A stretch of DNA of 64,000 nucleotides from Anoxybacteroides tepidamans (GTDB lineage: Bacteria > Bacillota > Bacilli > Bacillales > Anoxybacillaceae), in the NCBI RefSeq assembly GCF_014201465.1, contig NZ_JACHEP010000017.1, positions 1-64,000 of the forward strand, given 5' to 3'. The position numbers and the translations under genes are program-made. Positions 1 through 64,000 of this stretch are shown here, piece after piece (within the stretch, counting starts at the first letter, position 1; the number at the start of each line of letters is the position of its first letter). The notes beneath the pieces were generated by a model. The model had not been told where the DNA came from, searched no databases, and saw only the letters and a program-made list of their open reading frames with translations.

Positions 1-80
1 GGACAAGAAAACTTTTCGGTCGGCAATAAAGATAAACATTGACGAATGACGCTTTGATGAATTATATTGTTCTTATTCAT
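1..80 (-). CDS. N-terminal fragment of probable IS transposase
   Basis: An open frame begins at an ATG (positions 80-78) and runs off the left edge; 26 codons are visible, starting MNKNNIIHQSVIRQ. A strong ribosome-binding site (AAAGGAG, complement of 89-95) lies 8 nt upstream. The next 200 bp interrupt a helicase gene, and the start region sits inside a long hairpin of the kind many insertion sequences use, so I infer an IS transposase. The family is not identifiable from 26 residues; an IS4-like group is only a guess. It could also be an unrelated gene. Confidence 0.45.
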   Translation of the reverse strand, partial: MNKNNIIHQSVIRQCLSLLPTEKFSC

Positions 81-82
81 TG

Positions 83-151
83 AAAAAACTCCTTTGTAGA
101 AGACTTGTTTTTGGGACAAACAAGCCAACACTTCTACAATAGGAGTTTTTT
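83..151 (-). promoter_or_regulatory. Long hairpin covering transposase RBS
   Basis: Arms AAAAAACTCC + TGTAGAAG (83-102) and CTTCTACA + GGAGTTTTTT (131-151) pair with one small internal loop. A further stem, CTTGTTT/AAACAAG (104-110, 118-124), forms inside. The transposase ribosome-binding site lies within the outer stem. A transcript entering from outside the element would fold and hide it, whereas one starting inside the hairpin would not. The same sequence also resembles a bidirectional terminator. Confidence 0.6.
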
Positions 152-194
152 TCTTTTGCGTAAACGTTTTTTTATATCACACTTTATTTACTAA

Positions 195-1634
195 TTTTGT
201 AAGCTGTGCAACGCTAGTGGGGAAAAGCAGGTAGCTTATTTATATAAACGATATGAGGAAATGAAGCGAGAGCGGAGGCTGTTTGATTTTGATGATATGT
301 TGCTAGGGTGCTATGAAATGCTCACGGAAAATCCGTCTTTGCTTCTACGATACCAAGAGCGTTTTCGCTATTTTTTAATTGACGAATTTCAAGATATTAA
401 TCAAGTGCAATATGACATTATCAATATGATGTGCGCGCATACGAGAAACCTTTGCGTCGTCGGCGATGACGACCAATCCATTTATTCCTTTCGTGGCTCG
501 GATCCATCATTTATTCTTGAATTTGACCGTTATTATCCGGAAGCGCAAGTTGTCACACTTTCAGAAAACTATCGCTCATCTCACAGCATCGTTTCGCTCG
601 CAAACAACTTGATTTCCTGCAACCGCTCGCGGCGTGCGAAGCAAATGAACGCTCAGTTTACCGCGGACGAGCTGCCGCTTTTCTTTTTTCCGTACGACGA
701 GGAAGAAGAAGCGACAATGGTCGTCGAAGATATAAAAGAGCGTATCCAATGCGGGGCACAGCCGTCTGATTTTGCGGTGTTATACCGCACCCACTCCGCA
801 TCGCGCGCCATCTTTGAACGGCTCGTGCAGTCGCAATTGCCGTTTTCGCTCGCCCAAGACGGCGAATCGTTTTATGAGCGCCGCTTCGTCCGCTATTTGC
901 TCGCTTATTTGCGGTTAAGCCTCGATCCAAACGATGAGGAAGCGATGAGCGATTTGCTCGTTTCTCTCTTTTTAAAACAGACGCTTCTAAAAGAGTTAAA
1001 GGCGATCAGCATTCTTGAAGATTGCTCGCTCGTTAAAGCGCTCGTTAAACTTTCAACCGTTCAGCCGTTCCAGCGGAAAAAACTAAAAACGATCGCCCCG
1101 TTGTTTAAACAGCTCTCCAAGCTAAAACCGATCGAAGCAATCGGCATGATCGAAACGGAGCTCGGCTTTTCTGAGTTTATTAAAAAACGCGGCAACGAAG
1201 GAAATATGATGGAAAGAGGGGCAGATGACGTACGCGATTTAAAAGTTGTGGCGAAAAAATTCAAAACCGTTCACGCCTTTCTCGCCCATGTCGATGAAAT
1301 GATCAAAGCAGCCAAAACCATTCAACAACAAAACGAAGCGGCCAATGCAGTTCAACTCTCGACAATCCACCGTGCGAAAGGATTGGAATACAAATATGTA
1401 TACGTGTTAGGAGCAGTGGAAGGAAGCATACCTCACGATTATGCGCTCGACGCAAATCGTAACGGAGACCCGCTTCCTTTAGAAGAAGAGCGACGTCTCC
1501 TATATGTGGCGATCACAAGGGCTAAACACGCAGTCTTTCTTTCCGTTCCTTCACGACGACGAATGAAATCCGCTCAACCGTCTCGTTTTCTTAAAGGATT
1601 CATAAACAAAGCGGCAGCGGGAGCTCAAGTATAG
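195..1634 (+). pseudogene. yjcD: 5'-truncated UvrD/PcrA-type helicase (yjcD-like)
   Basis: The frame is open from 195 and the first ATG is at 261. Superfamily 1 motifs II (DEFQD), III (GDDDQSIYSFRG), IV (ENYRSS), V (TIHRAKGLEYKYVYV) and VI (EEERRLLYVAITRAK) are present in order. The Q motif and the Walker A (GxGKT) region that should precede them are absent. Full family members are roughly 700-760 aa, against 457 codons from the ATG here. The sequence upstream of about position 213 is unrelated to helicases and belongs to a probable IS. Position next to spoVIF matches yjcD of B. subtilis. Without motif I the product cannot hydrolyse ATP, so I call a pseudogene. A truncated protein could still be translated. 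Confidence 0.85.
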
Positions 1635-1648
1635 AGACTCCCTCGCCG

Positions 1649-1903
1649 TTATTTTTTATTTAACATATTCGCAATCGTATTAAAATCAAGCTGTTTTCCG
1701 TTTTGAATGATCGTTTTTACTATTTTGTCTTCCAATTCTTTCGGTACTTTTCGGTTGGCGATTTGAGCGACGCGCTTAATGACGCTACGAACCGTTTGTT
1801 CATCTTTAAAATTCGCATGTTGCAGCGAATTGGCAAGTTCAAAGATGTCTTTCATATTCACGCCTGTTTTCTTTTCGACGTTTTTAAAAAATTGGTTATC
1901 CAT
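1649..1903 (-). CDS. spoVIF: Stage VI sporulation protein F
   Basis: An 84-aa soluble protein whose N-terminus (FFKNVEKKTGVNMKDIFELA) and SVIKRVAQIA / KQLDFNTIANML segments match SpoVIF (YjcC), which in B. subtilis is made in the mother cell under sigma-K and is needed for proper coat assembly through GerE activity. Length matches the family (about 88 aa). The start has an RBS (GGGAGG) 8 nt upstream. A sigma-K-like promoter lies at 1931-1957. Adjacent to the yjcD remnant, as in B. subtilis. Confidence 0.88.
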   Translation of the reverse strand: MDNQFFKNVEKKTGVNMKDIFELANSLQHANFKDEQTVRSVIKRVAQIANRKVPKELEDKIVKTIIQNGKQLDFNTIANMLNKK

Positions 1904-1930
1904 TTTTGTCAGCCTCCCTTTTCATGTTAC

Positions 1931-1957
1931 CATCGTATGAAAAAACGAATGAGAAGT
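1931..1957 (-). promoter_or_regulatory. Candidate sigma-K promoter of spoVIF
   Basis: On the minus strand AC (-35 core, 1957-1956) is followed by 16 nt and CATACGATG (-10), one mismatch from the sigma-K consensus CATAnnnTA. Lies 28 bp upstream of the spoVIF start. Confidence 0.5.
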
Positions 1958-2020
1958 GTATCGATGGAAAGAAAAAGTACGAGCTGCTTTTTTTATAAAC
2001 AGCCCGTACCATCCGATCCA

Positions 2021-2161
2021 TTAACCGACGAACGCAGCACCAACAATAATTAACAAAATAAACAATACGACGATTAACACGAATGTAGAACCGTAGTGAC
2101 CGCCATATCCGTAACCGCCATATCCGTAACCACCATATCCGTAACCGCAATATCCAAACAT
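2021..2161 (-). CDS. YjcZ family sporulation peptide
   Basis: A 46-aa reading frame with RBS AAGGAGG 8 nt before the ATG. The N-terminal half is tandem Gly-Tyr repeats (GYGYGG units, residues 3-22). The C-terminal half is one hydrophobic helix ([20 protein letters not shown]). This two-part design is the hallmark of the YjcZ/YhjR-like small sporulation proteins, which are spore-associated and of unknown biochemical role. A near-perfect sigma-K promoter lies upstream. Confidence 0.85.
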
Positions 2162-2192
2162 TGCTTTGCACCTCCTTACACGTTGGTAGTTC

Positions 2193-2220
2193 TATCGTAT
2201 GCATCGACCTTTGAAACGGT
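2193..2220 (-). promoter_or_regulatory. Candidate sigma-K promoter of yjcZ-like gene
   Basis: Minus strand: ACC (-35), then CATACGATA (-10, 2201-2193), with 17 nt between AC and the -10. The -10 fits CATAnnnTA exactly. Confidence 0.6.
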
Positions 2221-2231
2221 ATAGGCAATTG

Positions 2232-2468
2232 TTATTGAAAAATACGAAAAAGACGCTCCATTTGCTTTTCCTTTTTTCCAAACCAGCGGTCCATATAGCT
2301 GAGATTCCCTTCTATTTCTTTCAAAAATTGTCCGTTCATTTTTTCGATTTCTTTTATTTTTTGATCGAACTCCCGTCCCCATTTCTCAAATCGTTTGATA
2401 AATTGCTCATGTCCTTCATGCTTCGATTTTGCAAATGTTTCTAACGATTTTTCCAATTGCTTGCTCAT
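2232..2468 (-). CDS. Small coiled-coil protein, unknown
   Basis: 78 aa, highly charged and predicted almost wholly helical (KRFEKWGREFDQKIKEIEKMNGQFLKEIEG). No membrane segment, no cysteine. I start at ATG 2468 rather than the GTG one codon upstream because the RBS-like AAAGGCGGTG is then better spaced. A weak sigma-K-like promoter (2491-2517) and the neighbours suggest a sporulation role. I do not recognise a family. Confidence 0.65.
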   Translation of the reverse strand: MSKQLEKSLETFAKSKHEGHEQFIKRFEKWGREFDQKIKEIEKMNGQFLKEIEGNLSYMDRWFGKKEKQMERLFRIFQ

Positions 2469-2490
2469 CACATCACCGCCTTTCTACCAT

Positions 2491-2517
2491 TGGTTTATGC
2501 AAAAAGACGGACAACGT
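2491..2517 (-). promoter_or_regulatory. Weak sigma-K-like promoter
   Basis: Minus strand AC, 16 nt, CATAAACCA (one mismatch to CATAnnnTA), 23 bp upstream of the coiled-coil gene ending at 2232. Confidence 0.35.
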
Positions 2518-2597
2518 GCTAAGGCATATGAATTCTTTTTTGATGAAAAAATGTGATAAAGTAGAGACGTATTATTTGTTATAGGGGGGAATAGCAA

Positions 2598-2912
2598 TTG
2601 AAGGAATTACAAACGGTTGAACAATTTCAAGAGGTCATTTCAGGGGAAAAACCTGTGATCGTCAAATTTTACACGACATGGTGCCCAGACTGCGCACGCA
2701 TGGACATGTTTATTGGTGACATCGTGAGCGAGTATTCCCAATATGATTGGTTTCAAATCAACCGCGACCACGTTCCAGAGCTTGCGGAAACATATCAAGT
2801 TATGGGCATTCCGAGCTTGCTTATATTTCAAAACGGCGAAAAAATCGCCCATCTTCATAGCGCTTATGCCAAAACGCCAGAAGAAGTAAAAGAATTTTTG
2901 CAATCGTTATGA
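2598..2912 (+). CDS. Thioredoxin-like protein (YdbP-like)
   Basis: 104 aa with a thioredoxin fold signature: beta strand VIVKFYTTWCPDC carrying a CPDC redox pair, and a cis-proline motif (MGIPSLL). The canonical CGPC is replaced by CPDC, as in the YtpP/YdbP group of Bacillus thioredoxin-like proteins. Probably cytoplasmic (no signal peptide). Starts at TTG with a strong GGGGGG RBS 8 nt upstream. Followed by a strong terminator. Likely monocistronic. Substrate unknown. Confidence 0.82.
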   Translation: MKELQTVEQFQEVISGEKPVIVKFYTTWCPDCARMDMFIGDIVSEYSQYDWFQINRDHVPELAETYQVMGIPSLLIFQNGEKIAHLHSAYAKTPEEVKEFLQSL

Positions 2913-2914
2913 TT

Positions 2915-2950
2915 AAAAAACAGCCGATGTTCAAACATCGGCTGTTAATA
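2915..2950. terminator. Bidirectional terminator
   Basis: 12-bp stem AACAGCCGATGT/ACATCGGCTGTT with a short loop, A-run on the left and T-rich right side; serves the thioredoxin-like gene and the convergent small gene at 2945. Confidence 0.8.
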
Positions 2951-3115
2951 TTCAATGTCTTCGAAATCTTTCGGCTGATGCGTGAGATGGTCGTCTTTGT
3001 ACATCCACTCGATCGTCATTTCTTCATCGGTCGTATGAGTTCGTTTTTCCGGCTCTTTTTTCTTTAATGATACTTTTATTTCTTCGTCTGTCGTTCTTGT
3101 CGTTTGTTTTTTCAT
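2945..3115 (-). CDS. Small acidic/basic protein at end of spoVA2-type operon
   Basis: 56 aa; ATG preceded by AAGGAGG with 8-nt spacing. Sequence is polar and charged (TTDEEIKVSLKKKEPEKR, then a repeat-like HTTDEEMTIEW). No membrane segment. It begins 14 bp after the DUF421 gene with no terminator between, so it is probably the last gene of that operon. I recognise no family. A competing ATG 9 nt upstream in another frame gives only 32 codons with poor RBS spacing. Confidence 0.6.
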   Translation of the reverse strand: MKKQTTRTTDEEIKVSLKKKEPEKRTHTTDEEMTIEWMYKDDHLTHQPKDFEDIEY

Positions 3116-3129
3116 CGCCCATGCCTCCT

Positions 3130-3990
3130 TTAGTTTTTTAATAACGGCGCTACTTTTGCCAACATTTCATTTAGCTTTTCCGCGTTTTTCTCATACATTT
3201 GCTTTGTTTCTTCCGCTTTTGTTTCAAGCGCAAACAGTTCGAAATCGGCCTGCACTTTTTTGAGCGTAGCAAACAGAAGCTTCTTTTCTTGCGGCTCTTG
3301 CACTTGAAGTTTATCGTCGTATAAATCGACCGTTAGCTGTCCGTAAGAATCAACTTGCGCTAAAAAGACGTTTTCTACTGCCACTCCTTGCTTATCCAAC
3401 TCTGTTTTTAACCAGCTGCGGTTCAATCCGGCCGTCGCAAGCGGCTCGTCTAAAATTTTTCCGTCCATAATGACCGTTTGCGGCTCTTTTTCGGAAGGGG
3501 GATTCGGGAATACATCCCCAACAGCAAGCGGCTGTTTTTCTCTCTTTAATAACACGTTCAAATCGCCGTTTGGCTCTAGTACGGCAAATTCCACATCCGC
3601 TACACGAAACACATCTTTTTTCCGCAATTGTTCCATAAGCTCATCAATCGTATACTTTTCCCGTTTTAAATTTTCTTCTAAAACTTTTCCGTTTTTAACA
3701 AAGACCGTTGATTTTCCTTCAACGAAATCGCGAAACTTTTTGTTTCTTAATGAAATGTACGAAATAAGAACAGGGAATAAAGACCATATTAAAATACTTG
3801 TAATGCCTTCCTGCAAGTTAATGCCGAGATCGACCGACATCGTTCCCGCAATGTCGCCGACGGTAATCCCGACGATATATTCAAAAAAAGACAGTTTCGA
3901 TAATTGTTTTTTTCCTAAAATACGTGTAATGACAAACAGCCCTATCAATATCGAAACGGATCGTATTGCTGCTTCTAACCATATCGGCAT
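3130..3990 (-). CDS. DUF421 (YetF-like) membrane protein with C-terminal DUF1657-like tail
   Basis: 286 aa. Residues about 1-80 contain three membrane helices and the DUF421 signature (RILGKKQLSKLSFFEYIVGI). Residues 85-230 form the soluble YetF-type domain. The last about 50 residues (LFATLKKVQADFELFALETK...) align by eye with the free DUF1657 proteins of this operon, so this is a DUF421-DUF1657 fusion. This architecture typifies the spoVA2 (spoVA2mob) operons of Bacillaceae, where such proteins contribute to spore wet-heat resistance. RBS AAGGAG 8 nt before the ATG. Inner forespore membrane location is inferred. Confidence 0.85.
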   Translation of the reverse strand: MPIWLEAAIRSVSILIGLFVITRILGKKQLSKLSFFEYIVGITVGDIAGTMSVDLGINLQEGITSILIWSLFPVLISYISLRNKKFRDFVEGKSTVFVKNGKVLEENLKREKYTIDELMEQLRKKDVFRVADVEFAVLEPNGDLNVLLKREKQPLAVGDVFPNPPSEKEPQTVIMDGKILDEPLATAGLNRSWLKTELDKQGVAVENVFLAQVDSYGQLTVDLYDDKLQVQEPQEKKLLFATLKKVQADFELFALETKAEETKQMYEKNAEKLNEMLAKVAPLLKN

Positions 3991-4002
3991 CGATCATGCT
4001 CC

Positions 4003-4209
4003 TTACTTTCCGTGATATTGCGGTTCTTCCCGCTCTAACTGGCTAACGCGTTGTTTTACATCAGCAATGATTTCTTCCGTCATAATCATCGCCTCATGAA
4101 ACGTTCGCTGCGCCTGTTCATCCCTTGAAGAAAGGGCAAATTGCTGAAACGCTGCATGGATGCTTTTTAAACTCGCTAAACTTTGTTTAATTTGTGAAGC
4201 AACGGTCAT
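4003..4209 (-). CDS. DUF1657 protein
   Basis: 68 aa, helical, starting MTVASQIKQSLASLKS and ending EEPQYHGK. Clearly paralogous to the protein at 6623-6826 (same start and EEPQY end). RBS AAGGAGG. Lies between spoVAEb and the DUF421 gene in the spoVA2-type operon. Molecular role unknown; linked to spore membrane or heat resistance by operon context. Confidence 0.85.
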   Translation of the reverse strand: MTVASQIKQSLASLKSIHAAFQQFALSSRDEQAQRTFHEAMIMTEEIIADVKQRVSQLEREEPQYHGK

Positions 4210-4221
4210 CGCTTTTCCTCC

Positions 4222-4578
4222 TTACCCTTTCGGCCGGAATAACAAGGCACCAATAAATCCGAACACAATCGCCGCAGAAATTCCGGCGCTCGTCACTTCG
4301 AACATCCCGGTTAATACGCCAATAATTCCGTGTCTGTCCGCCTCTTGAAGCGCCCCGTGAACGAGCGCGTTGCCAAAACTTGTGATCGGAATCGTCGCGC
4401 CTGCTCCAGCGAAATCAATTAACGGCTCATATAAGCCAAATCCGTCTAAAATGGCGCCCACAACGACAAGAATGCTTAACGTATGCGCAGGCGTTAATTT
4501 AAAAACGTCCATCATGATTTGTCCGATCACACAAATGATTCCGCCCACGACAAACGCCCAAAAAAACATCGCCATCAT
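4222..4578 (-). CDS. spoVAE: Stage V sporulation protein AE (SpoVAEb type)
   Basis: 118 aa, hydrophobic with about four membrane helices; motifs [13 protein letters not shown] and [20 protein letters not shown] are characteristic of SpoVAC/SpoVAE. Forms part of the SpoVA channel that moves Ca-dipicolinate into the forespore and out on germination. Its ATG overlaps the spoVAD stop by 4 bp, indicating translational coupling. Confidence 0.92.
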
Positions 4579-5591
4579 GTTTGATCACCTCCGTACTCAA
4601 TTGCCACCGCATGCGCAATGCACGGAATGGTTTCATTTTGTTGAAACGTTAGCGGCGACAATAAGGCACCTGTTGCGACGACAAGAATGCGTTTCAACTC
4701 TCCCCGTTTCATGCGATTGAGCAAATGTCCGTATACGACAGTCGCTGAACATCCGGCGCCGCTTGCTCCTGATAATACCGGCTGGCCTTCTCGGTAAATG
4801 AGCAAACCACAATCTTGATAACGCTCTTCTTCGATATTCAAACCATGTTCACGCAATAAATCGAGCGATACTTGACGACCGATTTTTCCTAAATCACCTG
4901 TCACGATTAAATCGTAATACGAACTGTCAATTTGCATGTCGCGCAAATGGGCTTCAATCGTATCAACTGCAGCAGGCGCCATCGCTCCTCCCATATTAAA
5001 TGGATCGCTCAATCCCATGTCCACCACGCGCCCGATCGTCGCTGCCACAACGCGCGGACCTTCTCCTTCGCTGCTTATGAGCGCAACGCCCGCGCCTGTG
5101 ACTGTCCATTGAGCCGTCGGCGGCTTTTGTCCACCGTATTCGGTCGGGTAGCGAAACTGTTTTTCAACGGCGGTATTATGGCTTGCTGCTCCCGTTAACA
5201 CATATTGCGCACCGCCATGATTGACAATAAATGCGCTTAACGCTAATCCTTCCATCGAGGTGGAGCAGGCACCAAATACGCCGATATACGGAGCGCCGAT
5301 CGTTCGGGCGGCAAAATTCGAAGGCGTCATTTGATTAATTAAGTCGCCGGCAATGATAAATTGAACGTGCTCTTTCGTGATCCCGCCTTTTTCCATCGCT
5401 TTAAAAAAAGCTTCCTCGAGCAGCACTTTATGCGCCTTCTCGTATGATTCTTCCCCAAGCCAAAGATCTTCATGCAATAAGTCGAAATCATCAGCGATGC
5501 GCCCGTTCGCTTCAAACGGTCCGCCGACCGTCGCCGTTGCAACGATGACCGGTTGATTTTCAAACACCCATGTGCGATGTCCTTTCATCAT
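4575..5591 (-). CDS. spoVAD: Stage V sporulation protein AD
   Basis: 338 aa, thiolase-like fold ([20 protein letters not shown]) lacking membrane helices; in B. subtilis SpoVAD binds dipicolinic acid on the inner forespore membrane. I start at ATG 5591 ([15 protein letters not shown]) because family members begin just before [11 protein letters not shown] and the length then equals the usual 338 aa; an ATG five codons upstream (5606) is possible. The start overlaps the spoVAC stop. Confidence 0.93.
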
Positions 5592-6070
5592 CCGAGCCCA
5601 CCCCATTTCACGGCGATCGTTTTGACTAAGGCGACAACGAAGGCGGCAAACGTGCCGAATAAAATGACTGAACCGGCGAGTTTAAACATATTTGACCCGA
5701 CCCCTAATACGAATCCTTCTGTGCGATGTTCAATCGCTGCCGAAATGACAGCATTTCCGAACCCTGTCACTGGCACGGCGCTTCCTGCTCCGGCAAACTG
5801 AGCGATTCGGTCATAAACACCGATCCCCGTTAAAATCATCGAAAGAAATACCATTGTCGCAACGGTCGGATTTCCAGCGGTCTGTTCCGTAAAATCGAAA
5901 AAATACATATAGAAATAAGAAATTGCTTGACCGACCGCACAAATGAGTCCGCCAACGAAAAAGGCGCGAAGACAGTTTTTAAAGACAGGGCGTTTCGTTT
6001 CCCTTTCTTTTTCAAACAAATGATATTCTTGTTGTACGGGCGTCAAATTTTTTCGCTTTTCGTTTGCCAT
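5588..6070 (-). CDS. spoVAC: Stage V sporulation protein AC
   Basis: 160 aa. About 45 N-terminal cytosolic residues precede four or so membrane helices with GGLICAVGQAISYFYMYFF and GAGSAVPVTGFGNAV motifs. SpoVAC is the mechanosensitive component of the Ca-DPA channel. Sits between the YhcN-type lipoprotein and spoVAD, the typical spoVA2 order. RBS (GGGGTGGCG) precedes the ATG. Confidence 0.93.
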   Translation of the reverse strand: MANEKRKNLTPVQQEYHLFEKERETKRPVFKNCLRAFFVGGLICAVGQAISYFYMYFFDFTEQTAGNPTVATMVFLSMILTGIGVYDRIAQFAGAGSAVPVTGFGNAVISAAIEHRTEGFVLGVGSNMFKLAGSVILFGTFAAFVVALVKTIAVKWGGLG

Positions 6071-6085
6071 ATCGCCACCCCTTTT

Positions 6086-6556
6086 TTACGTGCGCTCTTC
6101 GCTTAATTTTTTTAGTTTTTCAATTTGTTTGTCGAGCTTTCGTTCGTTCATATCATCTTTTTGTATCTTCCCGCGCAATTCATCTGTCTTCCAAAACAGT
6201 TTTAAATCACTCGATACGATAATGTCATGATCAGGAAATAACAGTTCCAGTTGTTGCTTGACGTCTTTTTCGATTTGTCTCATGCGAAAACGGTCCATTT
6301 GCTTTACTTGATAGGCAAGAAGCAGTTTGTTTTTCGTATTTACTGCTACGGCGTCACGAATCTCTTTTCTCGCCTTCACCTGTTCTACGGCTTGTTGGGC
6401 AACAGATTGACTGACCGCATTTGAATGCGCAGTTCCATCTGTGCTTAGCTGAATCATATTTTTCCCTTGTATCGATTGCTTTTTTACTTCCGGCTCTCTC
6501 GCGCATCCTAACAATAATAATCCAATGATCATCATCCCGATAAGTTGTTTGATCAT
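6086..6556 (-). CDS. YhcN/YlaJ family sporulation lipoprotein
   Basis: 156 aa with a type II signal peptide: hydrophobic h-region and lipobox LLGC (Cys about residue 18), giving a membrane-anchored lipoprotein. The mature part contains the YhcN/YlaJ domain (AVAVNTKNKLLLAYQVKQMDR... ending in charged helices). Such lipoproteins sit in the inner spore membrane and influence germination. Second gene of the spoVA2-type operon. Confidence 0.88.
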   Translation of the reverse strand: MIKQLIGMMIIGLLLLGCAREPEVKKQSIQGKNMIQLSTDGTAHSNAVSQSVAQQAVEQVKARKEIRDAVAVNTKNKLLLAYQVKQMDRFRMRQIEKDVKQQLELLFPDHDIIVSSDLKLFWKTDELRGKIQKDDMNERKLDKQIEKLKKLSEERT

Positions 6557-6597
6557 CCTCTATCAACCCATTCGTATTATGTATTTTTCGATTAAGA

Positions 6598-6620
6598 AAG
6601 GTTGGTCAGTCACCAACCTT
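6598..6620. other. Intra-operon hairpin
   Basis: 9-bp stem AAGGTTGGT/ACCAACCTT immediately after the first gene of the spoVA2-type operon. In the operon's direction it is followed by TTTCTTAATC, a weak U-tract, so it may partly terminate or mark a processing site and favour the first gene. In the + direction it is followed by six T. Confidence 0.5.
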
Positions 6621-6622
6621 TT

Positions 6623-6826
6623 TTATTGCTTATACTGCGGTTCCTCGTTTTCGATTTCTTGGACGCGAGAATTGATCAAGTCGACAATGGCTTGTGTTTG
6701 TTGGGCAGCTTGCTGGTAAAGTTGTTTTGCTGCTTTGTTTTCCGTTTGCAAAGCGAATGTTTCGAAGCTTGCTTGCGCCGATTTTAATCCTGCTAACGTT
6801 TGTTTTACTTGAGATGCTACTGTCAT
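6623..6826 (-). CDS. DUF1657 protein (first gene of spoVA2-type operon)
   Basis: 67 aa, all-helical, MTVASQVKQTLAGLKS... ending EEPQYKQ. Paralogue of the 68-aa protein at 4003-4209 and of the tail of the DUF421 protein. RBS AGGAGG 9 nt before the ATG. A forespore-type promoter lies about 40 bp upstream. Biochemical function unknown; operon context links it to DPA channel function and spore heat resistance. Confidence 0.88.
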   Translation of the reverse strand: MTVASQVKQTLAGLKSAQASFETFALQTENKAAKQLYQQAAQQTQAIVDLINSRVQEIENEEPQYKQ

Positions 6827-6861
6827 GTGATAACCCTCCTGAAAAATTTGATTACAATCGT

Positions 6862-6890
6862 TAGAATGGATGTTATTTTAAAAAATATAA
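6862..6890 (-). promoter_or_regulatory. Candidate sigma-G promoter of spoVA2-type operon
   Basis: Minus strand TTATA (-35, compare gnATr), 17 nt, CATTCTA (-10, one mismatch to CATACTA). Located 36 bp upstream of the first gene. Forespore expression is expected for spoVA genes. Confidence 0.45.
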
Positions 6891-6908
6891 CTACCATTTT
6901 TTTCTTTT

Positions 6909-6939
6909 AAAAAACTGCCCCTTTGTATAGAGGCAGTTT
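6909..6939 (-). terminator. Terminator of holin-like gene
   Basis: Stem AAACTGCC/GGCAGTTT followed on the minus strand by TTTTAAAAG; lies 6 bp past the stop of the 67-aa gene. Confidence 0.75.
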
Positions 6940-6944
6940 CGTGT

Positions 6945-7148
6945 TCAATCTTTCTTTTCCACTTTGTCTAAATAGCCGCGCCCAAGCGACGGATTATTAA
7001 TAATGCCCGCCATGACGAGAATGCTTAAAAAGGCTTCATACAACTGTTCGTATTTTCCGAAATCAATGTCGACACCAAATGTTTGCAAGGCTATCACCGT
7101 AAAAGAGCCGATCGCCAACCAAAGGCCATAATTTTTAAATCGCTCCAT
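6945..7148 (-). CDS. Small membrane protein, phage-holin-like
   Basis: 67 aa with two hydrophobic stretches and the C-terminal pattern IINNPSLGRGYLDK, reminiscent of the NNPT-GxG(L)xD motif of phi-LC3-type holins. Such orphan holin-like proteins are common in Bacillaceae spore gene neighbourhoods. No endolysin gene is nearby, so a phage origin is not supported. Function unknown. Confidence 0.6.
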   Translation of the reverse strand: MERFKNYGLWLAIGSFTVIALQTFGVDIDFGKYEQLYEAFLSILVMAGIINNPSLGRGYLDKVEKKD

Positions 7149-7177
7149 TTCATTCGACCTCTCTTTTCATCATTCCT

Positions 7178-7387
7178 TTAAATCCATGAAAACCGTCTTC
7201 TGCCTTCGTCCCCTTCGTTATCTTCCGGATGATTTTCGTCTTGAACCTCTTCCAATCCTTCTACATCTACGTCGCGTGGAGAGAACCATGGATCGTGAAT
7301 GCGTCTTCTTGGAACAATCACGACATCATCAGCCTGAACGATCAGCTTATCAACGTGAATGACGCGCGGCTTTTTCTTTTCTGACAT
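7178..7387 (-). CDS. Small acidic protein, unknown
   Basis: 69 aa. Start placed at MSEKKKPRVIHVDK because AAAGGAGG lies 8 nt upstream; an ATG seven codons earlier contains that RBS within its own codons. Residues 8-35 are mixed (VIHVDKLIVQADDVVIVPRR); the tail is very acidic (EDNEGDEGRRRFSWI). No membrane segment. Unrecognised; the location suggests a spore protein. Confidence 0.6.
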   Translation of the reverse strand: MSEKKKPRVIHVDKLIVQADDVVIVPRRRIHDPWFSPRDVDVEGLEEVQDENHPEDNEGDEGRRRFSWI

Positions 7388-7473
7388 GTTCGTTTCCTCC
7401 TTTTTCATTTAAGGGTTTGCATTGTCAGACTATGCAGCTGTAACGGTCATGGTATAGGCGTTTTCCTTAAAAA

Positions 7474-7497
7474 AGGATTATCTTTTCCGATAATCCT
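7474..7497 (-). terminator. Terminator of 40-aa gene
   Basis: AGGATTATC/GATAATCCT stem with a 6-nt loop; on the minus strand it ends in TTTTTT. Confidence 0.75.
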
Positions 7498-7506
7498 CGT
7501 GACCCT

Positions 7507-7629
7507 TTACTTTTTCTTGATCATCTTTCCGCACCCGCACCCGCCGGTTTTTTTCCCTTTGACTGAAGATGAATACAGAGGAGATGCCTTCGTTCCGTTA
7601 ATGACAATCGGTTTTTTCTCTTTCATCAT
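7507..7629 (-). CDS. Gly-Cys small peptide, unknown
   Basis: 40 aa: MMKEKKPIVINGTKASP..., ending KKTGGCGCGKMIKKK. RBS GGAGGG 8 nt from the first ATG, clear terminator 10 bp after the stop. A perfect sigma-K-type -10 (CATAGGATA, complement of 7659-7667) lies 29 bp upstream, without an obvious -35. The GCGCG motif could bind metal or crosslink in the coat; that is inference. No family recognised. Confidence 0.6.
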   Translation of the reverse strand: MMKEKKPIVINGTKASPLYSSSVKGKKTGGCGCGKMIKKK

Positions 7630-7699
7630 TACACACCCTCCAAGCATTAAGTTGTTACTATCCTATGATGAAAAAGGCAGGTTGGCACCGGGCAAATTC

Positions 7700-8161
7700 C
7701 TATTTTTCCTCTGATCCTTCTCCAAACGAAAAAGGACTTGAAAATGAAAGTGGCTGCACGCTTTTTTGATTTTTCGCGATCGCATTTTGTTGCCGCAACG
7801 TATGCAAAAACCAGCTCTCGTCTTCTTCCGCATGTGCGTGCGGTCGAAACTCTGCCATCTTCCGTTCCAGCTCTTCTTTTTCCCTTTTGACTTTTTCAAG
7901 TTCTTCATAACGTTGCTCACTTTGCAAAGCAAGCTCTTTTAAAATGACGTTCTCTGCCATGACCTGTTCGACTTGCTTCATTAATTCCCTTATCTTTGAC
8001 TCTACTTTTTCCAGTTCTTCTTTCAGCCGTTCATTTTCCGTCTGAATGGCGCTCGCATCTTCCACTGCATATGCTTTTGCTTTATACCGAGCCAGTTCCG
8101 ATTGCAAATAAATGATTTTTTGTTTCAAAAGAATGACATCATCCGCCTGCTTTGATTTCAC
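7700..8161 (-). CDS. Coiled-coil protein (paralogous N-terminus with 9181 gene)
   Basis: 153 aa. Residues about 10-105 form a long coiled coil (heptads rich in E, K, L); the tail is Ser/Phe/Gly-rich. The opening LKQKIIYLQSELARYK aligns with LQQKLIHYRSEIAKYE of the protein at 9181. GTG start with a GGGGGG RBS 6 nt upstream. Divergent from the Cys-rich gene at 8347. No known family; probably a structural spore-layer protein by context. Confidence 0.65.
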   Translation of the reverse strand: MKSKQADDVILLKQKIIYLQSELARYKAKAYAVEDASAIQTENERLKEELEKVESKIRELMKQVEQVMAENVILKELALQSEQRYEELEKVKREKEELERKMAEFRPHAHAEEDESWFLHTLRQQNAIAKNQKSVQPLSFSSPFSFGEGSEEK

Positions 8162-8255
8162 GTATACCCCCCCTTTATAAAATCTTTCTAATACAACAAA
8201 TTCAGCTAGCCTACCTTTTAGACCAAAAAAATGAAAATTCCGCTTTTATCACAGC

Positions 8256-8282
8256 ACATTTACCTAACTTTTTCATACTATA
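8256..8282 (+). promoter_or_regulatory. Candidate sigma-K promoter of Cys-rich gene
   Basis: AC (8256-8257), 16 nt, CATACTATA (8274-8282), an exact fit to CATAnnnTA; about 65 bp upstream of the start codon. Confidence 0.55.
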
Positions 8283-8346
8283 CAGTAGTCCTAACACCCG
8301 CAGCAATTCATTCCAGCGGGGAAAATTTAAACAGGAGGAAAGAATT

Positions 8347-9063
8347 ATGGGTCACACTCATCATAAAGAAAAAGTATGTATTAAGACTCGTAAAGTGTAT
8401 GACTGGGTTACTCGCCAAGTCGATGTGCCACTTAGAAGCTTTTCAAACGGTGAGTTAGAAGCGATCTTCCCAAGCAGCAAATGTCCGCGAAACCACGAAA
8501 GCATTTGTGACTTCTTCACCTCAAGCGGGATGAACCCACAAGATTTCACGATTCGCTGCTTCTTAACAGACGAAGACGGAAACCGAATCGACCCAGTCGT
8601 AGATAACGACGCGCTCATTTGCCAAGAAATCATCCAGCCAAACGGCCGTCAGCCTGTCACAGTCACTCTCCCATCAGGCGATCAAGTCACGTTGCAAAAA
8701 GTGAAAGTGCTTGTGAAAGGGCATGTCGTTGTCCAAATTTTAAATGCGAACGGGCATGTTATCTGCGAATCGGATGCGATTCCGTTTGCTACAGCACAAA
8801 CATTTATTTTATGCGCTCCTGAAGGAACAACTCTTGACTGCCACATCTCCTTCTTTGAATGCGACGCAAGCCTCGTTTGCACAAACAACTTCTCCCAATT
8901 AGACGTTTCAATCACGCTATGTTTAGAAGTGCAAATGGAAGCTGAAGTCAAAATCGAAGTCGAAGCTCGTTTCTGCAAACCACGTGAAGAAATTTTAGAA
9001 GCAACACTTTGCCCAACGGATAAATTCCCGCCTCAATGCCCAGAAGTGTTTCCAACTCACTAA
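8347..9063 (+). CDS. Cysteine-rich protein, probable spore-surface component
   Basis: 238 aa with 14 cysteines spread along the chain, many in short beta-like segments (KVLVKGHVVVQILN, CHISFFECDASLVC), no signal peptide and no membrane helix. Start chosen at MGHTHHKEK because AGGAGG lies 8 nt upstream; the frame is open further 5' but lacks an RBS. A sigma-K-type promoter implies late mother-cell expression. The Cys density recalls crust or exosporium proteins such as CotY/CotZ, but I see no sequence match. Function unknown. Confidence 0.75.
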   Translation: MGHTHHKEKVCIKTRKVYDWVTRQVDVPLRSFSNGELEAIFPSSKCPRNHESICDFFTSSGMNPQDFTIRCFLTDEDGNRIDPVVDNDALICQEIIQPNGRQPVTVTLPSGDQVTLQKVKVLVKGHVVVQILNANGHVICESDAIPFATAQTFILCAPEGTTLDCHISFFECDASLVCTNNFSQLDVSITLCLEVQMEAEVKIEVEARFCKPREEILEATLCPTDKFPPQCPEVFPTH

Positions 9064-9080
9064 ATCCCACTTTACGAGTG

Positions 9081-9110
9081 AGGCTGTTGCTTGCTACAAC
9101 AGCCTTTTTT
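9081..9110 (+). terminator. Terminator of Cys-rich gene
   Basis: AGGCTGTTG/CAACAGCCT stem, 7-nt loop, then TTTTT. Confidence 0.85.
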
Positions 9111-9180
9111 GTTTTGCGCAATTCATATTAATCATTTTCATCTTTAATACGTATATATAGCTGTAAAGGAGGGTGACGTG

Positions 9181-9957
9181 ATGGGACAAAAGCCACCGAA
9201 TCAACAAATCCAACTGCAACAAAAATTGATTCATTACCGTTCGGAAATTGCAAAATACGAACATCAAGTAAAAACGCTTGAAGCCGAGCGGCAAAAAGAA
9301 AAATTGCGGAATGAGTATTTACTTGAAAAGCTACGTTTGGCTGAATCCGTTCATATTGAACCGTATGAAAAAAAAATTGCTCAACTGGAACAGCAACTGT
9401 TGTCGTATGAAGTAGCCCTCGAAGAAGCCGAGCGGCAAATTCAACATCTCAAAAAAACAAGGTATACCACTCAAGAAGAAAAAAAACCGTCCGTCACAAA
9501 AGCGCAAGCGCTCTTCACGTACTCCATCCTTCTCCCTGAAACGACAGAGGAAGAGACGCTCGTTATAGGCGATTTCGTCATTCAAAATTTAGGGACGGAA
9601 GCGCTGCAAAACATCATCGTATGCATACGCATCCATCCTAAAAAAGCGGCGGAACTAAGTGGAAAAATTGCCATCCCCCCGCTAAAAGCAACCGATCAAG
9701 ATTTAATGGAATCAGCTACTGAATGGGCATTCGCTTATGAAAATTGGCGGGAAAAAATAAAAAATGATGGGGAATACTGGATCAAGCCGATTCATCTCGC
9801 AAAGTTCATGCCAAATGAAGAAGTGCGCCTTTCTCATTTTTATATTCGAATCAAAAAAATAGACGGCGCCCCATCAACCGTCATTGACGGGTTTGTTTAT
9901 TGTAACGAGCTACCGCACGGCATCTCCTCCCTCAACAACATCATCATCAATTCATAA
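9181..9957 (+). CDS. Coiled-coil plus beta-domain protein, unknown
   Basis: 258 aa. Residues 1-95 are coiled coil (LQQKLIHYRSEIAKYE...). Residues 110-258 look like a beta-sandwich domain (ALFTYSILLP, FVIQNLGTEALQNIIVCIRI, FYIRIKKIDG). ATG with AGGAGG 9 nt upstream, preferred over the GTG just before it. N-terminus is paralogous to the 153-aa protein encoded divergently on the other side of the Cys-rich gene. No recognised family. Confidence 0.7.
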   Translation: MGQKPPNQQIQLQQKLIHYRSEIAKYEHQVKTLEAERQKEKLRNEYLLEKLRLAESVHIEPYEKKIAQLEQQLLSYEVALEEAERQIQHLKKTRYTTQEEKKPSVTKAQALFTYSILLPETTEEETLVIGDFVIQNLGTEALQNIIVCIRIHPKKAAELSGKIAIPPLKATDQDLMESATEWAFAYENWREKIKNDGEYWIKPIHLAKFMPNEEVRLSHFYIRIKKIDGAPSTVIDGFVYCNELPHGISSLNNIIINS

Positions 9958-9958
9958 A

Positions 9959-9987
9959 CCTCTCCCGCTCATCATCGGGGGAGGTTT
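9959..9987 (+). terminator. Terminator
   Basis: ACCTC-TCCCG/CGGGG-GAGGT hairpin followed by TTTTT, directly after the stop of the 258-aa gene. Confidence 0.7.
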
Positions 9988-9988
9988 T

Positions 9989-10342
9989 TCATGATGACAT
10001 CAGTTTTTGAACGATCGTCTCTATGAATGCAGCACATCCGGCGATGGCAAAAATGACAACGAGCGGTTCAAATACAGCCGGCCATATGACATAGCCGACA
10101 TACAACAACACCGAACACCATACACCCGTACACCAATAGCAACTCAAAAGTTCACCGATCCATCGCCTTATTCCGCTTCCTTTGATGACGAAAAACATTT
10201 CCGCCGTTCCATCAGGCAACGTTTCCTCTATTGTATCGTGAAACGGTTTGCGAATGAATGACGTGATCTCATCATATACAAAAAGCCGCGTCAAACGAAA
10301 GCTCGCAACAAAAAGCAACAAAAATTCAAAAGGGCTTAACAT
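9989..10342 (-). CDS. yjcA: DUF1360 sporulation protein YjcA
   Basis: 117 aa, membrane protein with an N-terminal helix (FEFLLLFVASFRLTRLFVYDEIT) and a C-terminal pair flanking the CYWCTGVWCS motif, the DUF1360 signature. B. subtilis YjcA is the same length and lies in the corresponding place between coat genes and spoVIF. Expressed in sporulation; a sigma-E-like -10 is found upstream. Biochemical role unknown. Confidence 0.85.
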   Translation of the reverse strand: MLSPFEFLLLFVASFRLTRLFVYDEITSFIRKPFHDTIEETLPDGTAEMFFVIKGSGIRRWIGELLSCYWCTGVWCSVLLYVGYVIWPAVFEPLVVIFAIAGCAAFIETIVQKLMSS

Positions 10343-10381
10343 TATGTATCATCTCTCCCTTGCGAATTCTACTTCTCATTC

Positions 10382-10410
10382 ATTGTATGAAGGAAATCAG
10401 CAAAATAACT
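10382..10410 (-). promoter_or_regulatory. Candidate sigma-E promoter of yjcA
   Basis: Minus strand CATACAAT (10389-10382), an exact sigma-E -10, with a weak -35 (AGTTATT) 14 nt upstream. Confidence 0.4.
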
Positions 10411-10431
10411 CCCTTTTAGGCGTTTGTCTAA

Positions 10432-10458
10432 ACCGTTTTCCCAATGGATCATATGATA
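10432..10458 (+). promoter_or_regulatory. Candidate sigma-K promoter
   Basis: AC (10432-10433), 16 nt, CATATGATA (10450-10458); exact fit to CATAnnnTA, 42 bp before the 103-aa gene. Confidence 0.55.
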
Positions 10459-10500
10459 CATTAGATATTTTCACTATCGTTGATAAGGGAGTGTCAAAAC

Positions 10501-10812
10501 ATGTACAGAGTGTTCATTAACAATAAACCGTTAAAGAAAAAAACGAACTCCAGCAATTCATCTTTGAACGCAACAAACGAAATTGTATTACAGCTGAAAG
10601 TTTTGCAGCCGGGAACAGAAATTAACATTCATACTGCCGATCAAACGTATTATAACGCCTCTTTCCAATCTTTCGACCCAAAAACGGGAATCGTTTCGCT
10701 ATTAATCGACCAGTTTTATAAAGATGGTAGTCAAGTCATCACCGTCAAAAGCCAAGACATCGTTTCCATTGACTTGCCGGCTTCCGCGCATTCAGACGAA
10801 GAAGATGAATAA
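10501..10812 (+). CDS. Putative spore coat-associated protein
   Basis: 103 aa; start MYRVFINNKPLKKK with GGGAG upstream. Residues 30-95 look like a small beta-barrel (GTEINIHTADQTYYNASFQSFDPKTGIVSLLI ... ITVKSQDIVSIDL), similar in plan to the C-terminal half of CotO at 18316 (KCKIVTKKGEYQGF ... ITIPFKQIVSVSL). The tail is acidic. Preceded by a sigma-K-type promoter. Relationship to CotO is my visual inference only. Confidence 0.6.
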   Translation: MYRVFINNKPLKKKTNSSNSSLNATNEIVLQLKVLQPGTEINIHTADQTYYNASFQSFDPKTGIVSLLIDQFYKDGSQVITVKSQDIVSIDLPASAHSDEEDE

Positions 10813-10899
10813 CAGGAAAAACTAAGTATTTGCCTAGCTTTTTGTTTACTTTCGCCGGAAAATAGGCCTTTGCCGAATAGCCGATGAAGATTGTCCGCT

Positions 10900-10908
10900 C
10901 ATACACTA
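10900..10908 (+). promoter_or_regulatory. Sporulation-type -10 upstream of ytcA
   Basis: CATACACTA fits the -10 of both sigma-K (CATAnnnTA) and sigma-E (CATACAnT); no clear -35 at the expected distance. 36 bp before the ytcA start. Confidence 0.35.
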
Positions 10909-10943
10909 TAAAAACCACATACTTTTTTGAAAGGAGTGTCCAA

Positions 10944-12230
10944 ATGAATATATGCATCATCGGCGCAGGATACGTCGGGCTAACGACCGCGGCGGTTCTT
11001 GCCGAACTCGGGCATGAAGTGTGCTGCGTCGATCAAAACAAGCAAAAAATTGAACAGCTAAACAACAAGCACATTCCCATTTACGAGCCAGGGCTTCAAG
11101 AGTTGATCCATCAAAACGAGCAACGCCTCACTTTTACCGATTCCTTCGATGAAGCGATGAAAAATTCCGTCATCATCATTTGCGTCGGCACTCCTTCTTG
11201 GGCAGATGGAAGCACCGATTTGCGGTATATTCAATCGGTCATTGACGATTTATCAAGTCGCATCGATTCTTATAAAACGATCATTACAAAAAGCACCGTG
11301 CCACCCGGAACGAACGAATGGATGTATACAAGATTGCTTGAAAAAGGTGTTCCTACCCATTTATTTGATATCGTCGCAAATCCTGAATTTTTAAGGGAAG
11401 GCTCGGCCATTTCTGATATGCTTCATGCAGATAAAATTGTCGTCGGCCTCCGCCATGGTGACAACCGGTCATTACCGGTCATCCAGGCGATGTATTCAAA
11501 TATTGATGCCCCTTACATCGTGACAAGTCTAAATGGGGCGGAAATGATTAAATACGCCTCCAACGCTTTTCTCGCCATGAAAATTTCATTCATCAACGAA
11601 ATCGCCCGTATTTGTGACGCATTTGGTGTCAATGTGAATGACGTGGCGAAAGGAATCGGATGCGACCCGCGAATCGGCTCGCACTTTTTGCAGGCAGGGC
11701 TCGGATATGGGGGATCATGTTTCCCAAAAGATGTAAAATCACTCGAACGAACCGCTCGTTCCCGACATATTGAACCACATCTTTTGCAAGCTGTTCAACT
11801 TGTGAACGATTCACAAATTGACGTTTATATTCATAAACTACAACGAGCACTCGATGATTTACCACAGCGAACGGTAGCGGTGTTAGGCATCGCATTTAAA
11901 CCGAATACAGACGATACGCGCGATTCCCCAGCGGAACGATTCATCCGCCAGCTAAGTCAAACAGGCTGCCTGATTCACGCCTATGACCCGAAAGCGACAT
12001 TAAGCAATGACCACCGACCGAACGTCGTGCAAACGAAAACCATCCATGAAGCCATTGATGGAGCAGATGCGATCGTCGTGGCGACGGACTGGACGGAATT
12101 TCAACAGCTCGACTGGGCGGAAGTGAAAAAACAGATGAACGGAACATTCGTATTGGATGCGCGGAACTGCCTCAAGCGAAAGGAAATCGAACAGTGCGGA
12201 TTGCATTATATAGGAGTTGGTTCAGGGTGA
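10944..12230 (+). CDS. ytcA: UDP-glucose 6-dehydrogenase
   Basis: 428 aa; oxidises UDP-glucose to UDP-glucuronate with NAD. N-terminal Rossmann motif GAGYVGLTTA (residues 7-16), central helical domain, catalytic cysteine in GGSCFPKD, and C-terminal UDP-binding domain (LGIAFKPNTDDTRDSP). Start set at MNICIIGAGY, which has AAAGGAG upstream. First gene of an operon with ytcB (4-bp GTGA overlap) and ytcC, as in the B. subtilis ytcABC spore-surface glycan operon. TuaD and UgdH paralogues are alternatives, but neighbours favour YtcA. Confidence 0.88.
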   Translation: MNICIIGAGYVGLTTAAVLAELGHEVCCVDQNKQKIEQLNNKHIPIYEPGLQELIHQNEQRLTFTDSFDEAMKNSVIIICVGTPSWADGSTDLRYIQSVIDDLSSRIDSYKTIITKSTVPPGTNEWMYTRLLEKGVPTHLFDIVANPEFLREGSAISDMLHADKIVVGLRHGDNRSLPVIQAMYSNIDAPYIVTSLNGAEMIKYASNAFLAMKISFINEIARICDAFGVNVNDVAKGIGCDPRIGSHFLQAGLGYGGSCFPKDVKSLERTARSRHIEPHLLQAVQLVNDSQIDVYIHKLQRALDDLPQRTVAVLGIAFKPNTDDTRDSPAERFIRQLSQTGCLIHAYDPKATLSNDHRPNVVQTKTIHEAIDGADAIVVATDWTEFQQLDWAEVKKQMNGTFVLDARNCLKRKEIEQCGLHYIGVGSG

Positions 12231-13168
12231 AAATTATCGTAACAGGCGCAGCGGGATTTATCGGCTCGCATTTATGCGAAAAATTGCTTGAAAACGAACA
12301 TCATACGGTCGTTGGCATTGACGGATGGCTCGGCCCCACTCCTTCGCATCTAAAAACGTTCAACATCGGATCCCTTCTTGCCAATCCTCGATTTACGTTC
12401 ATTTCCGAAAATCTTTTAATTGCTCCACTACCTAAGCTATTGCATGATGCAGACGCGGTCTACCATTTAGCCGGAATGCCGGGCGTTCGTACGAGCTGGG
12501 GAAAAGATTTCGAAGCGTATACGATTCATAACATTTCCTCGACGCAGCGCTTGCTTGAAGCGTGCAAAGATGCGCCGATTCAGCAGTTTATTTATGCGTC
12601 TACTTCTTCTGTTTACGGCGAAAAAGACGGAAAGCTATCCGAAGCAATGGAACCGGCTCCGCTCTCTCCGTATGGCATTACAAAATTAACCGGAGAACAT
12701 CTATGCAGAGTGTATCACACAACGTTTCGCATTCCGACGGTCATTTTGCGATATTTTACCGTTTACGGTCCGCGGCAGCGGCCAGATATGTCGTTTCATC
12801 GCTTTATTAAACAATTGCTAACGAATCAGCCGATCACCATTTTTGGCGATGGCACGCAATCCCGAGATTTCACCTATATTTCGGATTGCATAAAAGGAAC
12901 AGTTGCTGTTTTAGGCAACCGTGCAGTCGTCGGAAAAACGATTAATATCGGTGGAAAAGAAAAAGCATCGGTCAATGAAGTGGTAGCGTTATTGGAAAAA
13001 TTGACCGGACGAAAAGCGATTAGACAATATACCGCTTCTGCCCTTGGGGAACCGAAACATACGTGGGCAGATCTTTCATTAGCTGAACAATATTTGCATT
13101 ATGCTCCAGAAGTGACGTTGAAAGAAGGCTTGCAGCGCGAAATCGAGTATATTCGCTCCATTTATTAG
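12227..13168 (+). CDS. ytcB: NAD-dependent sugar epimerase/dehydratase
   Basis: 313 aa, extended SDR family. Begins VKIIVTGAAGFIGSH with the GxxGxxG NAD motif at the N-terminus; catalytic YxxxK in SPYGITK and serine in ASTSSVYG. Probably acts on UDP-glucuronate or a related sugar made by YtcA (UDP-glucuronate 4-epimerases look like this). GTG start overlapping the ytcA stop. Member of a predicted spore-surface polysaccharide pathway. Confidence 0.85.
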   Translation: MKIIVTGAAGFIGSHLCEKLLENEHHTVVGIDGWLGPTPSHLKTFNIGSLLANPRFTFISENLLIAPLPKLLHDADAVYHLAGMPGVRTSWGKDFEAYTIHNISSTQRLLEACKDAPIQQFIYASTSSVYGEKDGKLSEAMEPAPLSPYGITKLTGEHLCRVYHTTFRIPTVILRYFTVYGPRQRPDMSFHRFIKQLLTNQPITIFGDGTQSRDFTYISDCIKGTVAVLGNRAVVGKTINIGGKEKASVNEVVALLEKLTGRKAIRQYTASALGEPKHTWADLSLAEQYLHYAPEVTLKEGLQREIEYIRSIY

Positions 13169-13179
13169 GAGGAATGATC

Positions 13180-14346
13180 ATGAACATTGCCTATATTTGC
13201 ACGGAAAAATTGCCTTCTCCCGCTGTAAGAGGAGGAGCGATTCAAATCATGATTGACGGGATCGCTCCCTTTATCGTGAAGCAACATTCACTCACGATTT
13301 TTTCGATCACCGACCCGCTTTTGCCATTTCGAGAAGTGACTAACGGGATTAAGTATATTCGCTTTCCGAAAGAAACGTATGAACAGGACGTCGCTTGTGA
13401 ATTAACGAAACAGGCGTTTGATATCATTCACGTTTTTAACCGCCCTATCCACGTCGGCAAATATAAAGAAGCGGCCAAGCAAAGCGCCTTCGTCTTAAGC
13501 CTTCATAATGATATGTTCTCGCCGCTTAAACTATGTAAAGAAGAAGCGGAGCGGGCGCTTACGGAAAGCACTCTCATCACTTCGGTCAGCGACTATATTA
13601 AACAAACCGTCATCAAGCGGTATGGCGTGCCAGAAGAAAAAATTCGCGTCATTTATTCAGGAGTCGATGTAGAAAAGTACGTTCCTGTTTGGACAAAAGA
13701 AGGCCAGCAAATTCGAAAGCGCATGCGGCAAACGCTCGGCATCACTGATCAAAAAGTGATTTTATTCATCGGGAGATTAAGCAAAACAAAAGGACCGCAT
13801 CTTCTCATTCGCTGTATGCGCGACGTTCTTTCAGAGCATCGAGATGCTGTGCTCGTCATCGCTGGCGGAAAATGGTTTAGCGAAAACGGCTGGAATGATT
13901 ATGTGCGCGAGCTTCACCGGCTTGCCGCTCCACTCGGAAACCGGGTGATCTTTACGAGCTACATTCCCTCTGAACGCATTCCGCATATGTTTCTGATTGC
14001 TGATGTGTTCGTTTGCAGCTCGCAATGGCATGAACCGCTCGCCCGCGTGCATTATGAAGCGATGGCCGCAGGGATTCCTATCATCACAACAAATCGCGGC
14101 GGTAATGCCGAAATCATTCACCATTTGCAAAACGGGTTTGTCATCGATGACTATAACACCCCTGTTGCCTTTTCCGAGGCGATTCGTTATATGCTCACCA
14201 ACCAAGAAAAAGCGCAAGAAATGGCACAAACGGCAAGAAAACAAGTGGAAGAGCAGTTTCAGTTTCAACATGTAGCCAACCGACTCGAATCAGTTTACCG
14301 CGACGCATTTTCGCAAAACAGGCAAAGGATGCCTTTCAACGGATAA
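13180..14346 (+). CDS. ytcC: Glycosyltransferase family 4 (YtcC-like)
   Basis: 388 aa GT-B fold: N-terminal EKLPSPAVRGGAIQIMIDGI and C-terminal nucleotide-sugar site with HEPLARVHYEAMAAGIPII (EX7E motif). Close relative of CotSA encoded at 15994. Start at the second ATG, seven nt after AGGAGG. Ends the ytcABC operon; its last codons lie within the terminator hairpin. Confidence 0.85.
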   Translation: MNIAYICTEKLPSPAVRGGAIQIMIDGIAPFIVKQHSLTIFSITDPLLPFREVTNGIKYIRFPKETYEQDVACELTKQAFDIIHVFNRPIHVGKYKEAAKQSAFVLSLHNDMFSPLKLCKEEAERALTESTLITSVSDYIKQTVIKRYGVPEEKIRVIYSGVDVEKYVPVWTKEGQQIRKRMRQTLGITDQKVILFIGRLSKTKGPHLLIRCMRDVLSEHRDAVLVIAGGKWFSENGWNDYVRELHRLAAPLGNRVIFTSYIPSERIPHMFLIADVFVCSSQWHEPLARVHYEAMAAGIPIITTNRGGNAEIIHHLQNGFVIDDYNTPVAFSEAIRYMLTNQEKAQEMAQTARKQVEEQFQFQHVANRLESVYRDAFSQNRQRMPFNG

Positions 14347-14355
14347 GGCATCCTT
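14325..14355. terminator. Bidirectional terminator between ytcC and ytxO-like gene
   Basis: AAGGATGCC/GGCATCCTT stem; overlaps the ytcC stop codon and lies between convergent genes. Confidence 0.75.
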
Positions 14356-14363
14356 CATTTTCG

Positions 14364-14969
14364 TTATCCAATGATAAATGGCTTATCGCTCTTCTCTTTT
14401 TTAGAAGCCGATTGATTCATCGCATGAGAAGAAGATAAAACAAACGGCCGGCGAGTCGCTGTCATTAGCGGAGCGCTCCGCTTTTCTTGCTCGCTCGTTT
14501 CGCGAGAATGCTCATTTTTTAATGGGTATTTCTTTACATTCGTTTCATTTGTCTTTTCTTTTGATCGCTCAGAAGCGGATAGGTCAGTTTTGGATTCCGA
14601 TTTTTTTTCCTTTTTCTTTAGTTGAACGTCTTCAGATTTGGATGTTTTCTCTTTTTTCTTTGAAAGGAAAGTCTCGGATGTCGACTTTTTCTCCTTTTCT
14701 TTGATGCGTTCCGATTTTTCTGTTTCTTTTTGGGGCGCTGCTTCTCGTTTGTTTTCAAATTTCTCCGAGATGATCGAGACGTTATCTCCTTTTAATTCAT
14801 AAAAAACCGGTCGATCCGAAAAAGTCGCTGTCTCTGTTTTTTCTTGTGCAGATTGAGAAAGTTCTGCTAACAGCTGCTCGTATCCGACATCTTCCCATCC
14901 CATCGGCCCTGGCGGAGAAAAGCGAAACGTTTCTAAATCTAATTGGGGAAGTTTGTTTTGTTCCATCAT
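14364..14969 (-). CDS. Lys/Glu/Ser-rich spore coat-like protein (ytxO position)
   Basis: 201 aa. An ordered-looking head (LDLETFRFSPPGPMGWEDVGYEQLLAEL, residues about 10-37) is followed by about 120 residues of low-complexity Lys-Glu-Ser sequence (KKKEKTSKSEDVQLKKKEKK). The ATG overlaps the cotS stop, so it is the third gene of cotSA-cotS-x. In B. subtilis the equivalent place holds ytxO. Low-complexity tail suggests a disordered, crosslinkable coat component. Homology to YtxO is not shown. Confidence 0.65.
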   Translation of the reverse strand: MMEQNKLPQLDLETFRFSPPGPMGWEDVGYEQLLAELSQSAQEKTETATFSDRPVFYELKGDNVSIISEKFENKREAAPQKETEKSERIKEKEKKSTSETFLSKKKEKTSKSEDVQLKKKEKKSESKTDLSASERSKEKTNETNVKKYPLKNEHSRETSEQEKRSAPLMTATRRPFVLSSSHAMNQSASKKEKSDKPFIIG

Positions 14970-15997
14970 GTCACCTCTTTGATCAAATTTTCAAGCATTT
15001 TCACTTTCGTTTCCTCAACCACAATGCTCGTTTGCAATTCCCACATATATTTTTCGTCCGACCACGTTTTCTTTTGTTCTAAATAATATTTCTGGATCAC
15101 GGACGTAAAAAGATGCGGGAATAAAAGATCGGCTTGTAATATGAGGTATTGCTGCTTCGTCAATGGATAGGTGGAATCGTATGAACGAAGCAATTGCACC
15201 GCTAGATGATCGTCCCATACAGCCATTTTTTTCATGACTTTGTTTAATAAATTGCGAATATCGCGCGGCGGCAAATCAATGGCAATCGGCGGCGGGGTTT
15301 TGATCCATATCTCTCCATCGACTTCAGCAAAACTCGATAACGAAATGTCTTTGTGAATAAACCCGTTCCACTTTTCGCTTCCGCTCGTCCATTCCGCATA
15401 GGCCGATGTCTCTAGAAGCCGCAACGCTTCGTTTCCCATTTCCAGCATTTGATCGACTTTTTCTAAAAAAAGAAGAGAAAACGGATCATCAGTGAAATGC
15501 GTGGCAACTTTTTTATATCCTTGCAATTGTTGTAAATTCCAAAGATACGATTTATGCCATTTGCCAAGCCGGTTTCGTTTTTTGCCAGCTTTGCTTGGCG
15601 TAAATCCTTGGGAAGCTTGATGAAAGCGGCCGAGAAAGCGCATGGCGCGAACGAGCTGATCGATGTTGTAGTAGCTTACATCGCTTCCGCTTACTTCATC
15701 ATACAATTCATACACGAACCCGCCGCCTCCGACACAAAGACCGCCGTTTTTCGTCGGGCATAGCTTTGCGATCGGAAACCTTTGTTTTTGCAAATGAAGA
15801 TGCGCTTCTTTATAAAACAACATTCTCTCTGGGCGCACCGCCATTTGTTTCAGCGTTTTATCGCCTTGATCAGTTTTCACATTCCATATTTTCTCGTCTT
15901 TTTTAACCGATAATAAAATCGTCTCTTCGACTTCATATGGATATAGCTGCAGCACGTAATCAATCCACTCTTCTGCCACTGTTTTCATCCCTTTCAC
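14966..15997 (-). CDS. cotS: Spore coat protein CotS family
   Basis: 343 aa, aminoglycoside-phosphotransferase/kinase-like fold as in CotS, CotI and YutH. The catalytic-loop region reads FIHKDISLSS and the metal site AIDLPPRDIRNLL; compared with CotI ([22 protein letters not shown]) the catalytic residues are degraded, so it may be structural. It contains an unusual Gly run (CVGGGGF). Start ambiguous: GTG 15997 overlapping the cotSA stop, or ATG 15988. Confidence 0.82.
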   Translation of the reverse strand: MKGMKTVAEEWIDYVLQLYPYEVEETILLSVKKDEKIWNVKTDQGDKTLKQMAVRPERMLFYKEAHLHLQKQRFPIAKLCPTKNGGLCVGGGGFVYELYDEVSGSDVSYYNIDQLVRAMRFLGRFHQASQGFTPSKAGKKRNRLGKWHKSYLWNLQQLQGYKKVATHFTDDPFSLLFLEKVDQMLEMGNEALRLLETSAYAEWTSGSEKWNGFIHKDISLSSFAEVDGEIWIKTPPPIAIDLPPRDIRNLLNKVMKKMAVWDDHLAVQLLRSYDSTYPLTKQQYLILQADLLFPHLFTSVIQKYYLEQKKTWSDEKYMWELQTSIVVEETKVKMLENLIKEVT

Positions 15998-17121
15998 TCT
16001 TCATATACGCTTAGTAAATTAGAAGCGACAACATTCCAGCTAAATTCTTTTTCAGCTTTAGTTCGGCCGTATCGCCCCATTTTTTCCATTAACGATGGAT
16101 TGGTAAATAGCGCGTTGATCCACTTCGCATACGCTTCTGGATTGGCAAAATCGTCGACTACATAGCCGTTTTTTTCATGTTCAATAACTTCCGGATTTCC
16201 GCCGCGGCGGCTCGTAATAATCGGGACTCCGGCCGCCATCGCTTCGTAATGAACCCGCGCCAGCGGCTCTTGCCATTGCGACGAGCAGACGAACACATCG
16301 GCCATGGCAAACAAGCTTGGAATGTCTTTCGGCTGCACGAATTGAATAAACTTCACATAGTCTTTGTACATCGCGCCAACGGTGTAAAGATGGCGAACAA
16401 AATGGTTCACTTGATTATCGCTAAACCATTTCGAGCCGACGAATACCATCCGCGCCTCCGGATGCTCGGTGATAATATTCGGGATCGCTTGCAGTAAAAT
16501 GTGCGGTCCTTTTACTTTGCTTAATCTTCCAACAAATAAAATAACCTTTTCATTTTTTAATCCGAGTTCTTTTCGAATGGATTCGTTGATTTTGGCGCCT
16601 TGTTGCGTCCACTTCGGATGAAACGTTTGCAAATCGACGCCGGAATAGACGGTTTTTACTTTTTGCTTCGCGCTCGGAAATCGCGAGTAAATAGTCGTTC
16701 CGATATAATCGCTAACCGTTACAATTTTTTTTGTTTCATGAATACATTCAAGGCCATCGGCAAACGAAATTTTTTCTTCCGCAAACATTTCGTTATGCAC
16801 GCTCAACACAATTTGCGCATCAACCGCGACTTTTCGTATTTCCCGAACCCATAACGGGCGGTTGCATATATGAACGACATCATATCGCACCATGCGCAAA
16901 TGCTCGATAATTTCAGGTAAATAATTTTCTTTAGAAAAATGAATATACGTCACACCATTTCGCGACTCTATATTAGGCAATTCGGGGTCTTGGACGGATA
17001 AGATCGTAACGTCGTGCTTTTTTGAAATTGTGGCGGCAACGGATTCGAGGTAAATTTGAATCGCGCCGCCGCGGATCGGCGGAACAGGCAGCTTTTCTGT
17101 CGCAATGAATACAATTTTCAT
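15994..17121 (-). CDS. cotSA: Spore coat glycosyltransferase CotSA
   Basis: 375 aa GT4 glycosyltransferase, begins MKIVFIATEKLPVPPIRGGA, ends with the conserved SNLLSVYEE. EX7E-type motif in QEPLARVHYEAMAAGVPII. Length equals B. subtilis CotSA (377). Translationally coupled to cotS. Acts in the mother cell on spore-surface glycan. A sigma-K-type promoter lies at 17154-17182. Confidence 0.92.
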   Translation of the reverse strand: MKIVFIATEKLPVPPIRGGAIQIYLESVAATISKKHDVTILSVQDPELPNIESRNGVTYIHFSKENYLPEIIEHLRMVRYDVVHICNRPLWVREIRKVAVDAQIVLSVHNEMFAEEKISFADGLECIHETKKIVTVSDYIGTTIYSRFPSAKQKVKTVYSGVDLQTFHPKWTQQGAKINESIRKELGLKNEKVILFVGRLSKVKGPHILLQAIPNIITEHPEARMVFVGSKWFSDNQVNHFVRHLYTVGAMYKDYVKFIQFVQPKDIPSLFAMADVFVCSSQWQEPLARVHYEAMAAGVPIITSRRGGNPEVIEHEKNGYVVDDFANPEAYAKWINALFTNPSLMEKMGRYGRTKAEKEFSWNVVASNLLSVYEE

Positions 17122-17153
17122 ATTGATCCCCCATTACATCATTTTCCTTTTCC

Positions 17154-17182
17154 TATCATACGTACTTGCTATCCAGATGGTG
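17154..17182 (-). promoter_or_regulatory. Candidate sigma-K promoter of cotSA operon
   Basis: Minus strand CACC (17182-17179), 16 nt, CGTATGATA (17162-17154), one mismatch to CATAnnnTA. Confidence 0.5.
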
Positions 17183-17223
17183 CATAGAAAGAAAGTTTTA
17201 GCAAGACATAGACGAACAACTAG

Positions 17224-17252
17224 GACAACGATTAGGAATGAATCATAAGATA
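17224..17252 (+). promoter_or_regulatory. Candidate sigma-K promoter of cotI
   Basis: GACA (17224-17227), 16 nt, CATAAGATA (17244-17252), an exact -10. Divergent from the cotSA promoter. Confidence 0.6.
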
Positions 17253-17278
17253 AAGCAAAAGCGGAAAGAAAGCGGTGA

Positions 17279-18693
<1,415 letters not shown>

Positions 18694-18723
18694 CATTACT
18701 CCCCCTCGTGATGGTCTATAACA

Positions 18724-18750
18724 TAATGTATGCTTTCAATAGGCAAAAGT
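18724..18750 (-). promoter_or_regulatory. Candidate sporulation promoter of cotO
   Basis: Minus strand AC (18750-18749), 16 nt, CATACATTA (18732-18724): exact sigma-K -10, also matching the sigma-E -10 CATACAnT. Confidence 0.55.
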
Positions 18751-18765
18751 GCATAACGAAAAAAA

Positions 18766-18793
18766 CAGCCGACGGATCAATGTCCGTTGGCTG
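18766..18793 (-). terminator. Terminator of fabI
   Basis: CAGCCGACGGA/TCCGTTGGCTG stem with T7 on the minus side and T6 on the plus side. Confidence 0.85.
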
Positions 18794-18801
18794 CTTTTTT
18801 A

Positions 18802-19578
18802 TTAACGGGCTAAAATATGGTATCCGGAGTCGACGTGAATGATTTCACCGGTAATGCCACGGGATAAATCGCTGAATAAAAACAATGCCGTATCCCCTAC
18901 TTCTTCTTGCGTCGTTGTCCGACGAAGCGGCGCCCATTCTTCAATTTCTTTTAAAATCGAGTTAAAGTCGCTGACGCCTTTGGCGGATAAAGTGCGAATC
19001 GGCCCAGCGGAAATGGCGTTGACACGAATGCCGTATTTTCCTAAATCATTCGCTAAATATTTCACACTCGCATCTAAAGAAGCTTTCGCCACCCCCATAA
19101 TGTTATAGTTTTGCACGACCCGTTCGCCGCCAAGGTATGTTAACGTCACAATGCTACCGCCTTCTGTCATCAAATCTTTTGCTGCTCTTGCGACAGCGGT
19201 TAACGAGTAGGAACTAATATTATGCGCTAATAAAAATCCTTCACGGCTCACGTTCATATATTCGCCGCTTAAATCTTCTTTGTTCGCAAATGCAATGCAA
19301 TGGGCTACTCCATGAATCACACCCGTTTTTTCTTTAATTTCTGCAAAACATTGCGTAATCTCTTCATCCTTTGTCACATCGCACGGAAGCACTAACGCCG
19401 TGTCATCTTCAAGCGTGTCCACTAATTTGCGCACTTCTTCTTCAAATCGTTCGCCTGCATATGTAAAAATCAGACGCGCACCAGCTGCATGAAGCGAGCG
19501 GGCAATCCCCCACGCAATGCTTCGTTTATTTGCCACTCCCATAATGACATACGTACGCCCTTTTAACGATAACATCAT
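18802..19578 (-). CDS. fabI: Enoyl-ACP reductase (NADH)
   Basis: 258 aa, SDR fold. Last reductive step of each fatty-acid elongation cycle. NADH-binding GVANKRSIAWGIA at the N-terminus; FabI-type catalytic Tyr-x6-Tyr-x3-Lys region around YNIMGVAKASLDASVKYLA; ends GEIIHVDSGYHILAR. RBS AGGAGG 7 nt before the first ATG. A FapR operator lies just downstream of its -10, so malonyl-CoA-responsive repression by FapR is expected. Monocistronic. Confidence 0.96.
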   Translation of the reverse strand: MMLSLKGRTYVIMGVANKRSIAWGIARSLHAAGARLIFTYAGERFEEEVRKLVDTLEDDTALVLPCDVTKDEEITQCFAEIKEKTGVIHGVAHCIAFANKEDLSGEYMNVSREGFLLAHNISSYSLTAVARAAKDLMTEGGSIVTLTYLGGERVVQNYNIMGVAKASLDASVKYLANDLGKYGIRVNAISAGPIRTLSAKGVSDFNSILKEIEEWAPLRRTTTQEEVGDTALFLFSDLSRGITGEIIHVDSGYHILAR

Positions 19579-19618
19579 GCTTCATCCTCCTATGATCGGC
19601 CATATTTATTATTTGTTA

Positions 19619-19645
19619 TTAGTACCAAGTATTAATTTTATTATA
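19619..19645 (-). promoter_or_regulatory. FapR operator and -10 of fabI
   Basis: TTAGTACCAAGTATTAA at 19619-19635 (shown on + strand) matches the FapR consensus TTAGTACCTAGTMTTAA almost exactly. The minus-strand -10 TATAAT is at 19645-19640, placing the operator over the start point. Confidence 0.85.
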
Positions 19646-19929
19646 ACAAAAAAATCCGAATGGCAAAATAAGAATTTTGAGGCTCTTCCCCAAAAGTTGT
19701 GCTTGATTTTTGAATAAAAGCAGATTTGATACTTGTTTATAAATAACTGTAAATAAACAGTAAGCGATATCCTTCGCTTCACAACATCACTTGCTTGTCA
19801 AGTACATTTTGTCGTGAGAGCAATCGACAAAATTTTTTCGCTTGATTTTCTTACGTCTCTTTGCAAAAATAATGGAATTAGCTAATATGAAAATATGATG
19901 AGTTTTTATAATACGGAGTTGAATGTGTA
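19646..19929. other. Intergenic region with possible ISL3-type end remnant
   Basis: AT-rich spacer between fabI and rodA. At 19681 the sequence GGCTCTTCCCCAAAAGTTG resembles the terminal repeat of ISL3-family insertion sequences, but no matching opposite end or transposase is present. A sigma-A-like promoter for rodA is possible (TTGCAA 19861, 16 nt, TAATAT 19883). No gene seen. Confidence 0.3.
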
Positions 19930-21105
19930 ATGGACCAAGATAAATTGCCACAACAAAAATTAGACTATCATTTGCTGTTTCTGTTATTTTTAATGGCGAT
20001 TGTCAGCGCGATTGCGATTCATAGTGCACAGCCGACTTTGCCAGAGAAGTTGCAGGCAATCAATTTTGCAACAAAACAATTGCAATGGTATGTCATTGGC
20101 GCATTCGTTATCGCTGTCACGATGATGATTGACTACGACCGCTTTTTTCAGCTCGCTTGGTATTTATACGGGTTCGGCATGTTGTTATTGCTCGGCCTTG
20201 AATTAGGCGTGCCAGGAACGGTGACGATTAAAGGCGCGACAAGCTGGTATTCCATTCCTGGCGTTGGTAATTTTCAGCCGTCAGAGCTCATGAAAATTTT
20301 TATGATCATTGTCATTAGTCGCATCATTATCAATCATCGTGAAAAATATCCAGAACCGATGATCGAAGACGATTTTAAGTTACTAGGAAAAATTGCTATT
20401 GCCACAGCGCCGCCATTATTGCTGTTAATGCGGCAGCCAGACTTAGGAATGTCAATGGTATATACCGCGATCGTCAGCTCGCTTGTGCTCGTTTCCGGCA
20501 TTCGTTGGCGCATTATTTTCGGGATTATTTTTAGCGGCCTTTTTTCTGTTGCTATCCTTGTCTTTATTTTCTTTCAATTCCCTAATTTTTTTCATAAATA
20601 TATTTTGAAACAATATCAATTAGATCGCTTTTACGGGTGGCTTGCTCCATATGAATATCCAAATGAACAAGGATTTCAGCTCATTCGTTCGTTGCTTGCG
20701 ATCGGCTCTGGGGAAATGTATGGAAAAGGGTATAGAAACTTGGACGTCTATTTGCCCGAAGCGCACACGGATTTTATTTTTGGCATCATTGCTGAGCAAT
20801 TCGGATTTATCGGCGCAAGTATTGTCATCTCCCTATTTTTCTTGCTCGTCTATCGAATGGTTCACATCGCCCTTGAAAGCCATGATTTATACGGAAGCTA
20901 TTTATGCGCTGGTGTCATTGGAATGATTACGTTTCAAGTGTTCCAAAATGTAGGAATGACGATCGGTTTGCTCCCAATTACTGGTCTGCCGCTTCCGTTT
21001 ATTAGCTACGGGGGAAGTTCATTGGCCACGTATATGTTGGCCATTGGCATCGTATTAAACGTGCGCTCCCGCACGAAGAAGTTTATGTTTTCTTCCGATG
21101 ATTAG
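19930..21105 (+). CDS. rodA: Rod-shape-determining SEDS glycosyltransferase RodA
   Basis: 391 aa, about ten membrane helices. SEDS family peptidoglycan glycosyltransferase. Signature segments: FQPSELMKIFMI, YQLDRFYGWLAPYEYPNEQGFQLIRSLLAIGSGEMYGKG, PEAHTDFIFGIIAEQFGF, ITGLPLPFISYGGSSL. Length and lack of a long C-terminal tail fit RodA (B. subtilis 393 aa) better than FtsW or SpoVE. Works with class B PBPs in the elongasome. Transcribed alone; prpE follows 60 bp later. Confidence 0.9.
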   Translation: MDQDKLPQQKLDYHLLFLLFLMAIVSAIAIHSAQPTLPEKLQAINFATKQLQWYVIGAFVIAVTMMIDYDRFFQLAWYLYGFGMLLLLGLELGVPGTVTIKGATSWYSIPGVGNFQPSELMKIFMIIVISRIIINHREKYPEPMIEDDFKLLGKIAIATAPPLLLLMRQPDLGMSMVYTAIVSSLVLVSGIRWRIIFGIIFSGLFSVAILVFIFFQFPNFFHKYILKQYQLDRFYGWLAPYEYPNEQGFQLIRSLLAIGSGEMYGKGYRNLDVYLPEAHTDFIFGIIAEQFGFIGASIVISLFFLLVYRMVHIALESHDLYGSYLCAGVIGMITFQVFQNVGMTIGLLPITGLPLPFISYGGSSLATYMLAIGIVLNVRSRTKKFMFSSDD

Positions 21106-21165
21106 GCCGCACGCTGGTGTTGTTGAATGATCATAAAATATTCAAAAATGAAAGCAGGTGGGGCG

Positions 21166-21903
21166 GTGCAAATCGATATTATCGGCGATATTCACGGCTG
21201 TTATGCAGAGTTTGTCGCGCTGACAAAAAAGCTTGGTTACGACTGGACAAACGGTTTTCCGGTTCATCCCCGCGGGCGAAAACTCGGTTTCGTTGGCGAT
21301 TTAACCGACCGCGGACCGGAATCTTTACAAACGATTGAAACAGTTTATTCGCTTGTCGAGAACGACCTTGCTTATTACGTTCCCGGCAACCATTGCAATA
21401 AACTGTACCGGTTTTTTCTTGGCCGAAACGTTCAAATTACGCACGGGCTCGAAACAACGGTGGCGGAATATCACGCCTCGTCCGCAAAAAAACAATCCAT
21501 TATCAAAAGAAAATTTATTAGCCTATATGAAAATGCACCGCTATACGCTCGCTTAGATGGCGGAAATTTAATTATTGCCCATGCCGGCATTCGGCAAGAC
21601 TATATCGGGAGATACGACAAAAAAGTGCAGACGTTTGTGCTGTACGGTGATATTACGGGAGAAACAAATCCAGACGGAACGCCTGTCCGCCGCGATTGGG
21701 CGAAACATTATAAAGGGACGGCGTGGATTGTGTACGGTCATACTCCTGTCAAAGAGCCCCGCATTGTGAATCGAACGATTAATATTGATACAGGCTGTGT
21801 ATTTGGCGGTGCGTTAACCGCGCTCCGTTATCCGGAGATGGAAACTGTTTCTGTACCGTCATCCGTGCCGTACGTGCCGGAAAAGTTTAAATCGTTTGAC
21901 TAA
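21166..21903 (+). CDS. prpE: Bis(5'-nucleosyl)-tetraphosphatase PrpE
   Basis: 245 aa metallophosphoesterase. Metal-binding motifs GDIHG, GDLTDRG and GNHCNK in order, then HAG and GHTPV. The B. subtilis enzyme hydrolyses Ap4A and has protein phosphatase activity implicated in spore germination. GTG start chosen ([11 protein letters not shown]) because the family begins there and AGGTGGGG precedes it; an ATG at 21127 would add 13 residues. Confidence 0.92.
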
Positions 21904-21908
21904 GAAAA

Positions 21909-21935
21909 ACGAGCTCACTTTTTTAAGTGGCTCGT
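21909..21935. terminator. Terminator between prpE and yjbO
   Basis: ACGAGC-CACTT/AAGTG-GCTCGT hairpin with T loop, spanning the yjbO stop. Confidence 0.6.
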
Positions 21936-22819
21936 TCAATCAATTGCATCATATCGGCAGGCAAAGGGGATGAAAACTGATACGTTTGTTGGTGAAACGG
22001 ATGGAAAAACGAAATCTCTTTGCTGTGCAATGCTTGACGCGCAATGAGGTCACGGCTGCCACCGTACAGCTCGTCCCCTAAAAGCGGGTGTCCTAAATAA
22101 GCAAGATGTACGCGAATTTGATGCGTTCTTCCCGTTTCAAGTTCCAACTCTACATGCGTATAGCGGTCGAAGCGCGTTAATACGCGAAAATGCGTCACCG
22201 CCCGCTGACCATCTTCACGAACTTCCCGCTCAATGATACTATCGCCTTTTCGGCCGATCGGCGCATCGATCGTTCCTTTTTCCTCATTGACCACTCCATG
22301 GCAAATCGCTTCATATTTTCGTTTGACACCCCCGCGTTTTTGCCATTCCGTCAGCAAGTGATGCACGTGGCGATGTTTGGCGACAAGCACAAGACCTGAC
22401 GTATCGCGGTCGAGCCGGGTCACGATATGAACGGTCGACGGCAACTTCTGTTCGTCATAATGATGCAATAGCGCATTCGCTAGCGTTCCGTTCGGATGTT
22501 CCCGAGATGGAATCGTCGACATATATGGCGGTTTGTTGACGACTAATACGTATTCATCTTCGTAAACGATATCAAGCGGAAGACGCTCCGCTTTCATGTC
22601 GCTGCTTCGCTCTTCCGGCGGAAAATGTACAATAAGCGTTTCGCCATGGCGAAGGCAGTGACGAACGGTGACAGGATTTCCATCCACTTCAATCGTACCG
22701 CCGTGAAATTTAATATCGGTAAGCGCTGTTCTTGAGATTTGTTGCTCCTTTAAAAAATCGCGGACGAGTTTTCCGTCATCTTGTTCCGCGATCGTCCATC
22801 GTAACGTAAACCGATTCAA
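21923..22819 (-). CDS. yjbO: RluA-family pseudouridine synthase
   Basis: 298 aa. N-terminal S4-like region (residues 1-75: VRDFLKEQQISRTALTDIKFHGG) and a PseudoU_synth_2 domain with the catalytic motif HIVTRLDRDTSGLVL (Asp in RLDRDTSG) and GRTHQIRVHLAYLGHPLLGD. Modifies U in large-subunit rRNA or similar; exact target unknown. First-listed neighbour of nadK, matching yjbN-yjbO of B. subtilis, and co-transcribed with it (24-bp gap). Confidence 0.9.
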   Translation of the reverse strand: MNRFTLRWTIAEQDDGKLVRDFLKEQQISRTALTDIKFHGGTIEVDGNPVTVRHCLRHGETLIVHFPPEERSSDMKAERLPLDIVYEDEYVLVVNKPPYMSTIPSREHPNGTLANALLHHYDEQKLPSTVHIVTRLDRDTSGLVLVAKHRHVHHLLTEWQKRGGVKRKYEAICHGVVNEEKGTIDAPIGRKGDSIIEREVREDGQRAVTHFRVLTRFDRYTHVELELETGRTHQIRVHLAYLGHPLLGDELYGGSRDLIARQALHSKEISFFHPFHQQTYQFSSPLPADMMQLIERAT

Positions 22820-22843
22820 CGCTTCATACCTTCCTTTTTCTTT

Positions 22844-23659
22844 TTAGTCGGCAATAAACGAATCCCGCACCCGCTTCCAAAACGGAAACGGCCGGAACCG
22901 CGCAAAGCGAACCTTTTCATCTGCGACGCGGCATTGAATCGACTTAACGTCTTTATGAAGCAATGACAGATGGTCAATCGAAATTTGAAAGTCAACTTGA
23001 TTCACCGGCTTCAGCATGCACGTATGATGCGCCGGAAGAATGAGCGGCGAACCGATCGTGCGAAACACACGATTATTAATCGACGCCATTTCCGCTACTT
23101 GAATCGCTTCTAAAGACGGATGCAAAATCGCACCGCCTAACGCTTTATTATAAGCGGTGCTTCCCGATGGCGTCGAAATGCAAAGACCGTCGCCGCGAAA
23201 CGTTTCAAACAAATCTCCTTTAATTTCAACGTCCATCACAAGCGTGCCGCTCACACTTTTGACGGTGCATTCGTTAAGAGCCAAATATCTCGCTTCCTTT
23301 CCGCCGCTCACGTAACGAATAATCACTTCTAAAAGCGGGTATTCGACGATTTGGTACGGCGTTTTCGCAATGGCGATGACCAGTTTTTCAATTTCTTCAG
23401 GCACCCAATCCGCGTAAAACCCCAAATGGCCAGTATGTACGCCGACAAACGCCGTCTTATCAAGGCGGCGGCAATAGCGATGAAATGCATAAAGCAACGT
23501 TCCATCGCCGCCAACCGAAATAACAATGTCCGGCTGATCTTCATCGTATTCAAGACCGAAATCAACTAAATACGTTTTCATTTTTTGCATTAACGTATTG
23601 GAAGTTGCATCCCCTTTCGAGGTAATGGCAAACTTCAACGGTTGTTGTTTCTCCTTCAT
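22844..23659 (-). CDS. nadK: NAD kinase
   Basis: 271 aa. Phosphorylates NAD to NADP. GGDGTLL motif at about residues 50-56 and NE plus [17 protein letters not shown] substrate motif. Ends [23 protein letters not shown], very like B. subtilis NadF (YjbN). ATG start with AGGGGA upstream; overlaps the relQ stop by 4 bp, so translationally coupled. Confidence 0.95.
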
Positions 23660-24294
23660 GACTCTTCCCCTTTTGCTTCTTGTTTTCGCGAAAACGCCGC
23701 CTGCGCTTCTTGAATTTCAAAGCGAATTTTCGACATTTCCTCATCTAAAAGATACGCCGCTTCTGCCGCTCGCTGCAAGCGTGCTTTAATATCTTCAGGA
23801 AAACGGCCGCTATATTTATAATTTAAAGAATGTTCAATCGTAGCCCAAAAATTCATCGCCAACGTACGAATTTGAATTTCTACTAAAATTTTTTTCTCTC
23901 CATGAATCGTTTGCACCGGATAGCGAATGACGACATGGTACGAGCGATAGCCGCTCTCTTTTTTTTGCGTAATATAATCCCGCTCTTCAACAATTTCAAA
24001 ATCGTTCCGCTTGCGCAATAGCTCGACGACCGTTTTAATATCGTCTACAAATTGGCACATCATTCGGAGACCAGCAATATCTTGCATTTGCTCTTCGAGT
24101 TTATCGAGCGGAATATTTTTCTTTTGCGCTTTATCGAGAATACTGGCAATTGGCTTGACTCTTCCTGTCACAAATTCAATCGGAGAATGGACTCCTTGCA
24201 TTTCAAACTGTGTGCGCATTCCTTTCAATTTGACTTTTAACTCCTCCACCGCCTGTTTATACGGAGCTAAAAATAAGTCCCAGTGCTTCACCAT
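23656..24294 (-). CDS. relQ: Small alarmone synthetase RelQ (SAS1)
   Basis: 212 aa. Single RelA/SpoT synthetase domain, no hydrolase or regulatory domains: [72 protein letters not shown]. Makes (p)ppGpp as a tetramer. Start set at [12 protein letters not shown] (212 aa; B. subtilis YjbM 211), preceded by GGTGGTGG; an upstream ATG adds six residues. Coupled to nadK and downstream of yjbL. Confidence 0.93.
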
Positions 24295-24311
24295 ATAACC
24301 ACCACCAACCA

Positions 24312-24689
24312 TTATGTAAGAAACGTATCTTTTACCGCTTTCTCCATTTCTTCACCGTAGTTCGCATTTCCTTCAATATTTTCGATTAAATAAGCAAGCT
24401 CTTCTTTGAAACCAATCAATTCGAGTTCCGTCGCTCCCGCTTGAAGAAACACGTTCAACGACTGTGCAAGCACTTCTTTCATTTCTCCCCAAAATTTTTG
24501 CGGGATGAATACATATATAAACTCATCAACTGCTTCTAATATATAAATAAATGAGAGATGATCAGAATCTGTGAGCATATAACGTTTCGGTATTGCGCCT
24601 TCAAGCGAAAACGGCGGCTCATCCCCCACCAACAATATTTGTTGGCCTCGCTTTTCTGCCCGCTTGATCGTAATCGTTTTTCTCATCAT
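24312..24689 (-). CDS. yjbL: UPF0738 family protein YjbL
   Basis: 125 aa, soluble. Matches YjbL in position (just before relQ) and in size (122 aa). Motifs include PFSLEGAIPKRYMLTDSDHLSFIYI and VFIPQKFWGEM. Function unknown. Start at the first ATG of a pair, with GGAAGGAG 5 nt upstream; the long frame upstream lacks an RBS. Confidence 0.8.
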   Translation of the reverse strand: MMRKTITIKRAEKRGQQILLVGDEPPFSLEGAIPKRYMLTDSDHLSFIYILEAVDEFIYVFIPQKFWGEMKEVLAQSLNVFLQAGATELELIGFKEELAYLIENIEGNANYGEEMEKAVKDTFLT

Positions 24690-24818
24690 AACGTCTCCTT
24701 CCAATTTCAACAATCCATTTTTATTTTAACATAGTCACCATATGCATAATAAACCATTGATATTCGATTTGAAACATTCCATAATAATGTTAGAAACATA
24801 TTGGGGAGAAGACGAAGC

Positions 24819-25409
24819 ATGAAACAAGAAGTAGAAATTGAATTTAAAAATTTATTGACGAAAGAAGAATTTGACCGGCTGAAACACATTTTTCATATCG
24901 AAGAACATCAGTTTATGTATCAAGAAAACCATTATTTTGACACGCCGCAATTTTCGTTAAAACAAAAAGGAGCAGCGTTGCGCATTCGCGTCAAGGATGA
25001 TTCATACACGTTAACGTTAAAACAGGCGATGAAAGAAGGGATGCTTGAAACACATGAACCGCTTACAAAAGAAGAAGCGCAATCATTATTAAATAATTTT
25101 AGAACGGTTCGTGGCGACATCCAAAACATTTTGCAAGCGATCGGCGTCGCACCCGAAACATTGCAATATTTCGGAACACTCGCTACCTATCGTACCCAAA
25201 TTCCGTATGAAGACGGCATCCTTGTGTTCGATCATAGCCATTACTTACAGACGGATGATTACGAAATCGAATACGAAACAGACGATTTTACGTGCGGCAA
25301 AGAAACGTTTGAACGGTTGCTCGCCTCATTGAATATTCCTGTTCGTCCAACCGCTAATAAAATAAAACGGTTCTATGCAAAAAAATATGAAACGGAGGAT
25401 CACCAATGA
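24819..25409 (+). CDS. yjbK: CYTH-domain protein YjbK
   Basis: 196 aa, CYTH (triphosphate tunnel metalloenzyme) fold. N-terminal [10 protein letters not shown] carries the ExExK signature; basic tunnel residues in [17 protein letters not shown]. Probably hydrolyses inorganic triphosphate or a related substrate. Starts MKQEVEIEF with GGGGAG upstream. 4-bp overlap with cwlQ downstream; divergent from yjbL. Confidence 0.88.
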
Positions 25410-26002
25410 ACATTCAACAGCTGAAAATGTGGATGGAACTTCAAGCTTTGCGCTCATTTTCGAATCAGCCTTCATCATCAAACAATCTGTTAGAAAACGC
25501 GCTCTCTTTCCAACATATGCTTTCACAGCTTGTTGCGAAGTCGCCACCCGAACAAGCGACGACAGCGTTGCCGTTAGCATCGAACGATTCGCGAAACGTC
25601 TCACCATCAACCATTTCAGCAACAGCGAAAGACATCGATGCGATCATTCAACAGGCGGCTGAAAAATACGATATCGACCCGCAGCTCATTAAAGCGGTCA
25701 TCCAACAAGAATCCGGCTTTCGTCCAAACGCCGTAAGCCGCGTCGGCGCCGCCGGCCTCATGCAATTAATGCCAAGCACAGCGAGGATGCTCGGCGTGGA
25801 AAACGTGTTCGATCCTGCCCAAAACATTGAAGGCGGAACGAAATATTTGCGCCAGCTATTAGACCGCTACGATGGCGAACTCGAGCTCGCCCTTGCCGCT
25901 TACAACGCCGGACCAGGAAACGTCGACCGATACGGAGGCATTCCTCCATTTCGCGAAACAAGAGCGTATGTACAAAAAGTGTTAAACACATATTATTCAT
26001 AA
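25406..26002 (+). CDS. cwlQ: Lytic transglycosylase CwlQ
   Basis: 198 aa. C-terminal SLT domain (residues about 80-195): catalytic Glu in [28 protein letters not shown], then [15 protein letters not shown]. The N-terminal 70 residues are Gln/Ser-rich linker with no evident signal peptide. Equivalent to B. subtilis YjbJ (CwlQ), a peptidoglycan-cleaving enzyme. Followed by a strong terminator. Confidence 0.88.
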
Positions 26003-26030
26003 AAGCCCCCTTGGAATAAGGGGGCTTTTA
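26001..26030 (+). terminator. Terminator of yjbK-cwlQ
   Basis: AAAAGCCCCCTT/AAGGGGGCTTTT, 12-bp perfect stem. Confidence 0.9.
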
Positions 26031-26094
26031 TGAATAATAAGGAAGAAATGAAATCACCGTATAGCCATCAACTTTTCTTATCGAGTCACTTTGT

Positions 26095-26123
26095 TTGAGA
26101 TATACAGGTTTCGTTGTTACAAT
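26095..26123 (+). promoter_or_regulatory. Sigma-A promoter of yjbI-yjbH
   Basis: TTGAGA (26095-26100), 17 nt, TACAAT (26118-26123); 38 bp before the yjbI start. Confidence 0.6.
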
Positions 26124-26161
26124 AACAGTACATGATATTTGTTTCAAAGGAGCTATTAACG

Positions 26162-26572
26162 ATGGCAGAACAATGGAAAACGCCTTATGAATCGATCGGT
26201 GGAGAAGAAATGATTGCAAAGCTCGTCGAAGCTTTTTATAACCGTGTCGCTAAGCATCCTGATTTAAAACCGATTTTTCCGGACGATCTAACCGAAACGG
26301 CAAGAAAGCAAAAACAATTTTTAACGCAATATTTAGGAGGTCCGCCGCTTTATACTGAAGAACACGGTCATCCAATGCTTCGAGCTCGCCATTTGCCATT
26401 CGAAATTACTCCAACGCGGGCAAAAGCATGGCTTGCCTGTATGCGTGAAGCAATGGACGAAGTCGGCTTATCCGGACAAGTGCGCGATGAATTTTATCAA
26501 CGCCTTGTACTAACCGCTCAACATATGATCAATACCCCAGAAAACGATAGAAAGGAGCATTCGTTTGAATGA
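26162..26572 (+). CDS. yjbI: Truncated haemoglobin (group II)
   Basis: 136 aa. Group II (trHbO) globin: [28 protein letters not shown], proximal His in [11 protein letters not shown], and Trp G8 in RAKAWLACM. Likely binds O2 or NO; in B. subtilis and staphylococci it is the partner gene of yjbH. RBS AAAGGAG 9 nt before ATG. 8-bp overlap with yjbH suggests coupling. Confidence 0.93.
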
Positions 26573-27452
26573 AAAGGTAGCTGGGGGCAAAAGCAAAGCC
26601 TACTCATTCGCTTCCCAGCATTGCAGTGGCGAGAAAAAACCTTTAGAAATTTATTTATTTATCGATCCGCTCTGTCCGGAATGTTGGGCGCTTGAACCTA
26701 TAATGAAAAAATTATGGATTGAATATGGGCGGTTTTTTACGATAAAACATGTATTAAGTGGAAATTTAGCAACATTAAACAACCGCAAAAAACAAAAGTT
26801 GAAAACGATTGCTCATACGTGGGAGCGCACAGCAAGCCGATCCGGCATGTCTTGCGACGGAAATTTGTGGTTTGAAAACCCGATCGCAACTCCATATGCG
26901 GCTTCGATTGCCATTAAAGCGGCAGAACTGCAAGGAAAACGGGCCGGAATTCGCTTTTTACGAAAGCTGCAAGAACTTCTTTTTTTAGAAAAGCAAAATA
27001 TTTCCGATGTCTCTGTATTAGTGGAATGCGCCAAAAGCGTTGGGTTAGATGTCGATGAGTTTATGAAAGATCTTCATTCAAACAGCGCGGCAAAAGCGTT
27101 TCAATGCGATTTAAAAATTACATCCGAAATGGACGTTCAAGAAGTGCCAACTCTCGTCTTTTTTAATGAAAATATTGAAGAAGAGGGTATTAAAATTTCC
27201 GGTTGCTATCCTTACAGCATTTACGTGGAACTCATTTATGAAATGCTTGGTTTTTGTCCTGAACCAGCTCCACCTCCCCCGCTTGAGTCATTCTTAAGTC
27301 ATTTTAAGTTTGTTGCCACAAAAGAAATTGCAGTTGTATATGATTTAGATGTTCAAGAAGTCGAAAGGGAAATGAAGAAACTCCAATTAAAACAAAAAGT
27401 AGAAAAAGTCCCTGTGAAATACGGAACGTTTTGGCGGTATATCGCTAAGTAA
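26565..27452 (+). CDS. yjbH: ClpXP adaptor YjbH (Spx degradation)
   Basis: 295 aa. N-terminal DsbA/thioredoxin-like domain with CPECWALEP (Cys pair) replacing a classic CxxC site; C-terminal helical region ending GTFWRYIAK. Binds Spx and hands it to ClpXP; aggregates under disulphide stress. Spx itself is encoded at 34534. TTG start with AAAGGAG upstream, overlapping yjbI. Confidence 0.92.
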
Positions 27453-27476
27453 GAACGGAAAGACTTTTTATAAAAC

Positions 27477-27507
27477 AAAAGACTCGGCCGAAGCCGAGTC
27501 TTTTGTT
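27477..27507 (+). terminator. Terminator of yjbI-yjbH
   Basis: GACTCGGC/GCCGAGTC with CGAA loop, A-run before and TTTTGTTT after. Confidence 0.9.
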
Positions 27508-27577
27508 TATTGTCATTAAGACAACAAAGGGGATGGGAGAAATTTTTCACGGTCAAACAAAGGGGTATAAGGTTGTT

Positions 27578-27593
27578 TGTGATTTCATTCACG
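27578..27593. promoter_or_regulatory. Candidate Fnr/Crp-type box
   Basis: TGTGA-tttcat-TCACG differs by one base from the TGTGA-N6-TCACA site of B. subtilis Fnr. It lies 139 bp upstream of the 58-aa membrane protein gene. No well-matched promoter is placed 41.5 bp from it, so this is tentative. Confidence 0.35.
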
Positions 27594-27731
27594 TAATTAT
27601 CATACCAATGATCTTACGTTTTGACAACACCTTTGTTCATTTGTTCACGATTTTGTCATAAAATAAATCATGTATGCTTGAACAAACCGTCATCATACAA
27701 TGAAGTAGAACTTTTTAGCGTGGAGGGAACG

Positions 27732-27908
27732 ATGAAACATATAACACTTATCTTTTGGCTATTGATGGTTTCTATTTCATTTTTCCTAAATTTGTTAGGA
27801 TTAATGCATGTCATTTCGTTATTAATCACAATGCCGCTTTTGTTCGGCTCGATTTTGTGCATGCTTTGGACGTTAAGCAACCGAAACCGTTTTAAAGGAT
27901 TTCAGTAA
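27732..27908 (+). CDS. Small two-helix membrane protein
   Basis: 58 aa with two membrane helices (ITLIFWLLMVSISFFLNLLGL, VISLLITMPLLFGSILCML) and a basic tail. RBS GGAGGG 6 nt before ATG. Position between yjbH and pepF corresponds to yizD in B. subtilis, but similarity is not established. A bidirectional terminator follows. Confidence 0.65.
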   Translation: MKHITLIFWLLMVSISFFLNLLGLMHVISLLITMPLLFGSILCMLWTLSNRNRFKGFQ

Positions 27909-27940
27909 AAACGAATGTGGTGATGACCACATTCGTTTTT
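27907..27940. terminator. Bidirectional terminator
   Basis: ACGAATGTGGT/ACCACATTCGT stem, A-run left, T5 right; between the small membrane protein gene and convergent pepF. Confidence 0.85.
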
Positions 27941-27944
27941 GCTG

Positions 27945-29759
27945 TTACGATAATAGCTGTTCCATTTCCTCTAGTTTTTGCGCAAACACTTCGCATGCTT
28001 CTTCAATCGGCTTGGCTGTCGTCATATCGACCCCTGCTTTTTTCAATACTTCAATCGGATAGTCGGAGCTGCCGGCTTTTAGAAACTCGATGTAACGTTT
28101 AACCGCCGGTTCGCCTTCCTCTAAAATTTGTTTGCTTAATGCCGTTGCCGCGCTAAATCCCGTCGCATATTGATATACATAATAGTTGTAATAAAAATGC
28201 GGGATGCGCGCCCATTCTAAGCCAATTTCTTCGTCAACCACAATATCGCTGCCAAAGTATTTTTTATTTAAATCATAATACATCGATGTGAGCGATTCGG
28301 CGGTTAACGCTTCTCCTTCTTGCGCTTTTAGATGAATCATATGTTCAAATTCAGCAAACATCGTTTGCCGGAACACAGTGCCGCGGAATCCTTCTAAATA
28401 ATGGTTCAATAAATACAGCCGCTTTTTCTCATCGTCGATCGTTTTTAATAAATAGTCGTTTAGCAATGCTTCATTGCATGTCGAAGCGACTTCAGCAACA
28501 AAAATCGAATAGTTTCCGTACGGGTACGGCTGCGTTTTCCGTGTATAGTAACTATGGACAGAGTGACCAAATTCATGTGCAAGCGTAAATAAATTATTGA
28601 CGTTGTCTTGCCAGTTCATTAAAATGTATGGATTCGTGCCGTATGCCCCAGAAGAATAGGCACCGCTTCGCTTCCCGACGTTTTCGCGGACATCGACCCA
28701 GCGGTTTTCCAATCCTTCTTTGACGATGCTAATATATTCATCGCCAAGCGGAGCAAGCCCTTTCAACAAATATTGTTTCGCCTCTTCGTACGTTATTTCC
28801 ATTTTGACATCTTTCACAAGCGGCGTGTACAAATCGTACATATGCAACTCGTCGACACCTAGCGCTTTTTTGCGCAAGCGAACGTAACGATGCAATAAGT
28901 CTAAATGTTTATTGATCGTTTCCACTAGATTGTCATAGACGCTTTCTGGGATGTTATTATTGCTTAATGCCGCATGGCGCGCCGATTGATAACGGCGAAC
29001 GCGCGCAAAAAAGTTATCTTTTTTAACCGCACCGCTTAACGTGCTCGCAAACGTGTTTTTATACTTTCCGTACGTTTCATATACCGCTTTAAAAGCATCG
29101 TGACGCACGCGGCGATCTTCGCTTTCGAGGAAGCGAATGTAGCGCCCGTGTGTCACCTCGACTTCATCTCCGTTTTCATCGATAATCGTCGGAAATTTTA
29201 AATCGGCGTTATTGAGCATTCCGAACGTATTGCTGGAGGCAGACATCACTTCCGCTGCTTGGGCTAACAGCGCTTCTTCTTGGGTCGACAACACATGCGG
29301 GCGTTGGCGGTTAATTTCATCTAATGCGTGTTCGTAAAGCTTTAATTCCTTTTTTTCTTCAAGGAACGACTTCACTTTTGTTTCGTCGATCGCTAAAATT
29401 TCCGGCACGATAAACGCCATCGCACTTGATGCCTCGCTATAAAGCCCCGCGATGCGGTCATTCAAACCTTGATAAAACGAATTCGTCGTATCTTGATCAT
29501 AGCGCATATGCGCATATGTATACAATTTTTCAAGCCGCATCGATAGTTCATCTTGGAATTGCAACACCTCGTAAAGAACGTCCGCTGATTCTCCTAACCG
29601 ACCTTGATAATCGGACAATTTTGGGATCATGTTTTTCACTTCTTGAAACTCTTGTTCCCATGCTTCATCGGTCGAAAAAATATCCTCAAGCCTCCACGTT
29701 TCCTCAACCGGAATTTCGCTGCGTTTCGGCAATGACTTGACTGTTTTCTTTTCCGTCAT
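27945..29759 (-). CDS. pepF: Oligoendopeptidase F
   Basis: 604 aa, M3B metallopeptidase. Zinc motif HEFGH in TLAHEFGHSVHSYY, with the third ligand Glu in VAEVASTCNEALL. Cytoplasmic enzyme cleaving 7-17 residue peptides. In B. subtilis PepF (YjbG) modulates sporulation when overproduced. Fits with peptide uptake by Opp in this window. Length typical. Confidence 0.94.
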   Translation of the reverse strand: MTEKKTVKSLPKRSEIPVEETWRLEDIFSTDEAWEQEFQEVKNMIPKLSDYQGRLGESADVLYEVLQFQDELSMRLEKLYTYAHMRYDQDTTNSFYQGLNDRIAGLYSEASSAMAFIVPEILAIDETKVKSFLEEKKELKLYEHALDEINRQRPHVLSTQEEALLAQAAEVMSASSNTFGMLNNADLKFPTIIDENGDEVEVTHGRYIRFLESEDRRVRHDAFKAVYETYGKYKNTFASTLSGAVKKDNFFARVRRYQSARHAALSNNNIPESVYDNLVETINKHLDLLHRYVRLRKKALGVDELHMYDLYTPLVKDVKMEITYEEAKQYLLKGLAPLGDEYISIVKEGLENRWVDVRENVGKRSGAYSSGAYGTNPYILMNWQDNVNNLFTLAHEFGHSVHSYYTRKTQPYPYGNYSIFVAEVASTCNEALLNDYLLKTIDDEKKRLYLLNHYLEGFRGTVFRQTMFAEFEHMIHLKAQEGEALTAESLTSMYYDLNKKYFGSDIVVDEEIGLEWARIPHFYYNYYVYQYATGFSAATALSKQILEEGEPAVKRYIEFLKAGSSDYPIEVLKKAGVDMTTAKPIEEACEVFAQKLEEMEQLLS

Positions 29760-29827
29760 CGATAGACCTCCTTTAGAAACATTATACTATAGTAGTATTC
29801 GCCTTTTTTTTCGATTCCCCTCTCCCA

Positions 29828-31015
29828 TTATAGCGATTTTCTTTTCATCCTCTCAAGCAACCGGCGATCTTCTGTTAGCGCTTCGTCGATTGTATTAGGA
29901 AACGTCCAATTTTTAATGCGTTGAACCGCTTTCCGGTTTACCCATCGAACATAGCCTAGCTGTTCTAGCCATTGTACATACTCATAGACCGCTCTCGTAT
30001 AATGGTATGCTTGAGCGAGCGGAAGATGCCGCACCGTTATTTTTTGTTCCGCGATCTTCTCTTTCATCCATGCGTAAAGCGAAGAAAGTGAATACGTTTC
30101 ATCGTTTGCTAAAAACAATAATATATACGTTTGCCAAATAAATGCAGGGGTTTCAAATAAATAGCTATGATCAAGCGGCCAGCCCGCTTCACAAGGAAAT
30201 AAAGCCGGAGGGTGATGAGGATAAAAATCGAAACAGATGGCGCGATTCGTCAGAGTTGGGTACATCGTAAACGTTAAACGCCATTTTTTCTTTTGCGCTA
30301 GCCATTCGTTCCAAAACGGTGAAGGCAGCGGTACTGCAGGGTAAGTGAGAAAATCGGCAAAGCGAACACGGTCTAGTTTTTCGATCACCGGAACGGAAAA
30401 TGTATAATACGGAGAAAACGGAATGAGATGCACAAGACGAATGAGTCGTTTTGTTTGCGGACAATAATAAAAAATGAGCGGCTGCGGAGAAACAGAAGAA
30501 ACGTGCTGAGCAAACAACCATTGAAAACGCGGGAGTTTAAAGCGATACGCTGAAAGCCGCTGCAGATGATGCGCTCCCAATATCCAAACCGGACGTATTC
30601 CTGCTTTTTTATATTGGTCGTTGCGCTTGCGAAACAGCGCTTCGCCCATTGTGGAACATTGATATTCAAACGCATATAATCGATCTTGATCCATTACAGA
30701 GAGATCCGGTCGCTGCTGAACGTGATGAAAATACGGTTCAAGCCGGACGTTCATCGATTGTTTTTTTAGCCAATGAAAAAGATCGGTTTTTCCCGCGACA
30801 TGATACGGTGATTCGGCCTCATGTTCAAAGGGGCACATACCTTCCCTTTTATGGGCAAAATGAGGCATTCTTCGGTTACCGAGCTTTAAAATGACTTCGT
30901 TTTGGCAAGCGGGGCAAAAAAACGATTCTCTCTTTCTTAATTCCATCATCTGTTCCCTTGTCCAGCTGCCGATGAGCGAAACCGATTGTCCATTTTTTAA
31001 TAAAGCAACAAGCAA
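29828..31015 (-). CDS. coiA: Competence protein CoiA
   Basis: 395 aa. N-terminal zinc-finger-like segment (FFCPACQNEVILKLGNRRMPHFAH) followed by a restriction-endonuclease-like core (SPYHVAGKTDLFHWL, RPDLSV, YAFEYQCS). CoiA processes incoming single-stranded DNA in transformation. I choose TTG 31015 (MLVALLKNGQ) because the family starts so and AAAGGAAGTGG precedes it; ATG 31065 with AGAAGGA is an alternative. No convincing ComK box seen. Confidence 0.85.
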   Translation of the reverse strand: MLVALLKNGQSVSLIGSWTREQMMELRKRESFFCPACQNEVILKLGNRRMPHFAHKREGMCPFEHEAESPYHVAGKTDLFHWLKKQSMNVRLEPYFHHVQQRPDLSVMDQDRLYAFEYQCSTMGEALFRKRNDQYKKAGIRPVWILGAHHLQRLSAYRFKLPRFQWLFAQHVSSVSPQPLIFYYCPQTKRLIRLVHLIPFSPYYTFSVPVIEKLDRVRFADFLTYPAVPLPSPFWNEWLAQKKKWRLTFTMYPTLTNRAICFDFYPHHPPALFPCEAGWPLDHSYLFETPAFIWQTYILLFLANDETYSLSSLYAWMKEKIAEQKITVRHLPLAQAYHYTRAVYEYVQWLEQLGYVRWVNRKAVQRIKNWTFPNTIDEALTEDRRLLERMKRKSL

Positions 31016-31136
31016 AAGACCACTTCCTTTCGTTATGATTGATAAATAACATTCGCGTTCACTCATTCGAATTCCTTCTATATAGAGGTAATTTGGAATT
31101 TTAACGTTTTCATCTTTTATTGAAGTAATCGGTATG

Positions 31137-31269
31137 TTTCGACTGTCGGGTGACCGAACAACACCGTTTCCAGACAAATGCATTTGTCGGTGAAGCGGTT
31201 AGTTGTTCGGTCCTCTGTCACGCGAAGGCGTGACAAAGCAAGTCACAGACTTGCCTCCGACAGTCGAAA
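31137..31269. repeat. 133-bp multi-hairpin (cloverleaf-like) inverted-repeat element
   Basis: Outer arms TTTCGACTGTCGG (31137-31149) and CCGACAGTCGAAA (31257-31269) are perfect 13-bp inverted repeats. Inside are ACCGAACAAC/GTTGTTCGGT (31153-31162, 31202-31211, extended by ACCG/CGGT), capped by the palindrome GACAAATGCATTTGTC (31173-31188); then TGTCACGC/GCGTGACA (31216-31235) and GCAAGTC/GACTTGC (31238-31254). Almost every base is paired. It lies between the cls terminator and coiA, outside both genes. Could be a REP/MITE-like DNA element or a structured RNA; no second copy in this window. Confidence 0.8.
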
Positions 31270-31325
31270 AAATAGGAAGTCTGCTTTTTCGTTAGCCATA
31301 AGTTAAACCTTCCAGTTGTATTTAT

Positions 31326-31363
31326 ATAAAAAACAAAACGCCCGAGTCATTTCATTCGGACGT
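31326..31363 (-). terminator. Terminator of cls
   Basis: ACGTCCGA/TCGGGCGT stem (one G-U) followed on the minus strand by TTTTGTTTTTT. Confidence 0.75.
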
Positions 31364-31365
31364 CT

Positions 31366-32877
31366 TTACAAAAGAGGCGATAACAACCGACAGATCGACT
31401 CGACGACGCGAATCGGAAGTGGCCGCTTTTTAAAGATATCATAGTCAATATAGGTTGAGTCTTGCAAGTCTTGAAGAAAATCAGCAACGAGCGTTTTTGT
31501 ACTTTCAGTATGATATAAAAAGGCATTCACTTCAAAATTCAAATGAAAGCTGCGCATATCCATGTTTGCCGTACCAATCGAAGCAAGCTCTCCGTCAACA
31601 ATAATCATTTTGCTATGCAAAAACCCTTTATTATATTCATAAATTTTCACTCCCGCTTCTAACAGTTCTGGAAAATACGAGCGGGACGCGTAAAAAACGA
31701 TCTTCTTATCAGGCCGCTTCGGTGCCAAAATGCGCACATCAATCCCACTTAATGCTGCTACTTTTAATGCTGTGAAAATATCTTCATCCGGTATAAAATA
31801 TGGAGAAGCGATCCAAATCGACTGTTTTGCTGATGTAATCATCGCAAAAAACAAATGTTTAATCACTTCCCACTCTTGATCCGGTCCCCCCGCAATGAGC
31901 TGTACGCCCCCTTTTTCGCTGTTGGAAATAAGCGCTGGCGATAAATAATTTAGGGTTAACAACGTTTCTCCGGTCATGTAATACCAATCTTGCAAAAAGA
32001 TGAGCTGCAGCGTACGCACCGCTTCCCCGCGAATCCATAAATGCGTATCGCGCCAAAAACCAAAATATTCGTTTTTCCCTAAATACTCATCTCCAATATT
32101 GAGTCCGCCGACAAAGCCAACCGTTCCATCAATGACAATGATTTTGCGATGATTGCGGAAATTGATTTTATTATTTAAAAACGGCAGGCGGACAGGAGAA
32201 AATGGCACCATTTCCACTCCAGCATCACGAAGTTCTTGAATGTACGTTTTTGAAAGCTTCCAACTTCCAACAGCATCATAAAGAAAGCGAACGTGCACCC
32301 CTTTTTTCGCTTTATCAATTAAAATATCTTTCAACTGCTGCCCTACCCCGTCATGCCGAACGATGTAATATTCTAAATGAATATGATGCATCGCTTTTTG
32401 CAATTCCGCAAAAATCGCTGAAAACGTTTCATCTCCGTTCGTCAGCACTTTCGTTTCCGTCGCTAACGAAACTGGGCTTTTGCCAAGGCGATGCGCTAAG
32501 CGAAGAAGCGGCTTTTGATGCTCCTTTAGATCGCTCATCTGCTGAATATTAAACTCTCGCTGCCCTTCAAATTTTAAAAACATTTGTTCATCCAACATTG
32601 CTTTCTTTTTGAATAGGCGCTGCTTCCTGTAATTTCTTCCAAACATAATATAAAAGAAGAAACCAACTAGCGGGAAGCTGCCTAACACAACAAGCCATGT
32701 TAGCGTTTGGGCTGGCCTCCGGTTTTCTAAAGAAATGACGAAAGCAATAAAAATAACCGAACACGTGATCAAAAGGCTGAGAAAACCAAGAAGCCAACCT
32801 TCCCAATAATCTTTTGTAAAAATCAAAAAAATGCTAAGCAAAAAAACGAAGATAAGGACTTGCAACGTATTTCGCAA
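31366..32877 (-). CDS. cls: Cardiolipin synthase
   Basis: 503 aa. Two N-terminal membrane helices (residues about 5-60), then two phospholipase-D HKD motifs: NHRKIIVIDGTVGFVGGLNIGDEY and LHSKMIIVDGELASIGTANMDMRS. Condenses two phosphatidylglycerols to cardiolipin. Length and helices fit ClsA. It separates coiA from mecA, which are neighbours in B. subtilis. Confidence 0.94.
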   Translation of the reverse strand: MRNTLQVLIFVFLLSIFLIFTKDYWEGWLLGFLSLLITCSVIFIAFVISLENRRPAQTLTWLVVLGSFPLVGFFFYIMFGRNYRKQRLFKKKAMLDEQMFLKFEGQREFNIQQMSDLKEHQKPLLRLAHRLGKSPVSLATETKVLTNGDETFSAIFAELQKAMHHIHLEYYIVRHDGVGQQLKDILIDKAKKGVHVRFLYDAVGSWKLSKTYIQELRDAGVEMVPFSPVRLPFLNNKINFRNHRKIIVIDGTVGFVGGLNIGDEYLGKNEYFGFWRDTHLWIRGEAVRTLQLIFLQDWYYMTGETLLTLNYLSPALISNSEKGGVQLIAGGPDQEWEVIKHLFFAMITSAKQSIWIASPYFIPDEDIFTALKVAALSGIDVRILAPKRPDKKIVFYASRSYFPELLEAGVKIYEYNKGFLHSKMIIVDGELASIGTANMDMRSFHLNFEVNAFLYHTESTKTLVADFLQDLQDSTYIDYDIFKKRPLPIRVVESICRLLSPLL

Positions 32878-32910
32878 TGACTTTCACCCTAATCATTATT
32901 ATCGTAAAAA

Positions 32911-32940
32911 AACCGATTTCAACAGTTGAAATCGGCTTTT
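32911..32940 (-). terminator. Terminator of mecA
   Basis: GCCGATTTCAAC/GTTGAAATCGG stem followed on the minus strand by T7. Confidence 0.85.
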
Positions 32941-33616
32941 ACTTTAACGGAAAATGTTTAGCCAGCGTCGCTAATGCATTCTCATGAATAATTTCTTTTC
33001 CATATTCCTCTAATCGATAAATCGTTACTTGTGAATCATATCCATATTCTAACAATAAACTGAGCCAATTCTCAATTTCTTGCTCCGTATAATGTTCGTC
33101 AAACTCAATAAACAAATAATAGCGTCCCTCGAATTGAAATAAACTGTTTTTTACGTACGAAAAATCAACACGATGGGCTAAAGAAATCAAGTCTTCGATA
33201 TCCTTAAAGGAGATGATAAAACGAAGGACTTCTTCATCCTCTTCATCCACCATCAAATCGCTGTCCCGCTCAATTTGAAAATGTTGATCGAGCAGCTCTT
33301 CAATTCTTTCATCAACCGGGAATTCACGCAGCTTTTCCTCTGGAAGCGGAAGTTCTAATTTGCTTCCATCTTTAGACAATTGTGCCTTTGTGACTAACAC
33401 TTCTAGCCCTTTATCAAGCGCCTGCACTTGAATCCAAAGCGGACCTTCAAGCGAAAAATCGCCTTCGTTATGAACTTCATCCATCATTTCCCAAAACAAT
33501 TCTTCGCTTCGCTCGCGGTTATACCAAATTTCTTCACGGTCAAACCCGCGTTCTTCTATATCAACATACGAAATATAAAACTTTACCGTATGCTCATTAA
33601 TGCGTTCCATTTCCAT
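32939..33616 (-). CDS. mecA: ClpC adaptor MecA
   Basis: 225 aa. N-terminal target-binding domain (MERINEHTVKFYISYVDIEERGFDREEIWYNRERSEELFWEM), acidic linker, C-terminal ClpC-binding domain (FSYVKNSLFQFEGRYYLFIEFDE). Controls ComK and Spo0A by delivering or sequestering with ClpCP. GGGAGAG upstream of the first ATG. Length like B. subtilis MecA (218). Confidence 0.95.
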   Translation of the reverse strand: MEMERINEHTVKFYISYVDIEERGFDREEIWYNRERSEELFWEMMDEVHNEGDFSLEGPLWIQVQALDKGLEVLVTKAQLSKDGSKLELPLPEEKLREFPVDERIEELLDQHFQIERDSDLMVDEEDEEVLRFIISFKDIEDLISLAHRVDFSYVKNSLFQFEGRYYLFIEFDEHYTEQEIENWLSLLLEYGYDSQVTIYRLEEYGKEIIHENALATLAKHFPLK

Positions 33617-33814
33617 TTGCCAACTCTCCCTTCCGAAAAGAGTGAGATTGAAGGGATTTTTTTACCCCCGTCAAGACTATGCCTTGTACCTCTATTTTAT
33701 GATAAAACTCGCAAGAAGGGAAATAAAAAAACCCCATTTTTGAAAAATTAGTGCTGAAAGAAAACATGTCCTACTATACATAATGATGAAAGAAAAAAGA
33801 AATGAGGGACATAA

Positions 33815-34486
33815 ATGATAAGCGAATATATAACATCGATCTTTCTCATTATCGGCATTGATCTAATTCTTGGTGGAGATAATGCAGTCGTGATTGCTAT
33901 GGCAAGCCGAAATTTACCTGAGCATAAGCGCAATACTGCGATCATTCTAGGCACAACATTAGCAATTATTGTGCGGATTTTTTTGACCGCTGCTGTCGTC
34001 ATGTTGTTAAAAATTCCGTTTTTGCAGTTTGTCGGTGGCTGTTTGTTGCTTTTAATTTCTTTTAAACTGTTAGTCCAAAAAGACGAAGCCGCTGCTCATA
34101 TTAAATCGGAAACGTCGCTTTGGAAAGCCGTCCAGACAATCGTCACAGCGGATATCGTGATGGGACTGGACAACGTCATCGCTATTGCTGGAGCAGCAAA
34201 CGGCCATCCATCTCTTGTCGTATTCGGGTTTCTCATTTCAGTTCCGATTATCATTTTAGGCAGTAAATTCATTCTTTATTCAATGGAACGGTATCCGTTT
34301 CTCATTTATGTAGGCGCAGCGATTTTAGCGTATACAGCCGGAAAAATGATCGCCGCGGAACAGCAAATTCCATATATCAATGAACTAGCTCCGTTCCGGT
34401 TAGTTTTTCCTTTTATTTCAGCAATATTCATTGTTTGTCTCGGTCTTATCATAAATTGGAAAAAAAACCATCATTGGACGTCTTAA
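33815..34486 (+). CDS. yjbE: TerC family membrane protein YjbE
   Basis: 223 aa, about seven membrane helices, TerC family with paired acidic motifs GGDNAVVIAMASRNLP (first half) and GLDNVIAIAGAANG (second half). Relatives MeeF and MeeY in B. subtilis export manganese; by family, a metal export or metalation role is likely. Sits beside spx as in B. subtilis. Followed by a bidirectional terminator. Confidence 0.88.
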   Translation: MISEYITSIFLIIGIDLILGGDNAVVIAMASRNLPEHKRNTAIILGTTLAIIVRIFLTAAVVMLLKIPFLQFVGGCLLLLISFKLLVQKDEAAAHIKSETSLWKAVQTIVTADIVMGLDNVIAIAGAANGHPSLVVFGFLISVPIIILGSKFILYSMERYPFLIYVGAAILAYTAGKMIAAEQQIPYINELAPFRLVFPFISAIFIVCLGLIINWKKNHHWTS

Positions 34487-34498
34487 AAAATGTGAAAA

Positions 34499-34532
34499 AA
34501 CTTCTACATGGACAATCCATGCAGAAGTTTTT
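34499..34532. terminator. Bidirectional terminator between yjbE and spx
   Basis: AACTTCT-CATGGA/TCCATG-AGAAGTT stem, T7 on the + side, T6 on the - side. Confidence 0.85.
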
Positions 34533-34533
34533 T

Positions 34534-34932
34534 TCATTGGTTGACAAGACGCTGCGCTTCGCGAAGCTGGTAGGCGCGCACTTTCCGCGGCAAAAAGCGG
34601 CGAATCTCGTCTTCGTTATATCCGACTTGAAGACGTTTCTCGTCAATAATGATCGGTCTTCGCAAAATACCTGGATGTTTTTGAATGATTTCATATAAAT
34701 CTTGGAGCGGTAACGATTCGAGATTTATATTTAGCTTTTGAAAGATTTTTGATCTTGTCGAAATAATTTCATCTGTTCCCGTTTCGGTCATGCGGAGAAT
34801 TTCTTTAATCTCCTCAATCGTTAACGGCTCAGAAAAAATATTTCGCTCAACATAAGGAATATCGTGTTGCTCTAGCCATGCCTTTGCTTTACGGCATGAC
34901 GTACAACTAGGTGATGTATACAAGGTGACCAT
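34534..34932 (-). CDS. spx: Transcriptional regulator Spx
   Basis: 132 aa, ArsC/Spx fold: [21 protein letters not shown] with the CTSC redox switch near residues 10-13, TRSK and [27 protein letters not shown]. Binds the RNA polymerase alpha CTD to redirect transcription under disulphide stress; degraded through YjbH-ClpXP. Start at the ATG giving MVTLYTS; another ATG one codon upstream is closer to the GGGGAG RBS. Confidence 0.96.
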
Positions 34933-35032
34933 CATTCTCACTCCCCATTAACAGGATCGATTACCCTACTTATATATGAATACTTCTTTTATGCTAGTCA
35001 TCATGATTAAATCTACATTGAAATGACTTTTA

Positions 35033-35051
35033 TATTGTACATTATACAATA
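35033..35051. promoter_or_regulatory. Palindrome upstream of spx
   Basis: TATTGTA-cATTA-TACAATA, 7-bp half-sites around 5 nt, 98 bp upstream of spx and 126 bp upstream of the divergent small gene. Looks like an operator for a dimeric repressor. B. subtilis spx is controlled by PerR and YodB; the match to their boxes is only partial. Confidence 0.4.
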
Positions 35052-35176
35052 AATTCGATCAGAAAGGTATATTTTTTCGAATCACTGCGAATTTTCCTAT
35101 GAATGCTTCCCACTGGCCGAAAAATCATCTACAATTAAAGAAGGAAATAGTTGCATGCATATGAGGAGGAATAAGT

Positions 35177-35368
35177 ATGGGGCAATATTTTATTGATCTT
35201 GCAATTGTAGGGGGACTTATTATCGGGATCACCGCGTTAATGGGGGTTTTAGCTAACGGCATTGGTGAAAGCGTATTCGGCGGCTCGAAGCGGACGGATC
35301 ATGTAAACGAAACGATGAAAACACAAACTGGATGGAAGCTTGTCGGCGGCAAAAAAATCTCGAGATGA
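35177..35368 (+). CDS. Small membrane protein, unknown
   Basis: 63 aa. One long N-terminal hydrophobic segment (FIDLAIVGGLIIGITALMGVLANGIGES) and a polar tail. RBS GAGGAGG 8 nt upstream and its own terminator support expression. No recognised family. Confidence 0.65.
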   Translation: MGQYFIDLAIVGGLIIGITALMGVLANGIGESVFGGSKRTDHVNETMKTQTGWKLVGGKKISR

Positions 35369-35385
35369 AAACTCGAGATTTTTTA
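35355..35385 (+). terminator. Terminator
   Basis: AAATCTCGAG/CTCGAGATTT stem followed by T; overlaps the stop codon of the 63-aa gene. Confidence 0.8.
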
Positions 35386-35551
35386 ATGAAAATAGTCGAA
35401 TTAATGAAAATATTCTATATAAATTGAAATTTTGTTTTACATTCTGATTTTTTGGGAACATGCACAGCGAATCGCTTTATTGCAGACCAACTTTGGAAAC
35501 AGTCTTAGGGAAATTCTTTATTGCAACTTAATATATATAATTCGTATCAAC

Positions 35552-35578
35552 AAAAAAGATCTCTCAAAACGAGAGATC
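35552..35578 (-). terminator. Terminator of opp operon
   Basis: GATCTCTC/GAGAGATC stem, minus-strand T6; overlaps the oppF stop. The 170 bp between it and the previous terminator hold no evident feature. Confidence 0.75.
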
Positions 35579-36515
35579 AGCTATACATCGCTTTATATTT
35601 TTTATACTCTTCTTCCGAGCATAATACGAAATGCCCTAGCGCAACTTCGCGGAATTCCAGTTGTTCTCCTTCTTTATAGTTATGCTGAGACGGGTCATAA
35701 ATCGTGCGTCTGCGCGTCCGTTCTATTTCCGGATCTGGGTGTGGAATAGCTGAAAGCAGTGATTTTGTATAAGGATGAATTGGATTGCGATACAATTCTT
35801 CCGCTTCCGCTAACTCGACCATTTTGCCGAAATACATGACGCCGATGCGATCGCTAATATATTTGACCATCGAAAGGTCATGGGCAATAAATAAATACGT
35901 TAACCCTTTTTCGCGCTGTAATCTTTTCATTAAGTTGACAACTTGCGCTTGAATCGATACGTCCAACGCAGAAATCGGCTCATCGGCAATAACAAACTCC
36001 GGTTCCACGGCTAAGGCGCGGGCAATGCCTATGCGCTGGCGCTGGCCGCCGGAAAATTCGTGCGGATATCGGTTGGCGTGCTCGCGGTTTAAGCCGACTG
36101 TTTCAAGCAACTCATATACACGCTTCATACGCTCTTCTTTCGTTTTCGCCAGACCGTGAATATCAATGCCCTCTGCGATAATATCCGCAACGGTCATGCG
36201 CGGGTTGAGCGATGCGTACGGGTCTTGGAAAATCATTTGCATTTTGCGCTTTAGCTCTTTCAATTCTTTTGCCGATTTTTTCGCATGAACGCTCACACCG
36301 TTAAACAACACTTCCCCGGCTGTCGCTTGATATAAACCAATAATCGTCCGTCCTGTCGTCGATTTGCCGCAGCCAGATTCGCCAACAAGTCCAAGTGTTT
36401 CACCTTTGTAAATATCAAATGTAACACCATCGACAGCTTTAATGACTTGACCGTTCCCAACATTAAAATATTGCTTTAAATTTTTGATTTCAATCAACTT
36501 TTGTTTTTCTGCCAT
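35577..36515 (-). CDS. oppF: Oligopeptide ABC transporter ATP-binding protein OppF
   Basis: 312 aa. Walker [14 protein letters not shown]-loop, ABC signature [15 protein letters not shown], Walker [15 protein letters not shown], and the C-terminal oligo_HPY extension. Energises peptide import with OppD. Start at MAEKQKL, with AAAGGAG inside the oppD end. Last gene of oppABCDF. Confidence 0.94.
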
Positions 36516-36516
36516 T

Positions 36517-37584
36517 TTACTCACTCTCCTTTACAATAATTGGTTGAGGATAGTTAGAGGAGAGTTTACGCAAACGTTTTTTCACTGCTTCAGGCGGTTC
36601 TACTTTCGGTGCATCCGGATGAAGCAGCCATGTTGCCGCATAATGTGTATCAGAAATTTTGAACATTGGCGGCTCTAGTTCAAAATCAATTTTCATCGCA
36701 TATGGATTACGTGGAGCAAACGCATCCCCTTTTGGCGGGTTTGTTAAATCTGGCGGTGAGCCAGGAATCGCAGCCAATTCCTTCTTATCGTCGCTATCTA
36801 AACTTGGCATCGACGCAAGTAAGCCCCACGTATACGGATGGCGCGGGTCATAAAAAATTTCGTCTACAGTTCCCATTTCTACAATCTTTCCTGCATACAT
36901 AACGGCAACGCGATCCGCCATATTAGCGACAACGCCTAAATCATGGGTAATAAAAATGATCGATGTTCCCATTTTTTTCTGTAAATCTTTCATTAATTCT
37001 AAAATTTGCGCTTGAATCGTTACGTCCAATGCTGTCGTTGGCTCATCAGCAATGAGCAGCTTCGGATTTGATGCTAATGCAACGGCAATCATCGCCCGCT
37101 GTCGCATTCCCCCGGAAAATTCGTGTGGATATTGATTCACACGTTTTTCTGGCATCGGGATACCAACAAGGCGCAACAATTCAATCGCCCGTTCTTTCGC
37201 AGCTGATTTATCCATTTTTTGATGCTTAGTTAAAACTTCCATAATTTGTTTTCCAACTTTCATTGTTGGATTCAACGATGTCATCGGATCTTGAAAAATC
37301 ATACCGATATCTTTCCCGCGAATTTGTTCCATTTCCTTATCGGTTTTTTTTACGAGATCTTCTCCATCGAAGATAATTTGACCATTTTTAATTTTTCCAG
37401 GTGGCGTTGGAATCAACCGCATAATCGTTTGCGATGTCACACTTTTTCCCGAACCTGATTCCCCAACAATCGCTAACGTTTCTCCTTTATTAACGTGGAA
37501 GCTCACACCGCGAACGGCCTGCACCTCTCCACCATACGTTTGAAATGAAACTTCTAAATTTTTTACCTCTAGCAACTTTTCCAT
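36517..37584 (-). CDS. oppD: Oligopeptide ABC transporter ATP-binding protein OppD
   Basis: 355 aa. Walker A GESGSGKSVTSQ, signature FSGGMRQRAMIAVALA, Walker B LLIADEPTTALDVT, C-terminal oligo_HPY domain (GSPPDLTNPPKGDAFAPR). Partner of OppF. 11-bp gap to oppC. Confidence 0.94.
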   Translation of the reverse strand: MEKLLEVKNLEVSFQTYGGEVQAVRGVSFHVNKGETLAIVGESGSGKSVTSQTIMRLIPTPPGKIKNGQIIFDGEDLVKKTDKEMEQIRGKDIGMIFQDPMTSLNPTMKVGKQIMEVLTKHQKMDKSAAKERAIELLRLVGIPMPEKRVNQYPHEFSGGMRQRAMIAVALASNPKLLIADEPTTALDVTIQAQILELMKDLQKKMGTSIIFITHDLGVVANMADRVAVMYAGKIVEMGTVDEIFYDPRHPYTWGLLASMPSLDSDDKKELAAIPGSPPDLTNPPKGDAFAPRNPYAMKIDFELEPPMFKISDTHYAATWLLHPDAPKVEPPEAVKKRLRKLSSNYPQPIIVKESE

Positions 37585-37595
37585 GTCCTCACCCC

Positions 37596-38513
37596 TTACT
37601 TGCGCAATCTCGGATCTAATGCGTCACGCAAACCGTCCCCAACGACATTAAATGCAAAAATCGTTAAGCAGATGAATGTAGCAGGGAAGAATAGACGCCA
37701 CGGATAATATTGCAATGCTTGTACCCCTTCAGAAGCCATCGTTCCCCAACTTGCTAAAGGCTGTGGCACACCAAGACCTAAATAACTTAAAAACGCTTCT
37801 GTAAAAATCGCAGATGGAATGGTTAATGTCAACGTTACAAGAATTGGTCCCATTGCGTTTGGAATTAAATGTTTAAACATAATTCTTGATGTGCTTGCAC
37901 CAAGCGTTTGCGCTGCCAGTACATATTCTTGGTTTTTCAGCTGCAATACTTGCCCGCGAACGATGCGCGCCATGTTAATCCATCCCGTAATCGTCATCGC
38001 TAAAATCATCGTTCCTAATCCTTGACCTAAAATGACCATCAATAAAATAACTAAAAGCAAGTACGGAACCGCCCATAAAATATCAGCGATGCGCATCATC
38101 ACTTCATCCGTTTTGCCACCGCGGAATCCGGCAATTCCTCCCCAAAGCACTCCAATGAACAAATCAATGAGCGCCGCTGCTAAACCGATAAATAAAGAAA
38201 TGCGCGCTCCGTACCATGTACGTGCAAATACATCTCGCCCAAGTTCATCGGTGCCAAACCAATGTTTTGCGGAAGGAGGCTGATTGGTACTCATTAGATC
38301 ATTGGTTGCATAATCGTATTTTGTCATATACGGACCAAATATAGCCATAAACACTAAAATTACTAACAAAACTAATCCAAACATCGCTAATTTATTTTTA
38401 CGAAAACGGATTGAAACGTCTTTCCAATACGAAAGGCTCGGTTTCGATATTTTTTCCGCTTCACTTAAATCAACCGATGCAGGTTGAAACATTTCTTTCG
38501 GAATTTGCTGCAT
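37596..38513 (-). CDS. oppC: Oligopeptide ABC transporter permease OppC
   Basis: 305 aa, about six membrane helices, N-terminal OppC_N segment (SYWKDVSIRFRKNKLAMFGLVLL) and BPD_transp_1 domain with EAA-like loop (QTLGASTSRIMFKHLIPNAMGPIL). Forms the membrane channel with OppB; 2-bp gap to it. Confidence 0.93.
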   Translation of the reverse strand: MQQIPKEMFQPASVDLSEAEKISKPSLSYWKDVSIRFRKNKLAMFGLVLLVILVFMAIFGPYMTKYDYATNDLMSTNQPPSAKHWFGTDELGRDVFARTWYGARISLFIGLAAALIDLFIGVLWGGIAGFRGGKTDEVMMRIADILWAVPYLLLVILLMVILGQGLGTMILAMTITGWINMARIVRGQVLQLKNQEYVLAAQTLGASTSRIMFKHLIPNAMGPILVTLTLTIPSAIFTEAFLSYLGLGVPQPLASWGTMASEGVQALQYYPWRLFFPATFICLTIFAFNVVGDGLRDALDPRLRK

Positions 38514-38515
38514 GA

Positions 38516-39451
38516 CTACTCTCCTTTCTTACCACCGGCTAATTTAATACGAGGGTCAATGAGTCCGTAAACAATATCAACTAATAAAACTGCCGATAAT
38601 AAAATGATACTGTAAAACACCGTGACCCCCATAATCACCGTATAGTCACGGTTGGAGATACTTAAAACGAAATGACTTCCTAAACCTGGAATCCCAAAAA
38701 TTTTCTCAATAACGAAACTTCCTGTTAAAATAGCTGCAGATAAAGGTCCAAGATATGTGACAACGGGTAATAGTGCATTGCGAATCGCATGTTTTACTGT
38801 AATTTGTCCTCTAGATAGCCCTTTTGCTTTTGCTGTGCGAATGTAATCATTGCTTAATACTTCTAACATGCTCGAACGAGTAAGACGGGCAATAAAAGCC
38901 ATCGGCGTCGCCGCAAGAGCTAGCGCTGGTAAAACGGTATGTTGCAACGACTCCCAACGTGCCACCGGAAACCATCCGAGCTTAATCGCTAAAACATATT
39001 GCAAAAGCGATGCCATAATAAAGCTCGGAACTGATATCCCTAATACAGCAAAAATCATCGCTCCATAATCTTGCCATTTATTATGATTCAAAGCTGCAAT
39101 AACCCCTAGTAAAATACCAATACTGACTGCTAACAATAAAGACTCCATTCCGAGGAAAAATGAAACAGGAAATCCTTCGTTAATTAAATCATTGACGGTT
39201 TGACCTTTATATTTGAAAGAAGGACCGAAATCCCATTTGGCGATGGAAACTAAATAATCAAAATATTGATTATACCAAGGGCGATCAAGTCCATAATATT
39301 CATTTAAGTTTTTCTCGATTTCAGGCGGAAGCTTTTTCTCACCAGAAAAGGGCCCGCCCGGTGCGGCTCTCATTAAAAAGAACGTAGCTGTAATAATTAA
39401 AAAAAGTGAGAGCAGCATAGAGAGTAAACGTCTGCCTACATATTTCAACAT
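38516..39451 (-). CDS. oppB: Oligopeptide ABC transporter permease OppB
   Basis: 311 aa, six membrane helices. Starts [38 protein letters not shown] loop [26 protein letters not shown] chosen because GGAGGT lies 8 nt upstream; the longer frame runs back through the oppA-oppB palindrome and has no RBS. Confidence 0.94.
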
Positions 39452-39494
39452 GTCGATACACCTCCATTTTTTGCAAACCTTCCATATCGTGAAA

Positions 39495-39526
39495 TGAAGG
39501 TATATGGGAATTCCCATATACCTTCA
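39495..39526. repeat. 32-bp perfect palindrome between oppA and oppB
   Basis: TGAAGGTATATGGGAA followed by its exact complement, 16 bp per arm, centred on GAATTC with no loop. It follows the oppA stop by 13 bp and lacks a U-tract, so it probably acts as an mRNA stabilising or attenuating stem-loop that keeps oppA levels above the rest. Confidence 0.85.
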
Positions 39527-39539
39527 ATGATTCACCATC

Positions 39540-41177
39540 TTATTCAAAATATGCCCATTTAAATTGAATATCGCCAAGACCGGATACTTCTACACCTTTT
39601 AGGTTATCTTTTTGCACCCAAGTGTTTGTGTAGAAATAGATTGGTGCAATTGGAAGTTCATCCATTAAAATCGTTTCTGCATCTTTTAACATTTGCTTAC
39701 GTTTTTCTGGATCTTTTTCTTTTTGCGAGTCAATCAACAATTGTTTATATTCTGGATTTTCCCAGTTCGTATCGTTGTTGCCGCCTTTTTTGTCACGGAA
39801 CAACTCTAAGAAGTTGATTGGGTCGTTAAAGTCGCCTAACCAGCCCATGCGGCCGATTTGATAGTCGCCGGAATGTAACTTGTCAATGTATACGTTCCAT
39901 TCAGCGTTTTCAAGTTTCACTTCGATGCCTAAATTTTTCTTCCACATATCTTGAATCGCTTGAGCAATTTTTGCATGTGCATCATCTGTATTAAAAGATA
40001 ATGTAATCGGCGGCAAATCTTTCACATCTTTTAGGCCAAGCTCTTGGAGACCTTTTTTCAAATATTCTTTTGCTTTTTCAACATCGTTATCTTTAAAATA
40101 TCCTTTTTCGTTTTCAGGGAACATCGTTGGTGGCACAGCAGCCATCGCTGGAATTTGCTCACCTTTTGTAATGTTTTCGACAATGGCCTTACGGTCGATT
40201 GCATATGTGAGCGCCTTACGAATGTTCACATTGTTTAACGGCGCTTTCTCAGTATTAAATTTGTACCAATACGTACCTGCAATTGGTTGAACGTGTAATT
40301 TACCTTCTTTCTTTAATTGAGGTAAAGAATCTGTCGGCAATTGGCCCGTAGGCATACCAGCCCAATCTAGTTCCCCGTTATTAAACATCGAAAGTTCAGT
40401 ATTGTTATCGTTGACCATAGCCATTTCAATTTTTGTTAATTTTACAGTGTTCGCATCCCAATAATTTTCGTTCTTTTCAAGAACAATTTTGTTGTTATGC
40501 TCCCATGACACCATTTTAAATGGTCCGTTTGAAGTATAGTCAGGACCAGCATTTTTGTACCAGTTTGGATTTTTTTGAGCGATTTTGCTATTTACAGGAA
40601 AATATGTGTAGAACGCTATTAGTTCTAAGAAGTAAGGTGTTGGGTTTTCAAGCGTCACTTGCAACGTTTTGTCATCAAGCGCCTTTACGCCAACATCTTC
40701 TGCTTTTGCTTTTCCTTCGTTAAACGCTTGGCCGTTTTTAACGTAATAAAGCTGATAAGCATATTGCGACTGGTTCTTTGGATCAAGCGCCCACTTCCAC
40801 GCATATTCAAAGTCATACGCAGTTACAGGGTCGCCGTTTGTCCATTTTGCATCGCGCAATTTAAATGTGTAAGTTTTTAAATCGTCGGAAACTTTGTAGC
40901 TTTCCGCCATTGCTAAATCAGGTTTGCCACCTTTAATTCGCGTTAGTCCTTCAAATGTTTGATACAATACGTTAGCAGAAACGGAATCGTTTGCTAAACC
41001 TGGGTTTAACGAGAATGGCTCTGTCTTAATGTTGACGCGCAGTTCTTGCTTAACGCTAGCTGTTTTGTCTCCTCCCGCTTTATCAGTTGATCCTTTTTTG
41101 TTGAATCCGCCGCAGGCAGCGAGGAAAAGACTTAGCACGAGCATAAGACTAAATAAAAGTGATAATCTTTTCTTCAA
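39540..41177 (-). CDS. oppA: Oligopeptide-binding lipoprotein OppA
   Basis: 545 aa. Signal peptide II with lipobox LAAC (Cys at about 22), Ser/Lys/Gly linker, then an SBP_bac_5 domain (LNPGLANDSVSANVLYQTFEGLTR; ending GLGDIQFKWAYFE). Extracytoplasmic receptor that captures peptides, including signalling peptides for competence and sporulation. First gene of oppABCDF. Confidence 0.95.
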   Translation of the reverse strand: MKKRLSLLFSLMLVLSLFLAACGGFNKKGSTDKAGGDKTASVKQELRVNIKTEPFSLNPGLANDSVSANVLYQTFEGLTRIKGGKPDLAMAESYKVSDDLKTYTFKLRDAKWTNGDPVTAYDFEYAWKWALDPKNQSQYAYQLYYVKNGQAFNEGKAKAEDVGVKALDDKTLQVTLENPTPYFLELIAFYTYFPVNSKIAQKNPNWYKNAGPDYTSNGPFKMVSWEHNNKIVLEKNENYWDANTVKLTKIEMAMVNDNNTELSMFNNGELDWAGMPTGQLPTDSLPQLKKEGKLHVQPIAGTYWYKFNTEKAPLNNVNIRKALTYAIDRKAIVENITKGEQIPAMAAVPPTMFPENEKGYFKDNDVEKAKEYLKKGLQELGLKDVKDLPPITLSFNTDDAHAKIAQAIQDMWKKNLGIEVKLENAEWNVYIDKLHSGDYQIGRMGWLGDFNDPINFLELFRDKKGGNNDTNWENPEYKQLLIDSQKEKDPEKRKQMLKDAETILMDELPIAPIYFYTNTWVQKDNLKGVEVSGLGDIQFKWAYFE

Positions 41178-41310
41178 TGGATTTCCCCCCTAAAAAAATT
41201 TATGTTCAAAAGCCCGACGTCAAAACGTGGAACTTTTGTTAATAATATTGTTCTGTTGGCAACAAATTATGTACAAAAAACAAATAAAAAATTCTTTCAT
41301 CACCCGTCTG

Positions 41311-41325
41311 ATTTATCAGAATATT
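41311..41325 (-). promoter_or_regulatory. Candidate CodY box
   Basis: Minus strand AATATTCTGATAAAT has three mismatches to AATTTTCWGAAAATT. opp genes are CodY targets in several Firmicutes, but such matches arise easily in AT-rich DNA. Confidence 0.3.
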
Positions 41326-41504
41326 TTATTCAAACTCTATTATAGATTCCATTAATATATTAAAAAAGGATTTTTTTGTAACATTTTTTATGTTTTCTGA
41401 ATTTTATTTTGATTTCGATTGTTTTTGTAACTTCATTTTCAGCTAATTAGCATTTTATAGTGTTTTTCGCTAAATGTAAATGAAAAAAATTTACAAAATT
41501 AAAA

Positions 41505-41518
41505 TTAAAGCGTTTACA
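41505..41518. promoter_or_regulatory. Candidate CcpA cre site
   Basis: TTAAAGCGTTTACA matches the cre consensus TGWAANCGNTNWCA at all but one position. About 330 bp upstream of oppA and 200 bp upstream of the trpS promoter. Confidence 0.4.
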
Positions 41519-41701
41519 TTTTCCGTTTTTACTTTAGATTCAAAAATGATAACCATTCGTTTTCTTCTTAATAGTTAGTTTAACACAGAGCGAAAGTTAA
41601 TTTTATTAAAATAATTTATAACATAAAATATTTCGTAAACAAAATTATCAAAAAACATTTTGAAATAAAAGGAATGGCTCCATCTGTCCAATTGATTCTC
41701 C

Positions 41702-41730
41702 TTGCATAAAAATAACCGTTGTTTTAGAAT
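41702..41730 (+). promoter_or_regulatory. Sigma-A promoter of trpS
   Basis: TTGCAT, 17 nt, TAGAAT; ends just before the T-box leader. Confidence 0.7.
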
Positions 41731-41736
41731 GAAGAA

Positions 41737-42005
41737 AGAATATGAACATGCGATGAGAAAGAATAGTACATATTGCGATGTCTCCAGAGAGCTTGTGGCT
41801 GGTGGAAACAAGCGTCTAGCAATATGGAATGGGCTTTTGAGCATCCAAGCTGAACAGCAAGTAGGCTTGGACGTTTGCCTTACGTTACAAAGGCGCCGTG
41901 CAAACAAGCATGGAACAGAGCGATTGTACGGATTGTACAATAACTAGGGTGGCAACGCGGTCTTATCGTCCCTAAATGAACAAACAGGGAGATAGGGCCT
42001 TTTTA
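41737..42005 (+). ncRNA. Tryptophan T-box leader
   Basis: Class T-box riboswitch. AGTA and GAGA motifs of stem I near 41765-41800, distal GGTGGAAACAAG, specifier TGG at 41825-41827 (tryptophan), T-box sequence AGGGTGGCAACGCGG at 41946-41960, and a terminator with stem GGTCTTATC-TCCCT/AGGGA-GATAGGGCC ending in T5 at about 42005. Uncharged tRNA-Trp would pair with the specifier and T-box bulge, stabilise the antiterminator and switch on trpS. Confidence 0.92.
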
Positions 42006-42019
42006 TATTTTATATATAG

Positions 42020-43027
<1,008 letters not shown>

Positions 43028-43058
43028 AGCAAGCCGGTTCATTTGGCTTGCTTTTTTA
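43028..43058 (+). terminator. Terminator of trpS
   Basis: AGCAAGCC/GGCTTGCT stem then T6. Confidence 0.85.
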
Positions 43059-43095
43059 TTAGAAAAAATCCTTTTTCAAACAGGGAACATTTCTG

Positions 43096-43836
43096 TTAAT
43101 TTACCCGTGGTTCTTGTTCCATTTCCCATAATTTCTCAAAAAATGGTTGTCCTTTAACAAGTTTTTCGCATAATTGCATATGCTTTTCCGACCAGCCGTA
43201 CTTTGCTTCTTCATATAAATGGTGCCACGCTTCTTCGAACGTCATTTGCTGAATCGAAGGGTATTTGTGCGGCGCCCATTCCGTATACCAATAGCGCACT
43301 TCGGCGACATTTTTTGTCGAATAAAGTTGATCAAGCGCCATAAACAGCAGTTGCTTCAGCTGGCGCTCTTTGCGCGTCAATCCGCTCATTAGTTCAGGAG
43401 CTGGTGATAAAATATGGTGCTCTTTTTCATATGAAGGAAGCGGATACGCTTCTGCTTGCTGTTCGGCAGCCATTTCATAAACGAGCTGTTCTTGTCTTGG
43501 AATAAGCCGGCTTTTTCGAATCGGAATATTGTAGCCGATCGTATCGACAGCAAGAATTCCTTTTCCGTCAGTAATGACAAAACAATAGTTAAGTTGAATC
43601 CGTTCATGATTTTTTCGTACGTACGCTTTTTGATAAACGTCATCGAGAAGCTGCTGCGGAATTTCCGATAAACTATTTTCAATATAATGGAATAAGGCAG
43701 AAGATACTTTCAATAACGGCACTTGATCTAACAACTCGACTTGGTCATCTTTTCGCCATTCATGAAAACAACAAACGTTATACCCATTTTCTTCTCCTTC
43801 AAACCAGTTCACCCAAACATCATGAAGATATAGCAT
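43096..43836 (-). CDS. yjbA: UPF0736 protein YjbA
   Basis: 246 aa, soluble, begins [22 protein letters not shown]. Matches YjbA in size and in position next to trpS. Conserved in Bacillaceae; sporulation-associated in B. subtilis, function unknown. Confidence 0.85.
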
Positions 43837-43922
43837 AATATACCCCTCACTTCAAAAAGCTATTTGTCCATCAGTATAGGCAGAGGGGGATTATTTTATT
43901 CCATAACACCCTTTTTTATCCA

Positions 43923-44126
43923 TTATTCTTTGTGAGATGGAACATACAGACTGAACCACATAAGAACAAGTCCAACAGGCAGCAAATAACATTCTATTCG
44001 TGTGCTAATGAATCGGAAATAATCGATCCATCCTCGTTCCGGTGTAATAAGGTTTAAGTAAGCAATCGAGGTCACCCCTCCAATGACCGAAAGTCCAAAC
44101 CCAACTAAATAAATAAAAATGCGCAT
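43923..44126 (-). CDS. Small membrane protein, unknown
   Basis: 67 aa with two membrane helices (FIYLVGFGLSVIGGVTSIAYL and CYLLPVGLVLMWFSLYV). RBS GGAGG upstream of the ATG. Sits between yjaZ and yjbA. No family recognised. Confidence 0.65.
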   Translation of the reverse strand: MRIFIYLVGFGLSVIGGVTSIAYLNLITPERGWIDYFRFISTRIECYLLPVGLVLMWFSLYVPSHKE

Positions 44127-44197
44127 CGTCTTCCTCCGTCACCTTGTCCATCTTGTTTCTACATATATGTGCAACAATGGACAATCATGACTCGCTT

Positions 44198-44971
44198 TTA
44201 TTCATCGAATCGAGAAAGTTGGACGATACGCTCCGAAGACATTTCCATAATCTGTGGCAAGCCATGTCCTTCTTGCAAAGCCCGATGAACAATCCCATAA
44301 CCGATCGCATATCCGAGCATCGATGGATACAAACCGTGCCCGTAAAGAAGGCGATCATGCAATGAATGAGTCGGTTGAATCGATTGATAACGAACGAGAT
44401 ACCGTTTCCAAAACTTGCGTAATTCATCGTCTGAATAATACGTTGTCCATTTCGCTTGATACGCTTTTCCTACATACTGGCCGACTGCGTGCTCAGCCAA
44501 TCCTTCTAAAATGACCGCATCGAGCAACGTATATTCTTCTTTTCGTTGTTTCGCTAGACGGCAGACGTGATTGTATTCATGCGTCAATACCGCCTCGATT
44601 TCTTTTAGTTGATGGTGTGGCAATAAAAATAAAAATAATTTATCGGAATACGCAATCCCCCCTTTACTATTAAAGTCACGGGCAAGTTTTCGATTGTATA
44701 CATCCGCCGGAAAAATAAAAACCGGTACATCCGGGCCGTTCCATCGCTTTCGCAATTTTTGATAAATCGCTTCTGCATGTTCCCATATTTGTTTTCGTTT
44801 CATTTCATCCGCTATTTTTGCGATATCATTCGGCGAGGAATACATTCCATGATGAATGAGATGGAGGTAAATATCACGGGCAGTGGCATTTTTAAAATAA
44901 AAAGTGAGCCGCTCGCATAGTTGAATCGGCCGATTGTTGATCATCCATTCATCCGTACGAACAAGCGCCAT
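44198..44971 (-). CDS. yjaZ: DUF2268 putative zinc protease YjaZ
   Basis: 257 aa. Zinc-protease motif HEYNH in AVLTHEYNHVCRL and downstream Glu in EGLAEHAVGQ, typical of DUF2268 (predicted Zn-dependent protease). No signal peptide. Start at MALVRTDEW with AAGGGGTG upstream; the longer frame is not supported. B. subtilis YjaZ has 261 aa and also follows fabF. Confidence 0.85.
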   Translation of the reverse strand: MALVRTDEWMINNRPIQLCERLTFYFKNATARDIYLHLIHHGMYSSPNDIAKIADEMKRKQIWEHAEAIYQKLRKRWNGPDVPVFIFPADVYNRKLARDFNSKGGIAYSDKLFLFLLPHHQLKEIEAVLTHEYNHVCRLAKQRKEEYTLLDAVILEGLAEHAVGQYVGKAYQAKWTTYYSDDELRKFWKRYLVRYQSIQPTHSLHDRLLYGHGLYPSMLGYAIGYGIVHRALQEGHGLPQIMEMSSERIVQLSRFDE

Positions 44972-45028
44972 GAACCATTCACCCCTTCCATCTTTTATTG
45001 TATGCACTGCAAAAGAAGGAGGTGAGAA

Positions 45029-45060
45029 AAGGCGATCCCCGCTTTTAATGAGATCGCCTT
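45029..45060 (-). terminator. Terminator of fabH-fabF
   Basis: AAGGCGATC/GATCGCCTT stem followed on the minus strand by TTCTC. Confidence 0.65.
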
Positions 45061-45065
45061 GTTGG

Positions 45066-46307
45066 TTACTCCGTATATTTTTTAAAAATAAGCGCCGCAT
45101 TATGTCCGCCAAATCCGAGAGAATTGCTAAGCACAGCGCGGACTTCCTGCTGTCTTGCCACATTTGGCACATAATCGAGATCACATTCTGGATCTGGTGT
45201 TTCGTAATGAATCGTCGGCGGAATGATTCCGTCTGTAATCGCTAACACAGAGAAAATTGCTTCGATGGCGCCAGCAGCTCCTAACAAATGCCCCGTCATC
45301 GATTTTGTTGAACTAATCGCTAGCTTATACGCATGGTCGCCAAACACTTCTTTAATGGCCATCGTTTCGTATTTGTCGTTATACTCTGTACTTGTTCCAT
45401 GGGCGTTAATATAATCGATTTCTTCCGGCTTCATCCCCGCATCAGCCAACGCTTGGCGCATCGCTCGCACGCCACCTTCACCACCTGGAGCTGGCGCCGT
45501 AATATGATAAGCATCGCCAGTTGCTCCGTAGCCAACAATTTCGGCATAAATGCGCGCCCCGCGTTTTAACGCATGCTCTAATTCTTCTAATACAAGAATG
45601 CCGGCTCCTTCTCCCATTACAAAGCCATCGCGGTTTTTATCAAACGGGCGGCTCGCTGTGTTTGGATCAGGATTTGTGGACAATGCTGTATTTGCGCAAA
45701 AGCCCGCTAACGCCATTTTCGTAATCGGCGCTTCCGTTCCGCCTGTAATCATAACATCCGCATCGCCGCGTTGAATGACTTTAAACGCATCGCCGATCGA
45801 ATTGGCGCCGGTTGCGCAAGCGGTGACAGTACAAGAATTAATTCCTTTTGCGCCGAGTATAATCGATACTTGGCCAGCCGCCATATCCGGAATCATCATC
45901 GGCACGAAAAACGGACTTACACGCCGGTAACCGCGTTGCTGGAAAATTTCAAATTGCTGTTCAAACGTTTCCATTCCGCCGATTCCCGAACCGATCCACA
46001 CTCCTACCCGCGGCGCATTTTCTTCCGTAATGCTCAAATTGGCCTCTTTTACGGCCATGAGCGAAGCGGCTACCGCATATTGCGTGAAGCGATCCATTTT
46101 CCGCGCTTCACGTTTATCTATATAATTTTCTGGGTTAAAATCTTTCAGTTCTGCCGCTACTTTTGCTGGGAAATCATCAGGATTCACACGGGTCAGCGGT
46201 CCCACGCCATTTTGACCGTCCACGATGTTTTTCCATGTTGTTTCGACGTCATTTCCAAGCGGAGTAACAGCTCCAAGACCTGTGACAACGACTCTTCGCT
46301 TTTTCAT
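45066..46307 (-). CDS. fabF: 3-oxoacyl-ACP synthase II
   Basis: 413 aa, thiolase fold. Catalytic Cys in [14 protein letters not shown] (about residue 164), His in [11 protein letters not shown] and His in [13 protein letters not shown]. Elongates acyl-ACP with malonyl-ACP. Second gene of fabH-fabF; 49 bp after fabH. Confidence 0.97.
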
Positions 46308-46356
46308 CTTTTTTGCCTCTCTTTCGTTTTGTAGTCAAAGAGTTTTCACTGTTCGA

Positions 46357-47289
46357 TTAGCGCCCCCATCTTAACGCGATCGCCCCCCATGTTAAGCCGC
46401 CGCCAAAACCAACCATAATAATAAGATCGTCATCTTTAATTTTGCCCGCTTCCAATTCTTCAACGATCGAAATCGGAATCGATGCTGCGGAAGTATTGCC
46501 ATATTTTCTAACCGTTGTCGACATTTTATCCTCCGGTAACTCAAGGCGCTGTCTTGCCGCTTCGACGATCCGAATGTTGGCTTGATGCGGAATTAAAAAG
46601 TCAACATCTTGTTTCGATAAGCCGGCTTTTTCTAGCACGTTAATGCACGATTCACCCATTTGACGAACAGCAAACTTGAATACTTCTCTACCGTTCATCA
46701 TAACATATTCGTCTTGATATAGGTGTTTTCCTCCTGTTCCGTCTGCTCCTAATTCGAACGATAAAATGCCGCGTCCTTCGGAAACAGGTGCCATGACGAC
46801 TGCCCCTGCGCCATCGCCAAACAATACGGCCGTGTTGCGATCATTCCAATTAACGATTTTTGACAGTTTTTCAACCCCTACTACTAATATATAGCGATAT
46901 GCCCCGTTGTCAATAAACTGCTTTGCTGTCACCATGCCGTAAATAAAACCGGCACAAGCAGCGCTAATATCAAGCGCTGCTGCTTTCGTCGCTCCTAACC
47001 GTTCTTGTAGCATACACGCAACCGATGGAAACGGCCGATCCGGCGTTACTGTCGCCACTAAAATTAAATCGATGTCCGCTGCCGAAATATTGGCGCTTTC
47101 TAGCGCTTTCGCCGCCGCAAAATACGCCATATCCGATGTATCAATATCATCCGGAGCAATCCTCCGTTCCTCAATCCCTGTTCGTGTTCGAATCCATTCA
47201 TCAGACGTATCCATCATTTTTTCCAAATCAAAGTTTGTCACTACTCTTTCAGGTAAATATCGACCGATCCCTATAATACCTGCACCCAT
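46357..47289 (-). CDS. fabH: 3-oxoacyl-ACP synthase III
   Basis: 310 aa. Starts fatty-acid synthesis by condensing acyl-CoA with malonyl-ACP. Catalytic Cys in [12 protein letters not shown], His in IPHQANIRI, Asn in [10 protein letters not shown]. Start at [13 protein letters not shown] (AAAGGAG 9 nt upstream), agreeing with family length (312). Closest to FabHA. FapR operator upstream. Confidence 0.96.
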
Positions 47290-47324
47290 GCCAAACATCT
47301 CCTTTAGTATTATATAACCAATTA

Positions 47325-47369
47325 CTATTACTTGGTACTAATTTTAACGGAGTTTTCACGAATGTGCAA
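47325..47369 (-). promoter_or_regulatory. Sigma-A promoter with FapR operator, fabH-fabF
   Basis: Minus strand TTGCAC (47369-47364), 17 nt, TAAAAT (47346-47341), then TTAGTACCAAGTAATAG (47341-47325), a FapR box overlapping the -10 and start point. Its first 14 bases are identical to those of the fabI operator. Confidence 0.85.
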
Positions 47370-47454
47370 TATAAATCTGTCATCTGCGGTGTTCGTCTAG
47401 TCATTTCCGCTTATCAAACATAACGTAGTGATAAGGAGAAAGGAGGGAAACGTA

Positions 47455-47679
47455 TTGGAAAATGACAAGCAAACAAACGAACAGCCGACCGACCGTTTTT
47501 CCCGTTTAATGTTTGGCGCTTTTCCGTCTCGTGAGCGTGTTGAAAAAACTTCTTCACCGCAACAAGAACTCGATTGGATTCAGCTCATGCAAGACATTGA
47601 TACGCTTGTCTCCTCATTTCATCAATTAAAACCTTTTATGCGCACCATTACTTCTTTCATTGACTCATTAAAAAAATAA
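47455..47679 (+). CDS. Small helical protein, unknown
   Basis: 74 aa, TTG start with AAGGAGG 8 nt upstream (the ATG upstream has no RBS). Polar N-terminus, helical end (LDWIQLMQDIDTLVSSFHQLKPFMRTI). Occupies the comZ-yjzB position of B. subtilis, but the sequence is not ComZ. Strong terminator follows. Confidence 0.65.
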   Translation: MENDKQTNEQPTDRFSRLMFGAFPSRERVEKTSSPQQELDWIQLMQDIDTLVSSFHQLKPFMRTITSFIDSLKK

Positions 47680-47689
47680 AATGTGAAAA

Positions 47690-47727
47690 ACTCCTCTATC
47701 GTACATTCAAGCGATAGAGGAGTTTAT
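47690..47727. terminator. Bidirectional terminator
   Basis: ACTCCTCTATCG/CGATAGAGGAGT, 12-bp perfect stem, between convergent genes; overlaps the stop of the hydrolase-like gene. Confidence 0.85.
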
Positions 47728-48455
47728 GGTAAAGCGCTATTCTGTTCGTAAAATTGATGAATGGCGTTCGCAAAGCTGTACCGCTTTTCTGATAAGTGGT
47801 ATATGATCGCTAGCGGAATATCTTTCTCATTCGCCAATTCCTCGTATTTTCGACAATGAAGTGCCGAAGGATAATGAGTCAACCCAGACAGTTGCCATAT
47901 TTTGATCGGAACTTGCCATGACACGAACGATAGCGGCGGAAGAGCGTCTTTTACTTTCGTTTCGTCGATTTCGTACGCTACCGTTATTTCTTTGATCATT
48001 CGTTTGTAAAAAAACTTATTTTCTTTTTCGTACTCAAGCTGTGCTGACAAATCTAAACACGGACTTAGCATCGCGATCGCGCGAATTTGTGTACGCATCG
48101 TCTCTAATAACCGCAGTGCGACAAGCGCCCCCATTCCTTCCGCTAAAATATAAATACGATCGTTTAGTATTTCACTTTTTAATACGTAATAGATCAATTG
48201 TTTGGCCAATCGAACCGATTTCGGGCTTCCCCAATGCCGGCCGTATAAATGGGAGTAAAAAATCGTATACCCGTATGAGCCTAATTCTTCAAGTAACTGT
48301 TTTCTTCCTTGATGTTCCATCCAAAAGCTCACACTTTCTGCCACATAATGGTTCACATCACCAAGAAGAAGAATGGCAAATCCATTCGGTCGCTTCGGCA
48401 AGTGAATGACACACCATTGATTATCAAGTTGAAAAAAACGTTGTTGAACGGTCAT
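47724..48455 (-). CDS. Alpha/beta-hydrolase-like protein lacking nucleophile serine
   Basis: 243 aa. Overall alpha/beta-hydrolase layout (LLLGDVNHYVAES, IFYSHLYGRHWGSPKS, strand then elbow). The expected G-x-S-x-G elbow reads AEGMGALVAL, with Gly where Ser should be. A catalytic role is therefore doubtful; it may be a pseudoenzyme. Position corresponds loosely to yjaU (a hydrolase-like gene) of B. subtilis; orthology unproven. Confidence 0.65.
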   Translation of the reverse strand: MTVQQRFFQLDNQWCVIHLPKRPNGFAILLLGDVNHYVAESVSFWMEHQGRKQLLEELGSYGYTIFYSHLYGRHWGSPKSVRLAKQLIYYVLKSEILNDRIYILAEGMGALVALRLLETMRTQIRAIAMLSPCLDLSAQLEYEKENKFFYKRMIKEITVAYEIDETKVKDALPPLSFVSWQVPIKIWQLSGLTHYPSALHCRKYEELANEKDIPLAIIYHLSEKRYSFANAIHQFYEQNSALP

Positions 48456-48620
48456 ATGCCTCCCTCCACCTTAACTTTCCACCGTGCATAGTTGTACAGT
48501 AAAAGATATGCAAAAACAAAAAATTGGCAAGGGCATATACCTAAAAAGAAGGACATTTTCGATTTGAACAAATTGTGATAAGATAAAAAAGGAATTGTTA
48601 GAAAGATCGAGGTGAAAACA

Positions 48621-48803
48621 ATGAAATTTTTCTGGACGTTTTTTTGGACGTTTCTGTTAGCGCAAATGGCGACATATGTCATCGGCTCGATGCAAGGAAT
48701 TTCTTACCAATTTTCGACAGGAGCATTATTAGGAGTAGTGATGACCGTTTTTATCATCATCATCGCCAACTTGCTTCCAAATGAACCAGTAAAACATCAT
48801 TAA
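48621..48803 (+). CDS. yjzD: DUF2929 membrane protein YjzD
   Basis: 60 aa, two membrane helices (FFWTFFWTFLLAQMATYVIGSM, LGVVMTVFIIIIANLLP). Same length, topology and neighbourhood (near yjzC and argF) as B. subtilis YjzD. Start at MKFFWTF, GAGGTG 6 nt upstream. Function unknown. Confidence 0.82.
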   Translation: MKFFWTFFWTFLLAQMATYVIGSMQGISYQFSTGALLGVVMTVFIIIIANLLPNEPVKHH

Positions 48804-48807
48804 AGCA

Positions 48808-48848
48808 AAGAAAGGCCGTCCTCTTTAGGATAGCCTTTCTCTATTTTT
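48808..48848. terminator. Terminator of yjzD and clpB
   Basis: GAAAGGC-TCC/GGA-GCCTTTC imperfect hairpin between convergent genes, covering the clpB stop. Confidence 0.6.
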
Positions 48849-51431
48849 TACCACGATTTGTCCATTTTCGTAGTCGACAACAACAGTGCTATAATCTTTT
48901 ATATGGCCGGCAATGATTTCTTTTGCCAGCGGAGTTTCAATTTGCTTTTGTATAAATCGTTTTAACGGACGCGCCCCATACGCATGGTCAAAGCCGGATG
49001 TGGCAATATACTCTTTTGCCTGTTCAGACAACGTTAAGGAAATATGGCGATCGGCGAGCCGCTGTCCTAATTCTTTCACAAACTTCTCAACAATTCCTTT
49101 CACTTCTTTCATCGTTAACGGCTTAAATAATACGATGTCGTCAACGCGGTTTAAAAACTCCGGACGGAAATGCATCCGCAATTGCTGCATCACTTGTTCA
49201 CGTGTTTCTTCTTGAATGTTGCCGTCTTCTTTCACCCCTTCTAATAACGTATGCGAGCCGATATTCGATGTCATAATGATGACCGTATTTTTAAAATCAA
49301 CCGTTCGTCCTTGTGAATCGGTAATTCGGCCGTCATCAAGCACTTGCAATAAAATATTGAACACTTCCGGATGAGCCTTTTCAATCTCGTCAAGAAGAAT
49401 GACCGAATATGGCTTTCTTCGTACCGCTTCCGTCAATTGCCCACCTTCTTCATAGCCGACATATCCGGGAGGCGCGCCAATTAACCGCGATACGGCATAT
49501 TTTTCCATATACTCGGACATATCGATGCGAATCATTTGTTCTTCGCTGTCAAACAATGCTTGGGCAAGCGCTTTTGCCAACTCCGTTTTTCCGACACCAG
49601 TCGGCCCTAAAAAGATAAATGAACCGATCGGACGATTGGGATCTTTAATGCCGGCCCGCGCCCGCAATACTGCATCCGCCACAAGTTCAACGGCTTCGTT
49701 TTGCCCGATGACGCGCTCATGCAACAGATCGTGCAAGCGCAATAATTTCTCGCGTTCCCCTTCAACTAGCTTTGTTAACGGAATGCCGGTCCATCGCGAT
49801 ACGACTTCGGCAATTTCTTCTTCTGTCACTTCTTCCCGAAGGAGCCGTCCTTCTTTTCCTGTTTCGTTCATTTGCTGTTCAAGCTGCTTCAATTGTTTTT
49901 CAAGTTGTGGAATGCGGCCGTGGCGAAGCTCTGCCGCTTTGTTTAAATCGTATTCGTTTTCCGCTTCTTCTAATTCCCGTTTTGCTTTTTCGAGCGCTTC
50001 GCGAACGTTGCGCACTTGTTGAATCGCTTCTTTTTCTTGCTGCCATTTCGCTTTCATACTGTTTGCCTTTTCGCGCAAATCCGCCAATTCTTTTGTAAGA
50101 ATCGCTAGACGCTCTTTGCTTGCTTCATCCGTTTCTTTCCGCAGCGCCGCTTCTTCGATTTCAAGCTGCATCACGCGCCGCATCACTTCATCAAGTTCCG
50201 ATGGCATCGAATCCATTTCGGTGCGGATCATGGCGCATGCTTCATCGACAAGGTCGATCGCCTTATCGGGAAGAAAACGTTCGGAAATGTAGCGATCAGA
50301 TAGCGTCGCAGCCGCTACAAGAGCGCGATCATGAATGTTAACACCGTGGTGGATTTCGAATCTTTCTTTTAATCCGCGCAAAATGGAAATCGTATCTTCC
50401 ACGTCTGGCTCTTCGACCAATACTTGTTGGAAGCGGCGCTCTAACGCTGGGTCTTTTTCAATATATTGCCGATATTCATCAAGCGTGGTCGCACCGATGC
50501 AGCGTAGTTCCCCGCGGGCGAGCATCGGCTTTAACATATTTCCGGCATCGATAGCTCCTTCCGCTTTTCCAGCGCCAACGATCGTATGCAACTCATCAAT
50601 AAATAAAATGATATTTCCTTCGCTTTTTTTAATTTCGTTTAACACCGCTTTTAACCGTTCTTCAAATTCGCCGCGAAATTTCGCTCCAGCAATAAGAGAG
50701 CTCATATCCAACGCAAAAATCGTTTTGTCTTTCAGTCCTTCCGGAACGTCTTTGCGAACGATGCGTTGGGCAAGCCCTTCAACAATCGCGGTTTTTCCGA
50801 CACCTGGTTCGCCAATTAAGACCGGGTTGTTTTTTGTCTTGCGCGATAAAATGCGGATGACGCGACGAATTTCACTGTCACGACCGATGACAGGATCGAT
50901 TTTTCCGGCTTTCACTTCCGCCACTAAATCGCGACCGTATTTTTTTAACGCTTCATATGTAGCTTCCGGAGTTGGCGTTGTCACGCGCTGATTCCCCCTT
51001 ACTTCCCGCAATACGTTCAATAGCGCTGAACGATCGATTCGGTATTTTTGCAGCAATTGCCCAACATCGTGATGTTTTTCACTTGTGAATGCTAGCAATA
51101 AATGCTCGACCGATATATACTCGTCTTGCATTTGTTTTGCTTCTTGTTCGGCATTGGTGATGAGCCGCTGTAGACTGTAGGACATATACACTTTGTCCCC
51201 TGCCCCGATCACTTCCGGCTTTTTCTTTAACAGCGCTTGCACATCATGGCTAAAAGAACCCACATCGACATGGAGAAGTTGCAACATTCTTTTTGCTAAC
51301 CCGTCCTCTTGTTGAAGCAAGGCAAGTAGCAAATGTTCCATATCCAGTTCTTGATGATGCTGCTTCATGGCAATGGATTGAGCAGAAAGAAACGCCTCTT
51401 GTACTTTTTCTGTCATTTGATTCATATTCAT
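48825..51431 (-). CDS. clpB: Disaggregase chaperone ClpB
   Basis: 868 aa. N-domain repeats (1-145), first AAA module with [15 protein letters not shown] and [10 protein letters not shown], coiled-coil M domain (about 400-530), second AAA module with [15 protein letters not shown] and [10 protein letters not shown]. Solubilises aggregates with DnaK. B. subtilis lacks ClpB, whereas Geobacillus and Anoxybacillus have it. Start at [21 protein letters not shown] upstream. Regulated by CtsR through the box at 51447-51463. Confidence 0.96.
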
Positions 51432-51446
51432 TGTCTTCACCACCTT

Positions 51447-51500
51447 TTTGACTTTTTTTGACCTTTATTTTTATTATAGCACGTTCTGTTTGCAAATCAA
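51447..51500 (-). promoter_or_regulatory. Sigma-A promoter with CtsR operator, clpB
   Basis: Minus strand TTGATT (51500-51495), 16 nt, TATAAT (51478-51473), then GGTCAAA-aaa-AGTCAAA (51463-51447), an exact CtsR heptad repeat, between start point and RBS. Confidence 0.9.
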
Positions 51501-51501
51501 A

Positions 51502-51526
51502 AGCCATCCTCCAAATGAGAATGGCT
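51502..51526 (-). terminator. Terminator of yjzC
   Basis: AGCCAT-CTC/GAG-ATGGCT hairpin, minus-strand TTTTG. Confidence 0.6.
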
Positions 51527-51563
51527 GTTTCAGATGAGGAAAGCGGGTCGCCCCGCTGTTCTG

Positions 51564-51743
51564 TTAAGGTTTTCTCATATACGTCCAATGGCGGTTATGG
51601 TTCGATGTTTCCGGAAATGTGTCTCCGGCTTTCAGTTTAAGCTTTTTCGGATGTTTGACATTGTCACCTGTTTCGCCAATTTCGATATAGACGCCGTTGT
51701 TAGGCGCTTTATCGCCCGGTTTGAAATGACGCGGTTGACCCAT
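51564..51743 (-). CDS. yjzC: YjzC-like small protein
   Basis: 59 aa: MGQPRHFKPGDKAPNNGVYI, EIGETGDN, and ending HNRHWTYMRKP, a conserved Bacillaceae small protein (YjzC family) of unknown function, predicted mostly beta and turn. RBS GGGGGAA upstream. Located between clpB and the arginine operon; in B. subtilis it is also next to argF. Confidence 0.85.
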   Translation of the reverse strand: MGQPRHFKPGDKAPNNGVYIEIGETGDNVKHPKKLKLKAGDTFPETSNHNRHWTYMRKP

Positions 51744-51815
51744 TTGTATTCCCCCTTTGAAAAAGGTACATCATTATCATAACCGTTCAACCCCCCGTTC
51801 ATAACTACACAAATG

Positions 51816-51846
51816 ATAAAAAACACCGGCATACAATCCGGTGCTT
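51816..51846 (-). terminator. Terminator of arginine operon
   Basis: CACCGG/CCGGTG stem, 8-nt loop, minus-strand T6; 5 bp after argF. Confidence 0.85.
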
Positions 51847-51850
51847 TCGC

Positions 51851-52795
51851 TCAAGATAATAACGACACTAAAATCGCTTTTTGGACGTGAAGCCGATTTC
51901 CGGCTTGCTGGAAAACATAAGAATGGTCGCTGTCAATGACGTCGGCGGTTACTTCTTCGCCGCGATGAGCCGGCAAACAATGAAGGAACATATAATCCTC
52001 TTTCGCATATTGTGCTAATTGGCCGTTGACTTGAAACGGTTGGAATACCGCTAACCGTTGTTTGCTTTCTTGCTCTTGTCCCATGCTCGTCCATACATCG
52101 GTGTAGATCACATCAGCATCTTGCACGGCTTCTTCTGGCGAGTGCGTCACTGTAATGGTGGCTCCTGTTTGTTCCGCCACTTTCAATGCCTCGTTCACAT
52201 ATTGCTCTTTCGGCTCATATCCGACCGGGCATGCCACTGTACAATCCATTCCGACTTTTGCGGCGGCAATCATTAATGCATGAGCGACATTGTTTCCATC
52301 CCCAACATATACAAGTTTAATTCCTTTCAATTTCTTTTTCACTTCATAAATCGTTAATAAATCTGCCAGCGCTTGGCACGGATGGTCATCGTCGGTCAAG
52401 CCGTTAATGACCGGTATCGTCGCATAATGGGCGAGCTCTTCAATTTTGCTATGTGCGAACGTCCGAATCATAATCGCATCGACATATTGCGATAATACTC
52501 TTGCTGTATCGGCAATCGTTTCACCGCGTCCGATCTGTAAATCGTTGCTATTAAGATAAAGCGCATGCCCACCTAATTGCGTCATCCCAACTTCAAACGA
52601 AACTCTTGTGCGAGTGGACGGCTTTTCAAAAATCATCGCTAACGTTTTTCCAGCTAGCGGTGTATACATTTCTCCCGCTTGCTGCTTTTGCTTTAATTCG
52701 ACGGCTAACGCCAATAAATCATGAATTTGCTCGGAAGAAAAATCGATTAACGTTAATAAATCTTTTCCTTTTAATGAAGGCATCGTTGTATTCAT
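51851..52795 (-). CDS. argF: Ornithine carbamoyltransferase
   Basis: 314 aa. Makes citrulline from ornithine and carbamoyl phosphate. Carbamoyl-phosphate motif [12 protein letters not shown] and ornithine motif [13 protein letters not shown]. Start [10 protein letters not shown] overlaps the carB stop (ATGA). Last gene of the arginine operon. Confidence 0.97.
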
Positions 52796-55700
52796 CCCAT
52801 CACCACTTTCTCTGTTTGTTTCTTTTGTTTCAGCCACTCTTGAATTGAGAGAACGGAAAAGTCGCCTGCTTCAAGCGCATATAAAAATAGCTCACACGTT
52901 TCGATTTCGGTAAACGTCAACAGCTGTTGGGACAACGCAAGCATTCGTTGTTGGGCACTTTTCGGATCTTTTTTTAAATTAAAAAACGCTAACGCCTCTT
53001 TTCGCTTTACCCATTCAGTAAGCGGTACACCTTGGACAACGGTCACTTGTTTTTCTCTCATTCGCTCAAGCAGCGGTTTAATAGCATCGTTTTCCGTATC
53101 GACATAAATTTCAAAAGCCCCCGTTTTTTTAGACAAATACGAATGGAATGTTTTTGCTGCCGCCTCTTTGATCGTCTTGGCAATGCTAATTCCTTCTCCT
53201 GTCGATTTCATTTCCGGCCCGACAAGAGGATCGACTCCCGGTAATTTATGCATCGAAAACACAGGATATTTTAAAACAACATATGGCATATCGCCTGATT
53301 GGTGCTGCGTTTGATCTACTACGTCATTTAAGCATTTCCCAAGCAATAATTTTGTCGCAATTTGCGCCAGCGGAATTCCTGTTGTTTTGCTGACGATCGG
53401 CACCGTTCGACTTGCGCGCGGATTCACTTCTAATACGTATACTTGCCCGTTCGCAATGACGTATTGAATGTTCATCATTCCTTTAAATTGCAGCTTTTGA
53501 ACAATTTTTTCAGCGAATGTCTTCATTTGTTCCTTTTCTTCCTCTGTCAATGTCTGCGCTGGCAAGAACGCGTAACTATCTCCGGAATGGACGCCTGCTT
53601 TCTCAACGTGTTCGATGATCGTCGGAAGCAAAATCGATGTTCCGTCTGCCGCAACATCCACTTCCGCTTCTTTTCCGTTTAGATACGCATCGATGAGCAC
53701 TGGATATGTGAATGTAAATGGCTGTTGCAATAAATGTTGCAACTGCTGTTCATCATTCACGATAAACATTCCTTTTCCGCCGATTACGTACGAAGGGCGA
53801 AGCAACACTGGATAACCGATCGTTTTCGCTTTGGCTATCAACTCCTGCTCATCGTTTGCCATCACCCCTGGCACGTGCGGAATATCCAATTCCTCCAATA
53901 ATTGATAAAAACGGTCGCGATCCTCGAGCTGATCAATGACATCATGGGAAACACCGAGAATTGTGACATTCGCTTCTTCCAATCCTTTGACAAGATTAAT
54001 CGCCGTCTGTCCGCCAAATTGAACGACCACTTTTTCGATTTGCTCCGCTTCAATGACATTTAACACTTCTTCTAGCGTCAACGGTTCAAAATAAAGGCGG
54101 TCCGCCACGGCAAAATCAGTGCTTACTGTTTCCGGATTGTTGTTAATTAGTACCGTTTCGTACCCTTCTTCTTGCAATGCATAGACGCTATGAACCGAGC
54201 TGTAATCAAATTCAATCCCTTGCCCAATTCGAATCGGTCCGGCTCCGATAATTAACACTTTTTCTTTTTCGCTCGCTTTGCGCTCATCTTCTCCAAAATA
54301 AGTAGAATAGTAATAATCGGTTTCGGAATGAAATTCTGCTGCACACGTATCGACCATTTTATAAGACGGAATAATGCCAAGCTGTTTCCGTTTGTCCCGT
54401 ACTTCCCATTCACTGACGTTCCATACATCTGCTAAAAAAGCATCGGAAAACCCTTTTTCTTTTAACAAACGCAATGTCATTTCATCGACATCGAAGAAAT
54501 TCGTTTCTTTTGCTTTTCGCTCAAGTAAAATGAGTTGGTAAAAGCTGTTTAAAAAGAAACGATCGATTTTCGTTAATTCATAAACCATGTCGATTGCTTC
54601 TCCACGGCGAAACAGCTCTAAAATCGCAAAAAAGCGACGGTCATCTTTATAAATTAGCAGCTCTTTTAGTTCATCATTCGTCTTTTCCGACAATTCTGGT
54701 AAAAACAAGCCGTTGTTCGCTCCCTCTAACGAATGAACCGCTTTTTGAAACGCGCGTTCCATATTGCGGTCGATCGCCATCACTTCGCCGGTTGCTTTCA
54801 TTTGCGTGCCAAGCTGGCGATCTCCGTTCGGAAATTTATCAAACGGCAAGCGCGGAAACTTGACGACGACGTAGTCAAGAGCCGGTTCGAAGCTTGCATA
54901 CGTATTCTTAGTGACCGGGTTTAATAGTTCTGCCAGTGTATAGCCGACCGCTAATTTGGCAGCGATGCGTGCGATCGGATAGCCTGTCGCTTTGGATGCT
55001 AGCGCCGACGAGCGGCTGACGCGCGGGTTCACCTCAATTAAGTAATAGTTTTTGCTGAACGGATCGAGCGCAAACTGAATATTGCACCCGCCGATAATGC
55101 CGAGGGCGGAAATGATTTTCACCGCTGCCGAACGCAGCATATGATATTCTTCGTCCGTTAACGTTTGCGAAGGTGCAACGACGATGGAATCTCCGGTATG
55201 CACGCCGACAGGATCAACATTTTCCATATTGCAAACGGTAATGCACGTATCGGTATGGTCGCGCATTACTTCGTATTCAATTTCCTTATAGCCGGCGACG
55301 CTCCGTTCGATTAAGCATTGTGTAATCGGACTTTCCGCTAGCCCTTTTTCCACAAGTGCGACAAACTGTTCCATCGTTTCAGCAATGCCACCGCCGCTTC
55401 CTCCTAACGTATAAGCGGGACGGATAATGATCGGAAAACCAATTTTTTCAGCAAACGCAATCGCATCGTCGATGTTTGTAATAATTTCGCTCTCAGGTAC
55501 CGGTTCATTTAACTCGTACATAAGGGCGCGAAACGCTTCGCGATCTTCTCCTTTTTTAATCGCTTCAATTGGTGTTCCGAGCAATTTCACCCCGTATTTT
55601 TCTAAAATCCCAGCTTCATGAAGCTGAAAGGCCAAGTTTAATCCGGTCTGTCCGCCAAATGTCGCCAACAAGCCATCGGGTCGTTCTTTTGCAATAATTT

Positions 55701-55926
55701 TTTCAATGCTGTCGACCGTCAGCGGCTCAAAATACACGACATCTGCATGAACGTCATCTGTCATAATCGTGGCCGGATTGTTATTGACTAAAATGACGCG
55801 ATATCCTTCTTCTTTTAAAGCGATGCACGCTTGAGTGCCGGAATAATCAAACTCGGCCGCCTGACCGATGACAATCGGACCGGAGCCGATGATTAAAATC
55901 GAATGAAGCGCTGGATCTTTAGGCAT
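52792..55926 (-). CDS. carB: Carbamoyl-phosphate synthase large subunit (arginine)
   Basis: 1044 aa. Two homologous ATP-grasp halves (residues about 1-400 and 540-930), oligomerisation region between, short allosteric C-terminus. Each half opens with the ATP/biotin-like motif ([41 protein letters not shown]). Location in the arg operon and 1044-aa length identify the arginine-specific enzyme. Overlaps carA by 8 bp. Confidence 0.96.
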
Positions 55927-56989
55927 ATACTTTCTCCCCTTTATTTACCGTCTGCAAAAATTCATCGAAGATTTGATTCGTATCGCTAGGTCCCGGATGC
56001 GCCTCCGGATGATATTGCACAGATAAAATCGGCTTATGGCGATGAACCATTCCTTCCACCGATCCGTCATTTACGTTCGTAAAGCGAATAACAAACGGCG
56101 TATTCGCTAAGCTTTCTTGATTGACGACATAGCTATGGTTTTGCGATGTCATAAACACTTTCTTTTTGAGTGCATCATAAACAGGTTGATTCGCACCGCG
56201 ATGGCCAAAGCGAAGTTTTTCTGTATTCGCCCCGTATGAAAGCGCCACAAGCTGATGCCCTAAACAAATGGCAAGCGTCGGATAACAGTCGATCACCGCC
56301 CGAATCGTCGGCAAATGTTCCGATAGTTGCTTCGGATCGCCCGGTCCGTTCGATAAAACGATGCCGTCCGGCTGGAGCGCTTCAATCGTCGCAAGCGGCG
56401 TGTGATAAGGCACGACCGTTACTTTGCAACCGCGATCAAGAAGCGATTGCAAAATTGATTTTTTATAGCCAAAGTCGATTAGCACAACGTGAGGTTCACC
56501 GCTTCCATATGTTTCAATGTTTTTCGTTGATACATCACGAACCGGAAATTCACTTTCGCCTAACAACTCTAGATCGCATTCCTCTGCGAGCGTAAGCGTG
56601 GCAGGCATCGTTCCTTGAGTGCGAATTTCTTTTACTAGCGCGCGCGTATCTACATGCGTAAGCAATGGAATGTTCCATTGCTGCAAATATTGCTGCAAGC
56701 TATATTTCGCTTCATAATGGTATCCTTGCGCGCTTGCTTCATAGACGACAACTGCTTGAACGTGCGGACGTTTGCTTTCAAAATCCTCCTCATTAATGCC
56801 GTAATTCCCGATTAACGGGTATGTGAACACGATAATTTGGTTTTTATAAGAAGGATCGGTCAATACTTCTTGATAGCCGGTCATGCCGGTAAAAAAGACG
56901 ACTTCCCCGTTCACCTCGCCGTTTGGAAGAGGAGAAGCGAGCTGTCCCGTAAATGTTTTTCCGTTTGCTAAATGCAAATACGCCTTCAT
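55919..56989 (-). CDS. carA: Carbamoyl-phosphate synthase small subunit (arginine)
   Basis: 356 aa. N-terminal CPSase_sm_chain domain and C-terminal class I glutamine amidotransferase with catalytic Cys in LAICLGHQL and His-x-Glu in SVQYHPEAHPG. Start MKAYLHLANG with GAGGTGG upstream. Coupled to carB. Confidence 0.96.
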   Translation of the reverse strand: MKAYLHLANGKTFTGQLASPLPNGEVNGEVVFFTGMTGYQEVLTDPSYKNQIIVFTYPLIGNYGINEEDFESKRPHVQAVVVYEASAQGYHYEAKYSLQQYLQQWNIPLLTHVDTRALVKEIRTQGTMPATLTLAEECDLELLGESEFPVRDVSTKNIETYGSGEPHVVLIDFGYKKSILQSLLDRGCKVTVVPYHTPLATIEALQPDGIVLSNGPGDPKQLSEHLPTIRAVIDCYPTLAICLGHQLVALSYGANTEKLRFGHRGANQPVYDALKKKVFMTSQNHSYVVNQESLANTPFVIRFTNVNDGSVEGMVHRHKPILSVQYHPEAHPGPSDTNQIFDEFLQTVNKGEKVYA

Positions 56990-57061
56990 CCCTGCCACCT
57001 CATGATTGAATTTTTATTTGCACTATAGAATTTTTATACAATCATTTCAATAAAGATACAG

Positions 57062-58225
57062 CTATCTTTCACTAGCTGCAACGTATCCGCTCATGATCGT
57101 TTGTTTAATTACCGCCACAGCCATATCGAGCTCTTCTTTCGTGACAATGAGCGGCGGCAGCAATCGAATAACACTCGGTCCAGCGGTTAGCACGAGAAGC
57201 CCATTCTCATGGATCGCAGGAATCAACGGTGTTATATCTTCATGACATTCAATGCCGACAAGCAATCCAAGACCGCGCACCTCTTTGACTAGCTCGATTC
57301 CATTTAGTGCCTCCTGAAGCTGCTGTAAAAAGTATGTTCCTTTTTCTTGCACTTCTTGTAAAAATTCTGGTTGAAAAATGACTTCTAACGTTGCTTTCGC
57401 TGCTGCCATTGCCAACGGGTTTCCGCCAAATGTCGAGCCGTGTACTCCCGCTGTAAACGAATCCCGCAAAAATGCTTTTCCGATCATCGCTCCGACCGGA
57501 AATCCGCTACCTAATCCTTTGGCGGTTGTGATAATGTCCGGTTCAATCTCAAAATGTTGGTAAGCAAACGCTTTTCCTGTTCGTCCGATTCCTGTTTGCA
57601 CCTCATCGACAATCAACAAGGCACCGTATTGTTTGCAAAATTGAGCGACTTTCTGCAAAAAGACATCGTTTGCTTTTCTTATTCCACCTTCACCTTGAAC
57701 GATCTCCAGCATGATTGCCGCAACTTGTTCATTCATTTCGCTTTCTAGCGCCTCGATATCGTTAAACGGAAGGTGAACAAACTCCGGCAAAAGCGGTCCA
57801 AACCCTTTATAAATTTTCTCCTGCCCCGTGGCGGACATCGTCGCAAACGTGCGACCGTGGAACGATTGTTGAAACGTGATGATTTTATGGCGTCCTGTAT
57901 GTTTCCGCGCTAATTTTAATGCCGCTTCGTTCGCTTCCGCACCGCTATTGCAGAAAAAAACGTAATCACCACAGCTATGGGCAACGAGAAGCTGTGCCAC
58001 TTCTTCTTGCAAATCGTTCGTAAATAGATTCGATACGTGCCAAACGCGATTCAATTGTGCTTCCAACGCCGCCTGAACTGACGCAGGCCGATGGCCAAGG
58101 TTGCAAACGGCAATGCCGGAAACGAAATCTAAATATTGTTTGCCGTCTTTCGCGATGACTTTTGCACCCTCCGCTGATTCAATGCTAATATTCCAACGGT
58201 TATACGTAGGAAATAACGCTCCCAT
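57062..58225 (-). CDS. argD: Acetylornithine aminotransferase
   Basis: 387 aa, class III PLP aminotransferase: [13 protein letters not shown] and PLP lysine in [17 protein letters not shown]. Transfers the amino group to N-acetylglutamate semialdehyde. ATG shares one base with the argB stop (TAATG). Confidence 0.96.
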
Positions 58226-58998
58226 TAGTAGACCCCCACTTCTTTGCGAATGCTCGTTCCATATAATTGACCGTTTGCATAAAACGGTGTTTTTCCGCTG
58301 ACAATCATTACTTCATCCAATTCTTCCGACAAGGCAGCCGCTGCCGCTTTCACTTTTGGAATCATGCCGCCTGTAATAATCCCCTTCTCTATCATTTGTT
58401 CAATCGCTTCCACTGTCGCATGCTCAACGACCGAGCCGTTTTGCAAAATGCCCGGAACATCTGTAACAAACAGCAATTGCGCTGCCTTGACCGCTTTCGC
58501 AACCGCGCCTGCTGCCGTATCCGCGTTAATGTTATATTTTTGCCCATTTTCATCCGTTCCGATCGGGGAAATGACCGGAATATAGCGGGAACGAAGAAGC
58601 GCCTTTAAAAAGTTGCTATTTACTTTTACTACTTCTCCGACATATCCGAGCTTTGTTAAATCAATCGGCGCTGCCTCTAACAAGTGTGCATCCACACCGG
58701 AAACACCAACAGCCGGCATTCCGTACTGCTGTAATAACCCAACCAGCTGCTTATTCACTTTTCCAGCTAAAATCATTTCTGCGACTTCCAATACTTCTTT
58801 CGTCGTTTTCCGCAATCCGTTCACAAATTCGCTTGAAACGTTGAGCCGCTTCAACATCTGTCCGATTTCCGGGCCGCCTCCGTGAACGATGACCACGTTT
58901 TTGCCTTGTGCATACATCGCTTGCAAGCTTTCAAAAAATGATGGCGATAACTCGCTTAAGACGCTTCCCCCACATTTAATGACAATCGTGTCCTCCAC
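58225..58998 (-). CDS. argB: Acetylglutamate kinase
   Basis: 257 aa, amino-acid kinase fold: VIKCGGSVL at the N-terminus, [38 protein letters not shown] start ([12 protein letters not shown]) with GGGGAA upstream; length as B. subtilis (258). An upstream in-frame start would overlap argJ by 38 bp and is less likely. Confidence 0.94.
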
Positions 58999-59017
58999 TT
59001 CGCTCTTCCCCCTATCA

Positions 59018-60250
59018 TTACGTGCGATAACTTGCATTAATTTTGACGTAATCATATGTTAAATCGCATCCCCAAGCGATTCCTGTTCCGTCGCCAAGAT
59101 GAAGATCGACATCGATCACAATTTCTGCATTTTGCAAATAAGCCGTTGCTTCTTCTTCGGAAAATGGTTGTGGCTCGCTCGCCTTTAACATAACAATCGG
59201 TCCTAACGAAACATCGACACAATCTGGGTTGACGGTTGCCTCAGCATGGCCAATCGCTCCGATAATTCGTCCCCAGTTGGCATCGGCGCCATAAACCGCT
59301 GTTTTCACAAGGTTGGAGCCGACGATTTTTTTCGCGATGCGCTTCGCTTCTTCATCATTGACCGCGCCATGGACGCGCACTTCAATGAGCTTCGTTGCCC
59401 CTTCTCCGTCTTTAGCGATTTGTTTTGCTAAATCTTCGCACGTTTTCTTGAGCGCTTCATAAAATTTTAACCACTCTGGATGATTAGGTGTAAGTTCCTC
59501 ATTTTCCGCCAGCCCGCTCGCCATCACAACGACCATATCGTTCGTCGATGTTTCGCCATCAACGGTAATTTGGTTAAATGATACATCGGTAATCGAACGG
59601 AGCACTTGCTGCAACGTTTCTGAAGAAATATTGGCATCAGTGGTGATAAAGGCAAGCATCGTTGCCATGTTCGGATGGATCATTCCTGATCCCTTCGCCG
59701 CTCCGCCAACCGTCACTGTTTTTCCGTCAATCGTCGTTTGATAGCACGCCTGCTTCATCACTGTATCGGTCGTTAAAATGGCGGTTTGAAAAGCGTGAGC
59801 CCCTTCTTCCGAATCGCTCGGCTGCAGCTTTTTCATGCCAGCGCGAATTTTTTCCATCGGTAAAAATTCGCCGATCACTCCCGTGGAGGCGACCGCTACA
59901 TAATGCGGCGGCAAGCCAAATTGAAGAGCGCATAACTCCCGCATTTCATACGCGTCTTTTAATCCTTGCTCACCTGTACATGCGTTCGCACAAGCACTGT
60001 TGACAACTACAGCCTGCAGCTTTTGTTCAGCAGCGATGCTTTGCTGCGTCACTTTCAGAGGAGCCGCCTGAAAATGGCTTTGCGTATAGACAGCCGCGCA
60101 TGAAGCAGGCACATCACAAACAATGACCCCTAAATCTTTTTTCGCATAGCGCAATCCGGCATGAACGCCTGCTGCTTTAAATCCTTTTGGCGTGACGACC
60201 GTTCCGTCCGCAATATAATAAACTTCATGTTCTTGCTTCGTTAACATCAT
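59018..60250 (-). CDS. argJ: Bifunctional ornithine acetyltransferase/N-acetylglutamate synthase
   Basis: 410 aa. Self-cleaving Ntn-type enzyme; cleavage expected at Ala-Thr in GSGMIHPNMATMLAFITTD, giving alpha and beta chains. Recycles the acetyl group, so the pathway is the cyclic one. Ends with conserved ASYRT. Confidence 0.96.
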   Translation of the reverse strand: MMLTKQEHEVYYIADGTVVTPKGFKAAGVHAGLRYAKKDLGVIVCDVPASCAAVYTQSHFQAAPLKVTQQSIAAEQKLQAVVVNSACANACTGEQGLKDAYEMRELCALQFGLPPHYVAVASTGVIGEFLPMEKIRAGMKKLQPSDSEEGAHAFQTAILTTDTVMKQACYQTTIDGKTVTVGGAAKGSGMIHPNMATMLAFITTDANISSETLQQVLRSITDVSFNQITVDGETSTNDMVVVMASGLAENEELTPNHPEWLKFYEALKKTCEDLAKQIAKDGEGATKLIEVRVHGAVNDEEAKRIAKKIVGSNLVKTAVYGADANWGRIIGAIGHAEATVNPDCVDVSLGPIVMLKASEPQPFSEEEATAYLQNAEIVIDVDLHLGDGTGIAWGCDLTYDYVKINASYRT

Positions 60251-60265
60251 TTCACAGTCCCCTTC

Positions 60266-61303
60266 CTATGGATAAATCGGTGCGAATAATAGTCCGCTCG
60301 TTTCATCCCATCCCATCATAACATTGAAATTTTGAATCGCTTGGCCTGCAGCCCCTTTGACTAAATTATCGATAACTGATACGACCGTCACTCGCCCTGT
60401 TCGCTCATCGTAGGCGATACCGATGTCACAATAGTTCGATCCGTACACTTCTTTCGTTGAAGGAAATTGCCCTTGCTTACGAATGCGAACAAATGTTGAA
60501 TTTTCATAACTTGTTTTATATAAATCTAGCAACATTTCAACTGACACATCGGTTTTCGCTTTCGCATAAATGGTCGCCATAATTCCGCGCGTCATCGGAA
60601 TGAGATGGGTGCTAAACGTAATCGGCTGAATGTGTTCGTCCCAATCGGTCAACATTTGTTCGATTTCCGGAATATGCTGATGGGCATTTACTTTATAAAT
60701 TTTGACATTTTCATTGACTTCGGAAAAATGTGTATTTAATGACGCTTGCCTGCCGGCTCCCGATACTCCGGATTTTGCGTCCACTACAATCGAATCTTCT
60801 TCGACTAACCTATTTTTCACAAGCGGCGCTAACCCAAGCAATGTAGCCGTCGGGTAACAGCCAGGATTGGAAAGGAGCTGCGCGCTTCGAATGTTTTCCC
60901 GATTCCACTCCGTCAATCCGTACACTGCTTGCTGCAAATACTTATTTTGCGCCGTTTGCCGTTTGTACCATTTTTCATATACTGTTCGGTCTTTCAACCG
61001 GAAATCTCCGGATAAATCAATCACTTTCATTCCTTGGTCGATCAATAATGGCGCAAGTTCGCTTGACACTCCCGGCGGCGTCGCAAAAAAGACGACCTCA
61101 CATGTCGATACGATTTGTTCTATATCAATTTTGCGAAGAATCAAGCCTTCCCTTTCTCCAATGTGCGGGAAACTGTCCGCGAGAAGCGCTCCATCCTGTG
61201 ACGAAGAATAAACGAAACAATTGCTTACGTGTGGATGATGCTGCAAAAATCGCAACAGTTCAATGCCGCCGTACCCTGTTGCGCCAATGATTGCGATATT
61301 CAT
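60266..61303 (-). CDS. argC: N-acetyl-gamma-glutamyl-phosphate reductase
   Basis: 345 aa. NADP-binding IGATGYGGIELLRFL and catalytic Cys in LLSNPGCYPTATLLGLAPL. First gene of argCJBD-carAB-argF. RBS GGAGG upstream. Confidence 0.96.
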   Translation of the reverse strand: MNIAIIGATGYGGIELLRFLQHHPHVSNCFVYSSSQDGALLADSFPHIGEREGLILRKIDIEQIVSTCEVVFFATPPGVSSELAPLLIDQGMKVIDLSGDFRLKDRTVYEKWYKRQTAQNKYLQQAVYGLTEWNRENIRSAQLLSNPGCYPTATLLGLAPLVKNRLVEEDSIVVDAKSGVSGAGRQASLNTHFSEVNENVKIYKVNAHQHIPEIEQMLTDWDEHIQPITFSTHLIPMTRGIMATIYAKAKTDVSVEMLLDLYKTSYENSTFVRIRKQGQFPSTKEVYGSNYCDIGIAYDERTGRVTVVSVIDNLVKGAAGQAIQNFNVMMGWDETSGLLFAPIYP

Positions 61304-61343
61304 GCCCTGCCTCCTCGATCCAATTCTCTTTCATGTAGTTATC

Positions 61344-61387
61344 ATTATAATACTGCATAAAAATAAAATCAAATGTATATTTAATTA
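61344..61387 (-). promoter_or_regulatory. Arginine operon promoter with tandem ARG-box-like sites
   Basis: Minus strand TTGATT (61371-61366), 16 nt, TATAAT (61349-61344). On the + strand TGCATAAAAATAAA (61354-61367) matches the ARG core TGNATWWWWATNCA with one mismatch and lies between -35 and -10. TGTATATTTAATTA (61374-61387) is a second, weaker site 20 bp away. Repression by an ArgR/AhrC hexamer with arginine is expected. Confidence 0.65.
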
Positions 61388-61493
61388 TTTTTATTTTATT
61401 CTGCTTGATTTTCTTTCAGTATTTAATATATACGTAGTAAAAATAGTGATCGTACAATTGACTTTCCTTCTTTTTTTCGATTAAATCAATAGT

Positions 61494-61511
61494 ACTACTA
61501 ATCAGTAGTAT
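61494..61511. promoter_or_regulatory. Palindrome in fnr leader
   Basis: TACTACT-aatc-AGTAGTA, perfect 7-bp arms, 20 bp before the fnr start. Could be an operator or a small mRNA hairpin next to the RBS. Confidence 0.45.
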
Positions 61512-61530
61512 CGATAAAGGTGGTTGAAAT

Positions 61531-62214
61531 ATGGAGAACATGTCAGTTGAACTTCAAGAATTGTTAAATAGTTCCCATCGCCATGTGGAAATAAAGAAAG
61601 GAACGCACTTATTTCGCGAAGGCGAAAAAGCAGATGAAGTGTATTACATTCAATCGGGAAAAATACAAATTAGCAAAATCGCAGCGGATGGACAGGAACT
61701 CGCATTGCGAATATGCAGCAAAGGGGATGTTGTCGGCGAATTAACCCTTTTTTGTGAAGATGCGAGGTATCTTTTAAATGCAAAAGTGATCGAAGACGGA
61801 ATCGTTGCCTGTATTAAACGCGAGGTGTTAGAAAAAAGCTTGTTCGAAAATAGCAAATTGGCGCTTGAGTTTATGAAGTGGATGAGCGATCATTTCCGAA
61901 AAACCCAGACAAAGTTTCGCGACCTCGTCCTTCACGGAAAAAAAGGTGCATTATACTCGACGCTTATTCGCATGTGCAACAGCTATGGAGTCATGAAAGG
62001 GGACGGCATTTTAATTAATTTGCATTTAACGAATCAAGATCTTGCAAACTTTTGTGGTACCTCTCGTGAAGTTGTCAACCGCTTATTGAACGATCTCCGC
62101 AAACAAGAAATCATTTCAATCAAAAATGGAAAAATTAAAGTGCATAACCTAGCTTATTTACGAAGTGAAATCGATTGCGAAGATTGCCCGCCGGAGATAT
62201 GTTGCATCGATTAA
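61531..62214 (+). CDS. fnr: Oxygen-sensing regulator Fnr
   Basis: 227 aa, Crp/Fnr family. Cyclic-nucleotide-like beta-roll (residues 15-125), dimer helix, HTH with DLANFCGTSREVVNRLL. The C-terminal CEDCPPEICC cluster matches the Fe-S cysteines of B. subtilis Fnr, which differ from the N-terminal ones of E. coli. Activates nitrate respiration under anoxia. ATG with AAAGGTGG 7 nt upstream. Adjacent ywiC supports the assignment. Confidence 0.94.
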   Translation: MENMSVELQELLNSSHRHVEIKKGTHLFREGEKADEVYYIQSGKIQISKIAADGQELALRICSKGDVVGELTLFCEDARYLLNAKVIEDGIVACIKREVLEKSLFENSKLALEFMKWMSDHFRKTQTKFRDLVLHGKKGALYSTLIRMCNSYGVMKGDGILINLHLTNQDLANFCGTSREVVNRLLNDLRKQEIISIKNGKIKVHNLAYLRSEIDCEDCPPEICCID

Positions 62215-62246
62215 AAAAGACGTTCAGCGAATGAACGTCTTTTTTA
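62215..62246. terminator. Bidirectional terminator between fnr and ywiC
   Basis: AAAAGACGTTCA/TGAACGTCTTTT stem, T6 right, T6 on the minus strand. Confidence 0.9.
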
Positions 62247-62954
62247 TGCAAGAAACAGGAGCATCGCTAGACCAAAATAAACCGCGTTAGCGATTTCTAA
62301 AACGCCTACTTTCATTGTCGATATTGATTTTCCGTATAAATATAGAGCCCGAACGACACTCGGCACGTAGGCGAGCGCAAACAGCGGATATCCAGCTATG
62401 ATTAATCCAACTACTAATAGTAGATGGTATCCCCATGAAACCCATTTATACATAGGATTTTTCTTTTCCCGAATCATCGTTTTCACATAAAAGGTGCTCC
62501 CGATAAAAAAGAAAAAACAAAACATATACAATTCCCATGCTTGCATCGTTAATGTACCACGGCTAATATAAAAACTCGCCAAACCGCCTATACAAAAGGA
62601 GGCGATCGCCGCCACGTCATTAAGTAACGCCCGCTCATCTTTCTTTTTCGCATAATAAAGATTCACGAAAAAAAACGGAACCATGGCAAGGCCGAAATAG
62701 ACAAGCTTCCATTGGAAAAAGAGCGGAATGGCGAGCATGATCACAGCGACCGAAAAATAACAGTAAAACCAGCGCATATACTCGCCTTTTCGCTTCGTTT
62801 TCATCGCCATTAAAAACGGATATGCCGCTAAATATAAACCTAGCCATCCGAGAAATAATGGAAGATGAAGCAAAGAAATGCCTCCCGCATAAGCTCCTAA
62901 TAAAAACGGAATGACCAACATTGCCCAAGCACCATGTTGTTTTGGAATGAGCAT
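62244..62954 (-). CDS. ywiC: YwiC-like membrane protein
   Basis: 236 aa, about eight membrane helices. Starts LIPKQHGAWAMLVIPFLLG, the YwiC-like family signature. In B. subtilis ywiC follows fnr; here it is convergent to it. Function unknown, linked to anaerobic metabolism by context. Possibly in one operon with moaD upstream. Confidence 0.88.
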   Translation of the reverse strand: MLIPKQHGAWAMLVIPFLLGAYAGGISLLHLPLFLGWLGLYLAAYPFLMAMKTKRKGEYMRWFYCYFSVAVIMLAIPLFFQWKLVYFGLAMVPFFFVNLYYAKKKDERALLNDVAAIASFCIGGLASFYISRGTLTMQAWELYMFCFFFFIGSTFYVKTMIREKKNPMYKWVSWGYHLLLVVGLIIAGYPLFALAYVPSVVRALYLYGKSISTMKVGVLEIANAVYFGLAMLLFLA

Positions 62955-62978
62955 CTTTTTTCACCCCTCTGTTCCGGT

Positions 62979-63209
62979 TCATCCTCCGCTTACCGGCGGG
63001 ATGAATGCGATCGTATCACCCGGCTGGAGCAGCTGGCCTTCTTGCGCATACTCCTCGTTTACCGCTACCATCACATGCTGCAAATCGAGGCCGTAATCCG
63101 TTTCAAGCTGCTGCTTTAACTGTTTAATGGTGATCGGTGTATACTCCATTTTGATTTGTTCGTTTCCGACCGCTTCTTTTAAATAGGAGAAAAAAAGTAA
63201 CGTAATCAT
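62979..63209 (-). CDS. moaD: Molybdopterin synthase small subunit
   Basis: 76 aa, ubiquitin-like fold, ending IPPVSGG with the C-terminal Gly-Gly that carries the thiocarboxylate. Start MITLLFFSYLKEAVG overlaps the moaE stop. Pairs with MoaE. Confidence 0.94.
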   Translation of the reverse strand: MITLLFFSYLKEAVGNEQIKMEYTPITIKQLKQQLETDYGLDLQHVMVAVNEEYAQEGQLLQPGDTIAFIPPVSGG

Positions 63210-63676
63210 GCCAAATCCTCTCCTTCCGGCTTCCCTGTCGGATACGCCTTTGTTTCGAGCTGATTTCCGACCCATTCTGTTCCGTCTTCCCAATGCTCTT
63301 TTTTCCAAATCGGGACAATTTGCTTAATGCGCTCAATCGCATATTGATTCGCTTCATAAGCATCTTTTCGGTGCGGAGTGGAGACAGCGATCACAACGGC
63401 AAGGTCAGAAATGTCGAGCCTGCCGATTCGATGAGTAATCGCTACTTTCGCTTCTGGCCATCGTTCACTAATTTCTTTTCCGATTTGCTCTAACATTTTT
63501 TCCGCCATCGAAACGTATGCTTCATATTGTAAAAACAACGTTCGCTTTCCGTTTGTAAACTCCCGCACCGTTCCGATGAAAGCCGTCACCGCTCCTGCTT
63601 CAGGGCGAATGACCTTTTGCACGACTTCTTCAATCGAAATCGGCTTGTCCGTAATCGTAAATAATGATGTGCTCAT
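63206..63676 (-). CDS. moaE: Molybdopterin synthase large subunit
   Basis: 156 aa. GAVTAFIGTVREF, YEAYVSMAEK, ITHRIGRLDI and VPIWKKEHWEDG motifs of MoaE. Converts precursor Z to molybdopterin with MoaD. Overlaps mobB by 4 bp. Confidence 0.95.
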   Translation of the reverse strand: MSTSLFTITDKPISIEEVVQKVIRPEAGAVTAFIGTVREFTNGKRTLFLQYEAYVSMAEKMLEQIGKEISERWPEAKVAITHRIGRLDISDLAVVIAVSTPHRKDAYEANQYAIERIKQIVPIWKKEHWEDGTEWVGNQLETKAYPTGKPEGEDLA

Positions 63677-64000
63677 ACGGTTTTTTTCACCTCATTCATT
63701 AACCATTGTAAATATTTCTCTTCATCATCGATCGCAAAAACGGGATACGGCAGCGACGAAACCGGTTCCCAAGAAATGACCGCCGCAATATTTTTTAAGT
63801 TACAAAGCTGCTGCCAATCGGAAGCGTTCCGAATCATGACAATTTTTCGATATCGCTCATATTTGTACCCTTCAACGATTACAAAGTCAAGGGGCAGAAA
63901 AGAATAAATATGTAAAATTTGCGGCAATGTCCATTCGCGCTGAAAGGCATACAGCTGCAATAAGCCGCTTCCTTCTACGGACGCAACAAGTGCTCCCGCT
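63673..64000 (-). CDS. mobB: Molybdopterin-guanine dinucleotide biosynthesis protein MobB (C-terminal part)
   Basis: The frame stays open to the right edge (AGALVASVEGSGLLQLYAFQ...), so the N-terminus with the P-loop lies outside. LPLDFVIVEGYKYERYRKIVMIR is the conserved MobB core. GTP-binding partner in MGD cofactor synthesis. Coupled to moaE. Confidence 0.88.
   Translation of the reverse strand, partial: AGALVASVEGSGLLQLYAFQREWTLPQILHIYSFLPLDFVIVEGYKYERYRKIVMIRNASDWQQLCNLKNIAAVISWEPVSSLPYPVFAIDDEEKYLQWLMNEVKKTV

Follow-up and report, generated by a model that had tools for sequence, protein, structure and literature searches.

The cloverleaf-like sequence at positions 31137-31269 of the window (the whole stretch of 64,000 nucleotides of Anoxybacteroides tepidamans DNA analysed here) is, with a probability of about 0.88, the structured core of a MITE, a non-autonomous DNA transposon of 246 bp, moved by an IS630-family transposase, reshaped through its hairpins and belonging to a module that changes its ends. 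According to this reading, the element would have been moved in trans by the transposase, as suggested by its copies, ends and empty sites, and would have entered the 5' region of coiA at a TA, which was thereby duplicated. The hairpins of the core would form in DNA, where template switching during replication would invert the loops and re-match the arms, as the loops and arms found in the copies suggest, and this process may help to keep the fold perfect. The core would also be a module that changed its transposon ends; the differing ends and the similarity of the cores were observed directly, and from them we infer the route.

The repeat and its insertion sites

The MFE fold of the 133-base core is a four-way cloverleaf of -79 kcal/mol, in which 54 pairs engage 108 of the 133 bases, and 200 dinucleotide shuffles gave a mean of -37.5 with an sd of 3.79 (z = -10.95). 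The opposite strand has a nearly equal fold (-75.6 kcal/mol). These results bear out the four-way layout with nearly all bases paired that an earlier note on this DNA had described, together with the perfect 13-bp terminal inverted repeats, which are the two strands of stem P1 (31137-31149, TTTCGACTGTCGG, and 31257-31269, CCGACAGTCGAAA), and the 16-bp palindrome, which reads GACAAATGCATTTGTC and caps the long hairpin P2 (31152-31212, kept in alignments A1 and A3 described below). The other two hairpins are P3 (31216-31235, GTCACGC-GAAG-GCGTGAC) and P4 (31238-31254, CAAGTC-ACA-GACTTG), all these parts being given on the plus strand. The absence of a nameable RNA family was also confirmed: the whole window gave two Rfam matches at gathering score, both outside the element, and the sole overlapping match in 30000-33000 with E up to 10 scored 18.8 bits, where the gathering score is 79, so that a known Rfam RNA was rejected. 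The two matches elsewhere in the window were a T-box leader (RF00230, 41744-41976, plus strand, 149 bits) and the small RNA RsaE/RoxS (RF01820, 27474-27592, minus strand, 87 bits).

The same note had taken the 133 bp as the element. Although these bases are indeed the structured core, the repeated unit is 246 bp (31081-31326, plus strand) plus a TA duplication. The whole MITE (type a, with IS630-type ends) was delimited by the consensus, an empty site and an alignment of 30 oriented copies, in which the identity extends leftwards as far as TATATAAATGCAATTTGG and rightwards as far as CCCAGTTGTATTTATATA and no further (L025 and L028 are missing one end). By the alignment and consensus, the left outer arm (31081-31136, plus strand) begins with TATAGAGGTAATTTGGAATTTTAA, a divergent version of the consensus TATAAATGCAATTTGGAACTTTAA, and the right outer arm (31270-31326, plus strand) finishes with ACCTTCCAGTTGTATTTATA. 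The consensus terminal inverted repeats, TATATAAATGCAATTTGGA and TATATAAATACAACTGGGA, are present and imperfect, with matches at 15 of the first 24 positions in the window copy. The element carries no transposase, and it is short and multicopy as an IS630-related MITE is.

In its own genome (G000; 54 contigs, 3.39 Mb), the search for copies gave 82 candidate places, of which 40 were scored; among the 84 matches listed were at least 40 full-length places (the window copy with 100% and 39 others with 90-96% identity). The terminal 19-mer pattern with up to two mismatches occurred 119 times, versus 2 times for the reversed control. Among 30 loci examined, 22 copies were cleanly bounded and 21 of these were intergenic by a simple ORF test; the neighbours of the other copies are genes other than coiA. 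A gene-free mobile repeat of 246 bp, with the 133-base cloverleaf at its centre, is thereby scattered through the genome.

The filled window locus reads CCTTC-TA-[246 bp]-TA-AAAAACAAAACG, with the left and right TA target-site duplications at 31079-31080 and 31327-31328, and the cls-coiA locus of a genome from the same genus (G001) is empty with a single TA (CCTTC-TA-AAAAA; it reads CCTTCTAAAAAAATAAAACGCC). The element is absent from the aligned coiA-cls regions of G001, G002, G003, G005 and G006, and inspection by eye found no such element in those of G004 and G011. A second locus (L011) is filled in G000 and empty in G002, G005 and G006 (GC-TA-AAATGAC), as well as in G003 and G004 (GC-TG-AAATGA). 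Empty sites and flanking duplications, which the earlier note had suggested looking for, were thus found as a TA duplication at the window and L011 loci. These results, together with the many copies and the IS630-type ends described below, substantiate its proposal of a small MITE-like mobile element. At the L010 locus, G001 is empty, yet has CA at the place of insertion, and the alignments at L012 and L024 were gapped or too diverged. At the L011 site, G001 (L287) also reads GCTAAAATGAC in the stretch displayed, and it has a different insertion slightly downstream of the TA at which the MITE lies in G000.

From its likely ATG, coiA occupies 29828-31066 on the minus strand (CoiA_nuc, PF06054, 3e-49), and the phospholipase-D-like ORF upstream of it (31366-32877, minus strand) matches PF13091 (1e-46) as expected of cls. 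The mechanical start of the coiA ORF at 31183 falls within the MITE core and adds an in-frame N-terminal extension of 39 amino acids; judging from the sequence, translation more likely begins at the ATG at 31066, which is preceded by GAAGG. We take this GAAGG to be the ribosome-binding site. The element lies directly upstream of it, so that any coiA transcript started further upstream must traverse the element. The position upstream of coiA given in the earlier note therefore stands; its cls terminator was not confirmed by a consensus scan of 30900-31500, which found no terminator. The scan found neither an intrinsic terminator nor a promoter in the element.

To identify a candidate partner, MITE ends were compared with IS630 ends, all cut from loci, using 500 shuffles. 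DDE_3 (PF13358) matches were present in all 41 family genomes (above the cut-off in 40), and 39 of the 41 had relatives of one OrfA at E<=1e-20. For each of six MITE ends (from G000, G006 and G002), the best of 20 IS630 ends belonged to the two-ORF subfamily A, whose ends are, for example, TATATACATGCAACATGAAGAGTTAACTTCTCA and TATATACATGCTCATTGAAAAGTTAACCTTCG. The scores against subfamily A were 10 to 16 (shuffle P = 0.002 to 0.010), the weakest match being the right end of the G000 copies (score 10, P = 0.01). Some ends of subfamily B were also above chance (best P = 0.002), and those of subfamilies C and D gave P = 0.05 or more. Both ORFs are IS630 by NCBIfam (OrfB with 153 bits; OrfA with 96.6, slightly short of the cut-off of 100). 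Since both ends resemble those of an IS630 subfamily common in the family, the element is most likely an IS630-type MITE, and by terminal similarity it appears to share its ends with an IS630-family element, a feature of IS630-related MITEs. In G000 itself, no IS630 with matching ends was found among the OrfA relatives at E<=1e-20, which number only two (the first has different ends and the second contains internal stops), suggesting that movement there may be past or that the partner was unseen.

Related cores under other ends

By blastn, the repeat matched 33 of 61 genomes, namely 33 of 37 within the family and none of 24 from other families of the order; with at least 39 further copies in G000, these are other copies of the kind that the earlier note had proposed to look for by BLASTN. 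Named plasmids with the repeat were one of Geobacillus kaustophilus and two of Anoxybacillus amylolyticus, and one pattern was found in contigs of Anoxybacillus voinovskiensis, A. pushchinoensis, two other Anoxybacillus and Geobacillus thermocatenulatus. Carriage by phages was rejected, because phage records gave no blastn match and viral contigs no match to one degenerate pattern.

A covariance model built from 124 cores (R1) matched at least 13 of 249 genomes of the order, of which 8 are in the family and 5 are from three other families (G170; G127, G206 and G231; G150). A second model (R2) matched at least 5 of 398 genomes in a sample of the class, all in the family, and at least 2 of 398 in a sample of the phylum, which were G000 and one weak match. 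Misses by both models are expected, since 13 or 8 candidates per genome were scored under strict filters. The G150 core (L327) gave z = 3.8 to 4.9 in shuffles keeping the fold and was placed in no MITE type. A weak model match outside the class (L368 1501-1605, G1021) has three hairpins, including a TGTCACGC..GCGTGACA stem, and immediately follows a sequence that by eye resembles a tRNA 3' end; it was left out of the related cores (z = 2.5 to 4.1 in the fold-keeping shuffles).

Two further MITE types contain related cores under unrelated ends, and for this reason the core looks like an end-switching module. Type b has the ends GGCTGTTTTCGTAAACTTTGTTGCT...AGAAAAGAGCC and occurs in G170, G231, G127 and G206. 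Its scan gave 20 loci, some with the same element, and both ends were recognised in six; 8-bp direct repeats flank five of the six, perfectly in three cases and with one mismatch in two, while the bounds of the sixth are too wide to tell a duplication. Type c has the ends CACGAGTGTTGATTATCCA...TGGTTAATCAACACGCCTG and occurs in G003 and G014, with copies in G021 and G006. The 18 loci of its scan represent 11 distinct recognised elements, of which seven have direct repeats of 9 bp (perfect in six, with a single mismatch in the seventh) and four have no duplication (three from G014 and one from G003). The type c ends match both ends of an IS4-family element (L381 in G021; CAGGTGTGTTGATTAACCAATAAT and CACGGCTGTTGATTATCCAAA) whose transposase matches NCBIfam IS4_1 (E = 9e-67), as in an IS4-related MITE. 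The flanks of L381 itself show no clear duplication, and a shortened relative is present in G003 (L391). For type b, we presumed an ISL3 partner from the 8-bp duplication and the GGCT ends, and rejected it because the PF01610 loci of G170, G231 and G206 lack such ends; G127 had no PF01610 match, ISL3 being the sole family tried.

Some individual loci combine or vary these types. In L076 (G006), a type c MITE interrupts a type a MITE at its left end and is flanked by the 9-bp duplication TAAATGCAC. The left flank of a type c element in L352 (G003) contains a mini-hairpin, GTTTTCGACTGTCAAGGC..GACAGTCGAAAAC, like the type a P1 without the other stems, and in the type b core of L323 223-369 (G206) the P3-P4 stretch is apparently partly duplicated.

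The similarity of the cores was assessed against shuffles preserving the fold and the pair make-up. The comparisons gave z = 5.3 to 12.1 for types a and b, 3.8 to 8.4 for a and c, and 4.3 to 7.3 for b and c. Specifically, L031 (type a) gave z = 11.2, 11.0, 5.8, 8.7 and 5.3 when compared with five cores of type b, and 8.4, 6.0 and 6.4 when compared with three of type c. For L316 (type b), z was 10.5, 12.1 and 8.9 with three cores of type a and 7.1, 5.7 and 6.5 with those of type c, and for L328 (type c) it was 8.1, 7.3 and only 3.8 with cores of type a and between 4.3 and 7.3 with those of type b. In the cores printed, all three types have the P2 cap CAAAT..ATTTG and the P4 motif GCAAGC..GCTTGC or near it. 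The four type c elements without duplications and the one weak comparison between types c and a (z = 3.8) slightly lower the support for the main reading.

MITEs are normally viewed as the ends of an insertion sequence enclosing filler. In this case it is the filler that is conserved, under ends that differ, which raises the testable question of how a passive transposon benefits from an internal cloverleaf. Tentatively, and at somewhat under even odds, the cloverleaf could be a selfish, portable module that is defined by its fold and that at least three end types (IS630 with TA, IS4 with 9 bp and the 8-bp type) have captured in several families of Bacillales, giving these MITEs an advantage that depends on DNA hairpins. 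It is also possible, if rather doubtful, that the cloverleaf actively aids the transposon, its DNA hairpins or cruciform raising transposition or replication-coupled copying, and is for this reason common to MITEs with unrelated ends. The presence of one fold in MITEs with TA, 8-bp and 9-bp duplications and the signs of hairpins forming in DNA (see below) are consistent with such an active part. However, a cloverleaf-free copy, a 99-bp outer element, occupies one site common to G021 and G032 (L061 and L062), although it may be the product of a deletion after insertion, and we know of no IS630 or IS4 mechanism that requires an internal cruciform.

Loop inversion and paired changes

The hairpin loops occur in both orientations. 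Among 124 oriented cores, the P4 loop was ACA in 61 and TGT in 30, TTT in 9 and AAA in 7, ATA in 5 and TAT in 3, and another sequence in 9. The complementary P3 loops in these cores were CTTG (25) and CAAG (22), TAAG (14) and CTTA (3), TTTG (3) and CAAA (2), and TAAA (2) and TTTA (2), in addition to loops without an inverted partner (GAAG 34, GAAC 5 and others). None of the six one- or two-step intermediates between ACA and TGT was present in the 124 cores; the TTT and AAA pair is weaker evidence, since TAT and ATA are also intermediates between them. Arms were made alike in single copies: where most copies have the 3' arm CCGACAG, L076, L270 and the second L064 copy have CCGTCAG and L269 has TTCGTCAG, and these changed arms match the TGACGG or TGACGA opposite. 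L269 and L076 also have inverted P4 loops, by comparison with the other copies in G000 and with most copies in G006, respectively.

The earlier note had suggested a target for a rearranging enzyme, and loops have indeed been inverted and arms made alike, but the ordinary counterpart of such changes is template switching by a polymerase. In yeast, template switching between the arms of inverted repeats is described as homogenising the arms and inverting the spacers (PMC8604942). The loop inversions would then be a natural record of template switching at bacterial DNA hairpins.

Paired changes were counted in two alignments. From 153 core rows, 7 odd rows (other-strand, truncated or spurious) were taken out, resulting in 126 distinct cores, and removal by hand of L009 and one L274 match left 124 type a cores, which were aligned by sequence only (A1). 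In A1, 91.8% of cells pair and 19 pairs have changed on both sides; the cells with both-side changes numbered 185, versus 77 in shuffles and 14 to 123 when the structure was slid. Further pair types were not above the shuffles (60 versus 58.9; 189 of 500 were as high). The other alignment (A3) contains 41 cores across the types fitted to the model, with 93.0% of cells pairing, both-side changes at 50 of 58 pairs, and 336 cells with both-side changes, compared with 84 for the shuffles and between 47 and 95 for slid structures. Note that the A3 counts lean towards the structure, because the alignment was fitted to it. The covariance-model search proposed in the earlier note gave R1 matches beyond the family, and the two alignments gave both-side changes above the shuffles.

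Such changes could suggest that the cloverleaf is a functional structured RNA within the MITE, a regulatory leader or a processing signal whose fold is kept by selection on the transcript, which we consider unlikely. The covariation is strong in both A1 and A3, and the G000 stems are less variable than the arms (39 of 112 versus 80 of 116 sites polymorphic, Fisher P = 3.7e-7; loops, 14 of 22). In the literature, bcr repeats are found in transcripts of two B. cereus strains (84 of 165 and 62 of 155; PMC3446304) and transcripts with Correia elements are cut by RNase III (PMC10969869). However, selection on one RNA strand should favour G-U over A-C among one-sided changes, and the two are about equal: 13 versus 15 distinct stem changes in G000 (39 copies, being 43 rows less 4 odd ones, as for the polymorphic sites), and across the types 35 versus 63 cells without three junction pairs or 72 versus 63 with them, indicating no clear selection on one RNA strand. 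Moreover, the inverted loops point to DNA, and the orthologous coiA regions examined are without the element. Given the inverted loops, and the arms that have come to match each other in some copies, the paired changes alone are no proof of an RNA function, a warning that applies to paired changes in mobile palindromes in general. The low variation of the stems may owe something to each of three factors, namely template switching, selection and base composition. We favour, with modest confidence, a role of the cloverleaf in DNA over a role in RNA.

That the cores of the three types are unrelated, with convergent palindromes in which the paired changes are only homogenisation by template switching, is quite improbable. 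The arms made alike in L269, L076, L270 and the second L064 copy, and the known effects of template switching on arms and spacers (PMC8604942) would agree with this; the similarity between types exceeds the fold-keeping shuffles in all three comparisons (a with b, a with c and b with c), and the P2 cap and P4 motifs are shared by all three types in the cores printed. Finally, a conserved leader or regulatory site specific to coiA, which the earlier note had offered as one option and which the position directly upstream of the coiA ribosome-binding site might suggest, is extremely improbable and was rejected, since the coiA-cls regions of G001, G002, G003, G005 and G006 are without the element and copies elsewhere adjoin other genes.

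Comparison with known systems

A search of open-licence papers found no literature on this element or on a cloverleaf core under unrelated ends, although such literature may exist elsewhere. The IS630-family elements of Geobacillus and Anoxybacillus (subfamily A) have similar terminal sequences and the same TA flanks, but carry a transposase in about 1.19 kb, whereas the MITE carries none. In blastn searches of plasmids, types a and b matched none from genera other than Geobacillus and Anoxybacillus, in a set which presumably includes the B. cereus group.

REP elements are palindromes of 20-40 bp tagged with GTAG or CGTC (PMC3733652) and linked to RAYT (PMC2817692); the size and the TA duplication of the present element speak against REP/RAYT membership. 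The bcr1-bcr3 repeats of the Bacillus cereus group are, like the present element, short interspersed repeats of Bacillales, and are called MITE-like in structure and function in PMC3446304. The mobility of bcr is, however, tied to a TTTAT motif (PMC6542083), whereas the duplications here are TA, 8 bp or 9 bp, with TA at both readable type a loci. The bcr-like affinity suggested in the earlier note was therefore not upheld and bcr membership was rejected, the two being set apart by description.

The kind of mobile element is already known from RUP and Correia (PMC2229807, PMC10969869). Correia/NEMIS elements of Neisseria likewise have TA at their termini and terminal repeats, and their stem-loop transcripts are stable (PMC2229807, PMC10969869); they are about 107 and 155 bp (PMC2229807), and the passages cited do not mention a cloverleaf. 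RUP of pneumococcus, a MITE related to IS630-Spn1, is similar to the present element in its IS630-like ends, TA target, many intergenic copies and a partner insertion sequence inferred from common ends (PMC2229807). According to the description in the same source, RUP is 107 bp, whereas the element described here is 246 bp with a nested four-way cloverleaf.
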